DNA from: Cognatundibacterium griseum
GTDB taxonomy: Bacteria > Pseudomonadota > Gammaproteobacteria > Burkholderiales > Burkholderiaceae_D
Reading direction: 5' to 3'
Assembly (NCBI RefSeq): GCF_014284195.1
Contig: NZ_JACOGC010000003.1
Location: forward strand, 248,001 to 312,000
DNA: 64,000 nucleotides
The notes under the pieces were generated by a model. The model was given only the letters and a program-made list of their open reading frames with translations. It was not told the DNA's origin and ran no database searches. This document shows positions 1 to 64,000 of this stretch, one piece after another; the first letter of the stretch is position 1; each line of letters opens with the position of its first letter. Made by a program: the position numbers and the translations under genes.

Positions 1-1
1 G

Positions 2-322
2 GCGGTTATCCGGGAAACGCTGGAAGAAACCGCGCACGATTTCACGCCTACCGCGCTGATCGGGACTTATCTGTCACGCTATGTATCGCCCACCGGTGAG
101 CAGGTGACTTATCTGCGCTTTGCCTTTACCGGCGAGCTGGGTCAGCAATATGACCGTCCGCTCGATACCGGCATACTGCGCACGATCTGGATGAGCTATA
201 ACGACATTCTGCACAGCGAACACCTTCATCGCAGTCCGCTGGTGCTGCAATGTATTGACGATTATCTGCGGGGTAAGCGCGCGCCGCTTTCCCTGCTGTT
301 TACCCATCCGAGCGCCTTATGA
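2..322 (+). CDS. Nudix hydrolase, C-terminal part (NudJ-like), cut by the window edge
   Basis: The gene runs in from the left edge, so only the last 106 codons are visible. The first residues read REtlEEt, which is the REuxEE core of the Nudix box, so the Mg-binding helix is present and the upstream GX5E is outside the window. Nudix enzymes hydrolyse nucleoside diphosphates linked to another moiety. In E. coli the Nudix phosphatase NudJ lies directly upstream of mnmA, and here the stop codon overlaps the mnmA start (ATGA at 319-322). The NudJ assignment therefore rests on the Nudix box plus synteny. Substrate specificity cannot be read from this fragment. Confidence 0.8.
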
Positions 323-1416
323 GCAAGAAAAAAGTTGTGATTGGTATGTCCGGCGGCGTGGATTCCTCCGTTTCCGCCTGGCTGCTCAAAGAACAGGGCT
401 ACGAAGTCATTGGTCTTTTCATGAAAAACTGGGAGGACGACGACGATTCCGAATATTGCTCAACCCGCGAAGACTGGATCGATGCGGTCAGCGTCGCCGA
501 TGTGGTCGGCGTGGATATTGAAGCCGTCAATTTCGCCAGCGAATACAAAGACCGCGTATTTGCTGAGTTTTTGCGTGAATATCAGGCCGGACGCACACCC
601 AATCCGGATGTCCTGTGCAATGCCGAAATCAAATTCAAGGCATTTCTCGACCATGCGATGAAACTGGGAGCGGACTATATCGCAACCGGCCACTATGCGC
701 GCGTGCGCGAAATGCATGGTGAATTTCAGTTATTGAAAGCGCTGGACGCGAGCAAGGACCAAAGTTATTTTCTGCACCGGCTGAATCAGAAGCAACTGGC
801 GAATACCTTGTTCCCGCTCGGTGAAATTCATAAAACCGAAGTCCGGAAAATTGCCGAGCAACTGCAGCTGCCGAATGCCAAGAAAAAAGATTCGACCGGC
901 ATCTGTTTTATTGGCGAGCGTCCGTTCCGGGAATTTTTAAATCGCTACCTGTCCTACCAACCTGGCGACATTAAAACTGCTGAAGGCGAAGTCATCGGTC
1001 AGCATGTCGGCCTGAGTTTTTATACGCTGGGTCAGCGCAAGGGCATCGGTATTGGCGGGATCAAATCGCACCAGAATCAAGATGGCAGCAGCGATGCATG
1101 GTATGTGGCGCGCAAAGATGTGGCCAATAACACTTTGTATGTAGTGCAGGGCCATGACCATCCCTGGTTGCTGTCGGCGGCACTGGACGCCACGCAAGTC
1201 AGCTGGATCGCCGGACACGCTCCGGAGCAAACGGCATTATCCGCCAAGACGCGTTATCGTCAGCCTGATGTCGCCTGCAACTTCGCTGGCAACAACGAGC
1301 ATTTTTCGCTGCAATTCCCAGACCCGCAATGGGCAGTCACACCCGGACAATCCGCCGTTTTATATGATGGCGATATCTGCCTCGGTGGCGGCATCATCCA
1401 TTCCGCACATCCATAA
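319..1416 (+). CDS. mnmA: tRNA-specific 2-thiouridylase MnmA
   Basis: This 365-aa enzyme adenylates and thiolates U34 of the tRNAs for Lys, Glu and Gln, using sulfur relayed from IscS. The N-terminal PP-loop reads SGGVDS at residues 11-16. The two catalytic cysteines of the family are visible as C100 (in NPDVLCN) and C196 (in [10 protein letters not shown]). The length equals that of typical MnmA. The start overlaps the Nudix stop in an ATGA, which suggests translational coupling. A hairpin follows the stop codon. No oddities are seen. Confidence 0.97.
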
Positions 1417-1422
1417 GCCCGT

Positions 1423-1456
1423 CTGCCCCGCACCAGTCATGGCCGGGGCAGCATTT
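1423..1456 (+). terminator. hairpin after mnmA
   Basis: CTGCCCCG (1423-1430) and CGGGGCAG (1444-1451) form an 8-bp GC-rich stem with a 13-nt loop, followed only by CATTTCGC. The stem is convincing and the U-tract is weak, so this is either a poor intrinsic terminator or a 3' end stabiliser. Confidence 0.5.
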
Positions 1457-1690
1457 CGCTGCATCACTGCCATCTCTGCATCCCGCCAGCACAGATCACC
1501 CAGAAAAAGGTGATTGCCGAATATTATTTATCTATTTTTAAACATTCAGAGCAATCTTCAGCTGCCTTGGTGTAACCATACATGACGAAAAGCCTTGCCT
1601 CTGCTGCTATTTGATACGTTTTATTGCTTTACATTTAAAATTTATGAAATTATATTTACATTCCCATTTCACCGGAATCGCCAGCCCATC

Positions 1691-2635
1691 ATGAATCATC
1701 CTGATATGCAAGCCCTCGGCGGCACTGTCAATGCACGTATTGGCAAGGTTTATATGAGTCTGTCCAAAGCCCACAAAAAAGCGGCTGACTATGTGCTCTC
1801 CAATGTATTCCGGTCGGCCACCATGTCCATTGATGAATTAGCCAATGCGGTGGGAATTTCTGTCGCCACCGCCAACCGGTTTGCGCGGGCGCTGGGATTT
1901 GAAGGTTATCCGCAATTCCGCGCCGAACTGGTTTGCGGATTCGAGGCCATGCTGGCGCCAATTGATAATTTGCGCAGTGAAGTGCAGCGGCCCGCCACCA
2001 GCACGGAAATCATCGCCGGTTCACTGAACGAAGACCTTGCCAATCTGGAAGCCACACGCCGCGGACTCGATCCGGAATTATGCAATCAGGCAGTTAAAAT
2101 GATTCTGAATGCAGAACGGATTTATGTTGTCGGATACGGTGCAAGCGCTTATCTGGGCGGCTTAATGGCGCACAGTCTCGATCCGTTTTGTAATACGGTG
2201 CAATCCACCATCGGCACCGGCGGCCCTTCTGCCGTAGCCCGCCAGCTGTTCAAATATACCGAACGTGATCTGGTGATCGGCATTTCCTTTCCCCGCTATG
2301 CGGAAGATGTCGTAACGATCCTGCGCCAGGTCGGAGAAAAAAATGTTCCGGTACTGGCACTGACGGATGCGCCCAGTTCGCCACTGGCGGCGCTGGCAGA
2401 CATTACGCTGTACGCGCAGACCCGCCGCCATTTTTCGCCGAATTCGGAAGGTGCGGCACTGTGTCTGATCGAAGCTATCTGCAGCGCAGTCGCGCATCAG
2501 GCAAAAGCACCGGTTCATGCTGCATCGGAAATGACCAAATTTGTTCTGCCGTGGCTTTATCAGGAACCAAATGCCAGCATGCGCAAGAGCCTGACATCGG
2601 AAATCAAATCCATCGATGATAACCGTCCGGCCTGA
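1691..2635 (+). CDS. MurR/RpiR-family transcriptional regulator with SIS domain
   Basis: This is a 314-aa regulator. An N-terminal helix-turn-helix of the RpiR type (about residues 40-75, MSIDELANAVGIS then ATANRFARALGF) is followed by a SIS sugar-phosphate-binding domain (about 125-265, starting IYVVGYGASAYLGG). Members usually sense phosphosugars or pathway intermediates and control carbon metabolism genes, as HexR does. I start it at 1691 (MNHPDMQ) rather than the in-frame 1595, because the earlier stretch is AT-rich, hydrophobic and looks like promoter DNA. No metabolic operon adjoins it, so its regulon cannot be inferred from position. An imperfect HexR-like sequence (TGAAATTATATTTACA, 1645-1660) lies 30 bp upstream and could be an autoregulatory site. 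Confidence 0.85.
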   Translation: MNHPDMQALGGTVNARIGKVYMSLSKAHKKAADYVLSNVFRSATMSIDELANAVGISVATANRFARALGFEGYPQFRAELVCGFEAMLAPIDNLRSEVQRPATSTEIIAGSLNEDLANLEATRRGLDPELCNQAVKMILNAERIYVVGYGASAYLGGLMAHSLDPFCNTVQSTIGTGGPSAVARQLFKYTERDLVIGISFPRYAEDVVTILRQVGEKNVPVLALTDAPSSPLAALADITLYAQTRRHFSPNSEGAALCLIEAICSAVAHQAKAPVHAASEMTKFVLPWLYQEPNASMRKSLTSEIKSIDDNRPA

Positions 2636-2674
2636 TGTGATTTCTGTGGCATCACCGCGGTCAGACACTGGTAT

Positions 2675-2716
2675 GAAAAAAGCCTTCAGGGAAGCAATTT
2701 CCTGAAGGCTTTTTTC
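2675..2716. terminator. bidirectional intrinsic terminator
   Basis: AGCCTTCAGG and CCTGAAGGCT form a perfect 10-bp stem around a 10-nt loop. An A-run lies on the left and a T-run on the right, so it can terminate both the rpiR-type gene (+) and ahpF (-), which converge here. Confidence 0.92.
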
Positions 2717-2782
2717 ATCTCTCTGTCGCATGGACCAGTCAGCCCGCAATGACCGGGCCATGCGATCCGTTGAATAGATAAA

Positions 2783-4330
2783 TTACGATCTGATCAGGTA
2801 ATCAAATGCACTCAGCGCTGCTTTTGCCCCTTCGCCGACAGCAATCACGATCTGCTTATACGGCACTGTCGTGACGTCACCGGCAGCAAACACGCCCGGC
2901 AGGGAAGTCTGTCCACGCGCATTGACTTCGATTTCGCCATGACGTGACAGGCTCAGCGTATCTTTCAGCCATTCTGTATTTGGCACCAGGCCAATCTGCA
3001 CAAACACACCTTCGAGTTCAACACGGTGCACACTGTTATTGCTGCGATCCTGATAACTGATGCCATTCACTTTCTGGCCATCACCATGAATTTCTGTCGT
3101 CTGCGCCTGCGTAATCACAGTCACATTCGGCAGGCTGTGCAATTTGCGCTGCAATACCGCATCGGCACGCAATTCCGCAGCGAATTCCAGCAAGGTGACA
3201 TGGCTGACAATGCCGGCCAGATCAATCGCGGCTTCCACGCCGGAATTACCGCCGCCAATGACGGCAACCCGTTTGCCTTTAAACAAGGGGCCATCGCAGT
3301 GCGGACAGTAAGCCACGCCGTGGTTACGGTATTCTTTTTCACCCGGCACATTCACTTCACGCCAACGGGCACCTGTTGCCAGAATCACGCTTTTCGCTCT
3401 GAGCGTCGCGCCACTGGCTAACTGCACTTCGGTCAGTCCGTCTTTTTGCACCAGTTTTTCTGCACGTTGCAGATTATTGATATCGACATCATAAGTTTTG
3501 ACATGCTGCTCAAGCGCCGCAGCGAACTTCGGTCCTTCTGTCTCCGTCACGGATACAAAATTTTCAATCGACATGGTATCAAGTACCTGCCCGCCAAAGC
3601 GCTCTGCAACGACGCCGGTGCGTATTCCTTTGCGGGCGGCATAAATCGCTGCGGCTGCACCGGCAGGGCCACCGCCGACGATCAACACATCGTAAGTCTC
3701 TTTTGCATTCAGCTTTTCCGCAGCGCGCTGGGTTGTGCCGGTATCCAGTTTGGCCAGAATTTCCTCTACCGACATACGTCCCTGACCAAATACCTGGCCA
3801 TTCAGATACACCGTCGGCACTGCCATGATCTGGCGCTGCTCCACTTCGCTCTGAAACAGCGCACCATCTATGGTCACGGATTGAATGCGCGGATTGAGTA
3901 CCGCCATCAGATTGAGTGACTGAACCACTTCCGGGCAGTTCTGGCAGCTCAGGGAAATATAAGTCTCAAAATGGAAATCGCCATCGAGCTGCTGTATTTG
4001 CTGAATCACATCCGCATCAACTTTTGGCGGATGGCCGCCGGTCTGCAGCAAAGCCAGTACCAGCGAGGTGAACTCATGCCCCATCGGGATACCTGCAAAG
4101 CGCAGGGAAATGGCCTGTCCCGGTGAAGTGATCGCAAATGAAGGTTTGCGTTCTGCATCATCACGTTGTTCGACAACGGAAATTTTTTCAGACAACTCAG
4201 CAATCTCACGCAGCAGTTCCTGCATTTCCCCCGACGTCTTACTGTCGTCCAGCGATGCCACTAACTGAACAGGCCGGGTCAGGCGTTCCAGGTAAGACTT
4301 TAATTGCGTTTTGAGTGTGTTGTCTAACAT
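2783..4330 (-). CDS. ahpF: alkyl hydroperoxide reductase subunit F
   Basis: This 515-aa flavoprotein disulfide reductase passes electrons from NADH to AhpC. The N-terminal tandem thioredoxin-fold domain carries the CxxC pair C129/C132 (SCQNC). The TrxR-like body has the FAD GxGxxG segment near residue 215 ([10 protein letters not shown]), the redox pair in CPHC near residue 344, and the NADH-binding GGGNSG that follows. The length matches E. coli AhpF. It lies downstream of ahpC on the same strand, with 135 bp between them that contain dyads and a tandem repeat, which could lower ahpF output relative to ahpC. Confidence 0.97.
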
Positions 4331-4358
4331 GATGCGTCTTTCTGATTCGTGATGAAAA

Positions 4359-4448
4359 GCTCCTCAGAGCCGCTGCTGCAGGCAGACAACGTTGTCATCA
4401 GGCTGTCTGCCGGGGATATGTGCGGTACTGTGTGCGGTACTGAGGAGC
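4359..4448 (-). repeat. ahpC-ahpF intercistronic dyads and 12-bp tandem repeat
   Basis: Three nested structures are visible. An outer inverted repeat pairs GCTCCTCAG (4359-4367) with CTGAGGAGC (4440-4448). An inner one pairs GGCAGACA (4381-4388) with TGTCTGCC (4404-4411). A perfect tandem repeat of TGTGCGGTACTG occupies 4419-4430 and 4431-4442. In the transcript these would fold into a long hairpin between ahpC and ahpF. A role as attenuator or RNA-processing site is inference; there is no U-tract for complete termination. Confidence 0.7.
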
Positions 4449-4465
4449 GGTGCTGCAGGCAGGAC

Positions 4466-5029
4466 TCAGATCTTGCCGACCAGATCCAGAGATGGTGTCA
4501 GTGTTTCTGCGCCTGGTGTCCATTTTGCAGGGCATACTTCACCTGGGTGGTTAGCCACGTATTGCGCTGCCTGCACTTTACGCAGCAGTTCTTTTGCGTC
4601 ACGGCCGATACCATTGTCGTGCACTTCCATGACTTTGATTTCGCCAGCCGGATTCACAACGAACGTACCGCGCAGCGCCAGACCTTCTTCTTCGATCAGC
4701 ACTTCGAAGTTACGGGAAATCTGCAGTGTCGGATCGGCCAGCATCGGGTACTGGATTTTAGCGATGGTGTCAGACGTGTCGTGCCATGCTTTGTGTGTGA
4801 AGTGGGTGTCGGTAGAAACAGAGTAGATTTCTACGCCCAGCTTTTTGAACTCTTCGTAATGATCAGCCAGGTCGCCCAGTTCTGTCGGGCAAACAAATGT
4901 GAAGTCTGCTGGATAGAACACGAATACCGACCATTTTCCAGCCAGATCTTCATTGGCGACCGGAACGAATTTGCCATTGTGGTAAGCAGTGGATTTGAAT
5001 GGTTTGATAGTTGTATTGATCAGTGACAT
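4466..5029 (-). CDS. ahpC: alkyl hydroperoxide reductase subunit C (typical 2-Cys peroxiredoxin)
   Basis: This 187-aa cytoplasmic peroxiredoxin reduces H2O2, organic peroxides and peroxynitrite and is recycled by AhpF. The peroxidatic cysteine is C47 in FVCPTE and the resolving cysteine is C166 in GEVCPAKW. Length and motifs match the AhpC1 subfamily of enteric bacteria. A good ribosome binding site (AAAGGAAA on the minus strand) precedes the ATG. The upstream region contains an OxyR-like half palindrome, and oxyR itself lies 23 kb away in this window. Confidence 0.98.
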
Positions 5030-5364
5030 GGTGATTTCCTTTGTGGTTAAAACACGTTCGAAGTAACGGGTTCAAATGATAAAGCGTTTTAATACATTTA
5101 AATAGTAAATTAATTTTATAAAAACAATTAATTTTAACTATCAAGCTTAGTATACCGTATTCTGATGAAACTGCGATGTCACCCCATCAATGCGCACGTC
5201 TTTCAGGCTGACTGGCACACCATAGTCCATATTCCGTTTTTTAGCTGAACGACATTCGTTGCGATGACGAGGAAAAATGGCTGCGCCGCAGGCAGGACAA
5301 AATACCCGCTTTCATTCGCGTCAACGTTATAATTCCCGACCACTTCACCTTCAGGAAATCTATC
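5030..5364. other. 335-bp divergent intergenic region ahpC / psd
   Basis: The left half (about 5075-5160) is strongly AT-rich and is the presumed ahpC promoter, with a TATCAT-like -10 on the minus strand and the candidate OxyR site at 5127-5141. The right half contains a TATAAT at 5328-5333 that fits a -10 for psd, although no good -35 stands in front of it. No convincing gene is present; the open frames on both strands here lack plausible starts or family features. Confidence 0.5.
5127..5141 (-). promoter_or_regulatory. candidate OxyR-binding site upstream of ahpC
   Basis: Read on the minus strand the sequence is ATAGTTAAAATTAAT, against the OxyR half-site pattern ATAGnTnnnAnCTAT. The first half and the central T/A positions agree, while the final CTAT is degenerate. 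A second tandem site at the expected spacing is poor. The placement upstream of ahpC is what one expects of an OxyR target. Confidence 0.35.
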
Positions 5365-6216
5365 GTGTCTGACCGACTTGCCGTGCTTCCTCAATACCTG
5401 CTCCCCAAAAAAGCATTGACCATGCTGGCCGGGAAACTGGCACATGCCAGAGCAGGTCAGCTGACGACCAGCGTGATCCGCTGGTTCGTGCAACGCTATC
5501 AGGTGAATATGGAGGAGGCTGCGAATCCTGATCCCGGCAGTTACCGAAGTTTCAATGAATTTTTTACCCGCCCTCTGCGCGCAGGCATCCGTCCGCTGGC
5601 GGATGCCGATCTGGTGTGCCCTGTGGATGGCGCTATCAGTCAGTTCGGGCCGGTTGCCAAAGGTCAGATTTTTCAAGCAAAAGGACATGACTATTCAGCA
5701 ACGGCACTGCTGGGCGGTAATCAACAACTGGCATCGCCCTTTCAGAACGGCTGCTTTGCCACGATTTATCTGAGCCCGCGGGATTATCACCGGATTCATA
5801 TGCCTTGTGACGGAACGCTCACGCGCATGGTGTACGTGCCGGGTGACCTGTTTTCTGTCAACCCGACGACAGCACGCGGCGTGCCCGGTCTGTTCGCCCG
5901 TAATGAGAGAGTAGTTTGTTTCTTCGATTCAGCCCGTGGTCCGTTTGTGATGGTGCTGGTCGGAGCCACGATTGTCGGCAGCATGGCGACGGTATGGCAT
6001 GGCACCGTGAACCCACCGCGCAGCGGTGATATCCGCGAATGGAATTACACCGGACAAAATATCAGGCTCGAAAAAGGCGATGAAATGGGACGCTTCATGC
6101 TCGGCTCCACCGTCGTGCTTCTGTTTCCCGATAATACGATGCAATTTAACCCTGCATGGCAAGCCGCAAAGCCGGTTCGTCTGGGTGAATGCATGGCAGA
6201 TTACGCCGCATCCTGA
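5365..6216 (+). CDS. psd: phosphatidylserine decarboxylase proenzyme
   Basis: This 283-aa inner-membrane enzyme makes phosphatidylethanolamine from phosphatidylserine. The self-cleavage motif LGST is at 246-249, so S248 becomes the pyruvoyl prosthetic group. The autocleavage triad partners are visible as D88 (PVDGA) and H145 (YHRIHMP). The start is a GTG preceded by AGGAAA. It stands alone between ahpC and the hemP cluster, with its own terminator downstream. The length is that of the standard type I proteobacterial enzyme. Confidence 0.96.
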
Positions 6217-6235
6217 CCTGTCTTACCGGAGTCAC

Positions 6236-6269
6236 CAAAAAGCCCATGTCATACATGGGCTTTTTTTTA
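6236..6269 (+). terminator. intrinsic terminator of psd
   Basis: AGCCCATGT (6241-6249) pairs with ACATGGGCT (6253-6261) across a very short loop and is followed by a run of eight T. The A-run on the left also allows function on the other strand. Confidence 0.92.
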
Positions 6270-6384
6270 TTTCTGCCATTGAGGCCAGTCATGCCGCTGA
6301 TTTCTGCTGTAACCAAGAGCAACGCTCAAACCGTATGGCTTTACCTTCATTTTTGCTTCCGATCACATCGTTGATAAAAAAAAC

Positions 6385-6413
6385 TTGCAATGCATCTCAA
6401 ATTAAACAATAAT
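6385..6413 (+). promoter_or_regulatory. sigma70-type promoter of the hemP cluster
   Basis: The -35 TTGCAA (6385-6390), a 17-bp spacer and the -10 AATAAT (6408-6413) lie directly in front of the Fur box. Transcription would start near 6420, inside the Fur site, so repressor binding would block initiation. Confidence 0.6.
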
Positions 6414-6416
6414 TTA

Positions 6417-6435
6417 AATAAGAATTATTCTCGTT
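6417..6435 (+). promoter_or_regulatory. Fur box in front of hemP
   Basis: AATAAGAATTATTCTCGTT is a 19-bp near-palindrome centred on AGAATTATTCT, which fits the Fur consensus in its usual Burkholderiales form. It overlaps the presumed transcription start, so iron-replete Fur should repress the downstream hemP-(109 aa)-bfd-tonB cluster. Confidence 0.8.
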
Positions 6436-6449
6436 TAGATTTGAAAATT

Positions 6450-6653
6450 ATGATAACCATTCCCTCTGCGATTCAAACACCCTCCGGCGATGCCTTCGCT
6501 GACCAGATGCCGGGCAATTGCCAACCGCCCGCCATTCCCCGCATCAAAAGCAGCGATCTGATGCCGCGGCACAGAGAGCTGGAAATCGATCATGGCGGAC
6601 GTATTTATCGTTTACGGATCACGCAGCTCAATAAGCTGATCCTGACCGCATGA
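6450..6653 (+). CDS. hemP: hemin uptake protein HemP
   Basis: This 67-aa protein ends with the HemP signature: an S-D-L start, then IDHGGRIYRLRIT and a KLILTA tail. HemP family members are short proteins of haem/iron uptake loci, and in Burkholderiales they stand first in Fur-regulated iron clusters. I start at 6450 (MITIPSA) because the in-frame ATG at 6390 lies inside the promoter and Fur box. It leads a same-strand cluster with a 109-aa unknown, bfd and tonB. Confidence 0.9.
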   Translation: MITIPSAIQTPSGDAFADQMPGNCQPPAIPRIKSSDLMPRHRELEIDHGGRIYRLRITQLNKLILTA

Positions 6654-6715
6654 AATGCATGTAATTCCGTCCGGCATTCTGGATTAACGCCCACCCTTCT
6701 CACTTTTGGACACAT

Positions 6716-7045
6716 ATGATGCGCACCGACCAATCACTGAATTCAAATACCGCTACTGCGACAGCAACTTCCTCCCAGCCGGAATTACTGGTCTCTGCTG
6801 TATTGCATCTGATGTCGCATTACACCGTGCAATCCGGCCAGACCAATGGGGAAGGCGCCTGCATCAAACTGGCCTCCGTGATTGAACGGCATCTGAAAGT
6901 GCTGTCGGATCTGCCGGAGCTGGCGCCTGTTCTGCGCGCAACCTGCCAGCAGCTCTCCGAGCAGTGGGAAATCCTGATTCACCATAATTTGTCGCGCCAG
7001 GCGCCTGCTAAACGCTTTGGCTGGCTGCACCCGAAAAACGCTTAA
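6716..7045 (+). CDS. uncharacterised 109-aa protein of the iron cluster
   Basis: I do not recognise this protein. It has a Ser/Thr/Ala-rich start (TATATATSS), then a mostly helical, soluble-looking body with no signal peptide, metal motif or membrane segment. It holds two cysteines, in GACIK and RATCQQ. A GGA stands seven bases before the ATG. The gene lies between hemP and bfd on the same strand, with 16 bp to the bfd start, so co-transcription under the Fur box is likely and a role in iron or haem handling is a reasonable guess from position only. Confidence 0.7.
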   Translation: MMRTDQSLNSNTATATATSSQPELLVSAVLHLMSHYTVQSGQTNGEGACIKLASVIERHLKVLSDLPELAPVLRATCQQLSEQWEILIHHNLSRQAPAKRFGWLHPKNA

Positions 7046-7061
7046 ACTCAGAGGTATTTCC

Positions 7062-7301
7062 ATGATTGTCTGCGTCTGCAATAACGTCTCCGATAAGAAA
7101 ATCCAGCGTGCTGTTGAACAGGGCATGAGTACGATGTCGGAACTGCGCACGCATCTGCAGGTTGCGACCTGCTGCGGCAAATGTGCCGGCTGCGCCCGGG
7201 AAGTACTGCAGAAATGTCTGCAAGCCACATCTCATGAACCCAGCGGCATGCGCGGTCTGCTCCAAAAAGTTCACTTCCAGCCTGATCCTGTCGCCATATG
7301 A
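7062..7301 (+). CDS. bfd: bacterioferritin-associated ferredoxin Bfd
   Basis: This 79-aa (2Fe-2S) protein contains the Bfd-type cysteine set: C4 and C6 in the MIVCVCN start and the CCGKCAGC segment near residues 38-44. Bfd donates electrons to bacterioferritin so that stored Fe(III) leaves as Fe(II). The start is set at 7062 because MIVCVCN is the canonical N-terminus and CAGAGG stands upstream. The stop overlaps the tonB start in ATGA. Its partner bfr is 770 bp downstream behind its own promoter. Confidence 0.93.
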   Translation: MIVCVCNNVSDKKIQRAVEQGMSTMSELRTHLQVATCCGKCAGCAREVLQKCLQATSHEPSGMRGLLQKVHFQPDPVAI

Positions 7302-7981
7302 GTCCGTTTGCCATGCCCCTTGCATTTGGTTCACAGCCGGTTCTGCGGACCTCACGCCTGTTACCTTTCAGCATCATTGTCATAGCGCACCTGATGCTGA
7401 TTATCGCCCTGCAACACATCCTGTTACCGGACACGGCACCGGCAGCGCCAAAAGCAATCGTCATGACGCTGCTGACACCGCCACCACCTCCGGCGGCGGC
7501 CGTTGCCACGCAACGCGCTATTCAACCGGTTACCCCCGCAGTTTCGCATCCGGTTCTCGCAGAACCGTCTCCTGTCAACATCGCGCCTGCGCCTGAAGCC
7601 ACGTTCGTGCCGCCTGCGATTGCCGTGATTACACCAGCGACAGCTCCCGCCATAACAGAAACAACACATGGCACTGCCACCCATCCGACACCTCCGGCAA
7701 TCAGGCAGATCAGCGAAGTACAGTACATCCGCGCACCGCAGGCCGAATACCCGCCTATGGCAAAGCGCATGGGCGAACAGGGAAAAGTCACGCTGACTGT
7801 TCTGGTCAATGAAAAAGGTCACGCCGAACGCGTCGATATCCAGAAAACATCCGGCTCGCAACGGCTGGATGAAGCAGCCCGGCAGGCATTGATGCGTGCG
7901 GTATTCAAACCTTACGTCGAAGATGGCAAACCCTTGCCGGTGATGGCTTTTGCAACGATCAGTTTTTCACTTGATACCTGA
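7298..7981 (+). CDS. tonB: energy transducer TonB
   Basis: The 227-aa protein has one N-terminal membrane anchor (about residues 24-46), a long Pro/Ala-rich periplasmic spacer (PPPPPAAAV and many PA pairs, about 60-140) and the C-terminal TonB fold (about 145-227, from AEYPPMAKRMGEQGKV to FKPY and SFSL). It transmits the proton motive force from ExbBD to outer-membrane siderophore and haem receptors. Its start overlaps the bfd stop. exbB and exbD of this window lie 55 kb away, near the right end, rather than beside tonB. Confidence 0.92.
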   Translation: MSPFAMPLAFGSQPVLRTSRLLPFSIIVIAHLMLIIALQHILLPDTAPAAPKAIVMTLLTPPPPPAAAVATQRAIQPVTPAVSHPVLAEPSPVNIAPAPEATFVPPAIAVITPATAPAITETTHGTATHPTPPAIRQISEVQYIRAPQAEYPPMAKRMGEQGKVTLTVLVNEKGHAERVDIQKTSGSQRLDEAARQALMRAVFKPYVEDGKPLPVMAFATISFSLDT

Positions 7982-8026
7982 GACCTGTCGGCCGTCAGAA
8001 TTTTTATACCTGTCATCCAGCTAACT

Positions 8027-8035
8027 TGCTATGAT
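8027..8035 (+). promoter_or_regulatory. extended -10 promoter of bfr
   Basis: TGCTATGAT is an extended -10 (TGnTATnAT) between tonB and bfr. It places transcription start near 8042, downstream of an alternative in-frame ATG at 8031, which supports the start at 8070. Confidence 0.5.
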
Positions 8036-8069
8036 GAATGCATCCAGATCATTCATGAAAGGATGCAAA

Positions 8070-8546
8070 ATGAAAGGCGATGCGGCAGTCATCAAATTGC
8101 TCAATGCGCAACTGACGAATGAACTCAGTGCGATCAACCAGTATTTTCTGCATGCCCGGATGTATAAACACTGGGGGCTCGATAAGATTGCGAAAAAGGA
8201 ATACGAAGAATCTATCGGTGAAATGAAGCACGCCGATAAGCTGATTGACCGCATTCTGATGCTGGACGGACTACCCAATCTTCAGGCTCTGCACAAGCTC
8301 ATGATCGGTGAGGATACGCTGGAAATGTTGGAGTGCGACCTCAAACTCGAAACCGCAGCACAGCAAACCGTCAAAGAAGGAATTGCGACTGCTGAAGCCT
8401 GCGCCGACTACGTGTCACGCGACTTGTTTCAATTGATTCTGGAAGATACCGAAGAGCATATCGACTGGCTGGAAACCCAGATTGAACTGATAGAAAAAGT
8501 CGGCACCCAGAATTATCTGCAGTCCCAGATGTCCTCCAGCGAGTAA
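8070..8546 (+). CDS. bfr: bacterioferritin
   Basis: The 158-aa subunit builds the 24-mer haem-containing ferritin that oxidises and stores iron. Ferroxidase ligands E18, E51 and H54 and the haem-ligating M52 are in their standard positions, and the C-terminal half carries the EDTEEH segment with the remaining ligands. The MKGD start is canonical and GAAAGGA stands upstream. It follows tonB on the same strand but seems to have its own promoter and terminator. Confidence 0.95.
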
Positions 8547-8587
8547 GTCTCCGGAAAACAGGAACCGTCATACTTCACATTCAGCAA

Positions 8588-8620
8588 TAAAAAAGGATGG
8601 CGCATTGCCATCCTTTTTTA
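8588..8620 (+). terminator. intrinsic terminator of bfr
   Basis: AAAAGGATGGC and GCCATCCTTTTT form a long stem around a four-base loop, with flanking A and T runs. It could also act on the minus strand for the gst gene that converges on it. Confidence 0.9.
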
Positions 8621-8650
8621 TTGAACACATTTGCAATCAGCGAAATAAGC

Positions 8651-9259
8651 TTATTGAGGAATCGTTTCTTTGAACGAAGGACGTTCCGATAATTTATCAA
8701 ACAGTTTTGCCAGATTCGGGTAATCATCCCGCCAGGCGATGTCGGGGAAACGGAAATTCAGCCAGCCCAGGGCACAGCCGACACTGATATCCGCCAGCGT
8801 CAGATGATTGCCGCAGCAGACGGCCGACTCCCCCAGCCCTTCCGACATGGCTTTCAGACTGGCGCTAACCTTACCCATCTGACGTGTGATCCATTCTTCG
8901 CTTTGCTGTTGTTCAGGCCGTAAGGTCTTTTCAAGGCGCACCAGAATAGCGGCATCCAGCAAACCATCTGCCAGCGCTTCCCAGCATTTCACTTCGGCAC
9001 GTTCGCGCCCCAGACCGGGAATCAGCTTGCCAACCGGAGTCAGCGTGTCGAGGTATTCAACGATGACGCGGGAATCGAACATCGCGCCACCATCTTCCAT
9101 TAGCAGGCATGGCACTTTCCCCAGAGGATTGGACTGCTGAATCGTCGTGTCAGCCGCCCACACATTTTCCTGAAGAAATGCATAGTCAAGCTTTTTTTCC
9201 GCCATAACGACGCGGACTTTTCTTACGTAAGGACTGGTGGTAGAGCCAATGAGTTTCAT
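8651..9259 (-). CDS. glutathione S-transferase family protein
   Basis: The 202-aa protein has an N-terminal thioredoxin-like GSH site (MKLIGSTTSPYVRKVRV, catalytic Ser/Tyr region near residues 7-11, and the cis-Pro/DSRVI segment near 60-67) and an all-helical C-terminal domain. It is close to the YibF/GstA-like bacterial GSTs that conjugate or reduce small electrophiles. I start at 9259 because MKLIGS is the usual N-terminus and the longer frame begins with unrelated residues. It stands alone between bfr and purB. Confidence 0.88.
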   Translation of the reverse strand: MKLIGSTTSPYVRKVRVVMAEKKLDYAFLQENVWAADTTIQQSNPLGKVPCLLMEDGGAMFDSRVIVEYLDTLTPVGKLIPGLGRERAEVKCWEALADGLLDAAILVRLEKTLRPEQQQSEEWITRQMGKVSASLKAMSEGLGESAVCCGNHLTLADISVGCALGWLNFRFPDIAWRDDYPNLAKLFDKLSERPSFKETIPQ

Positions 9260-9457
9260 AAATTTCAATAAAATGATTTGCTGCAAATTATAACATCGGG
9301 CCATGACCGGACGAGACTGGTCAGATGTGAACAAGCTTTACACGCGCAGCCAGAAACACGGTCCTGAGTTCGTTCAAATGGTAAAATCACGCATCCCGCG
9401 CAAAACAAGTCTGCTCAACAATGTATAACAGCTTTCAAAGGCTGGGCACAGATTTGA

Positions 9458-10891
<1,434 letters not shown>

Positions 10892-10970
10892 GCGCTCCCC
10901 TGATCGCCGTACACATAAGGCGGTCTGCCACAATATCCATGATGCCTTGACGCTGGCATCTGAACTTCTG

Positions 10971-11004
10971 AAAGAGCATCCTGTCTGATGGACGGATGCT
11001 CTTT
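10971..11004 (+). terminator. stem-loop downstream of purB
   Basis: AAAGAGCATCC (10971-10981) pairs with GGATGCTCTTT (10994-11004) around a 12-nt loop. Only three T close the stem, so termination efficiency is uncertain. Confidence 0.6.
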
Positions 11005-11107
11005 GCATTTGGTCGGCGAGGCATTCCCGGAAAACGGTTCTGCTGAACAGAAAAGCAAGATTGTCAACTTCTGAAAACTTTCTGCAGACTTTCATTTTTT
11101 TTGCTAT

Positions 11108-11129
11108 ATTAGTTCGCATTAGAACTAAT
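11108..11129 (+). promoter_or_regulatory. perfect 22-bp dyad operator before cytochrome b561
   Basis: ATTAGTTC (11108-11115), a 6-bp spacer (GCATTA) and GAACTAAT (11122-11129) form a perfect inverted repeat. It overlaps a TATATT (11105-11110) that looks like a -10 and sits 24 bp before the first ATG. Size and symmetry fit a MarR-type dimer site, and a marR gene closes this cluster, so autoregulation by that protein is the obvious inference. Confidence 0.7.
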
Positions 11130-11152
11130 TTCCAATTTAAACAGGATTAAGC

Positions 11153-11695
11153 ATGCGCACCCAACAACGTTTTCCGGGATCGATGATTTTGTTGCACTGG
11201 CTGATCGCCGGCCTGATTATCGCCGCCTTCATTCTCGGTACAGTGATGACGGACATGAAAATCAGCCCGACGAAATTACAATATTACGCATACCATAAAT
11301 GGATAGGCATCACCGTGCTGGGGCTGGTCGCCGTACGCCTCATCAATCGTCTGCTCAGCACACCGCCGGCCTATCCTGCGCACATGAGTCCGTGGCAGGT
11401 CATCGCTGCGAATGGCGCGCATAGCATGCTCTACGTGCTGATGTTTGCCGTACCTCTGTCTGGTTATTTTTACACTTCCGCTGCCGGTTATCCGGTGGTG
11501 TATCTGGGTCTGTTTGAATTACCGAGCCCGATTGCCCCTAATCCTGAACTCAAATCCCAGCTGAAGGAACTGCATGAAATCCTGACTTATGCCATGCTGG
11601 CGCTGGTCTCGCTGCATGTTGCTGCAGTGTTAAAACATCAGATCATTGACAAAGACGGCTTGCTGCACCGCATGCTGCCAGGTCAGACAACTTAA
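11153..11695 (+). CDS. cytochrome b561 family protein
   Basis: The 180-aa protein has four predicted membrane helices (about 13-32, 48-68, 90-112, 145-168) and the paired histidines of b561-type dihaem cytochromes: H in LHWLIAG, HKW near 50, GAHSML near 93 and the helix-4 histidines in LHEIL and SLHVAAV. Such proteins move electrons from the quinone pool across the inner membrane. The operon with two periplasmic YceI proteins and a MarR regulator is a recurring proteobacterial arrangement. The physiological substrate is unknown. Confidence 0.9.
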   Translation: MRTQQRFPGSMILLHWLIAGLIIAAFILGTVMTDMKISPTKLQYYAYHKWIGITVLGLVAVRLINRLLSTPPAYPAHMSPWQVIAANGAHSMLYVLMFAVPLSGYFYTSAAGYPVVYLGLFELPSPIAPNPELKSQLKELHEILTYAMLALVSLHVAAVLKHQIIDKDGLLHRMLPGQTT

Positions 11696-11710
11696 AAAGG
11701 ACACACGATC

Positions 11711-12274
11711 ATGAAATTCCCGACGCCTTCCAGAACATTGACCACAGCATTGCTGGCAGCCGTCATTGCGGTACCTGCACTGGCTGCCATGACGAAGCTC
11801 GATAACACCAAGAGCACGATTGCGATCGTCTTCAAGCAAATGAATGTGCCGGTCGATGCGAAATTCAAGAAATTCACCGCCGCGATCGATTACGATGCTG
11901 CCAAACCGGAAACCTCGAAAGCCAGTGTCGAGATTGAACTTGCCAGTTTTGATCTGGGCGATCCGGAGTACAACAAGGAAGTGTTGAAAAAAGAATGGTT
12001 TAACACTGCACAATTTCCCAAAGCCAGCTTTGTTTCCAGCAGTATGAAACAAAGTGCGGCCGGAAAACTGGACGTCCACGGCAAACTCACCATCAAAGGT
12101 AAAACTGCTGATGTGAGCTTTCCGATGACGGTCAAAAAGGAAGGGAACAGCCAGATTTTTGACGGCAGCCTTCCGATTAAACGCCTGACTTTCAACATTG
12201 GCGAAGGCGAATGGAAAGATACGGGCATGGTTGCCGATGAAGTCACCATCAAGTTTCACGTAGTCACGCAATAA
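11711..12274 (+). CDS. YceI family periplasmic protein (first copy)
   Basis: The 187-aa protein has a Sec signal peptide (about 1-25, ending VPALAA) and a YceI lipocalin-like beta-barrel, a fold that binds polyisoprenoid chains such as quinones in TT1927b. The family pattern is visible as [16 protein letters not shown] near the start, [18 protein letters not shown] in the middle and [16 protein letters not shown] after it. It follows cytochrome b561 by 15 bp and precedes a second YceI. The gene pair suggests a periplasmic isoprenoid or quinone carrier working with the cytochrome, which is inference. Confidence 0.9.
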
Positions 12275-12305
12275 ATCACCTACCTTATTTGAAAAGGAAT
12301 ATCCC

Positions 12306-12878
12306 ATGAAATTGCATCCAATGATCATCGCCGCTTTGTTCGTCAGCGCAGCACCGGCATTTGCAGATACGTACAATGTCGATCCTAGCCACACCTATCC
12401 AAGCTTTGAGGCAGACCACTTTGGGGGCCTGTCCGTATGGCGCGGCAAATTCACCAAGAACAGCGGCAAGATCACTCTGGACCGCGCAGCAAAAACCGGT
12501 ACCGTCGATATCACGATTGATGCCAGCTCCATCGATTTCGGTCACGAAAAACTGAACGAACATGCACGCTCCAAAGAAATGTTCAATGTCGCGCAATTTC
12601 CGACCGCCACTTACAAAGGCACATCGATCAAATTCAATGGCGACACACCGGTGGCTGTTCAGGGTGAATTCACCTTGCTGGGTGTGACACATCCATTGAC
12701 TCTGACCATCAACAAGTTCAAGTGCATCCAGCATCCGATGCTGAAAAAAGAAGTCTGTGGCGCAGACGCTTCTGCTGAATTCAAGCGTACCGATTTCGGC
12801 CTGAACTATGGCATCGCTTACGGCTTCGCACCGGAAGTCAAACTGGCGATTGAAGTAGAAGCGATCAAAGCTGACTGA
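12306..12878 (+). CDS. YceI family periplasmic protein (second copy)
   Basis: The 190-aa protein has a signal peptide (about 1-21, ending APAFA) and the classical YceI sequence: [38 protein letters not shown] and [12 protein letters not shown]. It is much closer to canonical E. coli YceI than the first copy, including the CIQHP and KEVCGAD cysteines. The two adjacent copies have clearly diverged, so they probably have distinct ligands or form a heteromeric pair. AAAAGGA stands before the ATG. Confidence 0.93.
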
Positions 12879-12951
12879 GAAACTTCAGGTCAATGATTTG
12901 CCGCAGCGATGCTTGATGGCAGCGCATTGCGGCAGATCACCGCCTTGCCTG

Positions 12952-12988
12952 GCCGGTGCAGCCGTCATGGTTCAGCACCGGCTTTTTC
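12952..12988 (+). terminator. terminator between yceI and marR
   Basis: GCCGGTGC (12952-12959) and GCACCGGC (12975-12982) form an 8-bp stem with a 15-nt loop followed by TTTTTC. It ends the b561-yceI-yceI transcript and would make marR depend on readthrough or an internal promoter. It also makes the upstream in-frame ATGs for marR unlikely. Confidence 0.75.
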
Positions 12989-12996
12989 ATGGACGT

Positions 12997-13434
12997 ATGA
13001 TGGATAAACGTTATTTACGCAGCATCCGCCTGCTGTCGGAATGCATGCAATTATTCGAACAGGCATCGGCCCGCAAAGTTCGCCAGTTTGGCCTGACCCA
13101 TTCCCAGTTCGATATTATCGCCACACTCGGCAACACCCCCGGCATGACCTGCAAAGAACTGGGCGAAAGAACCCTGATGACCAAAGGCACGCTGACAGGT
13201 GTGCTGGACCGGCTGGAAGAAAAGAGGCTGATACAACGCGAGCGCGGTGCCGATGACCGGCGCCAGCTGTTTGTGCGCCTCAGCAACAGCGGCGAGCAGA
13301 CTTTTGCCGAAGTTTTTCCACAAGTGGTGGAAAACGGAAAACAGCGCTTCACCAGCTATACCGCGGATGACTATCAGACGCTGGAGGATGCGCTGCTCAA
13401 GCTGAAGCAACATCTGGAGCAGGATCAGCGCTGA
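12997..13434 (+). CDS. MarR family transcriptional regulator
   Basis: The 145-aa protein has the winged-helix MarR core: recognition helix region LMTKGTLTGVLDRLEEKRL (about 58-76), then the wing with ERGADDRRQLFVRLS (about 80-94) and terminal dimerisation helices. I start it at 12997 (MMDKRYL), just after the terminator hairpin; 13000 is equally possible. No ligand-sensing cysteine of the OhrR type is present at the N-terminus. Its likely target is the dyad at 11108-11129 in front of the cytochrome b561 gene. Confidence 0.9.
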   Translation: MMDKRYLRSIRLLSECMQLFEQASARKVRQFGLTHSQFDIIATLGNTPGMTCKELGERTLMTKGTLTGVLDRLEEKRLIQRERGADDRRQLFVRLSNSGEQTFAEVFPQVVENGKQRFTSYTADDYQTLEDALLKLKQHLEQDQR

Positions 13435-13482
13435 CGGGGGATCATCGGTCGGCTGCCAGCAACCAACAGACTGGCCGCATAT

Positions 13483-13561
13483 ATACTCCCCCTCAGTATG
13501 TAGAAATGCCCTGATTTTTTATTGATCTCAGGGCATTTTGATTAAAAACACAGGGGAGTAT
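13483..13561. repeat. 79-bp intergenic repeat, copy A (ATACTCCCC ends)
   Basis: The element begins with ATACTCCCCCTCAGTAT (13483-13499) and ends with AGGGGAGTAT (13552-13561), giving 9-bp perfect terminal inverted repeats. Inside is a stem AAATGCCCTGA / TCAGGGCATTT (13504-13514 and 13528-13538) that can act as a terminator for the converging marR and RND genes. Reverse-complemented, its left end (ATACTCCCCTGTGTTTTTAA) resembles the left end of copy C at 58343. It ends five bases before the RND stop codon. Confidence 0.7.
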
Positions 13562-13565
13562 CTGT

Positions 13566-16500
13566 TTACAACGTATCCCCGACTATCGGACCGCTGCCGC
13601 TGAAACGATCCAGTGCCAGATAAATCACCGGTGTAATGAACAGCGTGATCGCCTGCGAGAAAATCAGCCCGCCCACCACCGCCAAACCCAGCGGCTGGCG
13701 CAATTCAGCACCGGCCCCCAGTCCCAGCGCAATCGGCAAAGCACCGACCAGCGCGGCCAGCGTGGTCATCATAATCGGCCGGAAACGCTGGATACATGCT
13801 TCCCGGATCGCTTCTGCCGGTGTCATGTTGTGATGGCGCTGTGCGTCCAGCGCGAAGTCAATCATCATGATCGCGTTTTTCTTCACGATACCGATCAGCA
13901 GCAAAATGCCGATCGTTGCAATCAGTGTCAGATCTTCGCCAAACCATTTCAGAGTCAGTAACGCACCCACCGCAGCCGACGGCAAGCCTGCCAGAATGGT
14001 AATCGGATGAATATAACTTTCATACAAAACACCCAGCAGCACATAAATCACCAGCAACGCGGCCACAATCAGCACCACCTGTCCGGACTGCGTGTCCTTG
14101 AACACTGCCGCATCACCGCCGTAGGACGTGATAATCGATGCCGGCATTTTCAATTCGTCGCGATACTGCTCAATACGTTTGGTCGCGTCGCCCAGCGCTG
14201 TACCTTGCGACAGATTGAATGACACCGTCACTGCCTGCAACTGTCCAACGTGATTAATCGACGTCGGGCCGACGGTGCGCCTGACCATGGCAACGCTCGA
14301 CAACGGCACCAGTGTGCCGGTATTGCTGCGCAGATAAATACCGTCAATCGCACTTTCGTCTGCCTTCGCTTCAGGACCGACTTCCATGATGATCTGGTAG
14401 CTGTCGACATTGGTGTACATGGTCGATATCTGACGCTCACCGAACGCGCTGTACAAAGCCGAACGGATGGCATCCATGCCGACGCCGAGCGTATTGGCAC
14501 GGTCACGGTCAATCTCCACCGAAGCCTGCAAGCCTTTGAGCTGAGAATCCGTGGTCACATCTTTAAAGCCATTGTCATTACGCAGCTTGTCCTGTAATTT
14601 GCCGGCCCAGTCACTCAGCTCACTGGCTTCGACACTCTGCAAAATATACTGATACTGGCTTTTACTCTGACGGCCACCCAGCTGCAGGTTCTGCGTCGGA
14701 CGCAGGAACACATTGATCCCGGGAACCTGCGCCAGTTTCTTGCGCAAGCCATCCACCACATCCTTCATCGGCTTGCGTTCGTTACGCGGCTTCAGATTCA
14801 CAAACATCCGGCCCGTATTCTGCGAACCGCTGCCGCCATTGAAAGAGGCGACGGTCAGCACGTTAGGGTCGTCACGGATAATTTTGGCCGCCTTGTCCTG
14901 CAATACCAGCATGGCCGGGAAAGACACGTCTTCCGCCGCTTCCGTCGTGACGTTGATCTGTCCGATATCTTCTTGCGGGAAGAATCCTTTTGGAATCGTT
15001 TTGAACAGATAGGCCGTCGCGATAAAAGTCAGCAAGGCAATCAGCAACACCATACGACGATGGCGCAGCGCCAGATCCAGGCTGCGGGTATAAGCGCGCA
15101 ACGAGGCAGTAAAGGCGTTTTCAAAACCATGCAGTATCCATGCTGCCCATTTGGGCGGCTCGGCAAGCTCATGCTCGCTTTTCAGGAAGCGGCTCGCCAG
15201 CATCGGAACCAAGGTCAGCGACACGAATGCCGACGCCAGAATCGCCAGGCTGACGATCACCGCAAATTCATGAAACAGCTGGCCAATCACCCCCGGCATG
15301 AAAAAAATCGGAATAAAGACCGCCACCAGCGAAGTGGAAATCGAGATGATGGTAAACCCCACCTCGCGCGAACCCTGCAGCGCCGCTTTAAACGGCGGCT
15401 CGCCATTTTCAACGTGCCGCATGATGTTTTCCAGCATCACGATCGCATCATCCACCACCAGCCCCACCGCCAGCGTCAGTCCGAGCAGGGAGATGTTGTC
15501 CAGCGTATAGCCGAAGCCCCACAGGAGACTGATTGCGCCGACCAGCGAAACCGGCAAGGACAAGGTCGGGATCACCGTCGCAGTCACACGCCGCAGGAAC
15601 AGGAAAATCACCACTACCACCAGGAATATCGTCAGCAGCAGGGTCAGGTTCACGTCATGCAAAGCATCACGCACCGACACAGAACGGTCATTTACCAGCC
15701 CGATTTTGACCGAAGCAGGTAATTGCGCCTGAAAACCCGGCAAGGCCGCTTTGATCGAGTCCACCACCTTCACGGTGTTGGCATCCGTCTGACGCTGGAT
15801 GCCTAGGGTGATTGAGCTTTCGCCGTTGTAATTCGAAGCCGACTTGACCTGTTCATAACTGTCTTCCACGACCGCCACGTCGCGCAGGCGGATCACCAGT
15901 CCGCCTTTATTTCCGACCACCAGATCGGCAAACTGGCTGGCATTGAGCAACTGCCGGTTCGCCAGAATTGTCAGAGTCTGCTTGTCACCATCGAGCGTGC
16001 CGACCGGTGTATTGGCATTGGCATTACGGATGCTGGCAGCCAGCTCATCGAGCGTCATATTGCGCAGCGCCAGCTCCTGCGGCTTGACCCGGATGCGGAC
16101 GGCATAGCGCTTGATACCGTAAATATTGACCTGAGCCACACCGTCGAGCGTGGATAAACTGGGAGAAATCAGATGTTCTGCATAACTGGTCAGTTCAGAC
16201 AAGGTCATCGACGGCGACCTCAGCGACAGCACCAGCACCGGCGCATCCGCCGGATTCACTTTCCGGTACGAAGGTGGCGAAGTCATATCCACCGGCAGCG
16301 ACCGCTGCGCACGCAGCAAGGCGGCCTGCACATCCACTGCGGCCACATCAATATTCCGGTTCTGGTCAAATTCCAGCGTCAGCGAGGTATTGCCTATCGT
16401 ATTGCTGGAACTGATGACGGACAGGCCGGGAATGGTTGCAAACTGTTTTTCCAGAGGCAACGCCACCGATGTTGCCATTGTTTCGGGACTCGCGCCCGGC

Positions 16501-16652
16501 AGATTGGCATTCACGCTGATGACGGGAGTGTTATAACTTGGTAAAGCCGCTACCGGAATAAAGCGGTAAGCCAGTACGCCGGCCAGCACCACCGACAGAT
16601 TCAGCAACACCGTCATCACCGGACGGCGGATAAACAGCTCAGATAAATTCAT
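13566..16652 (-). CDS. RND efflux pump inner-membrane transporter (HAE1 type)
   Basis: This 1028-aa proton antiporter is of the AcrB/MdtBC/MuxBC class. It has the first helix followed by the porter domain (PVAALPSYNTPVISV), the paired acidic residues of helix 4 in VVDDAIVMLEN, and the second-half repeat ending PVIYLALDRF. It is closest in feel to MdtB/MdtC-like and single-gene MexF-like permeases, with the specificity unreadable. The start overlaps the adaptor gene stop (ATGA). No outer-membrane channel gene follows, so the pump must borrow a TolC/OprM-type partner from elsewhere. Confidence 0.94.
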   Translation of the reverse strand: MNLSELFIRRPVMTVLLNLSVVLAGVLAYRFIPVAALPSYNTPVISVNANLPGASPETMATSVALPLEKQFATIPGLSVISSSNTIGNTSLTLEFDQNRNIDVAAVDVQAALLRAQRSLPVDMTSPPSYRKVNPADAPVLVLSLRSPSMTLSELTSYAEHLISPSLSTLDGVAQVNIYGIKRYAVRIRVKPQELALRNMTLDELAASIRNANANTPVGTLDGDKQTLTILANRQLLNASQFADLVVGNKGGLVIRLRDVAVVEDSYEQVKSASNYNGESSITLGIQRQTDANTVKVVDSIKAALPGFQAQLPASVKIGLVNDRSVSVRDALHDVNLTLLLTIFLVVVVIFLFLRRVTATVIPTLSLPVSLVGAISLLWGFGYTLDNISLLGLTLAVGLVVDDAIVMLENIMRHVENGEPPFKAALQGSREVGFTIISISTSLVAVFIPIFFMPGVIGQLFHEFAVIVSLAILASAFVSLTLVPMLASRFLKSEHELAEPPKWAAWILHGFENAFTASLRAYTRSLDLALRHRRMVLLIALLTFIATAYLFKTIPKGFFPQEDIGQINVTTEAAEDVSFPAMLVLQDKAAKIIRDDPNVLTVASFNGGSGSQNTGRMFVNLKPRNERKPMKDVVDGLRKKLAQVPGINVFLRPTQNLQLGGRQSKSQYQYILQSVEASELSDWAGKLQDKLRNDNGFKDVTTDSQLKGLQASVEIDRDRANTLGVGMDAIRSALYSAFGERQISTMYTNVDSYQIIMEVGPEAKADESAIDGIYLRSNTGTLVPLSSVAMVRRTVGPTSINHVGQLQAVTVSFNLSQGTALGDATKRIEQYRDELKMPASIITSYGGDAAVFKDTQSGQVVLIVAALLVIYVLLGVLYESYIHPITILAGLPSAAVGALLTLKWFGEDLTLIATIGILLLIGIVKKNAIMMIDFALDAQRHHNMTPAEAIREACIQRFRPIMMTTLAALVGALPIALGLGAGAELRQPLGLAVVGGLIFSQAITLFITPVIYLALDRFSGSGPIVGDTL

Positions 16653-17902
16653 GATGCGCTCGCTGCCGATGCTGGTTTGTCTGTTGATTTTTCCTGACCG
16701 CTGCCGCCAGCCTGATGGTTTTTGCCGGATTTTGCGCCGTCCTTCGCGTCATTGTCGCGCTCTTTCACCGCGGCGCCAGGATGCAGATTCTGTTTGCCAT
16801 CGAGGACAATTCTGGTACCCGCCGCGATACCTGTCACCACGGCATCCGTTCCGAAACTCTGGGTCACCACGACCGGCCTGAGTTCCGCCTTCTCTTCCGC
16901 AGTGACCGCATAAACCGATTTGCCACGCGCGCTGACGATCACCGCATCCTGCGGCACCACCACAGCATCCTTGAGTGTCTGTACGCTGAGTTCCACGGTG
17001 ACATAAGCACCCGGCCACAACTTCATTTCCTTATTATCGAAAATCGCTTTGACCTTGACTGTCCCGGACGCTGCATCAACCGCATTATCGACAAACTGCA
17101 GTTTCCCTTTGAACGGTGTGACACCGTCCGGTAATCTGGCCGTGACATAACTATCAGCGCGGCGCATGCTTTCCAGCGCATCCGGCAGATTCCGTTGCGG
17201 CAAGGGGAAAGTGATCGCAATCGGATCAATCTGGGTAATGGTCACCAGAGCCGGTGTGGTGGCGCTTGGCTGCACCAGCGAACCCGGATAAACACTGATG
17301 ATGCCGGTGCGGCCGGCAGACGGCGCCACGATCCGGTCATAGCTCAGCGCAACTTTGGCGGCGACCACCGCTGCCTTATCCGAAGCCACCACTGCTGACT
17401 GGGCATCTACCGCCGCCTGGCTGGTGTCGAGCGCACTCTGCGCCACGAATTTTTTAGCCACCAGTTCTTTGCTGCGCACCAACTGGCGCTGATAATCGGC
17501 CAATGTGGCGAGGTCCTTGTCCATTTGCGCCTGCGCCTTTGCCAGATTTACCTCATCAGCGCGGCTATCCAGCGTGAACAGTAACTCACCGGCTTTCACA
17601 AACTGACCTTCGCGGATATGCACTTTGCTGACAGTGCTGGTCACCTGCGGCCGGATATCCACGGTATTCAGAGCCGACACCGTGCCATTGGCAGAAATCC
17701 GGACCGGGTAGTCGCGCTGTTGCGCCAATACCGTTGACACACTGACAGGACGCGCCGAAGCATCCCCGTTTTTTCCTGCCGCACCACTGGCGGATGCGCC
17801 AGTGTCAGCCTTGTTCAGAGTTGAAGGAACGGCAAAATACCAGGTGCCGCCGGCAAGCGCGGCAATCACGGCGACGATAGTCAGTGTTTTGTATTGGCTC
17901 AT
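16649..17902 (-). CDS. RND efflux periplasmic adaptor (membrane fusion protein)
   Basis: The 417-aa adaptor has an N-terminal signal/anchor (about 5-27), the split biotinyl-lipoyl domain (ISANGTVSALNTVDIRPQV and PSAGRTGIISVYPGSLV), the alpha-hairpin between them (about 120-185), a beta-barrel and a membrane-proximal domain. It couples the pump to an outer-membrane channel, as in MdtA. The last 40 residues are unusually rich in Lys, Asp, Gly and Ser and look disordered. AAAGGA precedes the ATG. It is first in a two-gene operon with the transporter. Confidence 0.93.
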   Translation of the reverse strand: MSQYKTLTIVAVIAALAGGTWYFAVPSTLNKADTGASASGAAGKNGDASARPVSVSTVLAQQRDYPVRISANGTVSALNTVDIRPQVTSTVSKVHIREGQFVKAGELLFTLDSRADEVNLAKAQAQMDKDLATLADYQRQLVRSKELVAKKFVAQSALDTSQAAVDAQSAVVASDKAAVVAAKVALSYDRIVAPSAGRTGIISVYPGSLVQPSATTPALVTITQIDPIAITFPLPQRNLPDALESMRRADSYVTARLPDGVTPFKGKLQFVDNAVDAASGTVKVKAIFDNKEMKLWPGAYVTVELSVQTLKDAVVVPQDAVIVSARGKSVYAVTAEEKAELRPVVVTQSFGTDAVVTGIAAGTRIVLDGKQNLHPGAAVKERDNDAKDGAKSGKNHQAGGSGQEKSTDKPASAASAS

Positions 17903-18041
17903 GTTGTTTTTATCCTTTGCAGATGCTTTCAGACTGGCGCAGGACAGGAAAGTTCGGTGGAATTGCTGGATGACTGCGGAGAAAACGTATCAAATCAATG
18001 CGTAAAGTACGAAATTGAAACAGCACAATACCTGCGCCAGA

Positions 18042-18059
18042 TTTACTGTTGATAGTAAA
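18042..18059 (-). promoter_or_regulatory. TTTACT-N6-AGTAAA dyad upstream of the RND operon
   Basis: TTTACT (18042-18047) and AGTAAA (18054-18059) are separated by GTTGAT. It lies about 140 bp upstream of the adaptor ATG. The geometry fits a dimeric repressor operator; no regulator gene is adjacent on this side. Confidence 0.4.
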
Positions 18060-18119
18060 ACGAGAAGGCGATATCAAAGATGAATTTTTTTCCAGTCAGC
18101 GGCAGACGGCTATGCTACC

Positions 18120-18149
18120 AAAGAAAAAGCCAGCATCAATGCTGGCTTC
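18120..18149 (-). terminator. terminator downstream of secF
   Basis: AAGCCAGCAT and ATGCTGGCTT (18128-18149) form a tight hairpin. Read on the minus strand it is followed by TTTTTCTTT, so it ends the yajC-secD-secF transcript. Confidence 0.85.
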
Positions 18150-18212
18150 CTCTGCCGATACCTTACGTTACACCAAAGTCAGGTAGCGGAATGTCTGATG
18201 CAGGTGATAGGC

Positions 18213-19151
18213 TCAGACGACGGCACCATCGGTATCGTCTTTTTCCTTGACCGGTTTGATCAGGTCTTCGCGCGTCACACCCAGCCACATCGCAATCGCG
18301 GCAGCCACGAATACCGACGAGTAAATACCGAAACAGATACCGATCGTCAGCGCCACTGCAAAATAATGCAGTGTCGGCCCGCCGATCAGCAACATCGACA
18401 GCACCATCATCTGGGTGCAGCCGTGGGTAATGATCGTGCGGGAAATGGTGCTGGTAATCGCGTTATCGATAACTTCCTTCACGCTCATCTTGCGCTGCTT
18501 GCGGAAGTTTTCACGGATACGGTCAAAAATAACTACCGACTCATTCACCGAATACCCAAGTACAGCCAGCACCGCCGCCAGTACCGAGAGATTGAATTCC
18601 CATTGGAAGAAAGCGAAGAAACCGAGAATAATCACCACGTCATGCAAGTTCGCGACAATCGCTGCAATCGCAAACTTCCATTCAAACCGGATCGCCAGAT
18701 AAATCACCACGCCCAACACCACAAACAGCAAAGCCATCAGACCGTCATGCGCCAGTTCGTCACCCACCTGGGCGCCAACCTGCTCAACACGCTGCTGACG
18801 GACTTCCGGGTCTTTGGCCTGCAGAGCCTGCATGACCTGAGTTGCCTGATCTGCTGCGGTCATCGTCTTTGACAACGGCAGGCGGATCACCACATCCTGC
18901 GCCTTACCAAAAGTCTGTACCGGTGCATCGGTGTACCCCAGTCCTTCCACGGTGCGGCGGATCGCATCCACGTCGGCAGCTTTCGGATAGGTGACTTCCA
19001 TCACGGTGCCACCGGTAAACTCAACTGAAAAATGCAGCCCTTTGTGCAGCAGGAAAAACACTGCCGCCACAAAAGTCAGCGCCGAAATGACATTGAAAAT
19101 CAGCGCATGGCGCATGAAAGGAATGTCTTTTTTAATGCGGAATAATTCCAT
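18213..19151 (-). CDS. secF: protein translocase subunit SecF
   Basis: This 312-aa six-helix RND-superfamily membrane protein works with SecD to use the proton motive force late in Sec export. An N-terminal helix, the periplasmic domain with FSVEFTGGTVMEV, and a membrane block with YSVNESVVIFDRIREN are in canonical order. It follows secD by 34 bp and ends in an acidic tail (KEKDDTDGAVV). Length is as usual. Confidence 0.97.
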   Translation of the reverse strand: MELFRIKKDIPFMRHALIFNVISALTFVAAVFFLLHKGLHFSVEFTGGTVMEVTYPKAADVDAIRRTVEGLGYTDAPVQTFGKAQDVVIRLPLSKTMTAADQATQVMQALQAKDPEVRQQRVEQVGAQVGDELAHDGLMALLFVVLGVVIYLAIRFEWKFAIAAIVANLHDVVIILGFFAFFQWEFNLSVLAAVLAVLGYSVNESVVIFDRIRENFRKQRKMSVKEVIDNAITSTISRTIITHGCTQMMVLSMLLIGGPTLHYFAVALTIGICFGIYSSVFVAAAIAMWLGVTREDLIKPVKEKDDTDGAVV

Positions 19152-19185
19152 AATAGATTCCTGAATCCTTATCTTGGCTACGCGG

Positions 19186-21075
19186 TCACTGCTTTACATC
19201 AGTCTGTACATCTGCTGCTGGCTTCCAGATCTGTCCGATCGAAATCGAGGCCAGCTTTTTCTGACGGCCGTACCAGAAATTCACCACGCCGCGCGAAACA
19301 AAGACCGATGAAAAAATCGAAGTCAGAATCCCGAGGCAATGCACCACCGCGAAACCGCGGATCGCACCGGAGCCGAAAATCAACAACGCCAGACCGACGA
19401 TCAGCGTGGTCACGTTGGAATCGAGAATCGTCGCCCAGGCATGGGCAAAGCCTTCTTCTATCGCTTTTTGCGGAGACTTGCCGCTGCGCAGTTCTTCGCG
19501 GATACGCTCGTTAATGAGCACGTTGGCATCAATCGCCATACCGAGCGCCAGCGCAATCGCGGCGATTCCCGGCAAAGTCAGTGTCGCCTGCAACAGGGAC
19601 AGGATCGCCACCAGCAGCAGCAGGTTCACAGACAAAGCCAGCACACTGAAGAAGCCGAACATCAGGTAATAGATCACCATGAAAATCGAAATCGCGGCAA
19701 AACCGTACAGCGTGGAATTGCGTCCCTGCTTGATGTTTTCAACACCCAGCTGCGGACCAATGGTGCGCTCTTCAATGATTTCCATTGGTGCGGCCAGTGA
19801 ACCGGCACGCAGCAGCAAGGCCAGATCGGATGCAGCCGTCGTGGACCCCATGCCGGTAATACGGAAGCGGGAACCTAACTCATCCTGAATAGTGGCTACG
19901 GTCAAAACTTCGCCCTTGCCCTTTTCAAACAGGACAATCGCCATCTTCTTACCGATTTTATTACGGGTCGCCTCACGCATCTTGCGTCCACCGTCGCCGT
20001 TCAGATCGATACTGACCGCAGGTTGCTGATGCTCATCAAAACTGGCCGATGCGCCGGCAATATAGTCGCCGGTAATCACAGGCTCTTTGTACAAAATCGC
20101 AGGGGCGCCACGGCCAACCTTGAACAGCTCTGAACCAAAAGGAACCGGAGTGCTCTCATCCACCGGGCCGATCACGGACTCGTCCGACAGACGCACTTCC
20201 AGTGTCGCGGTACGGCCAATGATTTCCTTGGCGCGCGCCACATCCTGCACACCCGGCAGCTGCACCACGATACGGTCAGGACCTTGCTGCTGGATGATCG
20301 GTTCGGCCACACCGAGTTCGTTTACCCGTTTCGACAACGCGGTAATATTCTGCTTCACACCCTCGGTAATGACCGCTTTCAGCGATTCCGGTTTCAGGCT
20401 GACCTGCAGATTGAATTCGCTGTTATCTGTACTCGCCACATCCGTCAGGCTGACGTCATTCATTTGTGACGACAGCACATTTCTTGCTGCATTGCGTGTT
20501 TCCGCTTCACGGAAACGGACGGTGATCGCATCACCATCCCGGCTGATGCCGGCATGACGCACATCTTTTTCGCGCAAGGCAGAACGGATCGAAGACTGCA
20601 ATCCCTGCACCCGCTTCTGCATCACTGCCTTGGTATCCACCTGCATCAGAAAATGCACGCCGCCGCGCAGATCCAGCCCCAGATACATCGGCAGCGCATT
20701 CATGCTCTGCAGCCACTTCGGCGTATTCGATAACAGATTAAAAGCGACGGTGTATGTCGGATCGGCAGGGTCGGTGTTCAGCGCTTTTTCCAGCACATCT
20801 TTCGCCTTGAACTGGGTATCCGTATCCACGAAACGTGCCCGCACGGAACCTTGCATACCGTTGAAATCATAAAAAACGCCACTGTCTTTCAAACCTGCCT
20901 GCTGCAAGGTTTGTTCGACGCGGGTTTTCATGCTTTCATCAATTTTGACTGTCGATTTGGCGCTGCTGATCTGCACTGCCGGCGACTCGCCGAAGAAATT
21001 CGGTGCGGTGTACAGTCCGCCGAATATCAGTGCAATCAAAATCAGCAAATACTTCCAGAGTGGATAGCGATTCAT
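19186..21075 (-). CDS. secD: protein translocase subunit SecD
   Basis: This 629-aa partner of SecF has an N-terminal helix (LWKYLLILIALIFGG), the P1 head with GLDLRGGVHFLMQVD near residue 150, the P1 base, and five C-terminal helices that include GMAIDANVLINERIREELR. It pulls precursor proteins at the periplasmic side. The gene follows yajC on the same strand, separated by a strong hairpin at 21108-21138. Length and motifs are standard. Confidence 0.97.
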   Translation of the reverse strand: MNRYPLWKYLLILIALIFGGLYTAPNFFGESPAVQISSAKSTVKIDESMKTRVEQTLQQAGLKDSGVFYDFNGMQGSVRARFVDTDTQFKAKDVLEKALNTDPADPTYTVAFNLLSNTPKWLQSMNALPMYLGLDLRGGVHFLMQVDTKAVMQKRVQGLQSSIRSALREKDVRHAGISRDGDAITVRFREAETRNAARNVLSSQMNDVSLTDVASTDNSEFNLQVSLKPESLKAVITEGVKQNITALSKRVNELGVAEPIIQQQGPDRIVVQLPGVQDVARAKEIIGRTATLEVRLSDESVIGPVDESTPVPFGSELFKVGRGAPAILYKEPVITGDYIAGASASFDEHQQPAVSIDLNGDGGRKMREATRNKIGKKMAIVLFEKGKGEVLTVATIQDELGSRFRITGMGSTTAASDLALLLRAGSLAAPMEIIEERTIGPQLGVENIKQGRNSTLYGFAAISIFMVIYYLMFGFFSVLALSVNLLLLVAILSLLQATLTLPGIAAIALALGMAIDANVLINERIREELRSGKSPQKAIEEGFAHAWATILDSNVTTLIVGLALLIFGSGAIRGFAVVHCLGILTSIFSSVFVSRGVVNFWYGRQKKLASISIGQIWKPAADVQTDVKQ

Positions 21076-21107
21076 AATAAAAAAGAAAATTGGAAGCTCA
21101 AAAGAAC

Positions 21108-21138
21108 AACGCAGTCCAGTTCATCTGTGGACTGCGTT
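21108..21138 (-). terminator. 11-bp perfect hairpin between yajC and secD
   Basis: AACGCAGTCCA (21108-21118) and TGGACTGCGTT (21128-21138) are perfectly complementary around a 9-nt loop. On the minus strand the following bases are GTTCTTTTGAG, a weak U-tract. It could be a partial terminator or a processing site that sets yajC against secDF levels. Confidence 0.65.
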
Positions 21139-21153
21139 GCCGGTATATGCCGA

Positions 21154-21513
21154 TTAAATCGCTTTAATGGTGCCTTTCGGCAGCAGTGCGGTAATGGCCA
21201 CTTTCTGCACCACGAGTTCGGTGCCCTCAGCCACTTCCAGCGTCACGTAGCTTTCGCTGACTTTCGTGACCTTGCCCAGCACACCACCGGCAGTCACGAC
21301 TTCGTCGTTTTTCGCCAGTGCATCCATCATGGATTTCTGTTCTTTCTGACGCTTCATCTGTGGACGGATCATCAGGAAATACAACACCACAAACATCAGT
21401 ACCAATGGCAGAAAGCTCATCAGACCACCGTCAGCGCCGATTCCGGCTGATTGCGCATAAGCGTTGGAAATAAACACGTTCAGACTCCGTTGTAATATAA
21501 ATTTGACCAGCAT
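21154..21513 (-). CDS. yajC: preprotein translocase accessory subunit YajC
   Basis: The 119-aa protein has a single N-terminal membrane helix (about 30-50, LPLVLMFVVLYFLMIRPQ) followed by the typical basic QMKRQKEQKSMMDAL and a small SH3-like cytoplasmic domain. YajC associates with SecDF in the holotranslocon. It is transcribed with tgt upstream and secD downstream, the usual proteobacterial order queA-tgt-yajC-secD-secF. Confidence 0.96.
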   Translation of the reverse strand: MLVKFILQRSLNVFISNAYAQSAGIGADGGLMSFLPLVLMFVVLYFLMIRPQMKRQKEQKSMMDALAKNDEVVTAGGVLGKVTKVSESYVTLEVAEGTELVVQKVAITALLPKGTIKAI

Positions 21514-21632
21514 TCAGATCTGACTATCAAATCTGCAACACTGACTTCAGCAAATGGTGACACTACATCCCATTTCAACTGCTAAAGCGCCACATTCTAG
21601 CATTGACGCCAAGGCAATTGGCGATTCTGCGT

Positions 21633-22775
<1,143 letters not shown>

Positions 22776-22803
22776 TCATGCATCTCACAGATGCACATTC
22801 ATC

Positions 22804-22908
22804 TTCAGGGCTGACGCAAAATTGTCCTGCCGAAGGAGCGCCGCCAACCGCGCATCATTACGGTGAAGCAGAGCAACCATGCCAGGGCGGTTTTGCGTCA
22901 GTCCTGAA
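22804..22908. repeat. 28-bp imperfect inverted repeat between queA and tgt
   Basis: The left arm 22804-22831 and the right arm 22881-22908 are complementary at 23 of 28 positions, with an uninterrupted CTGACGCAAAA / TTTTGCGTCAG core. The 49-nt loop has no open frame. The transcript of the queA-tgt operon would fold into a hairpin of about 105 nt here. No U-tract follows. Confidence 0.65.
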
Positions 22909-22965
22909 CGCATTAATTTTCGGACTGTAACAGCATCCGGATCACGCCGGATAGCGGGTATCGCC

Positions 22966-24009
22966 TTATTTTTTTCCCGACTGATTTGTCAGCAGCATGG
23001 CGTCACCGTAACTGAAGAAACGGTAACGCTGTGCAACGGCATGCGCATAGGCGGCGCGGATAGGCGCATAGCCGGCAAATGCCGACACCAGCATCATCAG
23101 CGTGGATTTCGGCAAATGGAAATTGGTAATCAGCCGGTCCACGGTTTTAAATACATAACCCGGAGTGATGAATAACCGAGTATCTGCGCTGCCCGCTTCC
23201 AGCTGTCCGCTCTGCGATGCCGATTCCAGTGCGCGCATACTGGTGGTGCCGACCGCAATCACGCTGCCGCCGCTGGCCTTGACCTGCCGGATCAGCGCCA
23301 CAGTCTCTTCCGGCACGGTATACCATTCGCTGTGCATCACATGCTCACTCAGGTTTTCCACCCGCACCGGCTGGAAAGTGCCGGCACCGACATGCAGCGT
23401 CACATAAGCGAGCTGGATTCCTTTATCGCGGCAACGCTGCAGCAACGCCTCATCAAAATGCAGTCCCGCGGTCGGTGCCGCCACCGCGCCCGGCACCCGG
23501 CTGTAAACCGTCTGATAACGCTGTTCATCAAAATCGTCGGCATCATGTTCGATGTAAGGCGGCAACGGCAGGCGACCATAACGCTCCAGCAGCGAAAAGA
23601 CATCCTCCGGGAAAAACAGCGTAAAAAACTCCCCCTCGCGCTCTCCGACAATCACATCAAACGCATCAGCCAACCGGATCCGGCTGCCGGGCAAAGGCGA
23701 TTTGGAAGCCCGCATCTGCACCAGCACGCGCCGGTCCTGTTCCGTATTAGAGACAATCCGCTCTACCAGCAGCTGCACTTTGCCACCGGTTTCCTTCACC
23801 CCGTGAAAACGCGCCTTCAGAACCCGCGTATCATTAAAAACGAGCACATCCCCCGCCGACAACTGATCCAGCACATCGGCAAAATGCCGGTCTGTCAGCC
23901 GGTCGCCATCCACATGCAACAGGCGCGACGCGGTACGGTCAGGCAAAGGTGTCTGAGCGATCAGCGCATCAGGCAATTCAAAATCAAAGTCACTCAGAGA
24001 ATAATTCAT
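22966..24009 (-). CDS. queA: S-adenosylmethionine:tRNA ribosyltransferase-isomerase QueA
   Basis: The 347-aa enzyme transfers the ribosyl part of SAM to preQ1-tRNA to give epoxyqueuosine. The N-terminus [19 protein letters not shown] and the conserved LLVFNDT-like segment ([14 protein letters not shown]), TAGLHF ([12 protein letters not shown]) and [18 protein letters not shown] motifs are present. I start at 24009 because residues before MNYSL are unrelated. It is divergent from recG and heads the queA-tgt-yajC-secDF run. Confidence 0.96.
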
Positions 24010-24130
24010 ACACGGAAAGCGGAAAAAACAGAACAAAATGCTGCGCACTGTATAAAAAATCAGTAAAATGCATCTCAACCCAGTGTTACCTGATGGCCAG
24101 ACTAACAGCAAAACCCACCATTTTACACTC

Positions 24131-26284
24131 ATGGCAGCTGAAGACCCAAGCGCGCATTCCGCCACTCCCTCCGCTCAGGCAAACGCGGCTGATCAGCGCC
24201 AGCGTAAAAAACCGCGCACCCCGTCTGCCAGAACGGCTTCCGCCGCATCAAACGCCAGCCAGACCAGCAAAATCAGCGACAAGCTGGCACGGCTCGGATT
24301 GCGTACTGATATGGATTTTGTGCTGCATCTGCCGATGCGTTATGAAGATGAAACCCAGGTGCTCGATATCCGCGAGGCAGCGCTGCGCGGCGGCAGCCAG
24401 GTACAGATCGAAGGTGAAGTGCTCAGTGCGGATGTGCAATACAGGCCGCGCCGCCAGCTGATCGTCACAATCGCCGATGACAGCGGCCAGGCGATACTGC
24501 GGTTCCTGAATTTTTACGGCAGCCAGCTCAAACAGTTTTCTGCAGGCGCGAGAGTTCGCGCCCGTGGCGAATTGCGGCATGGTTTTGCCGGACCGGAAAT
24601 CGTGCATCCGTCTTATAAAATGGTGATCCAGGGCGCGCCCCTGCCAACCGCGCTGACACCGGTCTACCACACCGCTGAAGGTATTTCGCAACCCCTGCTA
24701 CGCAAAGCAATTGCCAGCGCAATGATGCGCAGCGAATGGCGCGATACGCTGTCTCCTGCGCGCCTCGCAGCACTCGGCCTACAGGACTTTGAAACCAGCG
24801 TCCGGCTGTTGCACAATCCACCACCGGAAGCCGACCAGTACAGCTTACTGGAAAAACATCATCCCGCCTGGCAAAGGATGAAATTCGATGAACTGCTGGC
24901 ACAGCAGCTGTCACTGAAACGGGCCCAGCAAACACGCCGCCGCCAGGGTGCCAGCGCACTGCCGCTGGTGGGCGAACTCAGCAATGCTTTTTTGCTGACA
25001 TTGCCATTCTCACTCACCGGGGCGCAGGAAAAAGTGCTGGCAGAAATCCGTCACGATTTGCGCCAGACCTTTCCCATGCAAAGATTGTTGCAGGGTGATG
25101 TCGGCAGCGGAAAAACCATCGTGGCGGCATTGGCAGCGGCGCAGGCGATCGACAATGGTTTTCAGGCCGCACTGATGGCCCCGACCGAAATTCTGGCGGA
25201 ACAGCATTTCCGGAAAATTGCCGCCTGGCTCGAACCGCTGGGCGTCCGCACCGCCTGGCTCACCGGCAGTCTGAAGAAAAAAGAAAAAGAGCAGGCCAGC
25301 GCGCTGATTGCCAGCGGCGAAGCGCAGCTGATCATCGGTACTCACGCATTGATTCAGGACACCGTCCAGTTCAAAAAACTAGGCCTGACGATTGTCGATG
25401 AACAGCACCGCTTCGGCGTTGGTCAGCGCCTGAATCTGGCCAATAAAGCCGAAGCAGGAAAAATACCGCATCAGCTGATGATGTCTGCCACACCGATACC
25501 GCGCACGCTGGCGATGACTTATTTTGCCGATCTGGAAGTATCGGTCATTGACGAACTGCCGCCGGGACGCACACCAGTGCTGACCAGGGTGATTGACCAG
25601 CAGCGGCGCGATGAAGTCATCGCCCGGGTGCACGCGGCAGCGCTGGAGGGGCGGCAGGTGTACTGGGTCTGCCCGCTGATCGAAGAATCCGAAGCATTGC
25701 AGTTACAGACGGCCACCGACACCCACGCCATGCTATCGGCTGCCCTGCCCGACATCCGGATAGCACTGGTGCACGGTCGCCTGAAGCCTGCCCAAAAGCA
25801 GGCTGTGATGGCAGATTTCAGCCGGCAGCAGACTCAGGTGCTGGTCGCCACCACGGTTATCGAAGTCGGGGTGGATGTGCCAAACGCCAGCCTGATGGTG
25901 ATTGAACATGCAGAACGTTTCGGCCTGTCGCAGCTGCATCAGTTGCGCGGCCGGGTCGGCCGTGGCGCCGCCGCCAGCATCTGCCTGCTGCTGTACCAGA
26001 GCCCCCTGGGCGATACGGCCAGACAGCGACTGGCAATCATGCGCGAGAGTAACGACGGCTTTGACATCGCCCGCAAAGACCTGGAGTTGCGCGGCCCCGG
26101 CGAATTTCTGGGTGCGCGCCAGTCCGGCGAGGCGCTGCTCCGCTTTGCCGATCTGGAAACCGACCAGCCGCTGGTGGAAAAAGCCCGCAATCTGGCGGAA
26201 GAATTATTGCGGGATGATCCCGTCACTGTCGCCGCCCATCTGCACCGCTGGATGGGAAATAAAGAAGAATTTCTCCGGGTCTGA
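24131..26284 (+). CDS. recG: ATP-dependent DNA helicase RecG
   Basis: RecG remodels stalled replication forks and Holliday junctions. A wedge/OB-fold domain (about 45-230) precedes the SF2 helicase core: Walker A GDVGSGKT, Walker [18 protein letters not shown], and the C-terminal TRG segment with LRGRVGRG and [12 protein letters not shown]. The first 45 residues are Ser/Ala/Thr-rich and look unstructured. The start is uncertain: 24131 gives 717 aa, 24068 gives 738 aa, and E. coli RecG has 693. Neither has a clear ribosome binding site. It is divergent from queA. Confidence 0.93.
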
Positions 26285-26357
26285 ACATGTCGCCCGGCCT
26301 GTGTCCCATCGATACCCTGCGATACCAGCCACCTCATTTTTTTAACAGGATTTTCCC

Positions 26358-26840
26358 ATGCTGACTTTCCTCAAAGCCGATCTGCGCAACGACCGGCATA
26401 CCAGTGACCTGCTGCATCTGCTCAACAGCTATGCGCTCGACCCGATGGGCGGCGGCGAGGCACTCTCACCTTATTGCCGCCAGCATCTGATTTCCGAATT
26501 ACAGCAGCGGGAGCGCACCGTGCACGCTTTCCTGCTGTATCAGGATCATGTGGCGGCGGCATTCTCAATCTGTATCGAGGGCTTCTCCACGTTTGCCTGC
26601 AAACCGCTGCTGAATATTCATGATTTTGCAGTGCATCCGGATTTCCGCGGACGGCAGCTCGGTAAACATCTGATGAGCCAGATCAGCCAATACGCAGAAC
26701 AGCATGGCTTCTGCAAACTGACGCTAGAAGTATTGGAAGGAAATCATCCGGCACAGGCACTGTACCGCTCTCAGGGTTTTGCCGGCTACGAACTGAATCC
26801 GGCGATGGGTGGCGCCATCGTGATGCAGAAAAAATTCTGA
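26358..26840 (+). CDS. GNAT family N-acetyltransferase
   Basis: The 160-aa protein has the GNAT acetyl-CoA binding motif A, VHPDFRGRQLGKHLM (about 94-108), preceded by the IHDFAV strand, and motif B, LEVLEGNHPAQALYRSQGF (about 122-140). The substrate cannot be predicted. It follows recG on the same strand by 73 bp with an AACAGGA upstream, so it may be co-transcribed. Confidence 0.88.
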   Translation: MLTFLKADLRNDRHTSDLLHLLNSYALDPMGGGEALSPYCRQHLISELQQRERTVHAFLLYQDHVAAAFSICIEGFSTFACKPLLNIHDFAVHPDFRGRQLGKHLMSQISQYAEQHGFCKLTLEVLEGNHPAQALYRSQGFAGYELNPAMGGAIVMQKKF

Positions 26841-26935
26841 ACCAGATCGCCCGAATCTGAATACACCCTCCAGTCATCACAGGGTAGAATCAGCAGCACT
26901 TTACCTGCTGCATTAACTTCGATAAGGATGACGAC

Positions 26936-27850
26936 ATGAGCTTAGATTTCAAAGGCCGCGTAGCGATTGTAACTGGCGCCGGTGGCGGTCTGGGGCGCGA
27001 ACACGCGCTGGCGCTGGCGGCACGGGGCGCCAAAGTGGTGGTGAATGATCTCGGCAGCGCAACCGATGGCTCTGGCGGCTCCTCCGCTGCGGCATTGGCC
27101 GTGGTCGAAGAAATCCGTGCAGCCGGTGGCGAAGCGATTGCCAATGGCGCTTCCGTGACGGATTTTGCAGCCGTGCAGGCAATGGTGGCAGATGCTATGG
27201 CAACCTGGGGCAGAGTCGATATCCTGATCAACAACGCCGGCATTTTGTGCGACAAGAGTTTCGCCAAAATGGAAATCGATGATTTCCGCCTCGTGATTGA
27301 TGTGCACCTGATGGGCGCGGTGCATTGCTGCAAAGCGGTCTGGCCGGTGATGATGGAACAAAAATACGGCCGCATCGTGATGACGACCTCCTCCTCCGGA
27401 CTGTATGGTAACTTCGGTCAGTCGAATTACGGCGCGGCCAAACTGGCGCTGGTCGGCCTGATGCAGACGCTGGCGCTGGAAGGCGCGAAATACGATATCC
27501 GCGTTAACAGCCTGGCACCAACCGCAGCCACCCGTATGACTGAAAGCCTGTTCCCCGCAGAATTCCTGCAGGCACTGAAACCGGCAGACGTCGTGCCTGC
27601 CATGCTGGTTCTGGCGGCAGAAAATGCGCCAAGCCGCGCTATTCTGTGCGCCGGCGCAGGCAGCTTTGAGGCCGCCCATATCACACTGACACAAGGCATC
27701 TGGGTCGGACGCGACAGCGATGCACCGGAACAACTGGCGGCACGGCTGGCTGAAGTCAGACAGCGCGATGGCGAAAACGTCCCGGACAGCGGTGCAGCGC
27801 AGGGACACCTGGAACTGACAAAAGCGATGTCTCAGCTGCAGAAAAACTGA
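26936..27850 (+). CDS. short-chain dehydrogenase similar to the MFE-2 hydroxyacyl-CoA dehydrogenase domain
   Basis: The 304-aa NAD(P)-dependent SDR has the cofactor motif TGAGGGLG (14-21), NNAG near 97 and the catalytic Ser-Tyr-Lys set with YGAAK near 164-168. The opening VAIVTGAGGGLGREHALAL with VVVNDLG, and the extended C-terminus, resemble the (3R)-hydroxyacyl-CoA dehydrogenase domain of eukaryotic peroxisomal MFE-2 and its bacterial single-domain relatives. A role in fatty-acyl or PHA-type metabolism is inferred from that likeness. A strong terminator follows. Confidence 0.87.
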   Translation: MSLDFKGRVAIVTGAGGGLGREHALALAARGAKVVVNDLGSATDGSGGSSAAALAVVEEIRAAGGEAIANGASVTDFAAVQAMVADAMATWGRVDILINNAGILCDKSFAKMEIDDFRLVIDVHLMGAVHCCKAVWPVMMEQKYGRIVMTTSSSGLYGNFGQSNYGAAKLALVGLMQTLALEGAKYDIRVNSLAPTAATRMTESLFPAEFLQALKPADVVPAMLVLAAENAPSRAILCAGAGSFEAAHITLTQGIWVGRDSDAPEQLAARLAEVRQRDGENVPDSGAAQGHLELTKAMSQLQKN

Positions 27851-27865
27851 GTTTGCCCTGATGTG

Positions 27866-27900
27866 CCCTGGCTTGCCAAACAGGCAAGCCAGGGAATTTT
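27866..27900 (+). terminator. intrinsic terminator of the SDR gene
   Basis: CCCTGGCTTGCC (27866-27877) and GGCAAGCCAGGG (27883-27894) form a perfect 12-bp stem with a 5-nt loop, followed by AATTTTAT. Repeat copy B begins at the very next base. Confidence 0.85.
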
Positions 27901-27974
27901 ATACTCCCCCGGTGTATATGAAAAAATCAGCCTGATGCCATTGAAAGCAAAGGGCGAAAAAATATACTCCCCCC
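27901..27974. repeat. 74-bp intergenic repeat, copy B (ATACTCCCC boxes), upstream of oxyR
   Basis: It starts with ATACTCCCCCGGTGTAT (27901-27917) and ends with ATACTCCCCCC (27964-27974), both boxes in the same orientation. The reverse complement of the interior (CGCCCTTTGCTTTCAATGG, then CATCAGGC and TGATTTTTT) matches the interior of copy C at 58343-58414 at most positions. It fills the space between the SDR terminator and the oxyR leader, 73 bp before the oxyR ATG. Confidence 0.75.
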
Positions 27975-28047
27975 GTTTCCTGCATCCTGACAGGATGTTT
28001 TAAAACAGATTGCTGACGTCAGCGCCAGTCTGTGCCACACTAAGCGC

Positions 28048-28992
28048 ATGACCCTCACCGAATTAAAATATATCGTCGCCGTCGCGCGCGAAAAGCACTT
28101 CGGCCATGCCGCAGAGGCCTGTTTTGTCGCGCAGCCGACGCTGTCGGTCGCCATTAAAAAACTCGAAGATGAGTTAGGCGTCACCATTTTTGAACGGGGC
28201 GGCAGCGAAGTATCCACCACCCCGCTGGGTACGCAGATTGTCGCCCAGGCCGAACGTGTGCTGGAGCAAACTGCAGCCATCAAGGAAATTGCCAAACAAA
28301 ATAAAGATCCGCTGGCCGGCTCCTTCCGCCTCGGCGTGATTTACACGATCGGCCCTTATCTGCTGCCGGTGCTGGTCAAGACCATGATTCAGCAGGTTCC
28401 GCAAATGCCACTGGTGTTGCAGGAAAATTTCACGGTCAAGCTGATTGAGCTGTTGCGTCAGGGTGAACTCGACGCCGCGATCATGGCCCTGCCCCTGCCT
28501 GATCAGGGGATGATGGTGCAACCCCTGTATGACGAACCCTTTGTCGTTGCCATGCCGCGACAGCATCCCTGGGCCGGCCGAGACAGCATTCCTGCGGCCG
28601 AGTTGAAATCCGAAACCATGCTGCTGCTGGGCAACGGACACTGCTTCCGCGATCAGGTGCTGGAAGTCTGTCCGGAAATGGCACGCTTTTCGACATCCGG
28701 CGATGGCATTGCCCGTACATTCGAAGGCTCTTCGCTGGAGACTATTCGTCACATGGTCGCCTCCGGCATCGGCCTGACTGTGCTGCCAGTCGCCTCCATA
28801 CCGGATATGCATGCGCAGGATGGCATGCTGCGTTACGTGCCGTTTGAATCGCCGGCACCGGAACGGCGCGTCGTCATTGCCTGGCGCAAGAGCTTCACCC
28901 GTCAGGCTGCAATTGAAGCAATCCGGAAAGCGGTGCTGGCTTGCCACCTGCCGGGAGTCACCATGCTGGACGAAGCTCCTGGCGTGCAATAA
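28048..28992 (+). CDS. oxyR: hydrogen peroxide-sensing LysR-type regulator OxyR
   Basis: The 314-aa regulator has the LysR winged helix at residues 1-60 (MTLTELKYIVAVAREKHFGH) and a periplasmic-binding-protein-like sensor domain. The redox pair is exactly placed as C199 (GHCF) and C208 (EVCPE), the E. coli numbering, so it should form the peroxide-induced disulfide. Likely targets in this window include ahpC. Its promoter region contains repeat copy B. Confidence 0.96.
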   Translation: MTLTELKYIVAVAREKHFGHAAEACFVAQPTLSVAIKKLEDELGVTIFERGGSEVSTTPLGTQIVAQAERVLEQTAAIKEIAKQNKDPLAGSFRLGVIYTIGPYLLPVLVKTMIQQVPQMPLVLQENFTVKLIELLRQGELDAAIMALPLPDQGMMVQPLYDEPFVVAMPRQHPWAGRDSIPAAELKSETMLLLGNGHCFRDQVLEVCPEMARFSTSGDGIARTFEGSSLETIRHMVASGIGLTVLPVASIPDMHAQDGMLRYVPFESPAPERRVVIAWRKSFTRQAAIEAIRKAVLACHLPGVTMLDEAPGVQ

Positions 28993-29038
28993 ATCCCGCC
29001 CTGCAAAACAGCACGCATTGCAGAGAACTGCGTCGCGG

Positions 29039-29827
29039 TTAGCGCTTTTTCGTGCCGATCTGATGCGTCAGCACAGGTAATTCCGGTTTAGCTTCTGGTC
29101 GGCGCAATGCGGTAAAAGCGGAAAACTCCCAGGAACGGAACCCGACCAGCAAAGTGAAGCCATCGCGTTCTTCCGGTTGCAATTTGCGATCGTCCTGATG
29201 CAGGCGCGCCAGCTCGGCAACCAGCTGCTGGATTTTCTGCACGACCTCCTGCGCGCTGTGGATGGAAACACGCGCAGGCACGCACAGCAAGGTTTCTCCA
29301 ACCTGATCAAAGCGGCCATTGAAATAATCGCTGACCACATGTTCGCGGAAATATTGCTGAACCGGTCCATCGGGCCGCCAGTGAAACGCCGCCGACACAT
29401 TCAGGCGGTAGCGGTTATTCGGACGCAATTCAATCAGCTCCAGCTTATCGAGTGCAATCAGATGCAAAATGCATTCTGCCTGACTCAGCGAATAGGTTTC
29501 GACGATCTGCTCCAGCGTCCAGTGTCCCAGACAGCAAATCGCCACCAGCAGTAATTTCGGCTCAGCCATCAGGGATTTTTCCTGTGCCAGCGTCAGCGTA
29601 TCCGAATGCGGCGTCACATCGGCAGCCTGCCGCAGCACGTCTTCCATCGCCACGCCGGATGCCTTGCATATCTGCGCCAGCCGGGACAGGCTCATATCTT
29701 TCTGACCAAACATGCGTTTGACGCTGGATTCACTCATGCCTATCTGTTCTGCCAGCATTTTGTAGGTCACACCGGCGGCGCGCAATTCGCTGCGCAACAC
29801 ACTGATCAGTAATTCGGGAGAACTCAT
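29039..29827 (-). CDS. XRE-type helix-turn-helix regulator with uncharacterised C-terminal domain
   Basis: The 262-aa protein starts with a Cro/CI helix-turn-helix (about 10-65; YKMLAEQIGMSESSVKRMFG then MSLSRLAQICKASGV). The remaining 190 residues match no domain I can name. They contain LLVAICCLGHWTLEQIVETYSLS, which looks like a second helical DNA-binding or dimerisation unit, and an alpha/beta tail. I start at 29827 (MSSPEL): AGGA stands before it and the longer frame uses TTG. It converges with oxyR. Target and signal are unknown. Confidence 0.8.
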   Translation of the reverse strand: MSSPELLISVLRSELRAAGVTYKMLAEQIGMSESSVKRMFGQKDMSLSRLAQICKASGVAMEDVLRQAADVTPHSDTLTLAQEKSLMAEPKLLLVAICCLGHWTLEQIVETYSLSQAECILHLIALDKLELIELRPNNRYRLNVSAAFHWRPDGPVQQYFREHVVSDYFNGRFDQVGETLLCVPARVSIHSAQEVVQKIQQLVAELARLHQDDRKLQPEERDGFTLLVGFRSWEFSAFTALRRPEAKPELPVLTHQIGTKKR

Positions 29828-29985
29828 TTTGACGTCCTGACTCAATATTAAAATAGCAAATAGTCGTAAATTTCAATACCAATAATTCTGAAATATGACA
29901 CTTTGAACATTTTCATAGTACCAAGTTCCCGATCAGATGAAACTTATCCCGATGACTGATGCGCAAGTCATCTGTGTTGTGTGCG

Positions 29986-30022
29986 ATGCGGGCCGTCATG
30001 CCTCCTCCATGCCGGTCCGCAT
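29986..30022 (+). promoter_or_regulatory. hairpin with CCUCCUC loop in the leader of the 70-aa peptide gene
   Basis: ATGCGGGCC (29986-29994) pairs with GGTCCGCAT (30014-30022, one G-U). After a 2x2 internal loop, CATG pairs with CATG, leaving CCTCCTC (30001-30007) as the terminal loop. The loop is complementary to Shine-Dalgarno sequences, including the AGGA at 30040-30043 of the gene downstream. A cis role (closing the ribosome binding site) or a trans role is inference. Confidence 0.5.
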
Positions 30023-30052
30023 TACCTGATCAACCATCATAGGAAACCCGCT

Positions 30053-30265
30053 ATGAAATCCCTGTTCCGCTACAGCCTGTGTCTGGGCATCACTGCAGCC
30101 GTATTCCTGTCCGGCTATCTGGCCGGGCAATCTGCCGTTGTCTCTGCATCTGCCTGCCAGCTGCCGGCTGCCGCCCGCTTTGCCAATGACACGGCAGACA
30201 GTCCCGCCAACGCAGATACCAGCTTTGTTCCGGAGAACCACCCGCATTCCCCCCTGCTGCTGTAA
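30053..30265 (+). CDS. small exported or membrane-anchored protein, 70 aa
   Basis: The protein starts MKSLFRYS, followed by a hydrophobic stretch (about 8-32, LCLGITAAVFLSGYLAGQSAVV) that reads as a signal peptide or a single membrane anchor. A hydrophilic, Asn/Asp/Pro-rich tail of about 35 residues with one cysteine follows. I recognise no family. AGGA stands ten bases before the ATG, which supports translation. It lies between the XRE-type gene (divergent) and ubiA, behind a leader with a CCUCCUC-loop hairpin. Confidence 0.6.
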   Translation: MKSLFRYSLCLGITAAVFLSGYLAGQSAVVSASACQLPAAARFANDTADSPANADTSFVPENHPHSPLLL

Positions 30266-30337
30266 GACCGATACCGGCGTCCGTGAGCGGGAGATTCGCC
30301 TTTATAATGCGGATCGTCACGACTTTTTCACGCTCTC

Positions 30338-31204
30338 ATGAACGCCACCCTGAACCGCCTGCACTGGTATCTGAAACTGGTCCGTCTGGATAAACCCATC
30401 GGTATCGTCTTGCTGTTATGGCCGACCTTATCGGCACTGTGGATTGCCAGCCATGGCGTTCCTGACTGGAAACTGGTACTGATTTTTTGCCTCGGCACCA
30501 CGCTGATGCGCTCTGCCGGTTGTGCCGTGAATGATTATGCCGACCGGGAATTTGACCGTCACGTGAAACGCACGGCAGAACGTCCACTGACCAGCGGCAA
30601 AATTTCCGGCAAAGAAGCGCTGCTGATTGCATTGCTACTGTCGGTGATTTCTTTTCTCTTGATCTGGCCGCTGAATATCCTGACCAAACAGCTATCAGTG
30701 CTGGCCGTCATGATTGCTGCCAGTTATCCGTATTTCAAACGTTTCTTTCCGATTCCGCAGGCTTATCTCGGGATCGCCTATGGTTTCGGCATTCCGATGG
30801 CTTTTGCCGCCGTACAAGACCATGTGCCGCTGATTGCATGGGGTCTGCTGCTGGCCAATATCTTCTGGACGGTCGCTTACGATACCGAATATGCGATGGT
30901 TGACCGCGACGATGACCTGAAGATCGGTATCAAGACGTCTGCCATTACTTTTGGCCGCTTCGACGTTGCCGCCATCATGATCTGTTATGCCACCAGCTTT
31001 GCACTGATCACGCTGATCGGCTGGCAACAAGGATTGCGCTTCTGGTTCCTCGCGGGCATGGGCATTGCAGTACTGTGCGCGCTGTATCACTATCGCCTGA
31101 TCCGGGAACGGGACCGCATGCGCTGTTTCGCTGCCTTCCGTCACAATAACTGGCTAGGAGCCGCAATCTTTGCTGGTGTTGCGCTGGACTATGTATTACA
31201 TTGA
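30338..31204 (+). CDS. ubiA: 4-hydroxybenzoate polyprenyltransferase
   Basis: This 288-aa integral membrane enzyme attaches the polyprenyl tail to 4-hydroxybenzoate in ubiquinone synthesis. The two Asp-rich motifs are visible as [15 protein letters not shown] near residue 67 and [17 protein letters not shown] near 185. The start [19 protein letters not shown] is typical. A TATAAT at 30302-30307 could serve as its -10. Confidence 0.96.
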
Positions 31205-31323
31205 CTCTGACTCGTATAACAATATCAACACGGCGTTTATTTGATCTGCAACAAGAGGCCTTGTTTTGGCTTACCTAGACTACAGATAAGAATTCTCCAA
31301 TTACTTTTCATAAAGGATCTGCC

Positions 31324-31635
31324 ATGAGTTCCGTAGAACAGCATAAAGATCAGTTGATGCACGATTTGAATCAGGTTATCCGTGATGCCGAAGAGTTGCT
31401 GAAAAATACTGAGCAGCAGTCGGGCGAAGGCTTCAAATCCGCCAAGGCACGCTTTGAGCACACATTGAAAAATGCGAAAGCAGAAGTAGAACGCATCGAA
31501 GACCTGGTTGTGACCAGAACCAAGGAAGCCGCCAAAGCGACGGATGTCTATGTTAAAGAAAATCCCTGGCAATCCGCCGGTATCGCTGCCGGTGTTGGCC
31601 TGCTGCTCGGTTTGCTGATCGGCCGCAGCAAATAA
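31324..31635 (+). CDS. DUF883 / YqjD-ElaB family membrane-anchored protein
   Basis: The 103-aa protein has a long amphipathic helical body (about 5-75, with ELLKNTEQQSGEGFKSAKARF) and a C-terminal glycine-rich membrane anchor ending PWQSAGIAAGVGLLLGLLIG then RSK. E. coli YqjD and ElaB of this family sit in the inner membrane and bind ribosomes in stationary phase. It is followed immediately by yqjE-like and yqjK-like genes, the same trio as in E. coli. Confidence 0.9.
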   Translation: MSSVEQHKDQLMHDLNQVIRDAEELLKNTEQQSGEGFKSAKARFEHTLKNAKAEVERIEDLVVTRTKEAAKATDVYVKENPWQSAGIAAGVGLLLGLLIGRSK

Positions 31636-31638
31636 TTC

Positions 31639-32058
31639 ATGGCCATACTGGACTCGGTAAGGCATCTCGGCGCGACAGTTGCGGGTATTCTGCATACCCG
31701 TCTGGAGCTGGCTGCAGTGGAAATTGAGGAAGAACTGCACCGGTTTTCGTCATTACTGCTCTGGTCGCTGACCGCGCTGTTTTGCGCCTGCTGCGCCGTT
31801 GTGTTGCTGGTGGTGTTCCTGATCGCCGTTTTCTGGGACAGCTATCGTTTAACGCTGATCTCGGTTCTGATCGCCGCATTTGGCCTCAGTGCAGCCGGTA
31901 TCGCCTGGTGGGTGCGCAAGCAGTTCAGCCTGAAACCTGGTTTGCTGTCACACAGCCTGCAGGAGCTGGAAAAAGACAGCCTGACGCTGCGCAGGCAGGA
32001 CAGCACAGTCACGCCACCCATCACACCATCCGGCACGGAAACATCGTCAGGACAATGA
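31639..32058 (+). CDS. YqjE-type phage holin family membrane protein (DUF1469)
   Basis: The 139-aa protein has an N-terminal amphipathic helix (VAGILHTRLELAAVEIEEEL), two central membrane helices (about 40-62 and 68-92) and a polar C-terminal tail. This is the layout of YqjE/holin superfamily III proteins. It starts three bases after the YqjD-like stop and overlaps the region of the next start, so the three genes form one operon. Function is unknown. Confidence 0.85.
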   Translation: MAILDSVRHLGATVAGILHTRLELAAVEIEEELHRFSSLLLWSLTALFCACCAVVLLVVFLIAVFWDSYRLTLISVLIAAFGLSAAGIAWWVRKQFSLKPGLLSHSLQELEKDSLTLRRQDSTVTPPITPSGTETSSGQ

Positions 32059-32060
32059 AC

Positions 32061-32378
32061 ATGGCTTCTGATTACGCAGACCGGCTGGCCTTGCGCCGCG
32101 AAACACTGTTACTGAAAATTCAGGCACAACGCCAGTTGCTGTCCTTGCAGACTCAGGATGTCGGGGAACAAATTGCATTTGCTGAATGGAGTTTTCAGGC
32201 CGGGCAGCAATTAATCCGGCTGGTCAGACACAAACCTCTTGCCGGCATTGCGGTCGTGGCCGGTATCGTAGCCGTTAAGCCGGCGCGCTTACTGAACTGG
32301 CTCGGTACGTCTTTCCGTATCTGGAAAATCTGGCGGCAGATGGCGCCTTTGCTGAAGCAGGATCAGCCGCGCTCTTAA
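32061..32378 (+). CDS. YqjK-like protein
   Basis: The 105-aa protein has a basic N-terminal helix (LALRRETLLLKIQAQRQLL) and one hydrophobic segment (about 62-80, PLAGIAVVAGIVAVKPARLL). It occupies the yqjK place after yqjD and yqjE. I choose ATG 32061 because CAGGA (32048-32052) is spaced correctly for it; an ATG at 32055 overlaps the yqjE stop but is too close to that site. Confidence 0.72.
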   Translation: MASDYADRLALRRETLLLKIQAQRQLLSLQTQDVGEQIAFAEWSFQAGQQLIRLVRHKPLAGIAVVAGIVAVKPARLLNWLGTSFRIWKIWRQMAPLLKQDQPRS

Positions 32379-32445
32379 ACAAGCGCTGTCGACTGGCGTG
32401 CGAATAATGTGCGCCAGATTCGGTCGTCGTGAAATTTCAGACAGC

Positions 32446-34254
32446 TTAACGCATGTGATGCGGTTGCTGCCCCAAAGCCAGTTGTCCGCCCGTTTTTTTG
32501 GCAGCAAACAACCATAAACGCTCACGCTGATCTCCCGGACGCGCACCTTCCCAGACCAGATGCCACTGATGGCTGTTCAGATGTTCCGGTAACTGACTCT
32601 GAAAACCATTCACCAGCAACAGATCGCATTGCACATCAGGCTGATTCTCCTGACGATAGGTAGTGATGCCGGCAAAATAGCGCAACATGGCACGTTCTGA
32701 TTCACCCAGATCCTTACTCGCCATGCAGTCAAAATTATGCGGCAACGCTGTTTCCATCGAATAGAAAACGCTGCGGTAGCTTTTTGCATAATCCACCCAT
32801 GGCAACAACAGGTTGCTCATCAGCATCCAGCTCAGGCTGACGCCCGACACCCAGCTCACCAGACCGCGGCCATGCACATGTTTAAGCCTGCCGAGATAGA
32901 TCACCGCGATGGCGGTGATTCCGGAAGCAAACAGCACTTCCACCCATCTGAAATCCGGTGTGAATGTGTCCGGCAAGTATTTGAGGATAAACATCCAGCG
33001 TGGCGGCCCGCCCTCCCAGATCATGGCTGCCCAGAGCGTCCAGATGAACAGGGCTATCACACCAAAAATCAGGCGGGAAGTCCAGTCGAAAACACGGTCC
33101 ACCCTGAACGATAAATGACGGGCCGCAGGCGCAGCCAGAATGGCAAGCGGTAATAACAGCGGCAATGCGTAATTATCCCTGGCGGAAGCGGCGCGCCATA
33201 ACACCAGCAACATAATCGAAAACACCAGCACACAAACCTGCAGCGCAGCAGAACTCCGCCACTTGGCACGCTCTCGCCAGAGCGTCAGCGCGGCCAGCGG
33301 CAAGGCCGGGAAAGTAAACCACGGCAAAGTCGTGATCCAGAATCCGTCTGTGTGCGGTGCACCCAGCTGCGCCACTGAAAAGCCGAAAAATCTGCCGATG
33401 TTATTCAGCCAGAACCAGTCCATGAACAAAGCCGGGGAACGCCCCAGCAAAGCCAGCGGCCAGATCAGCAGCCACGGCAAAGAAAAACCCAGGGCAACCA
33501 GCAAGACATGCAGATACGCTTTCCTGCGCCACGATTGAAACAGCAGCGGCAACAAAACTGCCGTCAGGCCAAACACACCCAGCGCCAATACCCCTTTTGC
33601 CATAAAACCGATACCAACACCTGTGCCCAGCAGCATGCCCGATCGCAGCGGATTATTTTTTACCTCTGCAAATCCGGCGGTAGCAACCGCAAAACCGGTC
33701 AGCAAAGGAACATCCGTCAACATCATATGAGAATGTAAAAGCAGTCCCAGACAGGCCAGCAAAGACATTATCGCGAAACGTCCGTAGCCCTTCCCCCACC
33801 AAGTACGGGCAGCCCAACCGGTAGCAATACAGGTAATGACCATAAAAACGCCGGTTGCCAGCCGCGCACCGTCATGTAACGCCAACCAAGGAGAAAGCGT
33901 ATTTGCAAGAACGGTAGCCAGCCAGTAATACAAAGGCGGTTTTTCCATAAATGGCTCGCCTGCCATCATTGGCACAATCCAGTCACCACTTTCCAGCATG
34001 TGATGGATAATCCCAAATATATAAGTTTCATCCTGCTTCCAGGGATCGTGTCCGATCAAACCAGGAAACAGGTAAATGGAAATCAAGATCAACAATGCGA
34101 ACAATGCCGCATTGACACGTTGCGAAACCCATTCAATCAAGCAGGCAACAACAGATGCGTTACCTGTTTCACACAAGGCAACAGAAGCGGCGCCATCGCC
34201 GATAAGGCGAGGGCGAACAGAAAAGAAGGTACGCAACCAGTCAAGGAAAATCAT
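32446..34254 (-). CDS. ArnT-like lipid-linked glycosyltransferase (GT-C fold)
   Basis: This 602-aa polytopic protein has about a dozen membrane helices and a C-terminal soluble part. The first periplasmic loop carries the GT-C acidic motif in HDPWKQDETY, followed by FMEKPPLYYW, both characteristic of ArnT/PMT_2 enzymes that move sugar from undecaprenyl phosphate. Lipid A or a surface glycan is a likely acceptor; Ara4N genes are not present nearby, so calling it ArnT would go too far. The first 45 residues before the opening helix are atypical and have no good ribosome binding site, so the real start may be later. Confidence 0.8.
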   Translation of the reverse strand: MIFLDWLRTFFSVRPRLIGDGAASVALCETGNASVVACLIEWVSQRVNAALFALLILISIYLFPGLIGHDPWKQDETYIFGIIHHMLESGDWIVPMMAGEPFMEKPPLYYWLATVLANTLSPWLALHDGARLATGVFMVITCIATGWAARTWWGKGYGRFAIMSLLACLGLLLHSHMMLTDVPLLTGFAVATAGFAEVKNNPLRSGMLLGTGVGIGFMAKGVLALGVFGLTAVLLPLLFQSWRRKAYLHVLLVALGFSLPWLLIWPLALLGRSPALFMDWFWLNNIGRFFGFSVAQLGAPHTDGFWITTLPWFTFPALPLAALTLWRERAKWRSSAALQVCVLVFSIMLLVLWRAASARDNYALPLLLPLAILAAPAARHLSFRVDRVFDWTSRLIFGVIALFIWTLWAAMIWEGGPPRWMFILKYLPDTFTPDFRWVEVLFASGITAIAVIYLGRLKHVHGRGLVSWVSGVSLSWMLMSNLLLPWVDYAKSYRSVFYSMETALPHNFDCMASKDLGESERAMLRYFAGITTYRQENQPDVQCDLLLVNGFQSQLPEHLNSHQWHLVWEGARPGDQRERLWLFAAKKTGGQLALGQQPHHMR

Positions 34255-34594
34255 GTAAGCACATCAAGGGAAATACATTAAAGAGATGTGCAATGATTCA
34301 TCGAACTATCAGGAGACGCGAAAATTTTCGCGATAAACGATACAAAGCACATAAATCCGGCCTGCTGAAATTAGCAGAACAACAAAAAAATTAACTCCGG
34401 AAGGTAACATATTGTATCTCAAATGCGAGTCTTTTTTTCTAAAATTTCTACTCCAAAAGCCAGATGACACGCAATTTTGCATTTGCGAAAAAACATTTTC
34501 AGAATAAATCCTCATGAAAATGCATGACGTCCTGATTTTTCATCTTCTAAATTGCAATTGAGCAATTTTTAATCAATGTCATGCGCTTTTATGA
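34255..34594. other. 340-bp AT-rich intergenic region with a 16-bp perfect palindrome
   Basis: The region is far more AT-rich than its surroundings. At 34317-34332 stands CGCGAAAATTTTCGCG, a perfect 16-bp palindrome, about 65 bp upstream of the ArnT-like gene start. Runs of A and T are frequent. A short open frame on the minus strand (34309-34515) has no start signal or family features, and I do not call it. The region is the presumed promoter of the ArnT-like gene and the 3' end of proC. Confidence 0.55.
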
Positions 34595-35422
34595 CTATGC
34601 TTGCTGACCAAACTCATCACCCAGTTCTGCTGCTCTGACAGCAGCGGCCTTGACGGCCGTTACGATGGACTGGCCGACCCCGGCGGCTTCCAGGCTGGAC
34701 AAGGCGGCATACGTGGTTCCACCTTTTGAGGTCACCCGCTCACGCAGAATGCTGACTGGTTCACTGGAATGCATCGCCAGTTGAGCCGCTCCCTCAAAGG
34801 TGGCGATAGCAAACTGGTTGCCCTGTTCGGCGCTCAATCCCAGTTCCTGCGCTGCCTGTTGCAGGGCTTCGATAAAATAAAACACATAGGCGGGACCGCT
34901 GCCGGAGATAGCAGTGACGGCATCGATCTGCTGTTCCTGCGCCATCCAGGATGTCAACCCGACAGAACGCAGGATATCGTCAGCGATCTGCTGTTCGTGT
35001 GCGCTGACTCCGGGTAAGGCAAACATCCCGGTGATGCCTTTACCAACCAAGGCTGGCGTATTCGGCATCGCCCGCACAATTTTGCCGTAAGCATTCAGCC
35101 AGCGAGAAATATCGCTGGCACGGATACCGGCAGCAATCGTAATCAGCAGCTGTTGCCGCACATACGGTGCCAGTTCCCCGACCACATCTCTTAACTGTTG
35201 CGGCTTAACGGCAAGAATAATCACATCAGCATCCTGCAGGCGCGCATCCATCGCCAAAGCGGTGGTCACGCCAAATTCTGTTTCCAGGCGATTCAACGAA
35301 GTCTGGTTAACATCCACGACATGAATACAGGCAGGCAGTGTGAAATCAGGCAATAAGCCGCCAATCAATGCGCCCGCCATATTGCCGCCGCCGATAAAGG
35401 CAATTTTTAATTTATTTTGCAT
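34595..35422 (-). CDS. proC: pyrroline-5-carboxylate reductase
   Basis: The 275-aa enzyme makes the last step of proline synthesis with NADPH. The Rossmann motif GGGNMAGALIGGLL opens the protein, and the family signature SGSGPAYVFYFIEAL with the later RERVTSKGGTTYAAL is present. The start at 35422 (MQNKLKIAF) overlaps the 3' end of yggS by 11 bp, which implies coupling. proA, one step earlier in the pathway, lies at 57 kb. Confidence 0.96.
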   Translation of the reverse strand: MQNKLKIAFIGGGNMAGALIGGLLPDFTLPACIHVVDVNQTSLNRLETEFGVTTALAMDARLQDADVIILAVKPQQLRDVVGELAPYVRQQLLITIAAGIRASDISRWLNAYGKIVRAMPNTPALVGKGITGMFALPGVSAHEQQIADDILRSVGLTSWMAQEQQIDAVTAISGSGPAYVFYFIEALQQAAQELGLSAEQGNQFAIATFEGAAQLAMHSSEPVSILRERVTSKGGTTYAALSSLEAAGVGQSIVTAVKAAAVRAAELGDEFGQQA

Positions 35423-36116
35423 AATTCCTGCTCCCAAAAATTCCTGTTCCGATTCTGACCATCGTACTGCCTTCCGCGATCGCGGCATGCATGTCACTGC
35501 TCATTCCCATTGATAATGTATCAAGAGGAATGCCTCGCGCAATCAACTGATCCTGCAAGGCACGCAGCCGCTGAAAAGCTGCACGCTGCACGACAAAATC
35601 CGTGGCCGGCGCAGGCACGGCCATCAGACCGCGCAACCGGATTTTCGGCAGTCCGCTGATCCGCCCGGCCAGCGCCAGCACTTCGTCTGGCGAGACCCCG
35701 CTTTTGCTGTCTTCACCACTGATATTCACCTGCAGACAGATATTCATATCCGGATAATCCGGAGGGCGCTGCTCAGACAAGCGATACGCAATCTTCTCCC
35801 GGTCGACGGAATGCACCCAGTCAAAATGCTCCGCAATCGGTTTCGTTTTGTTACTTTGTATCGGTCCGATGAAATGCCACTCCAGCGCAAATTCAGGCAC
35901 ACTTTGTTTGAGGAACGCAATCTTGTCGAGTGCCTCCTGCAGGTAATTTTCGCCAAAAGCACGCTGCCCGCAGCGCGCCGCCTCGATAATGGCATCGGTT
36001 CCAAAAGTCTTGGAAACCGCCAGTAAACGTACGCTGGAAGCAGGTCGCCCATATTGCAGCTCGGTGCGCCTGATATCAGACAATACGGCTTGCAAGTTGT
36101 CAGAAATTAAGGACAT
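35412..36116 (-). CDS. YggS/PLPBP family pyridoxal phosphate homeostasis protein
   Basis: This 234-aa single-domain PLP-binding TIM barrel has the lysine of the internal aldimine in LLAVSKTFG near residue 35, and WHFIGPIQSNK and LSMGMSSDMHAAI as family motifs. YggS proteins buffer PLP and influence amino acid pools. The yggS-proC pair divergent from pilT is a common proteobacterial arrangement, and it is intact here. Confidence 0.94.
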   Translation of the reverse strand: MSLISDNLQAVLSDIRRTELQYGRPASSVRLLAVSKTFGTDAIIEAARCGQRAFGENYLQEALDKIAFLKQSVPEFALEWHFIGPIQSNKTKPIAEHFDWVHSVDREKIAYRLSEQRPPDYPDMNICLQVNISGEDSKSGVSPDEVLALAGRISGLPKIRLRGLMAVPAPATDFVVQRAAFQRLRALQDQLIARGIPLDTLSMGMSSDMHAAIAEGSTMVRIGTGIFGSRNYAK

Positions 36117-36225
36117 AATCGAACAGTTTTGTATGAAACTTCACTCAATCCGGGCTGCACCAATCCGCAGCCCCCTTGTGTCATGCCGGCCATCCAAGGA
36201 TGGCGCACTAATAGCGGAATTATAA

Positions 36226-37269
36226 ATGGACATCTCTGAGCTACTTGCGTTCTCGGTCAAGAATAACGCTTCCGACTTACATCTTTCTTCCGGCCTGCCA
36301 CCCATGATACGTGTACATGGCGATGTGCGGCGCATCAATCTGCCGCCGCTGGAACACAAAGACGTGCATGAACTGATTTACGACATCATGAACGATTCCC
36401 AGCGCAAGATTTACGAAGAAACGCTGGAATGTGATTTTTCCTTTTCGATTCCCGGTCTGGCCCGTTTCCGTGTCAACGCCTTCAATCAGGAACGGGGACC
36501 AGCGGCAGTTATGCGTACCATTCCCTCCAAAATCCTGACGCTGGAACAGCTAAACGCACCGAAGATTTTTGCCGATCTCGCGTTAAAACCGCGTGGTCTG
36601 GTACTGGTGACTGGCCCGACGGGCTCCGGTAAATCCACGACTCTGGCCGGAATGGTGAATCATCTCAATGAAAACGAATACGGCCACATCCTGACCGTTG
36701 AAGACCCGATTGAATTCGTCCATGAATCCAAAAAATGTCTGATCAATCAGCGCGAAGTCGGGCCGCATACCATGTCCTTCAACAACGCGCTGCGTTCTGC
36801 GCTGCGTGAAGATCCGGATGCGATTCTGGTTGGTGAATTGCGTGATCTGGAAACCATCCGTCTGGCGCTGACCGCTGCAGAAACCGGCCATCTGGTGTTC
36901 GGCACCCTGCATACCTCGTCAGCGGCAAAAACCATTGACCGTATTGTCGACGTGTTCCCGGCGGAAGAAAAGGAAATGGTGCGCTCCATGCTGTCGGAAT
37001 CCTTACAGGCGGTGATTTCACAAACCCTGCTGAAAACCAAGGACGGCTCCGGACGGGTCGCAGCACATGAAATCATGATTGGCTCGCCCGCGATCAGAAA
37101 CCTGATTCGTGAAGCCAAAGTCGCCCAGATGTACTCAGCCATCCAGACTGGCAACAATCTCGGCATGCAGACGCTGGATCAGAATCTGACCGATCTGGTC
37201 AGGCGCAATGTCATTTCGGTGGGAACAGCACGGGCTGCCGCCAAAATTCCTGAAAACTTCCCAGGCTAA
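36226..37269 (+). CDS. pilT: type IV pilus retraction ATPase PilT
   Basis: This 347-aa hexameric ATPase depolymerises pili for twitching. Walker A is GPTGSGKST near residue 130, followed by the Asp box (VEDPIEF), Walker B and His box (GTLHTSSAAKT), and the PilT-specific SPAIRNLIRE (AIRNLIRE) motif near residue 290. It is divergent from yggS and followed by pilU after 25 bp. Confidence 0.97.
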   Translation: MDISELLAFSVKNNASDLHLSSGLPPMIRVHGDVRRINLPPLEHKDVHELIYDIMNDSQRKIYEETLECDFSFSIPGLARFRVNAFNQERGPAAVMRTIPSKILTLEQLNAPKIFADLALKPRGLVLVTGPTGSGKSTTLAGMVNHLNENEYGHILTVEDPIEFVHESKKCLINQREVGPHTMSFNNALRSALREDPDAILVGELRDLETIRLALTAAETGHLVFGTLHTSSAAKTIDRIVDVFPAEEKEMVRSMLSESLQAVISQTLLKTKDGSGRVAAHEIMIGSPAIRNLIREAKVAQMYSAIQTGNNLGMQTLDQNLTDLVRRNVISVGTARAAAKIPENFPG

Positions 37270-37294
37270 CCTGAAACGATAGGAGCATCCCGAC

Positions 37295-38431
37295 ATGGAA
37301 CGCGATCAGGCCACAAAATTCATGCATGACCTGCTGAGACTGATGCTCAGCAAAAACGGATCCGATTTATTCATCACCGCAGACTTTCCTCCTGCTTTCA
37401 AAATTGACGGCAGAGTGACTCCGGTTTCCAACCAGCCGCTGACACCAGCGCATACTGTCGATCTTGCGCGCGCCATCATGAACGATAAACAGGCCGCCGA
37501 ATTTGAATCATCCAAGGAATGTAATTTCGCGATCAATCCGGCAGGCATGGGGCGTTTCCGCGTTTCCGCCTTTATGCAGCAGGGCCGCGTCGGGATGGTG
37601 CTGCGGACGATCACAACCGCCATTCCCAAATTTGACGAACTTGGCCTTCCGGAAAATCTGAAAGAAATTGCCATGACCAAACGGGGGCTGGTCATCATGG
37701 TGGGGGCCACCGGTTCCGGTAAGTCCACCACGCTTGCGGCAATGGTCGGATACCGCAACCAGCACAGTTACGGTCACATCATCACCATTGAAGACCCGAT
37801 CGAATACGTGCATCCTCACGCAAACTGCATCGTCACTCAGCGTGAAGTGGGTATTGACACAGAAGACTGGGGCGCCGCACTGAAGAACTCGTTACGGCAG
37901 GCGCCGGACGTCATCCAGATCGGCGAAATCCGGGACAGGGAAACGATGGATTTTGCGGTCGCCTTTGCAGAAACCGGACATCTCTGCCTCGCCACCCTGC
38001 ACGCCAACAGCGCCAACCAGGCACTTGACCGTATCATCAACTTCTTCCCGGAAGAACGCCGCGCCCAGCTCCTGATGGATCTGTCGCTGAATCTGAAGTC
38101 CGTGATTTCCCAGCGCCTGATTCCCCTCAAAGGCCGCAAGGGGCGGGTTGCCGCTGTCGAAATCATGCTGAACTCGCCTTTGGTTTCTGATCTGATTTTT
38201 AAGGGACAGGTGCATGAAATCAAAGAAATCATGAAAAAATCCCGCGAACTCGGGATGCAGACTTTTGATCAGGCTTTGTTTGACTTACATGAGGCCGACC
38301 AGATTTCATACGAAGACGCATTACGCAATGCCGATTCCGTCAATGAATTACGTCTGGCGATCATGCTCAAGGGAAAAGAAGCCAAAGAACGTGACCTGAG
38401 TGCAGGCACACACCACCTGGGGATCGTATGA
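37295..38431 (+). CDS. pilU: PilT paralogue PilU
   Basis: This 378-aa accessory retraction ATPase depends on PilT. Walker A is GATGSGKST, the Asp box is IEDPIEY and the His box is ATLHANSANQA. The C-terminus is longer than in PilT and lacks the AIRNLIRE motif, as usual for PilU. AGGAGC precedes the ATG. Its stop overlaps the start of a glutathione peroxidase gene (ATGA). Confidence 0.96.
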   Translation: MERDQATKFMHDLLRLMLSKNGSDLFITADFPPAFKIDGRVTPVSNQPLTPAHTVDLARAIMNDKQAAEFESSKECNFAINPAGMGRFRVSAFMQQGRVGMVLRTITTAIPKFDELGLPENLKEIAMTKRGLVIMVGATGSGKSTTLAAMVGYRNQHSYGHIITIEDPIEYVHPHANCIVTQREVGIDTEDWGAALKNSLRQAPDVIQIGEIRDRETMDFAVAFAETGHLCLATLHANSANQALDRIINFFPEERRAQLLMDLSLNLKSVISQRLIPLKGRKGRVAAVEIMLNSPLVSDLIFKGQVHEIKEIMKKSRELGMQTFDQALFDLHEADQISYEDALRNADSVNELRLAIMLKGKEAKERDLSAGTHHLGIV

Positions 38432-38916
38432 TGAGCGCACTGGATTACACGGCAACCAACCTGCAGGGAAAAGAAACCGATCTGCGCCAGTATCTGGGGC
38501 AGGTTGTGCTGATCGTGAACACGGCCAGCCAGTGCGGTTTTACCCCGCAATACAAAGGGCTGGAGGAGGTGTACCAGCAGTTCAGGGATCAGGGTGTCGT
38601 CGTGCTGGGTTTTCCTTGCAATCAGTTCGGTCATCAGGAGCCCGGCGATGCGGATCAGATCGGCCACTTCTGCGAAAAAAATTACGGCGTCACTTTCCCC
38701 TTGTTTGAGAAAGTCGACGTCAACGGGAAAAATGCCCACCCCTTATTCCAGCATTTAAAATCGGCGGCGCCAGGCGTTCTGGGAACGCAGGCAATCAAAT
38801 GGAATTTCACCAAATTCCTGATCGGGAAAAATGGCCAGGTCTTTAAACGTTATGCCCCGCAAACCACTCCGGCAGAAATCACGGATGATATCCGCGCGTT
38901 GCTGGCAATGACCTGA
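38428..38916 (+). CDS. glutathione peroxidase family protein
   Basis: This 162-aa thioredoxin-fold peroxidase has the catalytic cysteine in NTASQCGFT near residue 36, the FPCNQFG motif with the catalytic Gln and a second (resolving) cysteine near 70, and WNFTKFL near 130. It is a Cys-GPx of the BtuE/BsaA kind, which usually takes electrons from thioredoxin. The start overlaps pilU by four bases, an unexpected coupling with a pilus motor gene. Confidence 0.93.
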   Translation: MMSALDYTATNLQGKETDLRQYLGQVVLIVNTASQCGFTPQYKGLEEVYQQFRDQGVVVLGFPCNQFGHQEPGDADQIGHFCEKNYGVTFPLFEKVDVNGKNAHPLFQHLKSAAPGVLGTQAIKWNFTKFLIGKNGQVFKRYAPQTTPAEITDDIRALLAMT

Positions 38917-38922
38917 AGTCAG

Positions 38923-39648
38923 TCAGATCATTCCCAGACCGCGCAATGCCAGCGGCAGCAGGATTGCCGTCAGCAACCCGGATAACCCCATTGCCAGACC
39001 GGCAAACGCACCAGCCTGCTCACTCATCTGGAATGCCCGTGCAGTACCAATGCCATGCCCGCTGACACCCAGCGCAAAGCCACGGATGCTGTCATCCCTG
39101 ACCCGCAGCAGAGTTAAAATCACGGAAGCCATCATCGCCGCCGTGATTCCCGTCAGCATCACCAAAGCAGCCGTCAGGGAAGGCAGACCACCGACCTTTT
39201 CCGTGATGCCCATTGCGATTGCCATCGTGACTGACTTTGATGCCAGCGATAGAACGGTAATCCTGGATGCCCCTGTGATATGCGCAATCCCCATTGCAGT
39301 CACGATAGCAACCGCACTGCCAAGAACCGATGCCGTTAAAAATGCCAGCCAGTTCCGGCGCAGCTGATTGATTTGCTGATATAGCGGAACTGCCAGCGCC
39401 ACAGTCGCTGGTCCCAGCAGGAAGTGTACGAACTGAGCACCAGAAAAATACGTACTGTAAGAAGTATTCGTCAGCGTCAGAATCAGGATAAGCAATGCCA
39501 CAGCAATCGCAACAGGATTTGCCAGTGGACTAAACCGGCACCGGACATAAATCGCATAAGCGAGCTGGTATGCCAGCAAAGTGGCAGTCAGCCCCAGCAA
39601 GGGCGAAGTCGCCAGATAAACCCAGATTTCACTGAAACGGCTACTCAT
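38923..39648 (-). CDS. LrgB/CidB family membrane protein
   Basis: The 241-aa protein has seven or more hydrophobic segments. The LrgB signature covers FLLGPATVALAVPLYQQ, LASKSVTMAIAMGITEK and ALGVSGHGIGTARA. With LrgA it forms a holin/antiholin-like or metabolite (pyruvate, glycolate) exporter system. The start at 39648 overlaps the lrgA-like stop in ATGA; the longer in-frame extension is Ala-rich and unrelated. Its placement beside glycolate oxidase genes fits PlgG-type glycolate/glycerate transporters of this family, which is inference. Confidence 0.9.
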   Translation of the reverse strand: MSSRFSEIWVYLATSPLLGLTATLLAYQLAYAIYVRCRFSPLANPVAIAVALLILILTLTNTSYSTYFSGAQFVHFLLGPATVALAVPLYQQINQLRRNWLAFLTASVLGSAVAIVTAMGIAHITGASRITVLSLASKSVTMAIAMGITEKVGGLPSLTAALVMLTGITAAMMASVILTLLRVRDDSIRGFALGVSGHGIGTARAFQMSEQAGAFAGLAMGLSGLLTAILLPLALRGLGMI

Positions 39649-39977
39649 TTTTGCAGGTGCTTCGCACACAAGGCAGTGACGACAATCGATAACGCCGTGC
39701 TGACCAGCAAAGCCAGCAGCAGCGGCAGCCATTCATTCAGCACACGCTGTCCATGCACCATGATTCCGACGCCGGCAGGTATGAACAGTAACGATAAATG
39801 TCTGAGCAAGGCCTGAACATCCGGCAGTAATTTTTCTGCCATGCCTTTTCGCGCCAGCAGGCACAAAAACAGCATCAGCATACCGATTACCGGCCCCGGA
39901 ACCGGCCAGCCGAACAGATGCACGATCCCCTCACCGATCGACTGGAAAATCAGTAATATCGAGAAAGTCCGCAGCAT
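39645..39977 (-). CDS. LrgA/CidA family membrane protein
   Basis: The 110-aa protein has four short membrane helices. The family signature covers FGWPVPGPVIGMLMLFLCLL and LSLLFIPAGVGIM. It is translated just before the LrgB-like protein and overlaps it by four bases. It is 32 bp downstream of glcF on the same strand, so transcription may be continuous from glcDEF. Confidence 0.9.
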   Translation of the reverse strand: MLRTFSILLIFQSIGEGIVHLFGWPVPGPVIGMLMLFLCLLARKGMAEKLLPDVQALLRHLSLLFIPAGVGIMVHGQRVLNEWLPLLLALLVSTALSIVVTALCAKHLQK

Positions 39978-40009
39978 GTCTGCCTCTTTTCAGAATCAGC
40001 AGTAATCAC

Positions 40010-41233
40010 TTAATGCAGGGCCTGTTCCAGCAATTCTATCCAGTGCAGAACAGGTTTGTCGGTACCGGACTGCAAATGCGTGATGCAACCGATATTGGCG
40101 GAAACAATCGTATCTGGCGAGGTTGCCAGCAGTTTTTCCAGTTTATTGTCCCGCAAACGGTAAGATAAATCCGGCTGCAATACCGAATAAGTACCGGCAG
40201 AACCGCAGCACAAATGGCTGTCGGCGCACAATTGCACATCCACGCCGGCAGCACGCAGGATACCTTCGACTTTGCCACGAATCTGCTGCCCGTGCTGCAA
40301 CGTGCACGGCGGGTGCCAGGTAATGCGCTGCGTGATTTTTCCTTGCATTCTGGCGGCAATCTGTGACTCGAAGTCCGGCAGGATTTCGCTTAAATCTTTG
40401 GTCAGTGCGGAAACCTGACGGGCCTTTTCTGCATAGGCAGTATCGTGCGCCAGCAAATGGCCGTAGTCCTTCACCGTTACCCCGCAACCGGATGCCGTCA
40501 TGACAATCGCTTCGGCACCGGCTTCAATAGCCGGCCACCAGGCGTCGATATTACGCCGCATGTCGTCCAGTGCGGCTTCCTGATCATTCAGGTGAAACCG
40601 GATCGCGCCGCAGCACCCTGCTTTGGGAGCCACGATCAGCTGCACGCCCAGCATATCCAGCACCCGTGCCGCGGCGCTATTGATGTTCGGCGACATGGCA
40701 GGCTGTACGCAGCCATCCAGCAGCAGCATTTTGCGTGCATGGTTTGTTACCGGCCATGTAATCGCAGGTTTTTTTTCCGGTACTTTTGCGCGTAACGCCG
40801 CTGGCAGCACAGGACGCATCGCCTGTCCCAGGCGCATGGCGGGTTTGAATATCCATGGCCTCGGCAAGAGTTCTTTCAAGCCTGTCCTTAACATCTGCTG
40901 CACCGGCGACCGTCCCACTTGCCGCTCGACGACCTGCCGGCCGATATCGAGCAGACGGCCATATTGCACACCGGACGGACAGGTGGATTCACAATTACGG
41001 CAAGTCAGACAGCGATCCAGATGCTGTTGTGTTTTCCGGGTCGCCGGCTTACCTTCCAGCACCTGCTTGATCAGATAGATACGGCCACGCGGTCCGTCCA
41101 GCTCGTCACCCAGCAACTGATACGTCGGGCAGGTTGCAGTACAGAAGCCGCAATGCACGCATTTCCGTAAAATGTCATCAGCTTCTTTGCCTTCGCGGCT
41201 GTCTTTTATAAAATCGGCGAGATTGGTTTGCAT
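40010..41233 (-). CDS. glcF: glycolate oxidase iron-sulfur subunit GlcF
   Basis: The 407-aa protein carries two 4Fe-4S clusters in CVHCGFCTATCP (about 25-36) and CLTCRNCESTCP (about 75-86), followed by two cysteine-rich CCG domains (CGAIRFH and CGSAGTYS). It carries electrons from GlcD/GlcE to the quinone pool. The gene follows glcE by six bases in the order glcD-glcE-glcF. Confidence 0.96.
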   Translation of the reverse strand: MQTNLADFIKDSREGKEADDILRKCVHCGFCTATCPTYQLLGDELDGPRGRIYLIKQVLEGKPATRKTQQHLDRCLTCRNCESTCPSGVQYGRLLDIGRQVVERQVGRSPVQQMLRTGLKELLPRPWIFKPAMRLGQAMRPVLPAALRAKVPEKKPAITWPVTNHARKMLLLDGCVQPAMSPNINSAAARVLDMLGVQLIVAPKAGCCGAIRFHLNDQEAALDDMRRNIDAWWPAIEAGAEAIVMTASGCGVTVKDYGHLLAHDTAYAEKARQVSALTKDLSEILPDFESQIAARMQGKITQRITWHPPCTLQHGQQIRGKVEGILRAAGVDVQLCADSHLCCGSAGTYSVLQPDLSYRLRDNKLEKLLATSPDTIVSANIGCITHLQSGTDKPVLHWIELLEQALH

Positions 41234-41239
41234 GATGAA

Positions 41240-42304
41240 TCAGAAATCCTTATACAAGCGACCCGGATTAAAAATCCCGGACGGATCAAATGCTGCTTTC
41301 AGGCGTTGGTGAATACCGGCAATCGCGGGCGCCAGCGGCGTAAAGACGCCAATGCTTTTATCTCCGCCACGAAACAGCGTGGCATGGCCGCCGGCAACCT
41401 GTGCCGCAGCACGGATCGCGGCAGGACTCTCGTCTGTGAACAGCCAGCGCTGTGCGCCACCCCATTCTGTGAGGGATTTGCCGCTCAGTGTCATTGGCGG
41501 TGCGGTCGAGGCAATGGATAGACGCCAGAGTCCGTGCGCATCGTCCTGACTGAAAAAATCATGCGTCTGATCCTGCAATGCCCGCCAGCTAGCAGCGGCA
41601 TCCTGCATCACTTCGCCCCCCAGCTTTTGTCTGGCAGCGCGGACCGCAGCTTCAGCCCCCGACAAGCGCAACATCAAGCGACCAACATGCCAGCAGCTGC
41701 CCGTGACCGGCAGCGCCTGTCCGGCCCATTCATTCATTTTTCTGATGGCATCGGCCTCAGACATCGCAAACAGCAATGTGGTTTCCGCAAATGGGCGCGG
41801 CAATACTTTGACAGACACATTCAACACCAGCCCCAGACTCCCCATGGAACCTGCCAGCAGCCGGGACACATCATAGCCCGCCACGTTTTTCATGACCTGT
41901 CCGCCAAACTCCAGTATCTGCCCTTTGCCGTCCATCAGCGTCACACCCAGCACGAAATCCCGCAACGCCCCCAGGTAAGGTCTGCGCGGCCCGGATAGTC
42001 CGGCAGCCAGCATTCCGCCCAGCGTGGCGTCCGACCCGAAATGCGGCGGATCAAATGCCAGCATCTGCTGATGTTCTGCCAGCACCGCTTCAATCTCGGC
42101 CAGGGGTGTTCCGCAACGTGCGGTCAGTACCAGCTCGGTTGGTTCATAGGCAATGATTCCACGATAAGCCCGGGTATCCAGCAATTCACCCTGTAGTGAT
42201 TGCCCATACCATTGTTTGCTGCCGCTTCCCTGTATCTGCAACGGCGTTTTCCGCTCGCCAGCCTGCTGAATCCTGCTACGGAAATCATCGAGTATGCTTT
42301 TCAT
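41240..42304 (-). CDS. glcE: glycolate oxidase FAD-binding subunit GlcE
   Basis: The 354-aa protein has the PCMH-type FAD-binding domain (GSGSKQWYG and FGSDATLGGMLAAGLSGP) and a short C-terminal cap. It is the smaller flavin subunit of glycolate oxidase. It lies 30 bp after glcD, within the operon. Confidence 0.95.
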   Translation of the reverse strand: MKSILDDFRSRIQQAGERKTPLQIQGSGSKQWYGQSLQGELLDTRAYRGIIAYEPTELVLTARCGTPLAEIEAVLAEHQQMLAFDPPHFGSDATLGGMLAAGLSGPRRPYLGALRDFVLGVTLMDGKGQILEFGGQVMKNVAGYDVSRLLAGSMGSLGLVLNVSVKVLPRPFAETTLLFAMSEADAIRKMNEWAGQALPVTGSCWHVGRLMLRLSGAEAAVRAARQKLGGEVMQDAAASWRALQDQTHDFFSQDDAHGLWRLSIASTAPPMTLSGKSLTEWGGAQRWLFTDESPAAIRAAAQVAGGHATLFRGGDKSIGVFTPLAPAIAGIHQRLKAAFDPSGIFNPGRLYKDF

Positions 42305-42334
42305 GGTGATATCTGTCCCGCTATTTTTTATTTT

Positions 42335-43822
42335 TCAGAAACGTGGCAACTCAGGAAATGCCAGCCGGCCTTTACTCACGTGCATACGTCCGTATTCAGC
42401 GCAACGATGCAGGGTTGGAATCGCCTTATCGGGATTAAGCAGCATGAATGGATCAAACGCTTTTTTGACGTCCCAGAAGGCATCCATTTCCTCGCGGGAA
42501 AATTGCACGCACATGGAATTAATCTTTTCAATACCCACGCCATGCTCTCCGGTAATCGTGCCGCCGACGGCAACACACAGCTCCAGGATTTCAGCCCCAA
42601 ATGCCTCTGCCCGGTGAAATTCACCTTCCTGGTTGGCATCAAATAAAATCAGCGGATGCAGGTTGCCATCACCCGCATGAAATACATTGGCGCAGCGCAA
42701 ACCGTACTTTTCTTCCATTTTGGTAATGCCGATAAGGACTTCCGCCAGCCGCTTGCGTGGAATCGTGCCGTCCATGCAGTAGTAATCCGGTGAAATCCGG
42801 CCGGCAGCTGGAAATGCATTTTTGCGCCCGGACCAGAAACGCAGACGTTCCGCCTCAGTCTGCGACACGGCAATGGCAGTCGCACCTGCCTGCTCCAGCA
42901 CAGCACTCATACGTGCAATTTCTTCGGCCACTTCTTCTGCCGTGCCGTCGGACTCGCAGAGGAGAATCGCCTCGGCATCAACGTCGTACCCGGCATGAAC
43001 AAAGGGTTCAACCATGCGGGAAGATGTCTTGTCCATCATTTCCAGACCAGCGGGAATGATACCGGCAGCAATCACATTGGCAACGGCATTACCACCTTTC
43101 ACCACATCATCAAAGGACGCCATAATGACACGGGCTGACTGCGGTTTAGGAATCAGCCTGACCGTCACTTCGGTCACCACACCCAGCATTCCTTCCGAAC
43201 CGATCAGCACGGCCAGTAAATCCAGACCCGGTGCATCCAGCGCATCACCACCCAGCTCAATCACCTCGCCGTCCATGGTGACCACCCGCGCACGCAACAC
43301 ATTGTGTACTGTCAGACCGTATTTGAGGCAATGCACGCCGCCCGAATTTTCAGCGACATTACCGCCGATGGTACAGGCAATCTGGGATGACGGATCCGGC
43401 GCGTAGTACAGCCCCAACGCCGCAGCAGCGTCCGAAATAGCGAGATTGCGTACGCCAGGCTGCACAACTGCAGTCCGCGCATAGGCATCGACCCGGATAA
43501 TTTTATTCAGCTTCGCCGTGGATAACACCAACCCGTCAGCAATCGGCATGGCGCCGCCTGACAGTCCCGTACCTGCGCCGCGCGGAACGATCGGTATCTG
43601 CAGACGCCGGCAAATCTCCATGACCGCGATTATTTGCGTTTCATTTTCCGGCAGGCAAACCACCATCGGTAATTGCCGGTATGCCGCCAGCCCGTCGCAT
43701 TCATAAGGCCGGGTGTCTTCTTCCTGCGCCAGAACGCAATGTGCCGGCATGACTTGCCGCAATGCTTCAGCCAGTGTGGTTTGCCTGCTCCGGTCGATCT
43801 GCACAGAATTACTTTGCTCCAT
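42335..43822 (-). CDS. glcD: glycolate oxidase catalytic subunit GlcD
   Basis: This 495-aa FAD-dependent enzyme oxidises glycolate (and D-lactate) to glyoxylate. The PCMH FAD site is PRGAGTGLSGGAMP near residue 80, followed by IGGNVAENSGGVHCLKYG. The C-terminal oxidase domain contains HAGDGNLHP and GEHGVG, which hold substrate-binding histidines. It is first in glcDEF. No glcC regulator is adjacent. Confidence 0.96.
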   Translation of the reverse strand: MEQSNSVQIDRSRQTTLAEALRQVMPAHCVLAQEEDTRPYECDGLAAYRQLPMVVCLPENETQIIAVMEICRRLQIPIVPRGAGTGLSGGAMPIADGLVLSTAKLNKIIRVDAYARTAVVQPGVRNLAISDAAAALGLYYAPDPSSQIACTIGGNVAENSGGVHCLKYGLTVHNVLRARVVTMDGEVIELGGDALDAPGLDLLAVLIGSEGMLGVVTEVTVRLIPKPQSARVIMASFDDVVKGGNAVANVIAAGIIPAGLEMMDKTSSRMVEPFVHAGYDVDAEAILLCESDGTAEEVAEEIARMSAVLEQAGATAIAVSQTEAERLRFWSGRKNAFPAAGRISPDYYCMDGTIPRKRLAEVLIGITKMEEKYGLRCANVFHAGDGNLHPLILFDANQEGEFHRAEAFGAEILELCVAVGGTITGEHGVGIEKINSMCVQFSREEMDAFWDVKKAFDPFMLLNPDKAIPTLHRCAEYGRMHVSKGRLAFPELPRF

Positions 43823-43914
43823 ACCCTCACCTCATTATTTTTTTACCAGTGTAATCGGCTGCCAGCAATTATGGATGAATAGTTTGAAGATGATTCACTG
43901 AATAGTTTTCAGGA

Positions 43915-43943
43915 AAAAAAAAGGACGCCGCAGCGTCCTTTTG
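43915..43943 (-). terminator. terminator downstream of erpA
   Basis: AAGGACGC and GCGTCCTT form an 8-bp stem around a CGCA loop, flanked by a long A-run (a T-run on the minus strand), so it ends the erpA transcript before glcD. Confidence 0.88.
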
Positions 43944-43958
43944 TTCTCATTCCGGCGA

Positions 43959-44309
43959 TTAAACCGAGAAAGATGAACCACAGCCACAAGTCGTGCTGGC
44001 ATTCGGATTTTTAATCACGAACTGCGCGCCTTCCAGATCATCTTTGTAATCGATCTCGGCTCCTACCAGATACTGATAGCTCATGGAGTCAATCAGCAAC
44101 TGCACGCCGTTCTTGGTCATCGTAGTATCGTCTTCATTGGTGATTTCATCAAAAGTGAAACCATACTGGAAGCCGGAACATCCGCCGCCCTGCACGAAAA
44201 CGCGCAGTTTCAGTTCAGGATTACCTTCTTCCTCAATCAGCTGCGCAACCTTTGCAGCAGCGCTGTCAGTAAAATTAATCGGTGCGGGCATTTCTGCAAC
44301 GGCATTCAT
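43959..44309 (-). CDS. erpA: iron-sulfur cluster insertion protein ErpA
   Basis: This 116-aa A-type carrier delivers Fe-S clusters to apoproteins. The three conserved cysteines lie in [11 protein letters not shown] and in the C-terminal [15 protein letters not shown] stands seven bases before the ATG at 44309, which settles the start. It is in the argC/rpsI neighbourhood, as in other Burkholderiales. Confidence 0.95.
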
Positions 44310-44360
44310 TTTTTGCTCCTTCAATCGGTGATACCTGACATTATAGTCCTGTGCGCTGAA

Positions 44361-44753
44361 CTATGCATTGGATGCAGCGAGCTTCAGCACTGCATGCTCT
44401 TGTTCTGCATCATGTGTCAGCTTGCCGGAGACCAGCGCACCGCTCAGCATTTCCAGTGTTTTATAGTGCACATCGCCCGAAATTCTGGCCTTTGGTTGCA
44501 ATTCGAGCAATTCCGTAGAGATGACGGGGCCGTGGATCACACCATTGACCACCACATGCGCAGCGCGCACCTCGCCATCAATAATTGCCTGTTCGGAAAT
44601 GATGAGCATGCTGGATGACTCGGTATCGGCAATGACATTGCCACAGATATGTCCGTCAATCCGGAGTCCGCCCTTGAAATGCAGATCACCTTCAATCTTG
44701 GTGGCAGAACCAATCAGGCTGTCTATCGTATTTTTCACTTTGCGGCTAAACAT
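44361..44753 (-). CDS. bactofilin family cytoskeletal protein
   Basis: The 130-aa protein begins with a membrane-targeting-like N-terminus (MFSRK) and folds into the bactofilin right-handed beta-helix: repeats of about 18 residues such as GDLHFKGGLRIDGHICGNV and ALVSGKLTHD. Bactofilins polymerise without nucleotide and position cell-wall or stalk enzymes. AGGAG stands before 44753, so the longer frame is not used. It follows the DUF6776-like gene, with the upstream stop at 44824. Confidence 0.92.
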   Translation of the reverse strand: MFSRKVKNTIDSLIGSATKIEGDLHFKGGLRIDGHICGNVIADTESSSMLIISEQAIIDGEVRAAHVVVNGVIHGPVISTELLELQPKARISGDVHYKTLEMLSGALVSGKLTHDAEQEHAVLKLAASNA

Positions 44754-44823
44754 GCGAATCTCCTGTGCGGGACGTACATCAGATCCAGACGCTCCAGAAA
44801 ATTGGGATAGGTTCTGATGCAGG

Positions 44824-45549
44824 TTATAAATTGACCGTTTGCTGGGCACGTATCTGGCCTTTATCCAGCACTTTTGCCAGAACAGACTTCACCGCCGTGC
44901 CATCCGGAAGGGTAATCAGGCCTTCCACCCTTTGATAATGCCTGAATGACAATTTCAATTTTCCGGCATCCCCGGTTTTCGGATCGGGGAACAGCATCGT
45001 AACAGGTTTACCGGCTTGTACCAAGCCCAGAGAAAACTGGAGTTCGCCAGAAAAATCCTTACCGTTTTTCACCCCTTGCATGACGAGCGCACGGTAGCGG
45101 ATCTGGGTTGGAGACACGACTTCGACCTTCAGATTTTGCAGGGCAACGCCATCCATCCCGGTTGCAGAAGGCATCAGCCCTTCAAAAAAAGCCAGGTCAT
45201 CTTTCAGCTTCTGGTTTTCCGCAGTCAGAGTTTTCACCTGCTCGGTTAACTCTTTCTGCATGGACCTGTCGATATTTATCTTGCTGTCAATCGTGTTTGC
45301 CTCCAGCCGGAGCTGATCGCGCTCGGCAGTCAGCAGCTCAAGCTTCTGGCGCAAGGACTGCACCTGATCCTGATTGAATTGCGGGCCAAATGCAAAATTC
45401 CGCCCCAGATCATAAGTCCACCATGCCACAGCGCCGATCAGCGCAATCAGCAGCAAAGACATGGCAAGCTTCATCGGCCAGGGCTGCTGATGCGTAATGG
45501 TCATTTTCGACACCAGGTGACGCCGCTGCCAGGTTTGTCTTTTTGCCAT
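44824..45549 (-). CDS. DUF6776-like single-pass membrane protein with coiled coil
   Basis: The 241-aa protein has one membrane helix (about 26-46), a coiled coil (about 60-120; VQSLRQKLELLTAERDQLRL) and a C-terminal beta-rich periplasmic domain (about 130-241, with TQIRYRALVMQG and FRHYQRVEGLITLP). I recognise it as the family found between argC and bactofilin genes in Burkholderiales. Topology suggests a link between envelope and bactofilin scaffold; the function is unknown. It starts six bases after argC. Confidence 0.8.
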   Translation of the reverse strand: MAKRQTWQRRHLVSKMTITHQQPWPMKLAMSLLLIALIGAVAWWTYDLGRNFAFGPQFNQDQVQSLRQKLELLTAERDQLRLEANTIDSKINIDRSMQKELTEQVKTLTAENQKLKDDLAFFEGLMPSATGMDGVALQNLKVEVVSPTQIRYRALVMQGVKNGKDFSGELQFSLGLVQAGKPVTMLFPDPKTGDAGKLKLSFRHYQRVEGLITLPDGTAVKSVLAKVLDKGQIRAQQTVNL

Positions 45550-45555
45550 ACCGAA

Positions 45556-46593
45556 TCAGGGGAGGACGGGTACGTGCATCAAGCCGGTCGTTTCCGGCAG
45601 GCCAAACATCAGATTCATACACTGCACAGCCTGTCCTGATGCGCCTTTCACCAGATTATCCTGCACCACCAGCACGATCACGGTATTACCGTTATTTGGA
45701 CGGTGCAGGGCAATACGCAGCATATTTGAACCACGGGTCGAGCGCGTTTCAGGGTGACTGCCAAATGGCATGACGTCAACGAATGGTTCATTCCGGTAAG
45801 CCTGCTCAAACAATGCCTGCAGTTGCTCATTGCTGACATCCGCCGTCAGGCGGGCATACAGCGTGGAATGCATACCACGGATCATCGGAACCAGATGCGG
45901 CGTGAACAACAAGCCGACAGGCTGATCGCTCATCCGCTGCAACTGTTCAATGGTTTCCGGTGTATGACGATGCCCGGAAACACCATAGGCTTTGAAAGAA
46001 TCACTGGTTTCCGAGAACAAAATACCGATTTCTGCCTTGCGTCCGGCTCCGGAGACACCTGATTTGCAATCCGCAATCAGGCTACCGGCATCAATCACTT
46101 TCGCCTGAAGCAAAGGTGCGAATCCCAATTGCATGGTCGTCGGATAACATCCCGGATTGCCAATCACACGGGCAGACCGGATAGCGTCGCGGTTGAGCTC
46201 AGGCAAACCATACACCGCTTCTGCCAGTACATCTTTACAAGTATGCGGAATACCGTACCACTTCTCAAACTGGGCGACATCCTTCATGCGGAAGTCTGCC
46301 GCCAGATCAATGACCTTCACTCCGGCAGCGAGCAATTCCTGCGCCTGCGCCATCGCCACGCCATGCGGCGTTGCAAAAAACACGACATCACACTGCGTCA
46401 GATTTGCTTTATCCGGCGAAGAAAACGCGATCTGCACGCGTCCGCGCAAAGATGGGTACATGTCCGCAACCGGCAAACCATCTTCTTTGCGGGATGTAAT
46501 CGCCGTTAATTGCGCATCGGGATGGGTCGCCAGAATACGCAACAGCTCCACGCCTGTATAACCTGTGCCGCCAACAATGCCAACTTTAATCAT
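45556..46593 (-). CDS. argC: N-acetyl-gamma-glutamyl-phosphate reductase
   Basis: This 345-aa enzyme of arginine synthesis has the Rossmann motif [14 protein letters not shown] at the N-terminus, the catalytic cysteine in [12 protein letters not shown] near residue 149 and the HRHTPEI-type active-site histidine (SGHRHTPET). It is transcribed with, or after, rpsI, from which it is separated by a terminator. Confidence 0.97.
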
Positions 46594-46686
46594 TTACTTT
46601 CCTTGCAAGAAATTTTTACGCTATTCTAACAGCAGACTTCTTCAACTGAACGATTCAGATAAAACTCGTTACACGGTAGCAGGAAA

Positions 46687-46717
46687 GAAAAAAGCCGCCT
46701 GAACAGGCGGCTTTTTT
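46687..46717 (-). terminator. terminator of rplM-rpsI
   Basis: AAGCCGCCTG and CAGGCGGCTT form a near loopless stem flanked by an A-run and a run of six T, placed between rpsI and argC. It can act on both strands. Confidence 0.92.
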
Positions 46718-46734
46718 GCTCCAGCAATAAAATA

Positions 46735-47127
46735 TTAACGCTTGGAGAATTGCTTTGCGCGACGTGCTTTACGCAGACCCACTTTTTTACGTTCAACTTC
46801 ACGTGCATCACGAGTAACGAAGCCAGCTTTGGACAATTCAGATTTCAAAGTTGCATCGTAGTCGATCAGGGCGCGAGTGATACCGTGACGAACTGCACCG
46901 GATTGGCCGGATTCGCCGCCGCCGTGAACGTTCACCATAATGTCGAATGTTTCGAGATTATTAGTCAGTTCCAGAGGTTGACGGATCACCATCAGGCCAG
47001 TTTCACGAGAAAAATATTCGCTTGCTGGTTTGCCGTTGACAACGATCTTGCCGCTGCCAGCTTTCAGGAATACACGAGCAACTGCGCTCTTGCGACGGCC
47101 AGTACCGTAGTTGTAATTACCGATCAT
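46735..47127 (-). CDS. rpsI: 30S ribosomal protein S9
   Basis: The 130-aa protein opens with [12 protein letters not shown] and closes with the conserved basic tail [12 protein letters not shown] that reaches the P-site tRNA. It follows rplM by nine bases, as in nearly all bacteria. Confidence 0.98.
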
Positions 47128-47136
47128 GGCTAATCC

Positions 47137-47565
47137 TTAGATGTCGAGTACTTGTGGTTGCTGTGCAGAATGCGGATGCGTTGCATCAGCATATACTTTC
47201 AGCTTCTTGATCATTGCGTAGCCGAGTGGGCCTTTTGGCAACATACCTTTTACCGCTTTTTCCAGCGCACGGCCTGGGAAACGCTCTTGCATTTTCTGGA
47301 AATTGGTTTCATAGATACCGCCTGGGTAACCAGTGTGACGGTAGTATGTTTTGTTCAGGGACTTGGTGCCAGTCACGCGCAGTTTGCCTGCGTTGACGAC
47401 GATAATGAAATCGCCTGTGTCTACGTGCGGTGTGAATTCTGGTTTATGCTTGCCGCGTAAACGGAGTGCCACTTCGCTGGCAACACGTCCGAGTACTTTA
47501 TCTGTCGCGTCAATCACGAACCAGTCGCGCTGAACCTCATGGCCCTTAGCGGAAAAGGTTTTCAT
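47137..47565 (-). CDS. rplM: 50S ribosomal protein L13
   Basis: The 142-aa protein has the L13 signature in [20 protein letters not shown] and [16 protein letters not shown]. It is the first gene of the rplM-rpsI unit. The promoter at 47671-47700 gives a leader of about 100 nt. In E. coli L13 represses its own operon; the leader here is long enough, but I cannot identify the site. Confidence 0.98.
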
Positions 47566-47670
47566 GTTGAATCCTAAAAAGTTAAATACGCCCTTGGTTA
47601 CGGTGGTTCTGCCAGTATTTCAGCAGACTCTCCCTTTTCATATCTCGTTCGGGCAAATCGAGAATCGAAA

Positions 47671-47700
47671 ATTATAAAGCCTTTCAAAGACTTAAGGCAA
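47671..47700 (-). promoter_or_regulatory. sigma70-type promoter of rplM-rpsI
   Basis: On the minus strand TTGCCT (47695-47700) and TATAAT (47671-47676) are separated by 18 bp. Transcription would start near 47664. Confidence 0.75.
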
Positions 47701-47738
47701 GAAATGTTTAAAAATTAGGCAGTTTTTTTGTTTAAGGC

Positions 47739-47850
47739 AAAAAAATACCCGAAGACCAGGCTTCGGGCTGAATCCACCAAAGGAGGAGGTGGAGGAGACA
47801 ATTGCGTGGTAGTCAACAGTAATCTGGAAGAAAACAATTAACTAACCGAT
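47739..47850 (-). ncRNA. small RNA with an anti-Shine-Dalgarno-like hairpin loop, about 112 nt
   Basis: The unit is complete on the minus strand. A promoter lies at 47857-47885. A hairpin follows with stem UCCACC / GGUGGA (47788-47793 and 47773-47778) and loop UCCUCCUUU, preceded by a further UGUCUCC. It ends in an intrinsic terminator, CCCGAAG / CUUCGGG (47748-47767), followed by UAUUUUUUU (T-run 47739-47745). The stretch ACCUCCUCCUUU resembles the 3' tail of 16S rRNA (ACCUCCUUU). It contains no plausible reading frame. It lies between rplM (same strand, 180 bp downstream, with its own promoter) and osmC (divergent). CU-rich loops of this type occur in base-pairing sRNAs that target ribosome binding sites. 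I cannot assign it to a named family. Confidence 0.75.
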
Positions 47851-47856
47851 GGGTCA

Positions 47857-47885
47857 ATAATAGGATAGGAAATTGTGCAGTGCAA
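47857..47885 (-). promoter_or_regulatory. sigma70-type promoter of the small RNA
   Basis: On the minus strand TTGCAC (47880-47885), exactly 17 bp, then TATTAT (47857-47862). The predicted start is near 47850. Confidence 0.75.
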
Positions 47886-47978
47886 GATAATTCGATCACA
47901 TTCACAGGAGGACTCCCTCTAATTTCAGATACAGTAAAATCCAGTCCTGATATCAATTAACGTCGAAATGAGGATCAC

Positions 47979-48434
47979 ATGGAAGCAACTGTACGCTGGA
48001 CAGGTTTATCGGGCATGTCATTTCTGGCCGAAACCGGTTCCGGTCATGCTGTACTGATGGACGGCGCACCCGACGGGGGTGGCCGCAATCTGGCGCCACG
48101 GCCAATGGAAATGGTCTTACTGGGAACGGGCGGCTGCACTGCGTATGATGTGGTACTGATCCTGCGCAAAAGCAAACAGGATGTCCGCGGCTGCGATGTT
48201 CGCCTGCAGGCAGAAAGGGCCGAGGCGGAACCCAAGGTATTCACACAGATACATTTTCATTTCACTGTCCGTGGGCGCAATCTGAAACCTAATCTGGTTG
48301 AACGGGCAATCAAGCTATCGCATGAGAAATATTGCTCTGCGTCCATCATGCTCGAAAAAACCGCCACGATCACACATAGCTACGAGATTATTGATGACCT
48401 GAGCCTGCCATCCGAGCACGAAGCAGCAGAATAA
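47979..48434 (+). CDS. OsmC family protein (YhfA-like)
   Basis: The 151-aa protein has the two family cysteines, in LGTGGCTAYDV (about residue 50) and in HEKYCSASIML (about 116). OsmC/Ohr proteins reduce organic hydroperoxides. This one lacks the typical Ohr N-terminal region and looks closer to the YhfA branch, whose substrate is unsettled. GAGGA precedes the ATG by a good distance. It is divergent from the small RNA. Confidence 0.9.
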   Translation: MEATVRWTGLSGMSFLAETGSGHAVLMDGAPDGGGRNLAPRPMEMVLLGTGGCTAYDVVLILRKSKQDVRGCDVRLQAERAEAEPKVFTQIHFHFTVRGRNLKPNLVERAIKLSHEKYCSASIMLEKTATITHSYEIIDDLSLPSEHEAAE

Positions 48435-48518
48435 GCGAAGCAACTCACGACAGCAGGTCAGAAGCGGAGCAGTGATTGCCAAAGATCACTGCTCCGGTAT
48501 AAGCATTGACGCAACCTT

Positions 48519-49283
48519 CTATAATGAGTCCGGCTTGCCGAAAATGTCTCTGAAACTGGGATAAAACGAGCAGTACCGGATCGTGGTCAATAGTGCAAGC
48601 ACCGGCATCATGAGCAGGATCACAAAAACCGTATTATCAGTCATCGCGATGAGTATTTCCACCAGCATGGCTGGCAGTAAGCCGGAAATGACGAACCAGG
48701 CGGCGGCATAGACCAGGAATGCGCGCCCTGCACGCTTAACCGAAAAAAAGCTGTAAAACAATGCTTTTCCAACAGACATGCGATGCCACATGATCAATGG
48801 TCCCGCAAACCAGAACGCCATCAGCGCCGGAAGAAAACTGAGAGCAGCAACCAGCATGCCGAGCAACAAACGTCCTTGCGGGACATCTTTGGGGTCAAGC
48901 GGCTTCTGACTCGATATGAGCTGATATAAGGCACCGTCATCAACCAGTTGGGAAATCAGGGTTGCCAGAGAGATCGCCAGTAAATACAGGCATCCCAGCC
49001 CTAATAAGCGCGGTAGCGCAGGTGACCGGAATCCCGCCAGCAACACGCCAGGATGAACCTTTACGCCCTGCTCAATCAAAAAACTGGCATGCATGAAGCT
49101 CATTGCAAATACGGGAATCAGCAATAGCGGCATAAAATGCCCCAGCAAGGGCAGCAGGCTGATTGCCATGTTGAGGAACATGTAGGCAAAAAACAGCGTC
49201 AGCATTTCCGCAGGCTGGCGGCGAAACAACTGAAACCCTTGTTTTACCCAGGACCATCCGGCGGATGGATGAATCTGACTCAT
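48519..49283 (-). CDS. BPSS1780 family membrane protein
   Basis: The 254-aa protein has six or so membrane helices, opening with the family pattern [18 protein letters not shown] and then a hydrophobic pair with [14 protein letters not shown]. The family is widespread in Burkholderiales and has no established function. I start at 49283, where ATGA overlaps the thrB stop; the longer frame would need a TTG. Confidence 0.85.
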
Positions 49284-50245
49284 ACGTCGCAAGTCAAAGG
49301 AGGCACCGGGAATGATTCCCGTAAACGCAAAATCCGCTCAAAATGAGCAGGATCATGCGGCGTCAGCATTTCCGCATCCCGGGGCTGATAATAATCATAC
49401 AGACGAGACAGCCAGAAGCGCAGTGCGGCAGCCCGCAGCATCGGTTTCCATGCCACCGATTCGTCATCGGTAAAAGGCCTGACTTCGTGATAGGCCTTCA
49501 GCAGCGCACGAACCCGCTCAACATCCAGCTCGCCAGTGGCAACATCAATACACCAGTCATTCACGGTCACCGCCACATCAAAAATCCAGGTGTCGCAACC
49601 CGCAAAATAAAAATCGAAAAATCCGGTCAGGCGATCACCCTCAAACATGACGTTATTCCGGAACAGATCCGCATGGATCGGGCCTCTCGGTAATGCACGG
49701 TAAATCGCGGTACTGTCAAAAGCATCCTGAAAATGCACTTCGGCACACAACAGATGTTTCAGTTCATCGGACAAAAATGGCATGACCTTCGGTGTCGTTT
49801 CATGCCACCAGTCAAGAGAACGCAGATTGGCCTGATACATCGGAAAATCCTGTCCGGCCAGATGCATTTTAGCGAGCATGGCACCAACCTCAGCGCAGTG
49901 CAAAGGTGCCGGTGCCATTTGCGAACATCCTTCCAGTTTGCTGACGATCGCCGCTGGCTTCCCATGCAAAGACACCACCAGCTCGCCATGAGCATTCGGC
50001 ACCGGAGCCGGCACCAGTATGCCGCGGTCAGCCAGGTGACGCATTAATTTGAGATAAAACGGCAGTTGTTCAAAATTCAGATTTTCAAATATGGTGAGCA
50101 CATACTCACCAGACTCGGTGGTCAGAAAAAAATTACTGTTCTCAATTCCTGAAGTAATGCCTTTAATTGCCAGTGCCTTCCCAAGTGGAAACTGCTCCAT
50201 CCAGGAACTGAGGTCATCCAGTGTAACCGAGGTAAAAACTGCCAT
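49280..50245 (-). CDS. thrB: homoserine kinase, choline/aminoglycoside kinase-like type
   Basis: This 321-aa enzyme phosphorylates homoserine in threonine synthesis. It is the APH/choline-kinase-fold ThrB of beta- and alphaproteobacteria, not the GHMP type of enterics: the Brenner-like motif is [14 protein letters not shown] near residue 194, followed by FFDFYFAG, which holds the metal-binding Asp. The N-terminus [15 protein letters not shown] is typical. It lies between a DUF2782-like gene and the BPSS1780-type gene, both same-strand. Confidence 0.93.
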
Positions 50246-50266
50246 TATTAATCGCCAGAAATCAGA

Positions 50267-50704
50267 TTATTTATTGGCAGACGCCGCGCTGGCGGGTGCC
50301 GCTTTTTTAGGTTCGGGAGGCAGGACCGGCAAAGGCTCTGGTGCTTCTTTGCTTTCTTTCTTACCGCCGAATTCCAGCACTGTCCATTGCGGTGCCCGAT
50401 TGGTGCTCGCAGTTCCTTTCGGCGTATTCCCCACTTCCGGGTCAGCTTTCAGCGTGTAATTGCTCTTACCTGACTTGACCTGAACTTCAGTGACTTTACC
50501 GGCATTATTACGTTTTTCCGTGACCTTATTCCTGGGCTCTGGCTTACCGACAGACAAGGCGGCTTCCGATGCTGAAATTTCTTCAAGCTTTTCCAGTTTC
50601 GGCGGCGCAGGATCGGTTTTAGCTGGCGTCTGCGCAAAGGCTGTGCCCGCTATCAGCAACATACTCAGCGCGTTGACCCAAATATTTTTCGATAGTTTTT
50701 TCAT
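50267..50704 (-). CDS. DUF2782-like exported protein
   Basis: The 145-aa protein has a signal peptide (about 1-25, ending GTAFAQ), a small beta-rich core (about 55-105; VTEKRNNAGKVTEVQVKSG and YTLKADPEVG) and a Lys/Pro/Ala-rich tail. Core pattern and position beside thrB fit DUF2782, a family of unknown function; the match is from memory of the pattern and is moderate. I start at 50704 (MKKLSKN). Confidence 0.65.
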   Translation of the reverse strand: MKKLSKNIWVNALSMLLIAGTAFAQTPAKTDPAPPKLEKLEEISASEAALSVGKPEPRNKVTEKRNNAGKVTEVQVKSGKSNYTLKADPEVGNTPKGTASTNRAPQWTVLEFGGKKESKEAPEPLPVLPPEPKKAAPASAASANK

Positions 50705-50823
50705 CAAGGCATCCCAGAAATAGAGGCAACGAAGCGTTTCTGTCATTGTAACAAACGACTATGATCAACGATACCAATTAACAGAAGGAAAAACACAAAA
50801 TCACAGTATATGAAAGCGCAATA

Positions 50824-50853
50824 AAAAAGAGCGGCTGAAAAGCCGCTCTTTTT
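50824..50853 (-). terminator. terminator of the porin gene
   Basis: AAAGAGCGGCT and AGCCGCTCTTT form an 11-bp stem around a 4-nt AT-rich loop, flanked by A and T runs. It lies 35 bp after the porin stop codon. Confidence 0.93.
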
Positions 50854-50887
50854 AGCAAACCATTATCAGGCTAGAGCCTGAGCATGA

Positions 50888-51913
50888 TTAGAACTGGTGA
50901 CGAACGCCTGCTGTGAATTCAGTAACGTTGGAACCAGCAACAGAACCCAGGAATTTGGATGCTGCGTCTTGAGTAGTACGTGCGTATGATGTGTACAGAT
51001 CAGTACGCTTAGACAGTGCGTAGGAATAACCCAATGCGAACTGCTTGGAATCAGCAGCAGTATTTGCGCTATCTTTCACTTTTGTGAAGCCAGCCAATAC
51101 TTTGCCTGTTGCGTCAACAGGTACTGTCACTGCCAGAGAGTAGATCTTCTTGTCGATACTGGATGTATCGTTAGATTGCTTCTGGTAGAAGAATACTGGC
51201 TTAGCAACGCCGAAGTCGTAAGAAGCAGCAACTGTGTTTGCTTTCACTGCGTTCACTGTGGAGCCAACAACTGCATTGTCTTTTGCGAAGTTGTAGCCAA
51301 CTTCCAGAGCGTCAACTTTATAGCCCAGGTTCAGACCGATAGAACGGTTAGCAGAAGTATCGCCAGCAGCTTCACCGAAGCCGTAGGAAACCAGTGCTGT
51401 GAAACCGCTCAGGTTAGGTGTGCCGTAGAATACTGCGTTGCTGACGCGACCAGTTGTGTCAGCAGCTGGGTTAGCTGTGCCGCCAACGAAGTAAGCAGCA
51501 CGGATACCTGTGCCGTTGTTGATCAGTGCGGATACAAACGGATCGAAGTTATCAAAGAACTTCAAAGTTGTTGTCTTGTCACGACCCAGGTTCAGGGAAC
51601 CGAAATCACCGGACAGACCAACGACGGATGTACGACCGAAAGTACGACCTTGGTCAGAAGCGCCTGTATCCATCTGGATGCCCTGTTCCAGAACGAAACT
51701 TGCTTTCAGACCGCCACCCAGATCTTCAACGCCTTTGAAGCCCAGACGGGAACCAGCTTCCTGACCGCTTTGAATACGGGACATACGGCCGTTACCCAAA
51801 TCCAGGCTTTGGAAACCAACGTCAGCGATACCGTAGATGGTTACGGAAGATTGCGCGAAAGCCGCACCAGAGAATGCACTCATCAGAGCGAGTGCGAGGA
51901 ATGATTTTTTCAT
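50888..51913 (-). CDS. Gram-negative porin, Burkholderiales type
   Basis: The 341-aa outer-membrane protein has a signal peptide (about 1-20, ending GAAFAQ), the opening SSVTIYGIADVGFQ and SRIQSGQEAGSRLGFKGVEDLG of the OpcP/Omp32-like general porins, a loop-3 region near 110-140 and the terminal HQF with C-terminal Phe needed for BAM insertion. It should form a trimeric 16-stranded beta-barrel. Codon use looks that of a highly expressed gene. It stands alone with its own terminator. Confidence 0.95.
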   Translation of the reverse strand: MKKSFLALALMSAFSGAAFAQSSVTIYGIADVGFQSLDLGNGRMSRIQSGQEAGSRLGFKGVEDLGGGLKASFVLEQGIQMDTGASDQGRTFGRTSVVGLSGDFGSLNLGRDKTTTLKFFDNFDPFVSALINNGTGIRAAYFVGGTANPAADTTGRVSNAVFYGTPNLSGFTALVSYGFGEAAGDTSANRSIGLNLGYKVDALEVGYNFAKDNAVVGSTVNAVKANTVAASYDFGVAKPVFFYQKQSNDTSSIDKKIYSLAVTVPVDATGKVLAGFTKVKDSANTAADSKQFALGYSYALSKRTDLYTSYARTTQDAASKFLGSVAGSNVTEFTAGVRHQF

Positions 51914-52260
51914 TGTCTAGTATCCAAAAAATGAATGTTAATTTTTGCTGCAGCACAATACTTCATGCGGCAAAAAGCTGAATTGCAGGTCTATTTACAG
52001 CCTTGAACCAAAAATTGATTCAATGACAAATGTCACGATACCTGCGAAAAATGACACTTTGATGAAATCGGGCTTTTTAATAAACAAGGACTTACAGAAT
52101 GTTGCAATTAAAAGACGCGGAATTTTTTACAACCCGGCTTCAAATATTTGCTGCTACGTCATAGCCCAGACCGACATTATAGGCATTTTTTCCATTTGCT
52201 GCACAGCATCAAAGATATAAGGGGTATCCACATCTTTTCAAGGGCAGCGAAAAAAATTAT
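51914..52260. other. 347-bp region upstream of the porin gene
   Basis: The region is AT-rich. A 12-bp dyad, TGACAAATGTCA, lies at 52024-52035, about 110 bp upstream of the porin ATG, with another TGACA a few bases on. It is a fair candidate for a porin regulator site. I see no gene: the open frame on the plus strand (51945-52220) has no ribosome binding site or family features. Confidence 0.45.
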
Positions 52261-53499
52261 TTAGCCGACCGTTTCCCAGGCATTTTGTTTCTGAGCAGTC
52301 ATCGAACGCCAGTACGCTCTGCCGGTATACCAGAGTGCTGCGCCAATCAGCGCACACGCCAGCTGCCCAGTCGCCAGTGCCAGTACAGAATGATCGAGTA
52401 CCGGGGCCACCACACCTGCAATCACTGCGCCGATCAGCGTCACAGATGCCGACTGGCAGGAGGCAACGATGCCGCGGATGGAAGGAAACAGGTCAAGCAC
52501 CAGCAAAGTCGCACCCGGCGCCACTAAAGACATGCCGAAAGTGTAAAAAAATAAAGGTATCACTGACCAGAACAGGACAGGCGCAGAAAACAGGTGAAAA
52601 CCGACGTTAAACATGGATGCGCCAATTAAAAAGCAGAAACCAATGCTCACCTGTTTCCAGACTGATATCTTCCCAGCCAGCCGGTTAGCCGTTAAGGCTC
52701 CCAGAAAAATACCACCGACCGAAGGAATAAATTGCCAGCCAAACTGGTCCGTTCCCAGATGAAGGTGTTGCGTGATAAAGACAGGCGCCGCGGAAATATA
52801 TAAAAACAGGCCGCCGAAATTAAATGCGATCGTGCCAGCTTTCAGATGAAACAACGGTGATTTAAATACTTTGGCATAGCTTTCCCACAAAAACTCCGCG
52901 CTGAATTCCTGACGTTTCTCTTTGGGCAAAGATTCGGGTAACAGTTTGAAACAGGCGAACCACAAGACAATTGTGTAGCCAAATAACAACAGAAAAATAG
53001 CTCTCCAGCTCATAAAAACCACAATCCAACCGCCCAGAATCGGTGCAATGGCGGGAGCAATCGAAAAAATCATGGTGACCAGCGACAGCAAACGTTCTGC
53101 CTGTGCACCGGCATATAAGTCGCGGATGATGGCGCGTCCGACGACCATCCCGGCGCCTGCTGAGACACCCTGTAAAATACGGAATCCCCACAAGTAATGA
53201 ATACTGTGCGCCGAGGCACAGCCAAAGCTGGCCACCGCAAAGACGGCCAGCGCAACCAAAATGACATTACGCCGGCCAAAAGCATCAGACAAGGCGCCAT
53301 GCCACAAGGTCATGACCGCAAATGACAGCATATAGGCAGTCAGTGTCTGCTGTACTTCTAGTGACGTGGCCTGCAAACCGGCCTGAATGCTTGGGAAAGC
53401 AGGCAGGTAAGTATCGATCGAAAACGGCCCCAGCATCGCGAGCGCCGCCAGAATGATGGCAAGTCCGGCGCGACCGGGACCGGAATTGTCTGATTTCAT
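52261..53499 (-). CDS. Bcr/CflA family multidrug efflux MFS transporter
   Basis: This 412-aa, 12-helix proton antiporter has the DHA1 motif A between helices 2 and 3 (GALSDAFGRRNVILVALA), motif C in helix 5 (SIAPAIAPILGGWIV) and the start GPFSIDTYLPAFP, all typical of Bcr/CflA exporters that confer resistance to bicyclomycin or chloramphenicol-like drugs. Actual substrates are unknown. It is a single gene. Confidence 0.92.
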   Translation of the reverse strand: MKSDNSGPGRAGLAIILAALAMLGPFSIDTYLPAFPSIQAGLQATSLEVQQTLTAYMLSFAVMTLWHGALSDAFGRRNVILVALAVFAVASFGCASAHSIHYLWGFRILQGVSAGAGMVVGRAIIRDLYAGAQAERLLSLVTMIFSIAPAIAPILGGWIVVFMSWRAIFLLLFGYTIVLWFACFKLLPESLPKEKRQEFSAEFLWESYAKVFKSPLFHLKAGTIAFNFGGLFLYISAAPVFITQHLHLGTDQFGWQFIPSVGGIFLGALTANRLAGKISVWKQVSIGFCFLIGASMFNVGFHLFSAPVLFWSVIPLFFYTFGMSLVAPGATLLVLDLFPSIRGIVASCQSASVTLIGAVIAGVVAPVLDHSVLALATGQLACALIGAALWYTGRAYWRSMTAQKQNAWETVG

Positions 53500-53541
53500 T
53501 GATTCTCCAATTTCCTGCTAATGCCCCAATCCATGCCCTTA

Positions 53542-53567
53542 CCGCCGGCATGGACTGAGACCGGCGG
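53542..53567 (-). terminator. GC-rich hairpin after the succinate-semialdehyde dehydrogenase gene
   Basis: CCGCCGG (53542-53548) and CCGGCGG (53561-53567) pair around a 12-nt loop right after the stop codon. No T-run follows, so termination is doubtful. Confidence 0.4.
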
Positions 53568-53569
53568 CA

Positions 53570-55051
53570 TCAGATGCCGCCCATGCATAAATATTTCATT
53601 TCCAGATACTCATCCATACCGTACCGGGAACCTTCGCGGCCTAATCCGGACTGTTTCACGCCGCCAAACGGCGCCACTTCATTGGAAATCAGTCCGGTAT
53701 TAATGCCGACCATGCCGTATTCGAGCTTTTCAGCGACCCGCCAGACCCGGCCGATGTCGCGGGCATAAAAATAGGAAGCGAGGCCAAAATCCGTATTATT
53801 GGCCGCAGCGATCACTTCGTCTTCGGATGTGAATGGCATGACGGCAGCAACCGGACCGAATGTTTCTTCATTCATCACCAGCATGTCGGGTGTGACATCC
53901 GCCAGCACGGTTGGTTCATAAAAAAGCATACCGGCGGAATGCCGCTTACCGCCCGCCAGCAGCCGCGCCCCGTTTGCCAGCGCATCGGCGACGTGTTCGC
54001 TGACTTTGGCCACGGCCTGATCGTCAATCATCGGTCCCTGCTGAATCCCTGTGGTAAAACCGTCGCCGACCTGAATTTTCTGCGCGCCGGCAGCCAGTTT
54101 GCGGACGAACTCGTCATAAACCAATGTATGCGCATAAAACCGGTTGGTACAAACGCAGGTCTGCCCAGCATTGCGGTATTTGGACTGCAGTGCACCTTCC
54201 ACTGCGGCATCGATGTCGGCGTCGTCAAACACGATGAACGGCGCATGGCCGCCGAGTTCCAGCGCCAGTTTTTTGACTGTCGGTGCGGACTGACGCATTA
54301 GGATGCGTCCGACCGGTGTTGATCCGGTGAACGACAGATGACGTACAACCGGGCTGTCGCACAAGACCTGTCCGATCGCAATCGAACGTTCCGAATCGGC
54401 GGTCAGCACATTCACCACACCGGGCGGAATACCGGCACGGTGCGCCAGTTCAGCAATCGCCAGTGCCGACAAAGGGGTCTGCTCTGCCGGCTTGATCACG
54501 ATGGAACATCCGGCAGCCACCGCAGGAGCCACTTTACGGGTAATCATCGCAATCGGGAAATTCCACGGCGTGATCGAGGCGCAGACGCCGATCGGCTGCT
54601 TCAGCACCACCATGCGCTTGTCGGTCCAGGTGGAAGCCATCACATCGCCGGAAACGCGCTTGGCTTCTTCGGCAAACCATTCCAGAAAACTGGCGCCGTA
54701 CACGACTTCGCCCCGTGCCTCAGCCAGCGGCTTACCTTGCTCGGCAGTCATGATCGCCGCCAGATCGTCCGCATGGGCAATCATCAGATCAAACCAGCGG
54801 CGCATCATCCCGGCGCGCTCTTTGCCGGTCTTTGCGGCCCAGGCCGGAAATGCTGCCTGCGCTGCAATGATGGCCTGTTGCGCATGTTCTGCACCCAGAT
54901 TGGCAACCTGCGCCAGCACTGCCTGCGTGGACGGGTTGCTGACCTCAAAACGATCCGTGCAAGCTACCCAGTTGCCATTGATGTACGCCGTATCCCGGAG
55001 CAGGCTGGCATCTTTCAGTTTCAGGCTGCTGGCTGTTTGTTGTAAGGACAT
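53570..55051 (-). CDS. gabD: NAD(P)-dependent succinate-semialdehyde dehydrogenase
   Basis: The 493-aa aldehyde dehydrogenase has the catalytic Glu in LELGGHAPFIVFDDAD near residue 265 and the catalytic Cys in NAGQTCVCTNRFY near 299. TPWNFPIAMITRK and NTGLISNEVAPFGGVKQSG are the patterns of the GabD class, which oxidises succinate semialdehyde to succinate. No gabT is adjacent, so the source of substrate (GABA or another route) is not shown. Confidence 0.92.
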   Translation of the reverse strand: MSLQQTASSLKLKDASLLRDTAYINGNWVACTDRFEVSNPSTQAVLAQVANLGAEHAQQAIIAAQAAFPAWAAKTGKERAGMMRRWFDLMIAHADDLAAIMTAEQGKPLAEARGEVVYGASFLEWFAEEAKRVSGDVMASTWTDKRMVVLKQPIGVCASITPWNFPIAMITRKVAPAVAAGCSIVIKPAEQTPLSALAIAELAHRAGIPPGVVNVLTADSERSIAIGQVLCDSPVVRHLSFTGSTPVGRILMRQSAPTVKKLALELGGHAPFIVFDDADIDAAVEGALQSKYRNAGQTCVCTNRFYAHTLVYDEFVRKLAAGAQKIQVGDGFTTGIQQGPMIDDQAVAKVSEHVADALANGARLLAGGKRHSAGMLFYEPTVLADVTPDMLVMNEETFGPVAAVMPFTSEDEVIAAANNTDFGLASYFYARDIGRVWRVAEKLEYGMVGINTGLISNEVAPFGGVKQSGLGREGSRYGMDEYLEMKYLCMGGI

Positions 55052-55143
55052 GACTCAGTCTCCGTATTGATCTGAACTAACATTATGAACAGGAAAAGGC
55101 ATCCGTTCCTGAACAGATGCCGTTAAGAATGAAAGCCTAAAGC

Positions 55144-55180
55144 AAAACAGCCAGGTCTGCGCTGACTTGGCTGTTTTTTT
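55144..55180 (-). terminator. intrinsic terminator downstream of the rRNA methyltransferase gene
   Basis: AAAACAGCCAGGTC and GACTTGGCTGTTTT form a 14-bp stem with one G-T pair around TGCGCT, flanked by A-rich and T-rich ends. It lies between the methyltransferase gene (stop at 55208) and the gabD start. Confidence 0.9.
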
Positions 55181-55207
55181 CACATGAAACAAATTAATCG
55201 GCACAGC

Positions 55208-56428
55208 TTACTGTGGATTCTGGTCCGGTTTCGGTTTTGCTTCTTCGCGCCGGTTAAAGCCGGACACCATATCGAAACGGAACAGACGACATTCCAGCGC
55301 ACCGTTAAAAAATGGCGTCTTGCGTGATTCCTTGAGACGCAGCAATTTCGGCACTGTCAGATCGGCAGTGAATAGGAAAACGCTCCAGCCGGCAAAACGC
55401 TGCTTCAGAGTGGCGCTGAATGCAGTGAAAAACTCTTTTGCCAGATCATCGGATTCCAGGCTGCTGTCACCGCGCACGCCGATCCGTTCTCCATATGGCG
55501 GATTGGTCAGCAAAATTCCGGGCTGCGTCGTTGGCGCTTTGATTTCCTGCGCTTCGATCTGCTTCAGCGGCACATCGAAACGGATACCGGCCTTGTTCAG
55601 GTTATTGCGCGTCATGACCACCATGTCGCCGGAAATATCGCTGCCGAAAATCGTCGGCTCTGCCGGCAGGGGATGCGGTTTGACTTTGGCTTTGATGTCT
55701 GCCCAGATCGCAGGATCGAACTGATGGAATTTTTCAAAAGCGAATTCGCGCCGCATTCCCGGCGGAATTCCTGCCAGAATCTGCGCTGCTTCGATCAGGA
55801 TCGTGCCGGAACCGCACATCGGGTCAAACAGGGGAACGCCGGGCTTCCAGCCGGAAGTGCGCAACAGGCCGGCGGCCAGGTTTTCACGCAAAGGCGCATC
55901 GCCCGTTTCCATGCGCCAGCCGCGCTTGAACAAAGGCTCGCCGGACAAATCCAGATAAATCGTGAAAGTGCGCGCATCCAGAAAACCGACGATGCGCATG
56001 TCCGGATTGCGGGTGTTGACGGACGGACGCTGGGTGAACTGATCGCGGAAACGGTCGCAGATCGCATCCTTGATTTTCAGGGTGATGAATTCCAGGCTCT
56101 TCAATGGCGATTTCACCGCCGTCACATCGACCCGGATGGTATGGTGATAACCAAACCAGTCTTCCCAGTGCGTATCAAGCACCAGATCATAAATATCGTT
56201 TTCGTTGCTGTAACTGGTGTGTCCCATACGCATCAGCACACGCGAGGCAATGCGTGAATGCAGATTGATGCGCCAGCCGTCCTGCAGGCTGCCAGAGCAA
56301 TGCACACCGCCCGGAACCTGATTGTGGACGGTCATGGTTTGATCCAGCGCTGCGATTTCACCGAGCTCCTCGGCCAGTGCGGCTTCCATGCCGCGCGGGC
56401 ATGGACAAAAATAAGAGTAACGTGTCAT
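55208..56428 (-). CDS. THUMP-domain class I SAM-dependent RNA methyltransferase (RlmL N-terminal-like)
   Basis: The 406-aa protein has an N-terminal ferredoxin-like/THUMP RNA-binding part (about 1-165, with TVHNQVPGGVHCSGSLQ) and a Rossmann methyltransferase domain with the SAM motif DPMCGSGTILIEAAQI near 204 and the catalytic NPPYGERIG near 309. It corresponds to the N-terminal, m2G2445-forming half of E. coli RlmL (YcbY); the RlmK half is absent, as in many betaproteobacteria. Confidence 0.9.
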   Translation of the reverse strand: MTRYSYFCPCPRGMEAALAEELGEIAALDQTMTVHNQVPGGVHCSGSLQDGWRINLHSRIASRVLMRMGHTSYSNENDIYDLVLDTHWEDWFGYHHTIRVDVTAVKSPLKSLEFITLKIKDAICDRFRDQFTQRPSVNTRNPDMRIVGFLDARTFTIYLDLSGEPLFKRGWRMETGDAPLRENLAAGLLRTSGWKPGVPLFDPMCGSGTILIEAAQILAGIPPGMRREFAFEKFHQFDPAIWADIKAKVKPHPLPAEPTIFGSDISGDMVVMTRNNLNKAGIRFDVPLKQIEAQEIKAPTTQPGILLTNPPYGERIGVRGDSSLESDDLAKEFFTAFSATLKQRFAGWSVFLFTADLTVPKLLRLKESRKTPFFNGALECRLFRFDMVSGFNRREEAKPKPDQNPQ

Positions 56429-56460
56429 GGGGAACCTTTTATCCGTTGTGTGTCTGTATC

Positions 56461-56498
56461 AAAAAAAATACCGGCGAAAACAAAATGTGTTTTCGCCG
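56461..56498 (-). terminator. intrinsic terminator downstream of hemJ
   Basis: CGGCGAAAAC (56472-56481) and GTTTTCGCCG (56489-56498) form a perfect 10-bp stem with a 7-nt loop. On the minus strand it is followed by TATTTTTTTTT. Confidence 0.92.
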
Positions 56499-56567
56499 TT
56501 GCGCGGAAACCGGAATCCAGACCAAATCCCTGTCCCGCCCTTCCTGCCTGCAGCCATCAGGCATTCC

Positions 56568-56990
56568 TCAGAATGGCTTGACGATCACCAGAATCAAGAC
56601 GATCAGCAGTAAAACCACCGGCACTTCATTAAACCAGCGGAACCAGACATGACTGCGCTGGTTACGCCCCTGCTCAAATTTTTTCAACAAGCGGCTGCAG
56701 GCATGGTGGTAACCAATTAACAGGATCACGCACAGCAGCTTGGCGTGCATCCAGCCGTTACCCGGCCCTTTGCCGATACCGTATCCCAGCCATAAATACC
56801 CGCCCAACAACACCGCGGGCACCATCAGTATGGTCGAAAAACGGTACAGCTTGCGCGCCATCAGCAACAGGCGCTCTGTCGTTGTCGCATCATTTTCCAT
56901 CGCCAGATTGACCAGAATGCGCGGCAGATAAAACAATCCCGCAAACCAGGAAATCACAAACAAGACGTGCAGCGCTTTGATCCACAGCAT
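56568..56990 (-). CDS. hemJ: protoporphyrinogen IX oxidase HemJ
   Basis: This 140-aa, four-helix membrane protein is of the UPF0093/HemJ family, which oxidises protoporphyrinogen IX to protoporphyrin IX in most proteobacteria lacking HemG/HemY. The signature is complete: ALHVLFVISWFAGLFYLPR at the start with H8, GWMHAKLLCVILLIGYHH with K84, and the end RWFNEVPVVLLLIV. The conserved His and Lys of the family are these H8 and K84. The gene is a single unit with a strong terminator. Confidence 0.93.
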   Translation of the reverse strand: MLWIKALHVLFVISWFAGLFYLPRILVNLAMENDATTTERLLLMARKLYRFSTILMVPAVLLGGYLWLGYGIGKGPGNGWMHAKLLCVILLIGYHHACSRLLKKFEQGRNQRSHVWFRWFNEVPVVLLLIVLILVIVKPF

Positions 56991-57055
56991 AAACTTTTTT
57001 CCTCATCGAAATGGCGCGCCAATCCGGTGCGCCGCGTATGACCACGAAGCCTTAT

Positions 57056-58321
57056 TTACTGGCGGACCTCGCCATGCCCAAACACGATGTACTTCAGGGA
57101 TGTCAGCCCTTCCAGCCCGACCGGGCCGCGTGCATGCAGCTTGTCGTTGGAAATGCCGATTTCGGCTCCCAGTCCGTATTCAAAACCATCGGCAAAGCGG
57201 GTGGAGGCGTTCACCATCACCGATGCAGAATCAACTTCGCGCAAAAAGCGCATGGCGCGGCTGTAGTCTTCCGTCACGATCGCTTCCGTGTGTTTGGAAG
57301 AATACTGATTGATGTGATGGATCGCCTCGTCCATGTCTGCCACCACTTTGACCGCCAGCACCGGCGCCAGATATTCCGTGCTCCAGTCTTCTTCGGTCGC
57401 ACTGGCAATCCAGGCATAATCATGCAGCAATGAAGCCGCAACCGGATCGCAGCGCAGTTCGACTTTCTGCGTCGCATAGCGCTCTGCCAGCAACGGCAGA
57501 ATGCGGGGAGCAATCGCTTTCGCGACCAGCAGGGTTTCCATGGTGTTGCAGGTGCCGTAACGGTGGCATTTGGCGTTGAACGCGATATCGGAGGCTTTTT
57601 GCAGATCGGCCTTGTCGTCGATATACACATGGCAGATGCCATCCAGATGCTTGATCATCGGCACCGTGGCTTCCTGCATCAGGCGGGCGATCAGTCCCTT
57701 GCCGCCACGCGGCACGATCACGTCCACATATTGCGGCATGGTGATCAACTCACCGACGGCAGCACGGTCGGTGGTCTCGACGATCTGCACCGCATCGGCC
57801 GGCAGGCCGGCGCCAGCCAGACCTTCCTTGACCAGTTTTGCCAGTGCCTGATTGCAGTGAATCGCTTCTGAGCCGCCGCGCAGTATCGTCGCGTTGCCGC
57901 TCTTGATGCACAAGCCTGCCGCATCCACCGTGACATTCGGACGCGCTTCGTAAATGATGCCGATCACGCCCAGCGGCACGCGCATCTGGCCGACCTGAAT
58001 GCCGGTCGGACGATATTTCATATTGGAGATTTCACCAATCGGATCGGCCAGGCTGACGATCTGCTCCAGACCTTCTGCCATCGTCGCAATTGCTTTATCG
58101 GACAAACTCAGGCGGTCCAGCATCGCGGCTTCCATACCGGCGGCTTTGGCGGCCGCCAGATCGAGTTCATTGGCTGCGCGTAAAGCCGCAGCCTCACGGC
58201 GGATAGCTGCCGCAATCAGGCTCAGGGCTTTGTTTTTGGCTGCGGTGTCGGCTTTGGCCATCGCGCGCGATGCAATGCGGGCACGCTGACCAAGGTCGCT
58301 CATGTAGTGTTTGATATCCAT
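57056..58321 (-). CDS. proA: gamma-glutamyl phosphate reductase
   Basis: The 421-aa enzyme makes glutamate semialdehyde for proline synthesis with NADPH. The aldehyde-dehydrogenase-like fold shows [19 protein letters not shown] near residue 115, the catalytic Cys in [13 protein letters not shown] near 257 and the end segment FGYG-like [14 protein letters not shown]. Start 58321 is used; 58303 (MSDLGQR) is possible. Repeat copy C begins 22 bp upstream. proB is not in the window. Confidence 0.96.
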
Positions 58322-58342
58322 GATGTTATTTCAGGAGCAAAT

Positions 58343-58414
58343 ATACTCCCCCCGTGTATTTTTAAACGCCCTTTATTTTCAAGGGTATCAGGCATGATTT
58401 TAGTGATACCCCCC
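58343..58414. repeat. 72-bp intergenic repeat, copy C (ATACTCCCC box), upstream of proA
   Basis: It starts with ATACTCCCCCCGTGTAT (58343-58359). Its interior reads CGCCCTTTATTTTCAAGGG, then TATCAGGC and ATGATTTT, which matches the reverse complement of copy B (27901-27974) at most positions. It ends with ATACCCCCC (58406-58414) rather than the inverted box of copy A. It lies between holA and proA. Confidence 0.75.
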
Positions 58415-58457
58415 TGTTTTCAGGGTTGCCGGAGATTATTCCGGCAGCATCCGGCAA

Positions 58458-59477
58458 TCAGGCAGCGCTGGCGACCTGCAGACCAAGCTGCAACAGCGCA
58501 TCCCAGGCATCGCCGGCCAGTGTTTTGGCACGCAAGCCCTTCACCATCTTATCGATTTGTGAGGCTTGCTGCAGCGCAGTCTGCAAGGTCTGCAAACTGA
58601 CTCTGCGCAGTGCCGGGTCCATGAGCTTTTCTCTGGGCCCCCAGATCCGATATTCCTTCAGCAAAGCCGGCAAGGGCCGTCCCTGGCTCATGCCGGCTTT
58701 CAGCTTGAGCAACGTGCGAATTTCTTCCGCCATCGCCCACAGCACCAGCGGCAGGGCTTCGCCCTCACCTTTTAGGCCATTCAACATCCGCGACAAGCGC
58801 TTCACGTCGCCCGCCAGCATCGCTTCATTGAGCTTGAAGACGTCGTAGCGTGCCACATTCAACACGGCGTCGTGAATCTGTTCAAAACCGAGCCGGCCAG
58901 CCGGGTGCAGCAAGGCCAGTTTCTGAATTTCCTGATGCGCCGCCAGCAAATTGCCTTCGACGCGTTCAGCGATAAATTCCAGACCCTGCCGGTCAGCGCT
59001 CTGTTGCTGCAAAGCCAGACGCTGACTGATCCAGTTCGGCAAATGCGCACGTTCAACCAGCGGAATATCAACATACACCGCCGCCTGCTGCAAACTGCCA
59101 ACCCAGGCGGCTTTCTGCGTAGCCCAGTCCAGCTTGGGCAGGGTAATCAGCGTCAGGTTATCGGGTGACAAATGCGTCACATAATCCTGCAACGCCTGCC
59201 CGCCGTCCTTACCCGGCTTACCGGTCGGGATGCGCAGGTCAATCAGTTTTTTATCACCGAACAGGGATTGCGACTGATTCGCCGCCAGCAGCGCACCCCA
59301 TTTGAAACTGCGCTCCACCGTCAGGATTTCACGCTCAAAAAACCCCTGGGCTTTGGCCGCCCGACGAATCTTGTCGGCAGCTTCCAGCGCCAGCAGATGT
59401 TCATCGCTGGTCACCACATACAACGGCGCCAGCGTTTTCGCCAGATGGCCGTCAAGGGCATCAAAGCGCAGCTGCAT
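58458..59477 (-). CDS. holA: DNA polymerase III subunit delta
   Basis: This 339-aa clamp-loader subunit opens the beta clamp. It opens with the delta-type N-terminal LAPLYVVTSDEHLLALEAAD segment and has the EGNLLAAHQEIQKLALL segment of AAA+-like domain II near 193-210. Length and neighbours (lptE immediately upstream on the same strand, proA downstream) are those of the usual betaproteobacterial cluster. It starts directly at the base after the lptE stop. Confidence 0.95.
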   Translation of the reverse strand: MQLRFDALDGHLAKTLAPLYVVTSDEHLLALEAADKIRRAAKAQGFFEREILTVERSFKWGALLAANQSQSLFGDKKLIDLRIPTGKPGKDGGQALQDYVTHLSPDNLTLITLPKLDWATQKAAWVGSLQQAAVYVDIPLVERAHLPNWISQRLALQQQSADRQGLEFIAERVEGNLLAAHQEIQKLALLHPAGRLGFEQIHDAVLNVARYDVFKLNEAMLAGDVKRLSRMLNGLKGEGEALPLVLWAMAEEIRTLLKLKAGMSQGRPLPALLKEYRIWGPREKLMDPALRRVSLQTLQTALQQASQIDKMVKGLRAKTLAGDAWDALLQLGLQVASAA

Positions 59478-59987
59478 TTACTGATCCATTTTCACGACTG
59501 ACAGACGACGCATGATCTGCTGCACCAGATCGGTCTGCATGTCGCGGTACAGCAGGGCTTCTTCGGATTCCTTCGCCAGCACCTGGGATTCGTTGAAGGT
59601 GATGCTGCGTTTCAACTGTATCGATACCGGTTCCAGAAATTCCTTGCCTTCGGCATCGCGCAGGCGAAACTTAAACCGGTATAACAGATTGTATTCACGC
59701 ACGCGGCCCTGGCTGTTGAGCGACAGAATCTGCTTTTCACGCGTCTCGCCGAGCACATCCAGAATCACTTCTGCGTCCTTGGCATCACCGGCAATCTGCG
59801 TCTGACCATTGGCACGGATCTGGCGTTTGAGCTCACCGCCTAACGGCGACGCATCCGGCAAGCCGATGTAGATGCTGTGAAACGGAAAACTAACCGGTCC
59901 GCGCAAAGCGAAACCGCACGCAGACAACATCATCAGCGCCAGCAAAGCCAGCAGCCATGTCTTGCGGTGGATGATCCATGAACGCAT
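59478..59987 (-). CDS. lptE: LPS-assembly lipoprotein LptE
   Basis: The 169-aa lipoprotein has a signal peptide with the lipobox LSAC (C24 lipidated), followed by GFALRGPVSFPFHSIYI, the characteristic start of mature LptE. It plugs the LptD barrel that inserts LPS in the outer membrane. It follows leuS by 23 bp, and the order leuS-lptE-holA is conserved. Confidence 0.95.
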   Translation of the reverse strand: MRSWIIHRKTWLLALLALMMLSACGFALRGPVSFPFHSIYIGLPDASPLGGELKRQIRANGQTQIAGDAKDAEVILDVLGETREKQILSLNSQGRVREYNLLYRFKFRLRDAEGKEFLEPVSIQLKRSITFNESQVLAKESEEALLYRDMQTDLVQQIMRRLSVVKMDQ

Positions 59988-60010
59988 GCGGTTTCTCCTT
60001 TTTCTCTTGC

Positions 60011-62647
60011 TCAGGCCACGATATTGACCAGCTTGCCCGGCACCACGATGATCTTCTTCGGCGTGCCTTCGATAAAACGCTGCACGCTTTCATTGGCAAG
60101 CGCGGTGGCTTCGATCGTCGCTTTATCGGCGTCCTTGCCAACCTTAATGCTGCCGCGCAGTTTGCCGTTCACCTGCACCATCAGTTCGATTTCATCCTGC
60201 ACCAGCGCGGTTTCATCCACCAGCGGCCAGGGCGCATCAATGATTTCTCCCAGCTCTGCGGCAAAGCCAAGTTCCTGCCACAGCGCATGTGTGATGTGCG
60301 GGCAAACCGGATACAGGCCGCGTAACAGAATGCTGAACGCTTCACGCAATGCCGCTGCCGATCCTTCAGCTTCCGATTTGAATGACTCGATCGTGTTGAG
60401 CAATTTCATCGCGCCGGAAACCACAGTGTTGTATTGCAGGCGCTCATAATCGGCATCAATCTGCTTCAGGGTCAGATGCACTTCACGGCGCAAGGTCTTC
60501 ACCTCACCGGCATAAGACGCCGGCGCTGCGGCTCCGGTGGCGATAGTGGCAGACAGTTTCAGGGCAGACGCCCACAAACGGCGCAGATAGCGCGAGGCGC
60601 CTTCGACACCGCTGTTGCTCCATGCGGCGCTCTGATCCGGAGGTCCGGCGAACATCGTGAACAAGCGCGCAGTATCGGCACCGAACTGGGTGATGATGTC
60701 TTTCGGCTCGACCACATTGTTTTTGGATTTCGACATTTTTTCAATGCCGCCCATCTGCACCGGCTGACCATCAGATTTCAGGCTGGCCGATACAGGACGG
60801 CCTTTGTCGTCATGCTGGACTTCGATTTCATTCGGATAGAACCAGGTTTTCTTGCCGCTCTCGTCTTCGCGGTAGAACGATTCGTTCAGCAACATACCCT
60901 GCGTGAACAGATTTTTGAAAGGCTCGTCAATCTTGACCAGCCCCAGATCGCGCATCGCCTTGGTCCAGAAACGGGCGTACAGCAGATGCAACACCGCATG
61001 TTCAACGCCGCCGATGTACTGATCCATTCCCTTAGGACTCATCCAGTAATCATTGCGTTCATCGACCATGGTTGTCGCATCCGGGCAGGTATAGCGCATG
61101 AAATACCAGCTGGAATCGACGAAAGTATCCATGGTGTCGGTTTCACGCTGCGCAGGTTTGCCGCATTTCGGGCAAGGCACATTCAGGAAAGCCGCATGCG
61201 TTTTCAATGGATTACCGGAGCCGTCAGGGATGCATTCGGTTGGCAATACCACCGGCAAATCTTCGTAAGGCACCGGCACGTCGCCGCAGCATTCGCAGTG
61301 AATGATAGGAATCGGCGTACCCCAATAGCGCTGACGGGAAATACCCCAGTCACGCAGACGCCAGGTCGTTTTTTTCTCGCCGACGCCTTTGGCTGCGAGG
61401 TCGGCAGCGACCGCATCTACCGCCGCTTTGTAACTCAAACCGTCGTATTTGCCGGAATTGACGGTCACGCATTTTTGTTTATCGCCATACCATTCGGCCC
61501 AGGCATCGGTCGTGAAACTTTCACCTTCAACTGCCACCACTTGCTTGATTGCGATACCGTACTTTTTGGCAAATGCAAAATCACGCTCATCATGTGCGGG
61601 CACCCCCATCACAGCGCCGTCGCCATAAGTCATCAGCACATAATTGCCGACCCAGACTTCGACCTGCTCGCCGGTCAGCGGATGCGTCACGAATAAGCCG
61701 GTCGGCAAGCCTTCTTTTTCCTTGGTCGCCATTTCGGCTTCAGTGGTACCGCCGGCTTTACATTCTTCGATGAACGTTGCCAGTTTTGCGTTATTTTTTG
61801 CAGCAACAGTAGCCAGCGGATGTTCCGCTGCCACGGCGCAGAACGTCACACCCATGATGGTGTCAGGACGGGTCGTGAACACATGCAGTTTGCCGTCCTG
61901 TACCAGCGCACCGGACTCACCGGCAATCTGGTGCGTGAACGCAAAGCGCACGCCTTCGCTCTTGCCTATCCAGTTGCGCTGCATGGTACGTACCTGCTCC
62001 GGCCAGCCATCCAGCGTATCAATACTGCTCAGTAATTCCTCTGCGTATTGGGTGATTCCAAAGTAATAACCAGGGATTTCACGTTTTTCCACCAGAGCGC
62101 CGGAGCGCCAGCCGCGACCATCGATCACCTGCTCATTGGCCAGCACGGTCTGGTCAACCGGATCCCAGTTCACGACCTGGGTTTTTTTGTAGGCGATGCC
62201 TTTTTCCAGCATCTTCAGGAACAGCCACTGGTTCCAGCGGTAGTAATCCGGATCGCAGGTCGCCACTTCACGCGACCAGTCAAACGCCAGCCCCAGCGGT
62301 TCCATCTGCGACTTCATGTCTTCGATATTGGCGTAAGTCCACTCTGCCGGCGATTTTTTATACGCAATCGCGGCATTTTCGGCTGGCAGACCAAATGCAT
62401 CCCAGCCCATCGGCATCAGCACGTTGTAACCCTTCATACGCAGCTGGCGTGCCAGCATGTCGTTAATCGTGTAGTTGCGCACGTGGCCCATGTGCAGCTT
62501 GCCGGAAGGGTAAGGCAGCATGGAACAGGCGTAGTACTTACCTTTAGGGAAACGCGGATTATTTTCTACGGCTTTATAGGCGTCGATTTTTTTCCAATGG
62601 GATTGCGCCGATTGCTCGACGTCGGAGGGCGTGTATTTTTCTTGCAT
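60011..62647 (-). CDS. leuS: leucyl-tRNA synthetase
   Basis: This 878-aa class I synthetase has the HIGH-type motif in [15 protein letters not shown] (about 45-59), the CP1 editing domain with the [15 protein letters not shown] editing pocket near 342-356, a zinc-like CECCGD and CPKCGKP insertion, and [10 protein letters not shown] near 635. The length is normal. It is first in the leuS-lptE-holA run. Confidence 0.98.
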
Positions 62648-62736
62648 GGCGTGACCAGAAGTAGATGCGGAAATGACTCAGAACCTTTGATTATAACTGG
62701 TTCGGTGCCAAGTTTGAGTAAAGCAGGCGTTGCAGA

Positions 62737-63186
62737 TCAGGGGCTGGTTGCCTGCACGCCGGCGGGATCGGTGACAAAGGCAATTTTTCCCAGTCCCAGT
62801 TTCTGGGCTACGGCCATGACCTGGGCAATCGTTTCGTAGCGTGTCGCCTTGTCTGCACGTAACTGGATTTCCGGTGCGAGCGGCTGGCGCGCAGCAGCTG
62901 CGAGCTGGCGTTCCAGCATTACCGGGTCGGTCAGCTGCTGCTCAAAAAAAATCTTTCCCTGCGCGTCAATCGCAATATGCAGGCTGGCAGCTGGCTGCGG
63001 CGCAGGCTGCGCGCCGGTTTGCGGTAATTCCAGCCGGATGCTGGGCGCCAGCATGGGGGCTGCCAGCATGAAAATCACCAGCAAAACCAGCATGACATCG
63101 ACCATCGGTGTGACGTTGATGTCTGCCATCGGGCCAGACATCCTGACGCCGCTGTCGGCCTGGGCTGAAAAGCTGCCGAAACTCAT
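62737..63186 (-). CDS. exbD: ExbD/TolR family biopolymer transport protein
   Basis: The 149-aa protein has an N-terminal cytoplasmic stretch, then MADINVTPMVDVMLVLLVIFMLAAP, whose helix holds the essential proton-path Asp (in VDVML), and a periplasmic domain. It energises TonB together with ExbB. The start at 63186 overlaps the exbB stop in ATGA, which excludes the longer frame. In this class a tolR assignment is possible in isolation, but no tol-pal genes are nearby. Confidence 0.9.
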   Translation of the reverse strand: MSFGSFSAQADSGVRMSGPMADINVTPMVDVMLVLLVIFMLAAPMLAPSIRLELPQTGAQPAPQPAASLHIAIDAQGKIFFEQQLTDPVMLERQLAAAARQPLAPEIQLRADKATRYETIAQVMAVAQKLGLGKIAFVTDPAGVQATSP

Positions 63187-63857
63187 GCGATGTCCCGGGA
63201 TGCAGGGGGAGGACAAAAATGCAGCAGCAAGTCGTGCGCAAAACCATCCAGTTCCGCCAGTGTGACTCTGTGTACGCGCTGCAAGGCGTTGTAAGCCAGA
63301 ACGGAGGGAATGGCAACGATCAGTCCGAAGGCTGTCATGATCAGCGCCTCGCCAACCGGTCCTGCCAGCTGATCAATCTGCACCATTCCTGCCGCGGAAA
63401 TCGAGGTCAGTGCATGATAGATGCCCCAGACGGTTCCCAGCAAACCCACGAAGGGAGCCGTTGCGCCGATGGATGCCAGCACAGTCAGCCCGTTTTCCAG
63501 TTTGCGCGTGAGTTTTTGCAATCTTTGCCGCAGATGACGGGTCAGCACTTCGCGCAAGTCACTTGCTGCGCTGAGTGTGGCGGCACGCTCGCTGCGCGCT
63601 GCCTCTGCAGCGCTGTCTGCCAGCGACAGGAAAATCTGCTCTTTGTCATGCAGGCGCAGCAAGGACAGCGCATCGTCCAGTGTCGGTGCCAGCCAGAATT
63701 GCTGCAGGAAAGGTGCGGCTCGCCGGACGCGCCAGAACGACCAGGTTTTGGCAAAGATCAGCGTCCAGCTCAGCAGAGACAGGCCGAACAATAGATACGC
63801 GATCGCATGACCGAACTGATCGGCCTGTTCCCAGTATTGTGCGATAGCAGAATGCAT
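63183..63857 (-). CDS. exbB: ExbB/TolQ/MotA-type proton channel protein
   Basis: The 224-aa protein has three membrane helices (about 15-35, 125-147, 160-185). The family pattern is visible as NGLTVLASIGATAPFVGLLGTVWGIYHAL and GEALIMTAFGLIVAIPSVLAYN. It forms the pentameric channel around the ExbD dimer. It is 44 bp downstream of dapB. The cognate tonB is probably the one at 7.3 kb. Confidence 0.9.
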   Translation of the reverse strand: MHSAIAQYWEQADQFGHAIAYLLFGLSLLSWTLIFAKTWSFWRVRRAAPFLQQFWLAPTLDDALSLLRLHDKEQIFLSLADSAAEAARSERAATLSAASDLREVLTRHLRQRLQKLTRKLENGLTVLASIGATAPFVGLLGTVWGIYHALTSISAAGMVQIDQLAGPVGEALIMTAFGLIVAIPSVLAYNALQRVHRVTLAELDGFAHDLLLHFCPPPASRDIA

Positions 63858-63901
63858 CGTCTGTGGTCGGTATGGAGTCCGTATTGGTTCAGTCAGCCGG
63901 A

Positions 63902-64000
63902 TTAATTCAGTCCCAGCACATCGTACATGTCAAACAGCCCGCTGGCCTTGTTGCTCAGAAAACGTGCCGCACGCAGACTGCCATGGGCATAAGTGACCCG
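63902..64000 (-). CDS. dapB: 4-hydroxy-tetrahydrodipicolinate reductase, C-terminal end, cut by the window edge
   Basis: Only the last 32 residues are visible. They read [15 protein letters not shown], then [13 protein letters not shown] before the TAA. This is the characteristic DapB C-terminus (E. coli ends with ESGLFDMRDVLDLN). The enzyme makes tetrahydrodipicolinate in lysine and peptidoglycan synthesis. The assignment rests on this tail only. Confidence 0.85.

Follow-up and report, generated by a model that had tools for sequence, protein, structure and literature searches.

The closest described relatives of the RNA gene analysed here are the double-hairpin small RNAs collected in Rfam family RF02278 (Betaproteobacteria toxic sRNA). 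Four members, Hsnc059, Hsnc063, Hsnc086 and Hsnc107, are known from Herbaspirillum seropedicae, a species of the same family as Undibacterium. These four come from a set picked by prediction and RNA-seq (PMC7011215). In B. cenocepacia, the family comprises ncS27, of 92 nt, and ncS03, ncS05 and ncS62, of 57–67 nt (PMC5688073 Table 1); experiments on NcS27 are reported to have revealed effects on growth and carbon use (PMC5688073, PMC10987360), including effects on phenylalanine and tyrosine catabolism and on carbohydrate transport (PMC10987360). For S17 (CT_433) of Bordetella pertussis, flanked by a glycosyltransferase gene and coq7, experiments are reported to show processing, dependence on Hfq and direct repression, a sigma-54 activator being among the directly repressed genes (PMC11722255). 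According to the same source, a 27-nt block is identical in eight species, and bdhR1 was counted as a homolog with two mismatches (PMC11722255). The Neisseria RNAs NmsRA/NmsRB (RF02877; NgncR_162/163), reported to directly repress TCA-cycle enzymes (PMC5362039), would work alike through two anti-Shine-Dalgarno (anti-SD) stretches and likewise occur as tandem sibling copies.

The sRNA gene between osmC and rplM

We analysed a stretch of 64 kb (hereafter, the window). A cmscan of positions 46500–49500 matched 47800–47739 of the minus strand to RF02278 along the entire model (1–64 of 64, not truncated) at 62.6 bits, the gathering score being 50, and this was the sole gathering-level Rfam hit in the window. 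The initial annotation had proposed such a covariance-model (Infernal/Rfam) search, and had taken the gene for an undescribed element; with a full-length family member over the gathering score and published relatives at hand, the latter view is wrong. Judged by its sequence, the sRNA gene belongs to a family with described members in related bacteria. It carries the hallmarks of RF02278—two hairpins, the second of which is an intrinsic terminator, and an unpaired UGUCUCC at the 5′ end. In the same cmscan, RF02877 (NmsRb; 28.7 bits vs gathering 52) and RF02837 (anti-hemB; 25.2 bits vs 49.5) stayed below their gathering scores, which sets the window RNA apart from NmsRA/NmsRB.

As with ncS03, ncS05, ncS27 and ncS62, the match is full-length, with two hairpins, CU-rich unpaired stretches, a terminator and several copies per genome; the window RNA differs in having a longer 5′ part with a hairpin of its own, giving a predicted 112 nt as against the 92 nt of ncS27. 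This genome has another two copies above the cut-off, which stand in tandem (C10:271947–272012 and 272162–272222), and the pair (L065:3948–4223) sits between an M20-peptidase-domain gene and genes with ureidoglycolate-lyase/allantoicase domains. RF02278 copies clustered in twos to fours recur in the genus, the C10 pair being one that adjoins purine-degradation-domain genes. A plasmid collection searched with 47600–48000 returned zero matches.

Coordinates of the sRNA gene, its parts and its neighbours in the window
Feature	Position	Strand	Basis
−35 box TTGCAC	47880..47885	minus	sequence; TTGC[AG]C in 17/19 canonical orthologs; TTGCAT in Bordetella genomosp. 2
−10 box TATTAT, 17 bp from −35	47857..47862	minus	sequence; CTATTATTGAC in 17/19 canonical orthologs
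Predicted primary transcript, 112 nt	47739..47850	minus	predicted from promoter and terminator
5′ hairpin of the primary transcript (+4 to +43)	47808..47847	minus	single-sequence folds
RF02278 core; expected processed form, 62 nt	47739..47800	minus	cmscan; processing predicted
Site 1, unpaired UGUCUCC, running on into the UCC of the stem	47794..47800	minus	MFE fold
Stem 1, 5′ arm UCCACC	47788..47793	minus	fold; alignment
Loop UCCUCCUUU (Site 2), anti-SD-like	47779..47787	minus	sequence; fold
Stem 1, 3′ arm GGUGGA	47773..47778	minus	fold; alignment
Terminator hairpin GCCCGAAG-CCUGGU-CUUCGGGU	47747..47768	minus	terminator scan; covariation
Terminator tail AUUUUUUU	47739..47746	minus	sequence; terminator scan
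rplM (L13), downstream neighbour	47137..47565	minus	PF00572/TIGR01066
Promoter-like site of rplM's own	47700–47671	minus	promoter scan
OsmC-family gene, divergent neighbour	47979..48434	plus	PF02566, NF008009

In its anatomy, the gene is largely as first described. The promoter, with its 17-bp spacer, stands exactly where it had been placed; the 6-bp stem presents its loop as claimed; UGUCUCC is there beside it, unpaired, on the 5′ side; and a consensus terminator scan recovered the terminator at 47768–47739 of the minus strand. The consensus promoter scan did not pick up the sRNA promoter, because TTGCAC agrees with TTGACA at three of six positions only. With a likely +1 at 47850, an RNA of 112 nt would extend to 47739, the length that had been estimated, and, in keeping with the claim of a transcript that carries no reading frame, zero complete ORFs of at least 20 aa lie inside 47850–47739, which takes a protein-coding reading out of consideration; a 40-aa TTG frame begins in this interval and ends past the terminator. 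The divergent neighbour belongs to the OsmC family, as had been said, and its place next to the sRNA gene is conserved. The picture of an independent sRNA gene with CU-rich unpaired parts complementary to ribosome-binding sites was likewise right. The list of parts was accurate as far as it went, and had overlooked the 5′ hairpin.

For the 112-nt RNA, the predicted fold has an energy of −34.1 kcal/mol (z −4.33; 0/200 shuffles as good), and CCTCCTCCTTT occurs once in the window, with 0.01 occurrences expected. The 5′ hairpin was present in 17/17 orthologs folded singly (at least five of positions 3–12 pairing downstream); it rests on these single-sequence folds, since RNAalifold on the aligned 5′ part gave no consensus structure (0.0 kcal/mol). 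Site 1 was unpaired in 16/17 canonical orthologs folded, own copy included. The 5′ end of the 62-nt core probably matches that of S17S, described as beginning with T/U and carrying the 27-nt block from position 2 (PMC11722255), and the terminator tail is a likely Hfq contact.

Two structures in the surroundings deserve mention. Upstream of the sRNA promoter, the minus-strand TTAGAGGGAGTCCTCC (47907–47922) forms a GAGG/CCTC inverted repeat that is conserved, in full or in part, in G013, G001, G012, G023 and G003, and through which a regulator might act on the sRNA or osmC. A strong GC-rich hairpin at 46685–46720, between rpsI and argC, has an A-run and a T-run on its two sides and attracts numerous Rfam matches below gathering on either strand; it is likely a two-way terminator.

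Conservation of the locus and relation to S17

RF02278 was found at E ≤ 1e-3 in 49/60 genomes (own included) and over the cut-off in 33/60, as against 0/14 controls. We read 49 osmC–rplM intervals, 11 genomes being left out in which one of the two genes was absent or incomplete or the two lay far apart, and a double-hairpin sRNA lay in 35 of the 49: 19 canonical copies, eight of a variant and two of a third form (G014, G016) in the genus, and six in other families. Thirty-three of the intervals read were from the genus, so that the canonical copy stands between osmC and rplM in 19/33. By motif, 14/49 intervals held no sRNA, including those of the genus genomes G006, G007, G028 and G033. The promoter, CTATTATTGAC included, is kept in 17/19 canonical orthologs. 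In ten of these 17, TCGGTTAGTTA comes directly after CTATTATTGAC; from there to the core, the sequence is variable and has indels.

Covariation was assessed on 22 distinct rows (16 from the genus and six from other families), which showed pairing in 98.1% of cells and a score that 0/500 shuffles reached. Seven of the eight terminator pairs have changes on both sides; stem 1 is paired in 100% of cells, with one-sided changes only. The covariation signal thus sits in the terminator. Alignment of the rplM–osmC interval, put forward earlier as a check on the loop and on compensatory changes in its stem, bore out the conservation of promoter, core and stem pairing, but stem 1 changes are one-sided and a CCUCCUU loop is rare.

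The latter emerged from motif counts over 106 distinct copies, 31 at the rplM locus and 75 elsewhere. UCUCCUC at the 5′ side was intact in 29/31 and 70/75 of these, respectively; CCUCCUU lay inside the predicted loop in 6/31 and 1/75, the commonest loop at the rplM locus being UACUCCUUU (7/31 distinct copies). Because UCUCCUC is near-universal while CCUCCUU in the loop is rare, the emphasis that the initial annotation placed on the loop was misplaced; conservation is highest at the unpaired 5′ site. In the variant lineage, the rplM-locus copy has stem 1 replaced by GUCAC/GUGAC, still paired, with UCUCCUCC free and a short loop that lacks CCUCCUU; it has neither UGU nor an anti-SD loop. Eight genus genomes carry this variant copy (L018, L024, L025, L032, L038, L042, L043 and L045). 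The variant genomes G002, G009, G010 and G017 have a further copy in which UGUCUCC is intact.

A scan of named genomes with the core, in which one additional loop base was tolerated, gave at least 122 matches on at least 120 stretches. Among the matches listed, 92 shared the extra C of Bordetella genomosp. 2, while 29 had the form of the window and one had an extra T. Within 1.6 kb, again among the matches listed, a divergent osmC was present in 98, a same-strand rplM in 63 and a same-strand coq7 in 57; 13 of those listed had all three, in the order coq7, osmC, sRNA, rplM, which links the window locus to the coq7-flanked S17 locus. Nine of the matches listed had none of osmC, rplM or coq7, seven of them within 1.5 kb of a stretch end. 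The closest locus among those listed was that of Undibacterium oligocarboniphilum EM 1 (rplM 100%, osmC 99%), which makes Undibacterium the most likely genus for the window. One record, L200, titled as a Klebsiella pneumoniae MAG contig, shows the coq7-osmC-sRNA-rplM order seen in betaproteobacteria and is probably mislabelled.

S17 itself was compared through Bordetella genomosp. 2, in which the order is osmC, coq7, sRNA, in agreement with the S17 setting of PMC11722255. There, the promoter aligns with that of the window and shares its pattern, and the core has one extra C. Taken together, neighbourhood, promoter and core make the window RNA a likely S17 ortholog within the RF02278 double-hairpin family, to judge from these comparisons. 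The neighbourhood (among the matches listed), which overlaps in osmC, coq7 and rplM, and the promoter (in the alignment) are shared; the 27-nt block is not exact, one loop C being missing relative to Bordetella genomosp. 2, the sequence compared. S17L is given as 190 nt and lies beside coq7 (PMC11722255), whereas the window RNA is predicted at 112 nt and has rplM downstream. The higher S17 level in Bvg+ mode is a Bordetella trait. A literature search combining rplM, OsmC, sRNA and Betaproteobacteria, mostly among freely accessible papers, returned no account of the locus. S17 and the window RNA are hereby placed at one conserved neighbourhood: coq7, osmC, sRNA, rplM.

Ribosome-site motifs and candidate targets

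Site 1 is complementary to AGGAGACA. We counted AGGAGACA-N(2–9)-ATG against the same-composition controls AGGAGCAA and AGGAGAAC. The counts covered 37 genomes of the order, the own genome among them, and a further 79 of the phylum (78 from outside the order plus G078); grouping by RF02278 applies to the 37 of the order only. The own genome had 29 AGGAGACA matches, with 16 and 14 for the controls. The pooled ratio to the control mean was 1.66 in the 23 genomes whose family match exceeds the cut-off (21/23 above 1), 0.80 both in the eight with weaker matches and in the six with none (3/14 above 1), and 0.70 in the 78 genomes outside the order (16/78 above 1, 4/78 above 1.5). With kinship ignored, the difference within the order had a Mann-Whitney p of 3e-6. 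Two genomes over the cut-off had no excess (G021, 0.82; G048, 0.97) and three had hardly any (G014, G016 and G044; 1.04–1.09); ratios in the variant genomes were 0.75 (G002), 0.74 (G009), 0.93 (G010) and 1.08 (G017). At least one counted AGGAGACA match (G038:C15:242286) lies on the antisense strand of an sRNA copy.

The 29 matches of the own genome correspond to 28 sites, of which 26 were judged and two, at contig ends, left out. Frames of at least 60 aa were opened by 24/26 AGGAGACA sites vs 8/14 and 11/14 control sites. Genes for catabolism, transport, PHA synthase or sigma-54 activators made up 18/24 of those behind AGGAGACA vs 6/19 behind controls (p = 0.005, uncorrected), with gene-class labels assigned after seeing the hits and drawn mostly from NCBIfam for the test set and from Pfam for the controls. 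Among the 18 are HPPD, urocanate hydratase, two thiolases, two acyl-CoA dehydrogenases, three solute-binding proteins and two MFS-type transporters; many test proteins fell under curated cut-offs because they were cut at a stretch end. The catabolic and transport theme agrees with what is described for S17 and NcS27. None of the own genome's AGGAGACA-ATG sites lies inside the 64-kb window.

As a target site, the exact 10-mer GGAGGAGACA was too rare to serve, three of its six places in the genome being the sRNA genes themselves; with up to two mismatches it occurred 34 times in the window vs 39 expected, which is not above chance. Pairing with almost any strong ribosome-binding site, as originally proposed, has the CU-rich complementarity on its side but is doubtful in its breadth: since AGGAGACA is over-represented relative to controls of the same composition, a preferred subset is indicated rather than nearly all strong sites.

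A candidate mechanism, rival readings and implications

The reading that we favour, and hold to be very probably correct, is that the gene encodes an S17-like RF02278 sRNA that would act with Hfq to repress AGGAGACA-type ribosome-binding sites, those of catabolic and transport genes in particular; the papers that we count in its support are PMC11722255, PMC5688073, PMC10987360 and PMC12235514. A sigma-70-type promoter would drive the 112-nt RNA, which an RNase E-like cut near 47800 may convert into a stable 62-nt form starting with UGUCUCC. With Hfq—the hfq gene is present in the genome—Site 1 at the 5′ end, with the loop (Site 2) assisting, would then pair with AGGAGACA-type sites, block translation and lower the expression of catabolic, transport and related genes. 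We infer transcription, the cut near 47800, Hfq binding and repression at ribosome sites as likely steps. Counting against this reading are the weak −35 element, the one-sided changes in stem 1, the four genus intervals without the sRNA by motif and the genomes over the cut-off that show little or no AGGAGACA excess.

A general translation brake, in which a mimic of the 16S tail would engage the majority of strong ribosome-binding sites by pairing and hold back growth overall, the loop being its main part, was the view of the initial annotation and fits the family's 'toxic' name. The loop of the window copy does hold CCUCCUUU, relatives are reported to inhibit E. coli when cloned (Kimelman 2012 via PMC4603805, PMC7011215), and overexpressed ncS27 is reported to slow growth (PMC5688073). 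However, the scarcity of CCUCCUU in the loop (6/31 and 1/75 copies), the preference for AGGAGACA over SD controls of the same composition and the report that 92 genes, not all, went up in the absence of S17 (PMC11722255) make this account quite improbable. Still further from credible, to the point of being nearly discounted, is a leader or attenuator of rplM-rpsI in place of an sRNA: the element does share the strand of rplM and lies some 170 bases upstream of it, but we reject this reading because a complete terminator and a separate promoter-like site intervene and because family copies occur far from rplM (at C10 here; beside coq7 in Bordetella genomosp. 2).

For the AGGAGACA excess alone, and compatibly with the favoured S17-like repressor, a lineage-wide ribosome-site preference that was not selected for pairing, and that Site 1 merely follows, is a serious contender, if somewhat short of an even chance. 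The genomes are related, and four of the five below-cut-off genus genomes tested share the variant copy (G002, G009, G010 and G017; the fifth is G008) while retaining another copy with intact UGUCUCC. The strongest excess, 103 AGGAGACA-ATG matches vs 12 and 47 for the controls, was seen in G078, a genome of the same order that lies outside the set searched for RF02278 and was excluded from the pooled counts. Against a mere lineage preference, the excess follows the family score (Spearman 0.74, 37 genomes of the order, kinship ignored) and, in the own genome, falls mostly on catabolic and transport genes. We entertain more tentatively, as a rather unlikely proposition, that the RNA and the ribosome sites co-evolve, such that full-strength RF02278 goes with AGGAGACA as a class mark on catabolic and transport genes, the mark being weak or absent where the rplM-locus copy lacks UGU and the anti-SD loop. 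This is made less likely by the variant genomes, because they keep another copy with intact Site 1.

What had been supposed to be an undescribed element thus joins a known, partly characterised family, and the unpaired 5′ site takes the place of the loop as the focus. Systems of this kind are known; the link from the family to a ribosome-site variant may be new. If the excess survives phylogenetic correction, the targets of the family would be predictable from sequence across Burkholderiales, and if co-evolution holds true, a genome-wide regulon could be read from one ribosome-site variant.
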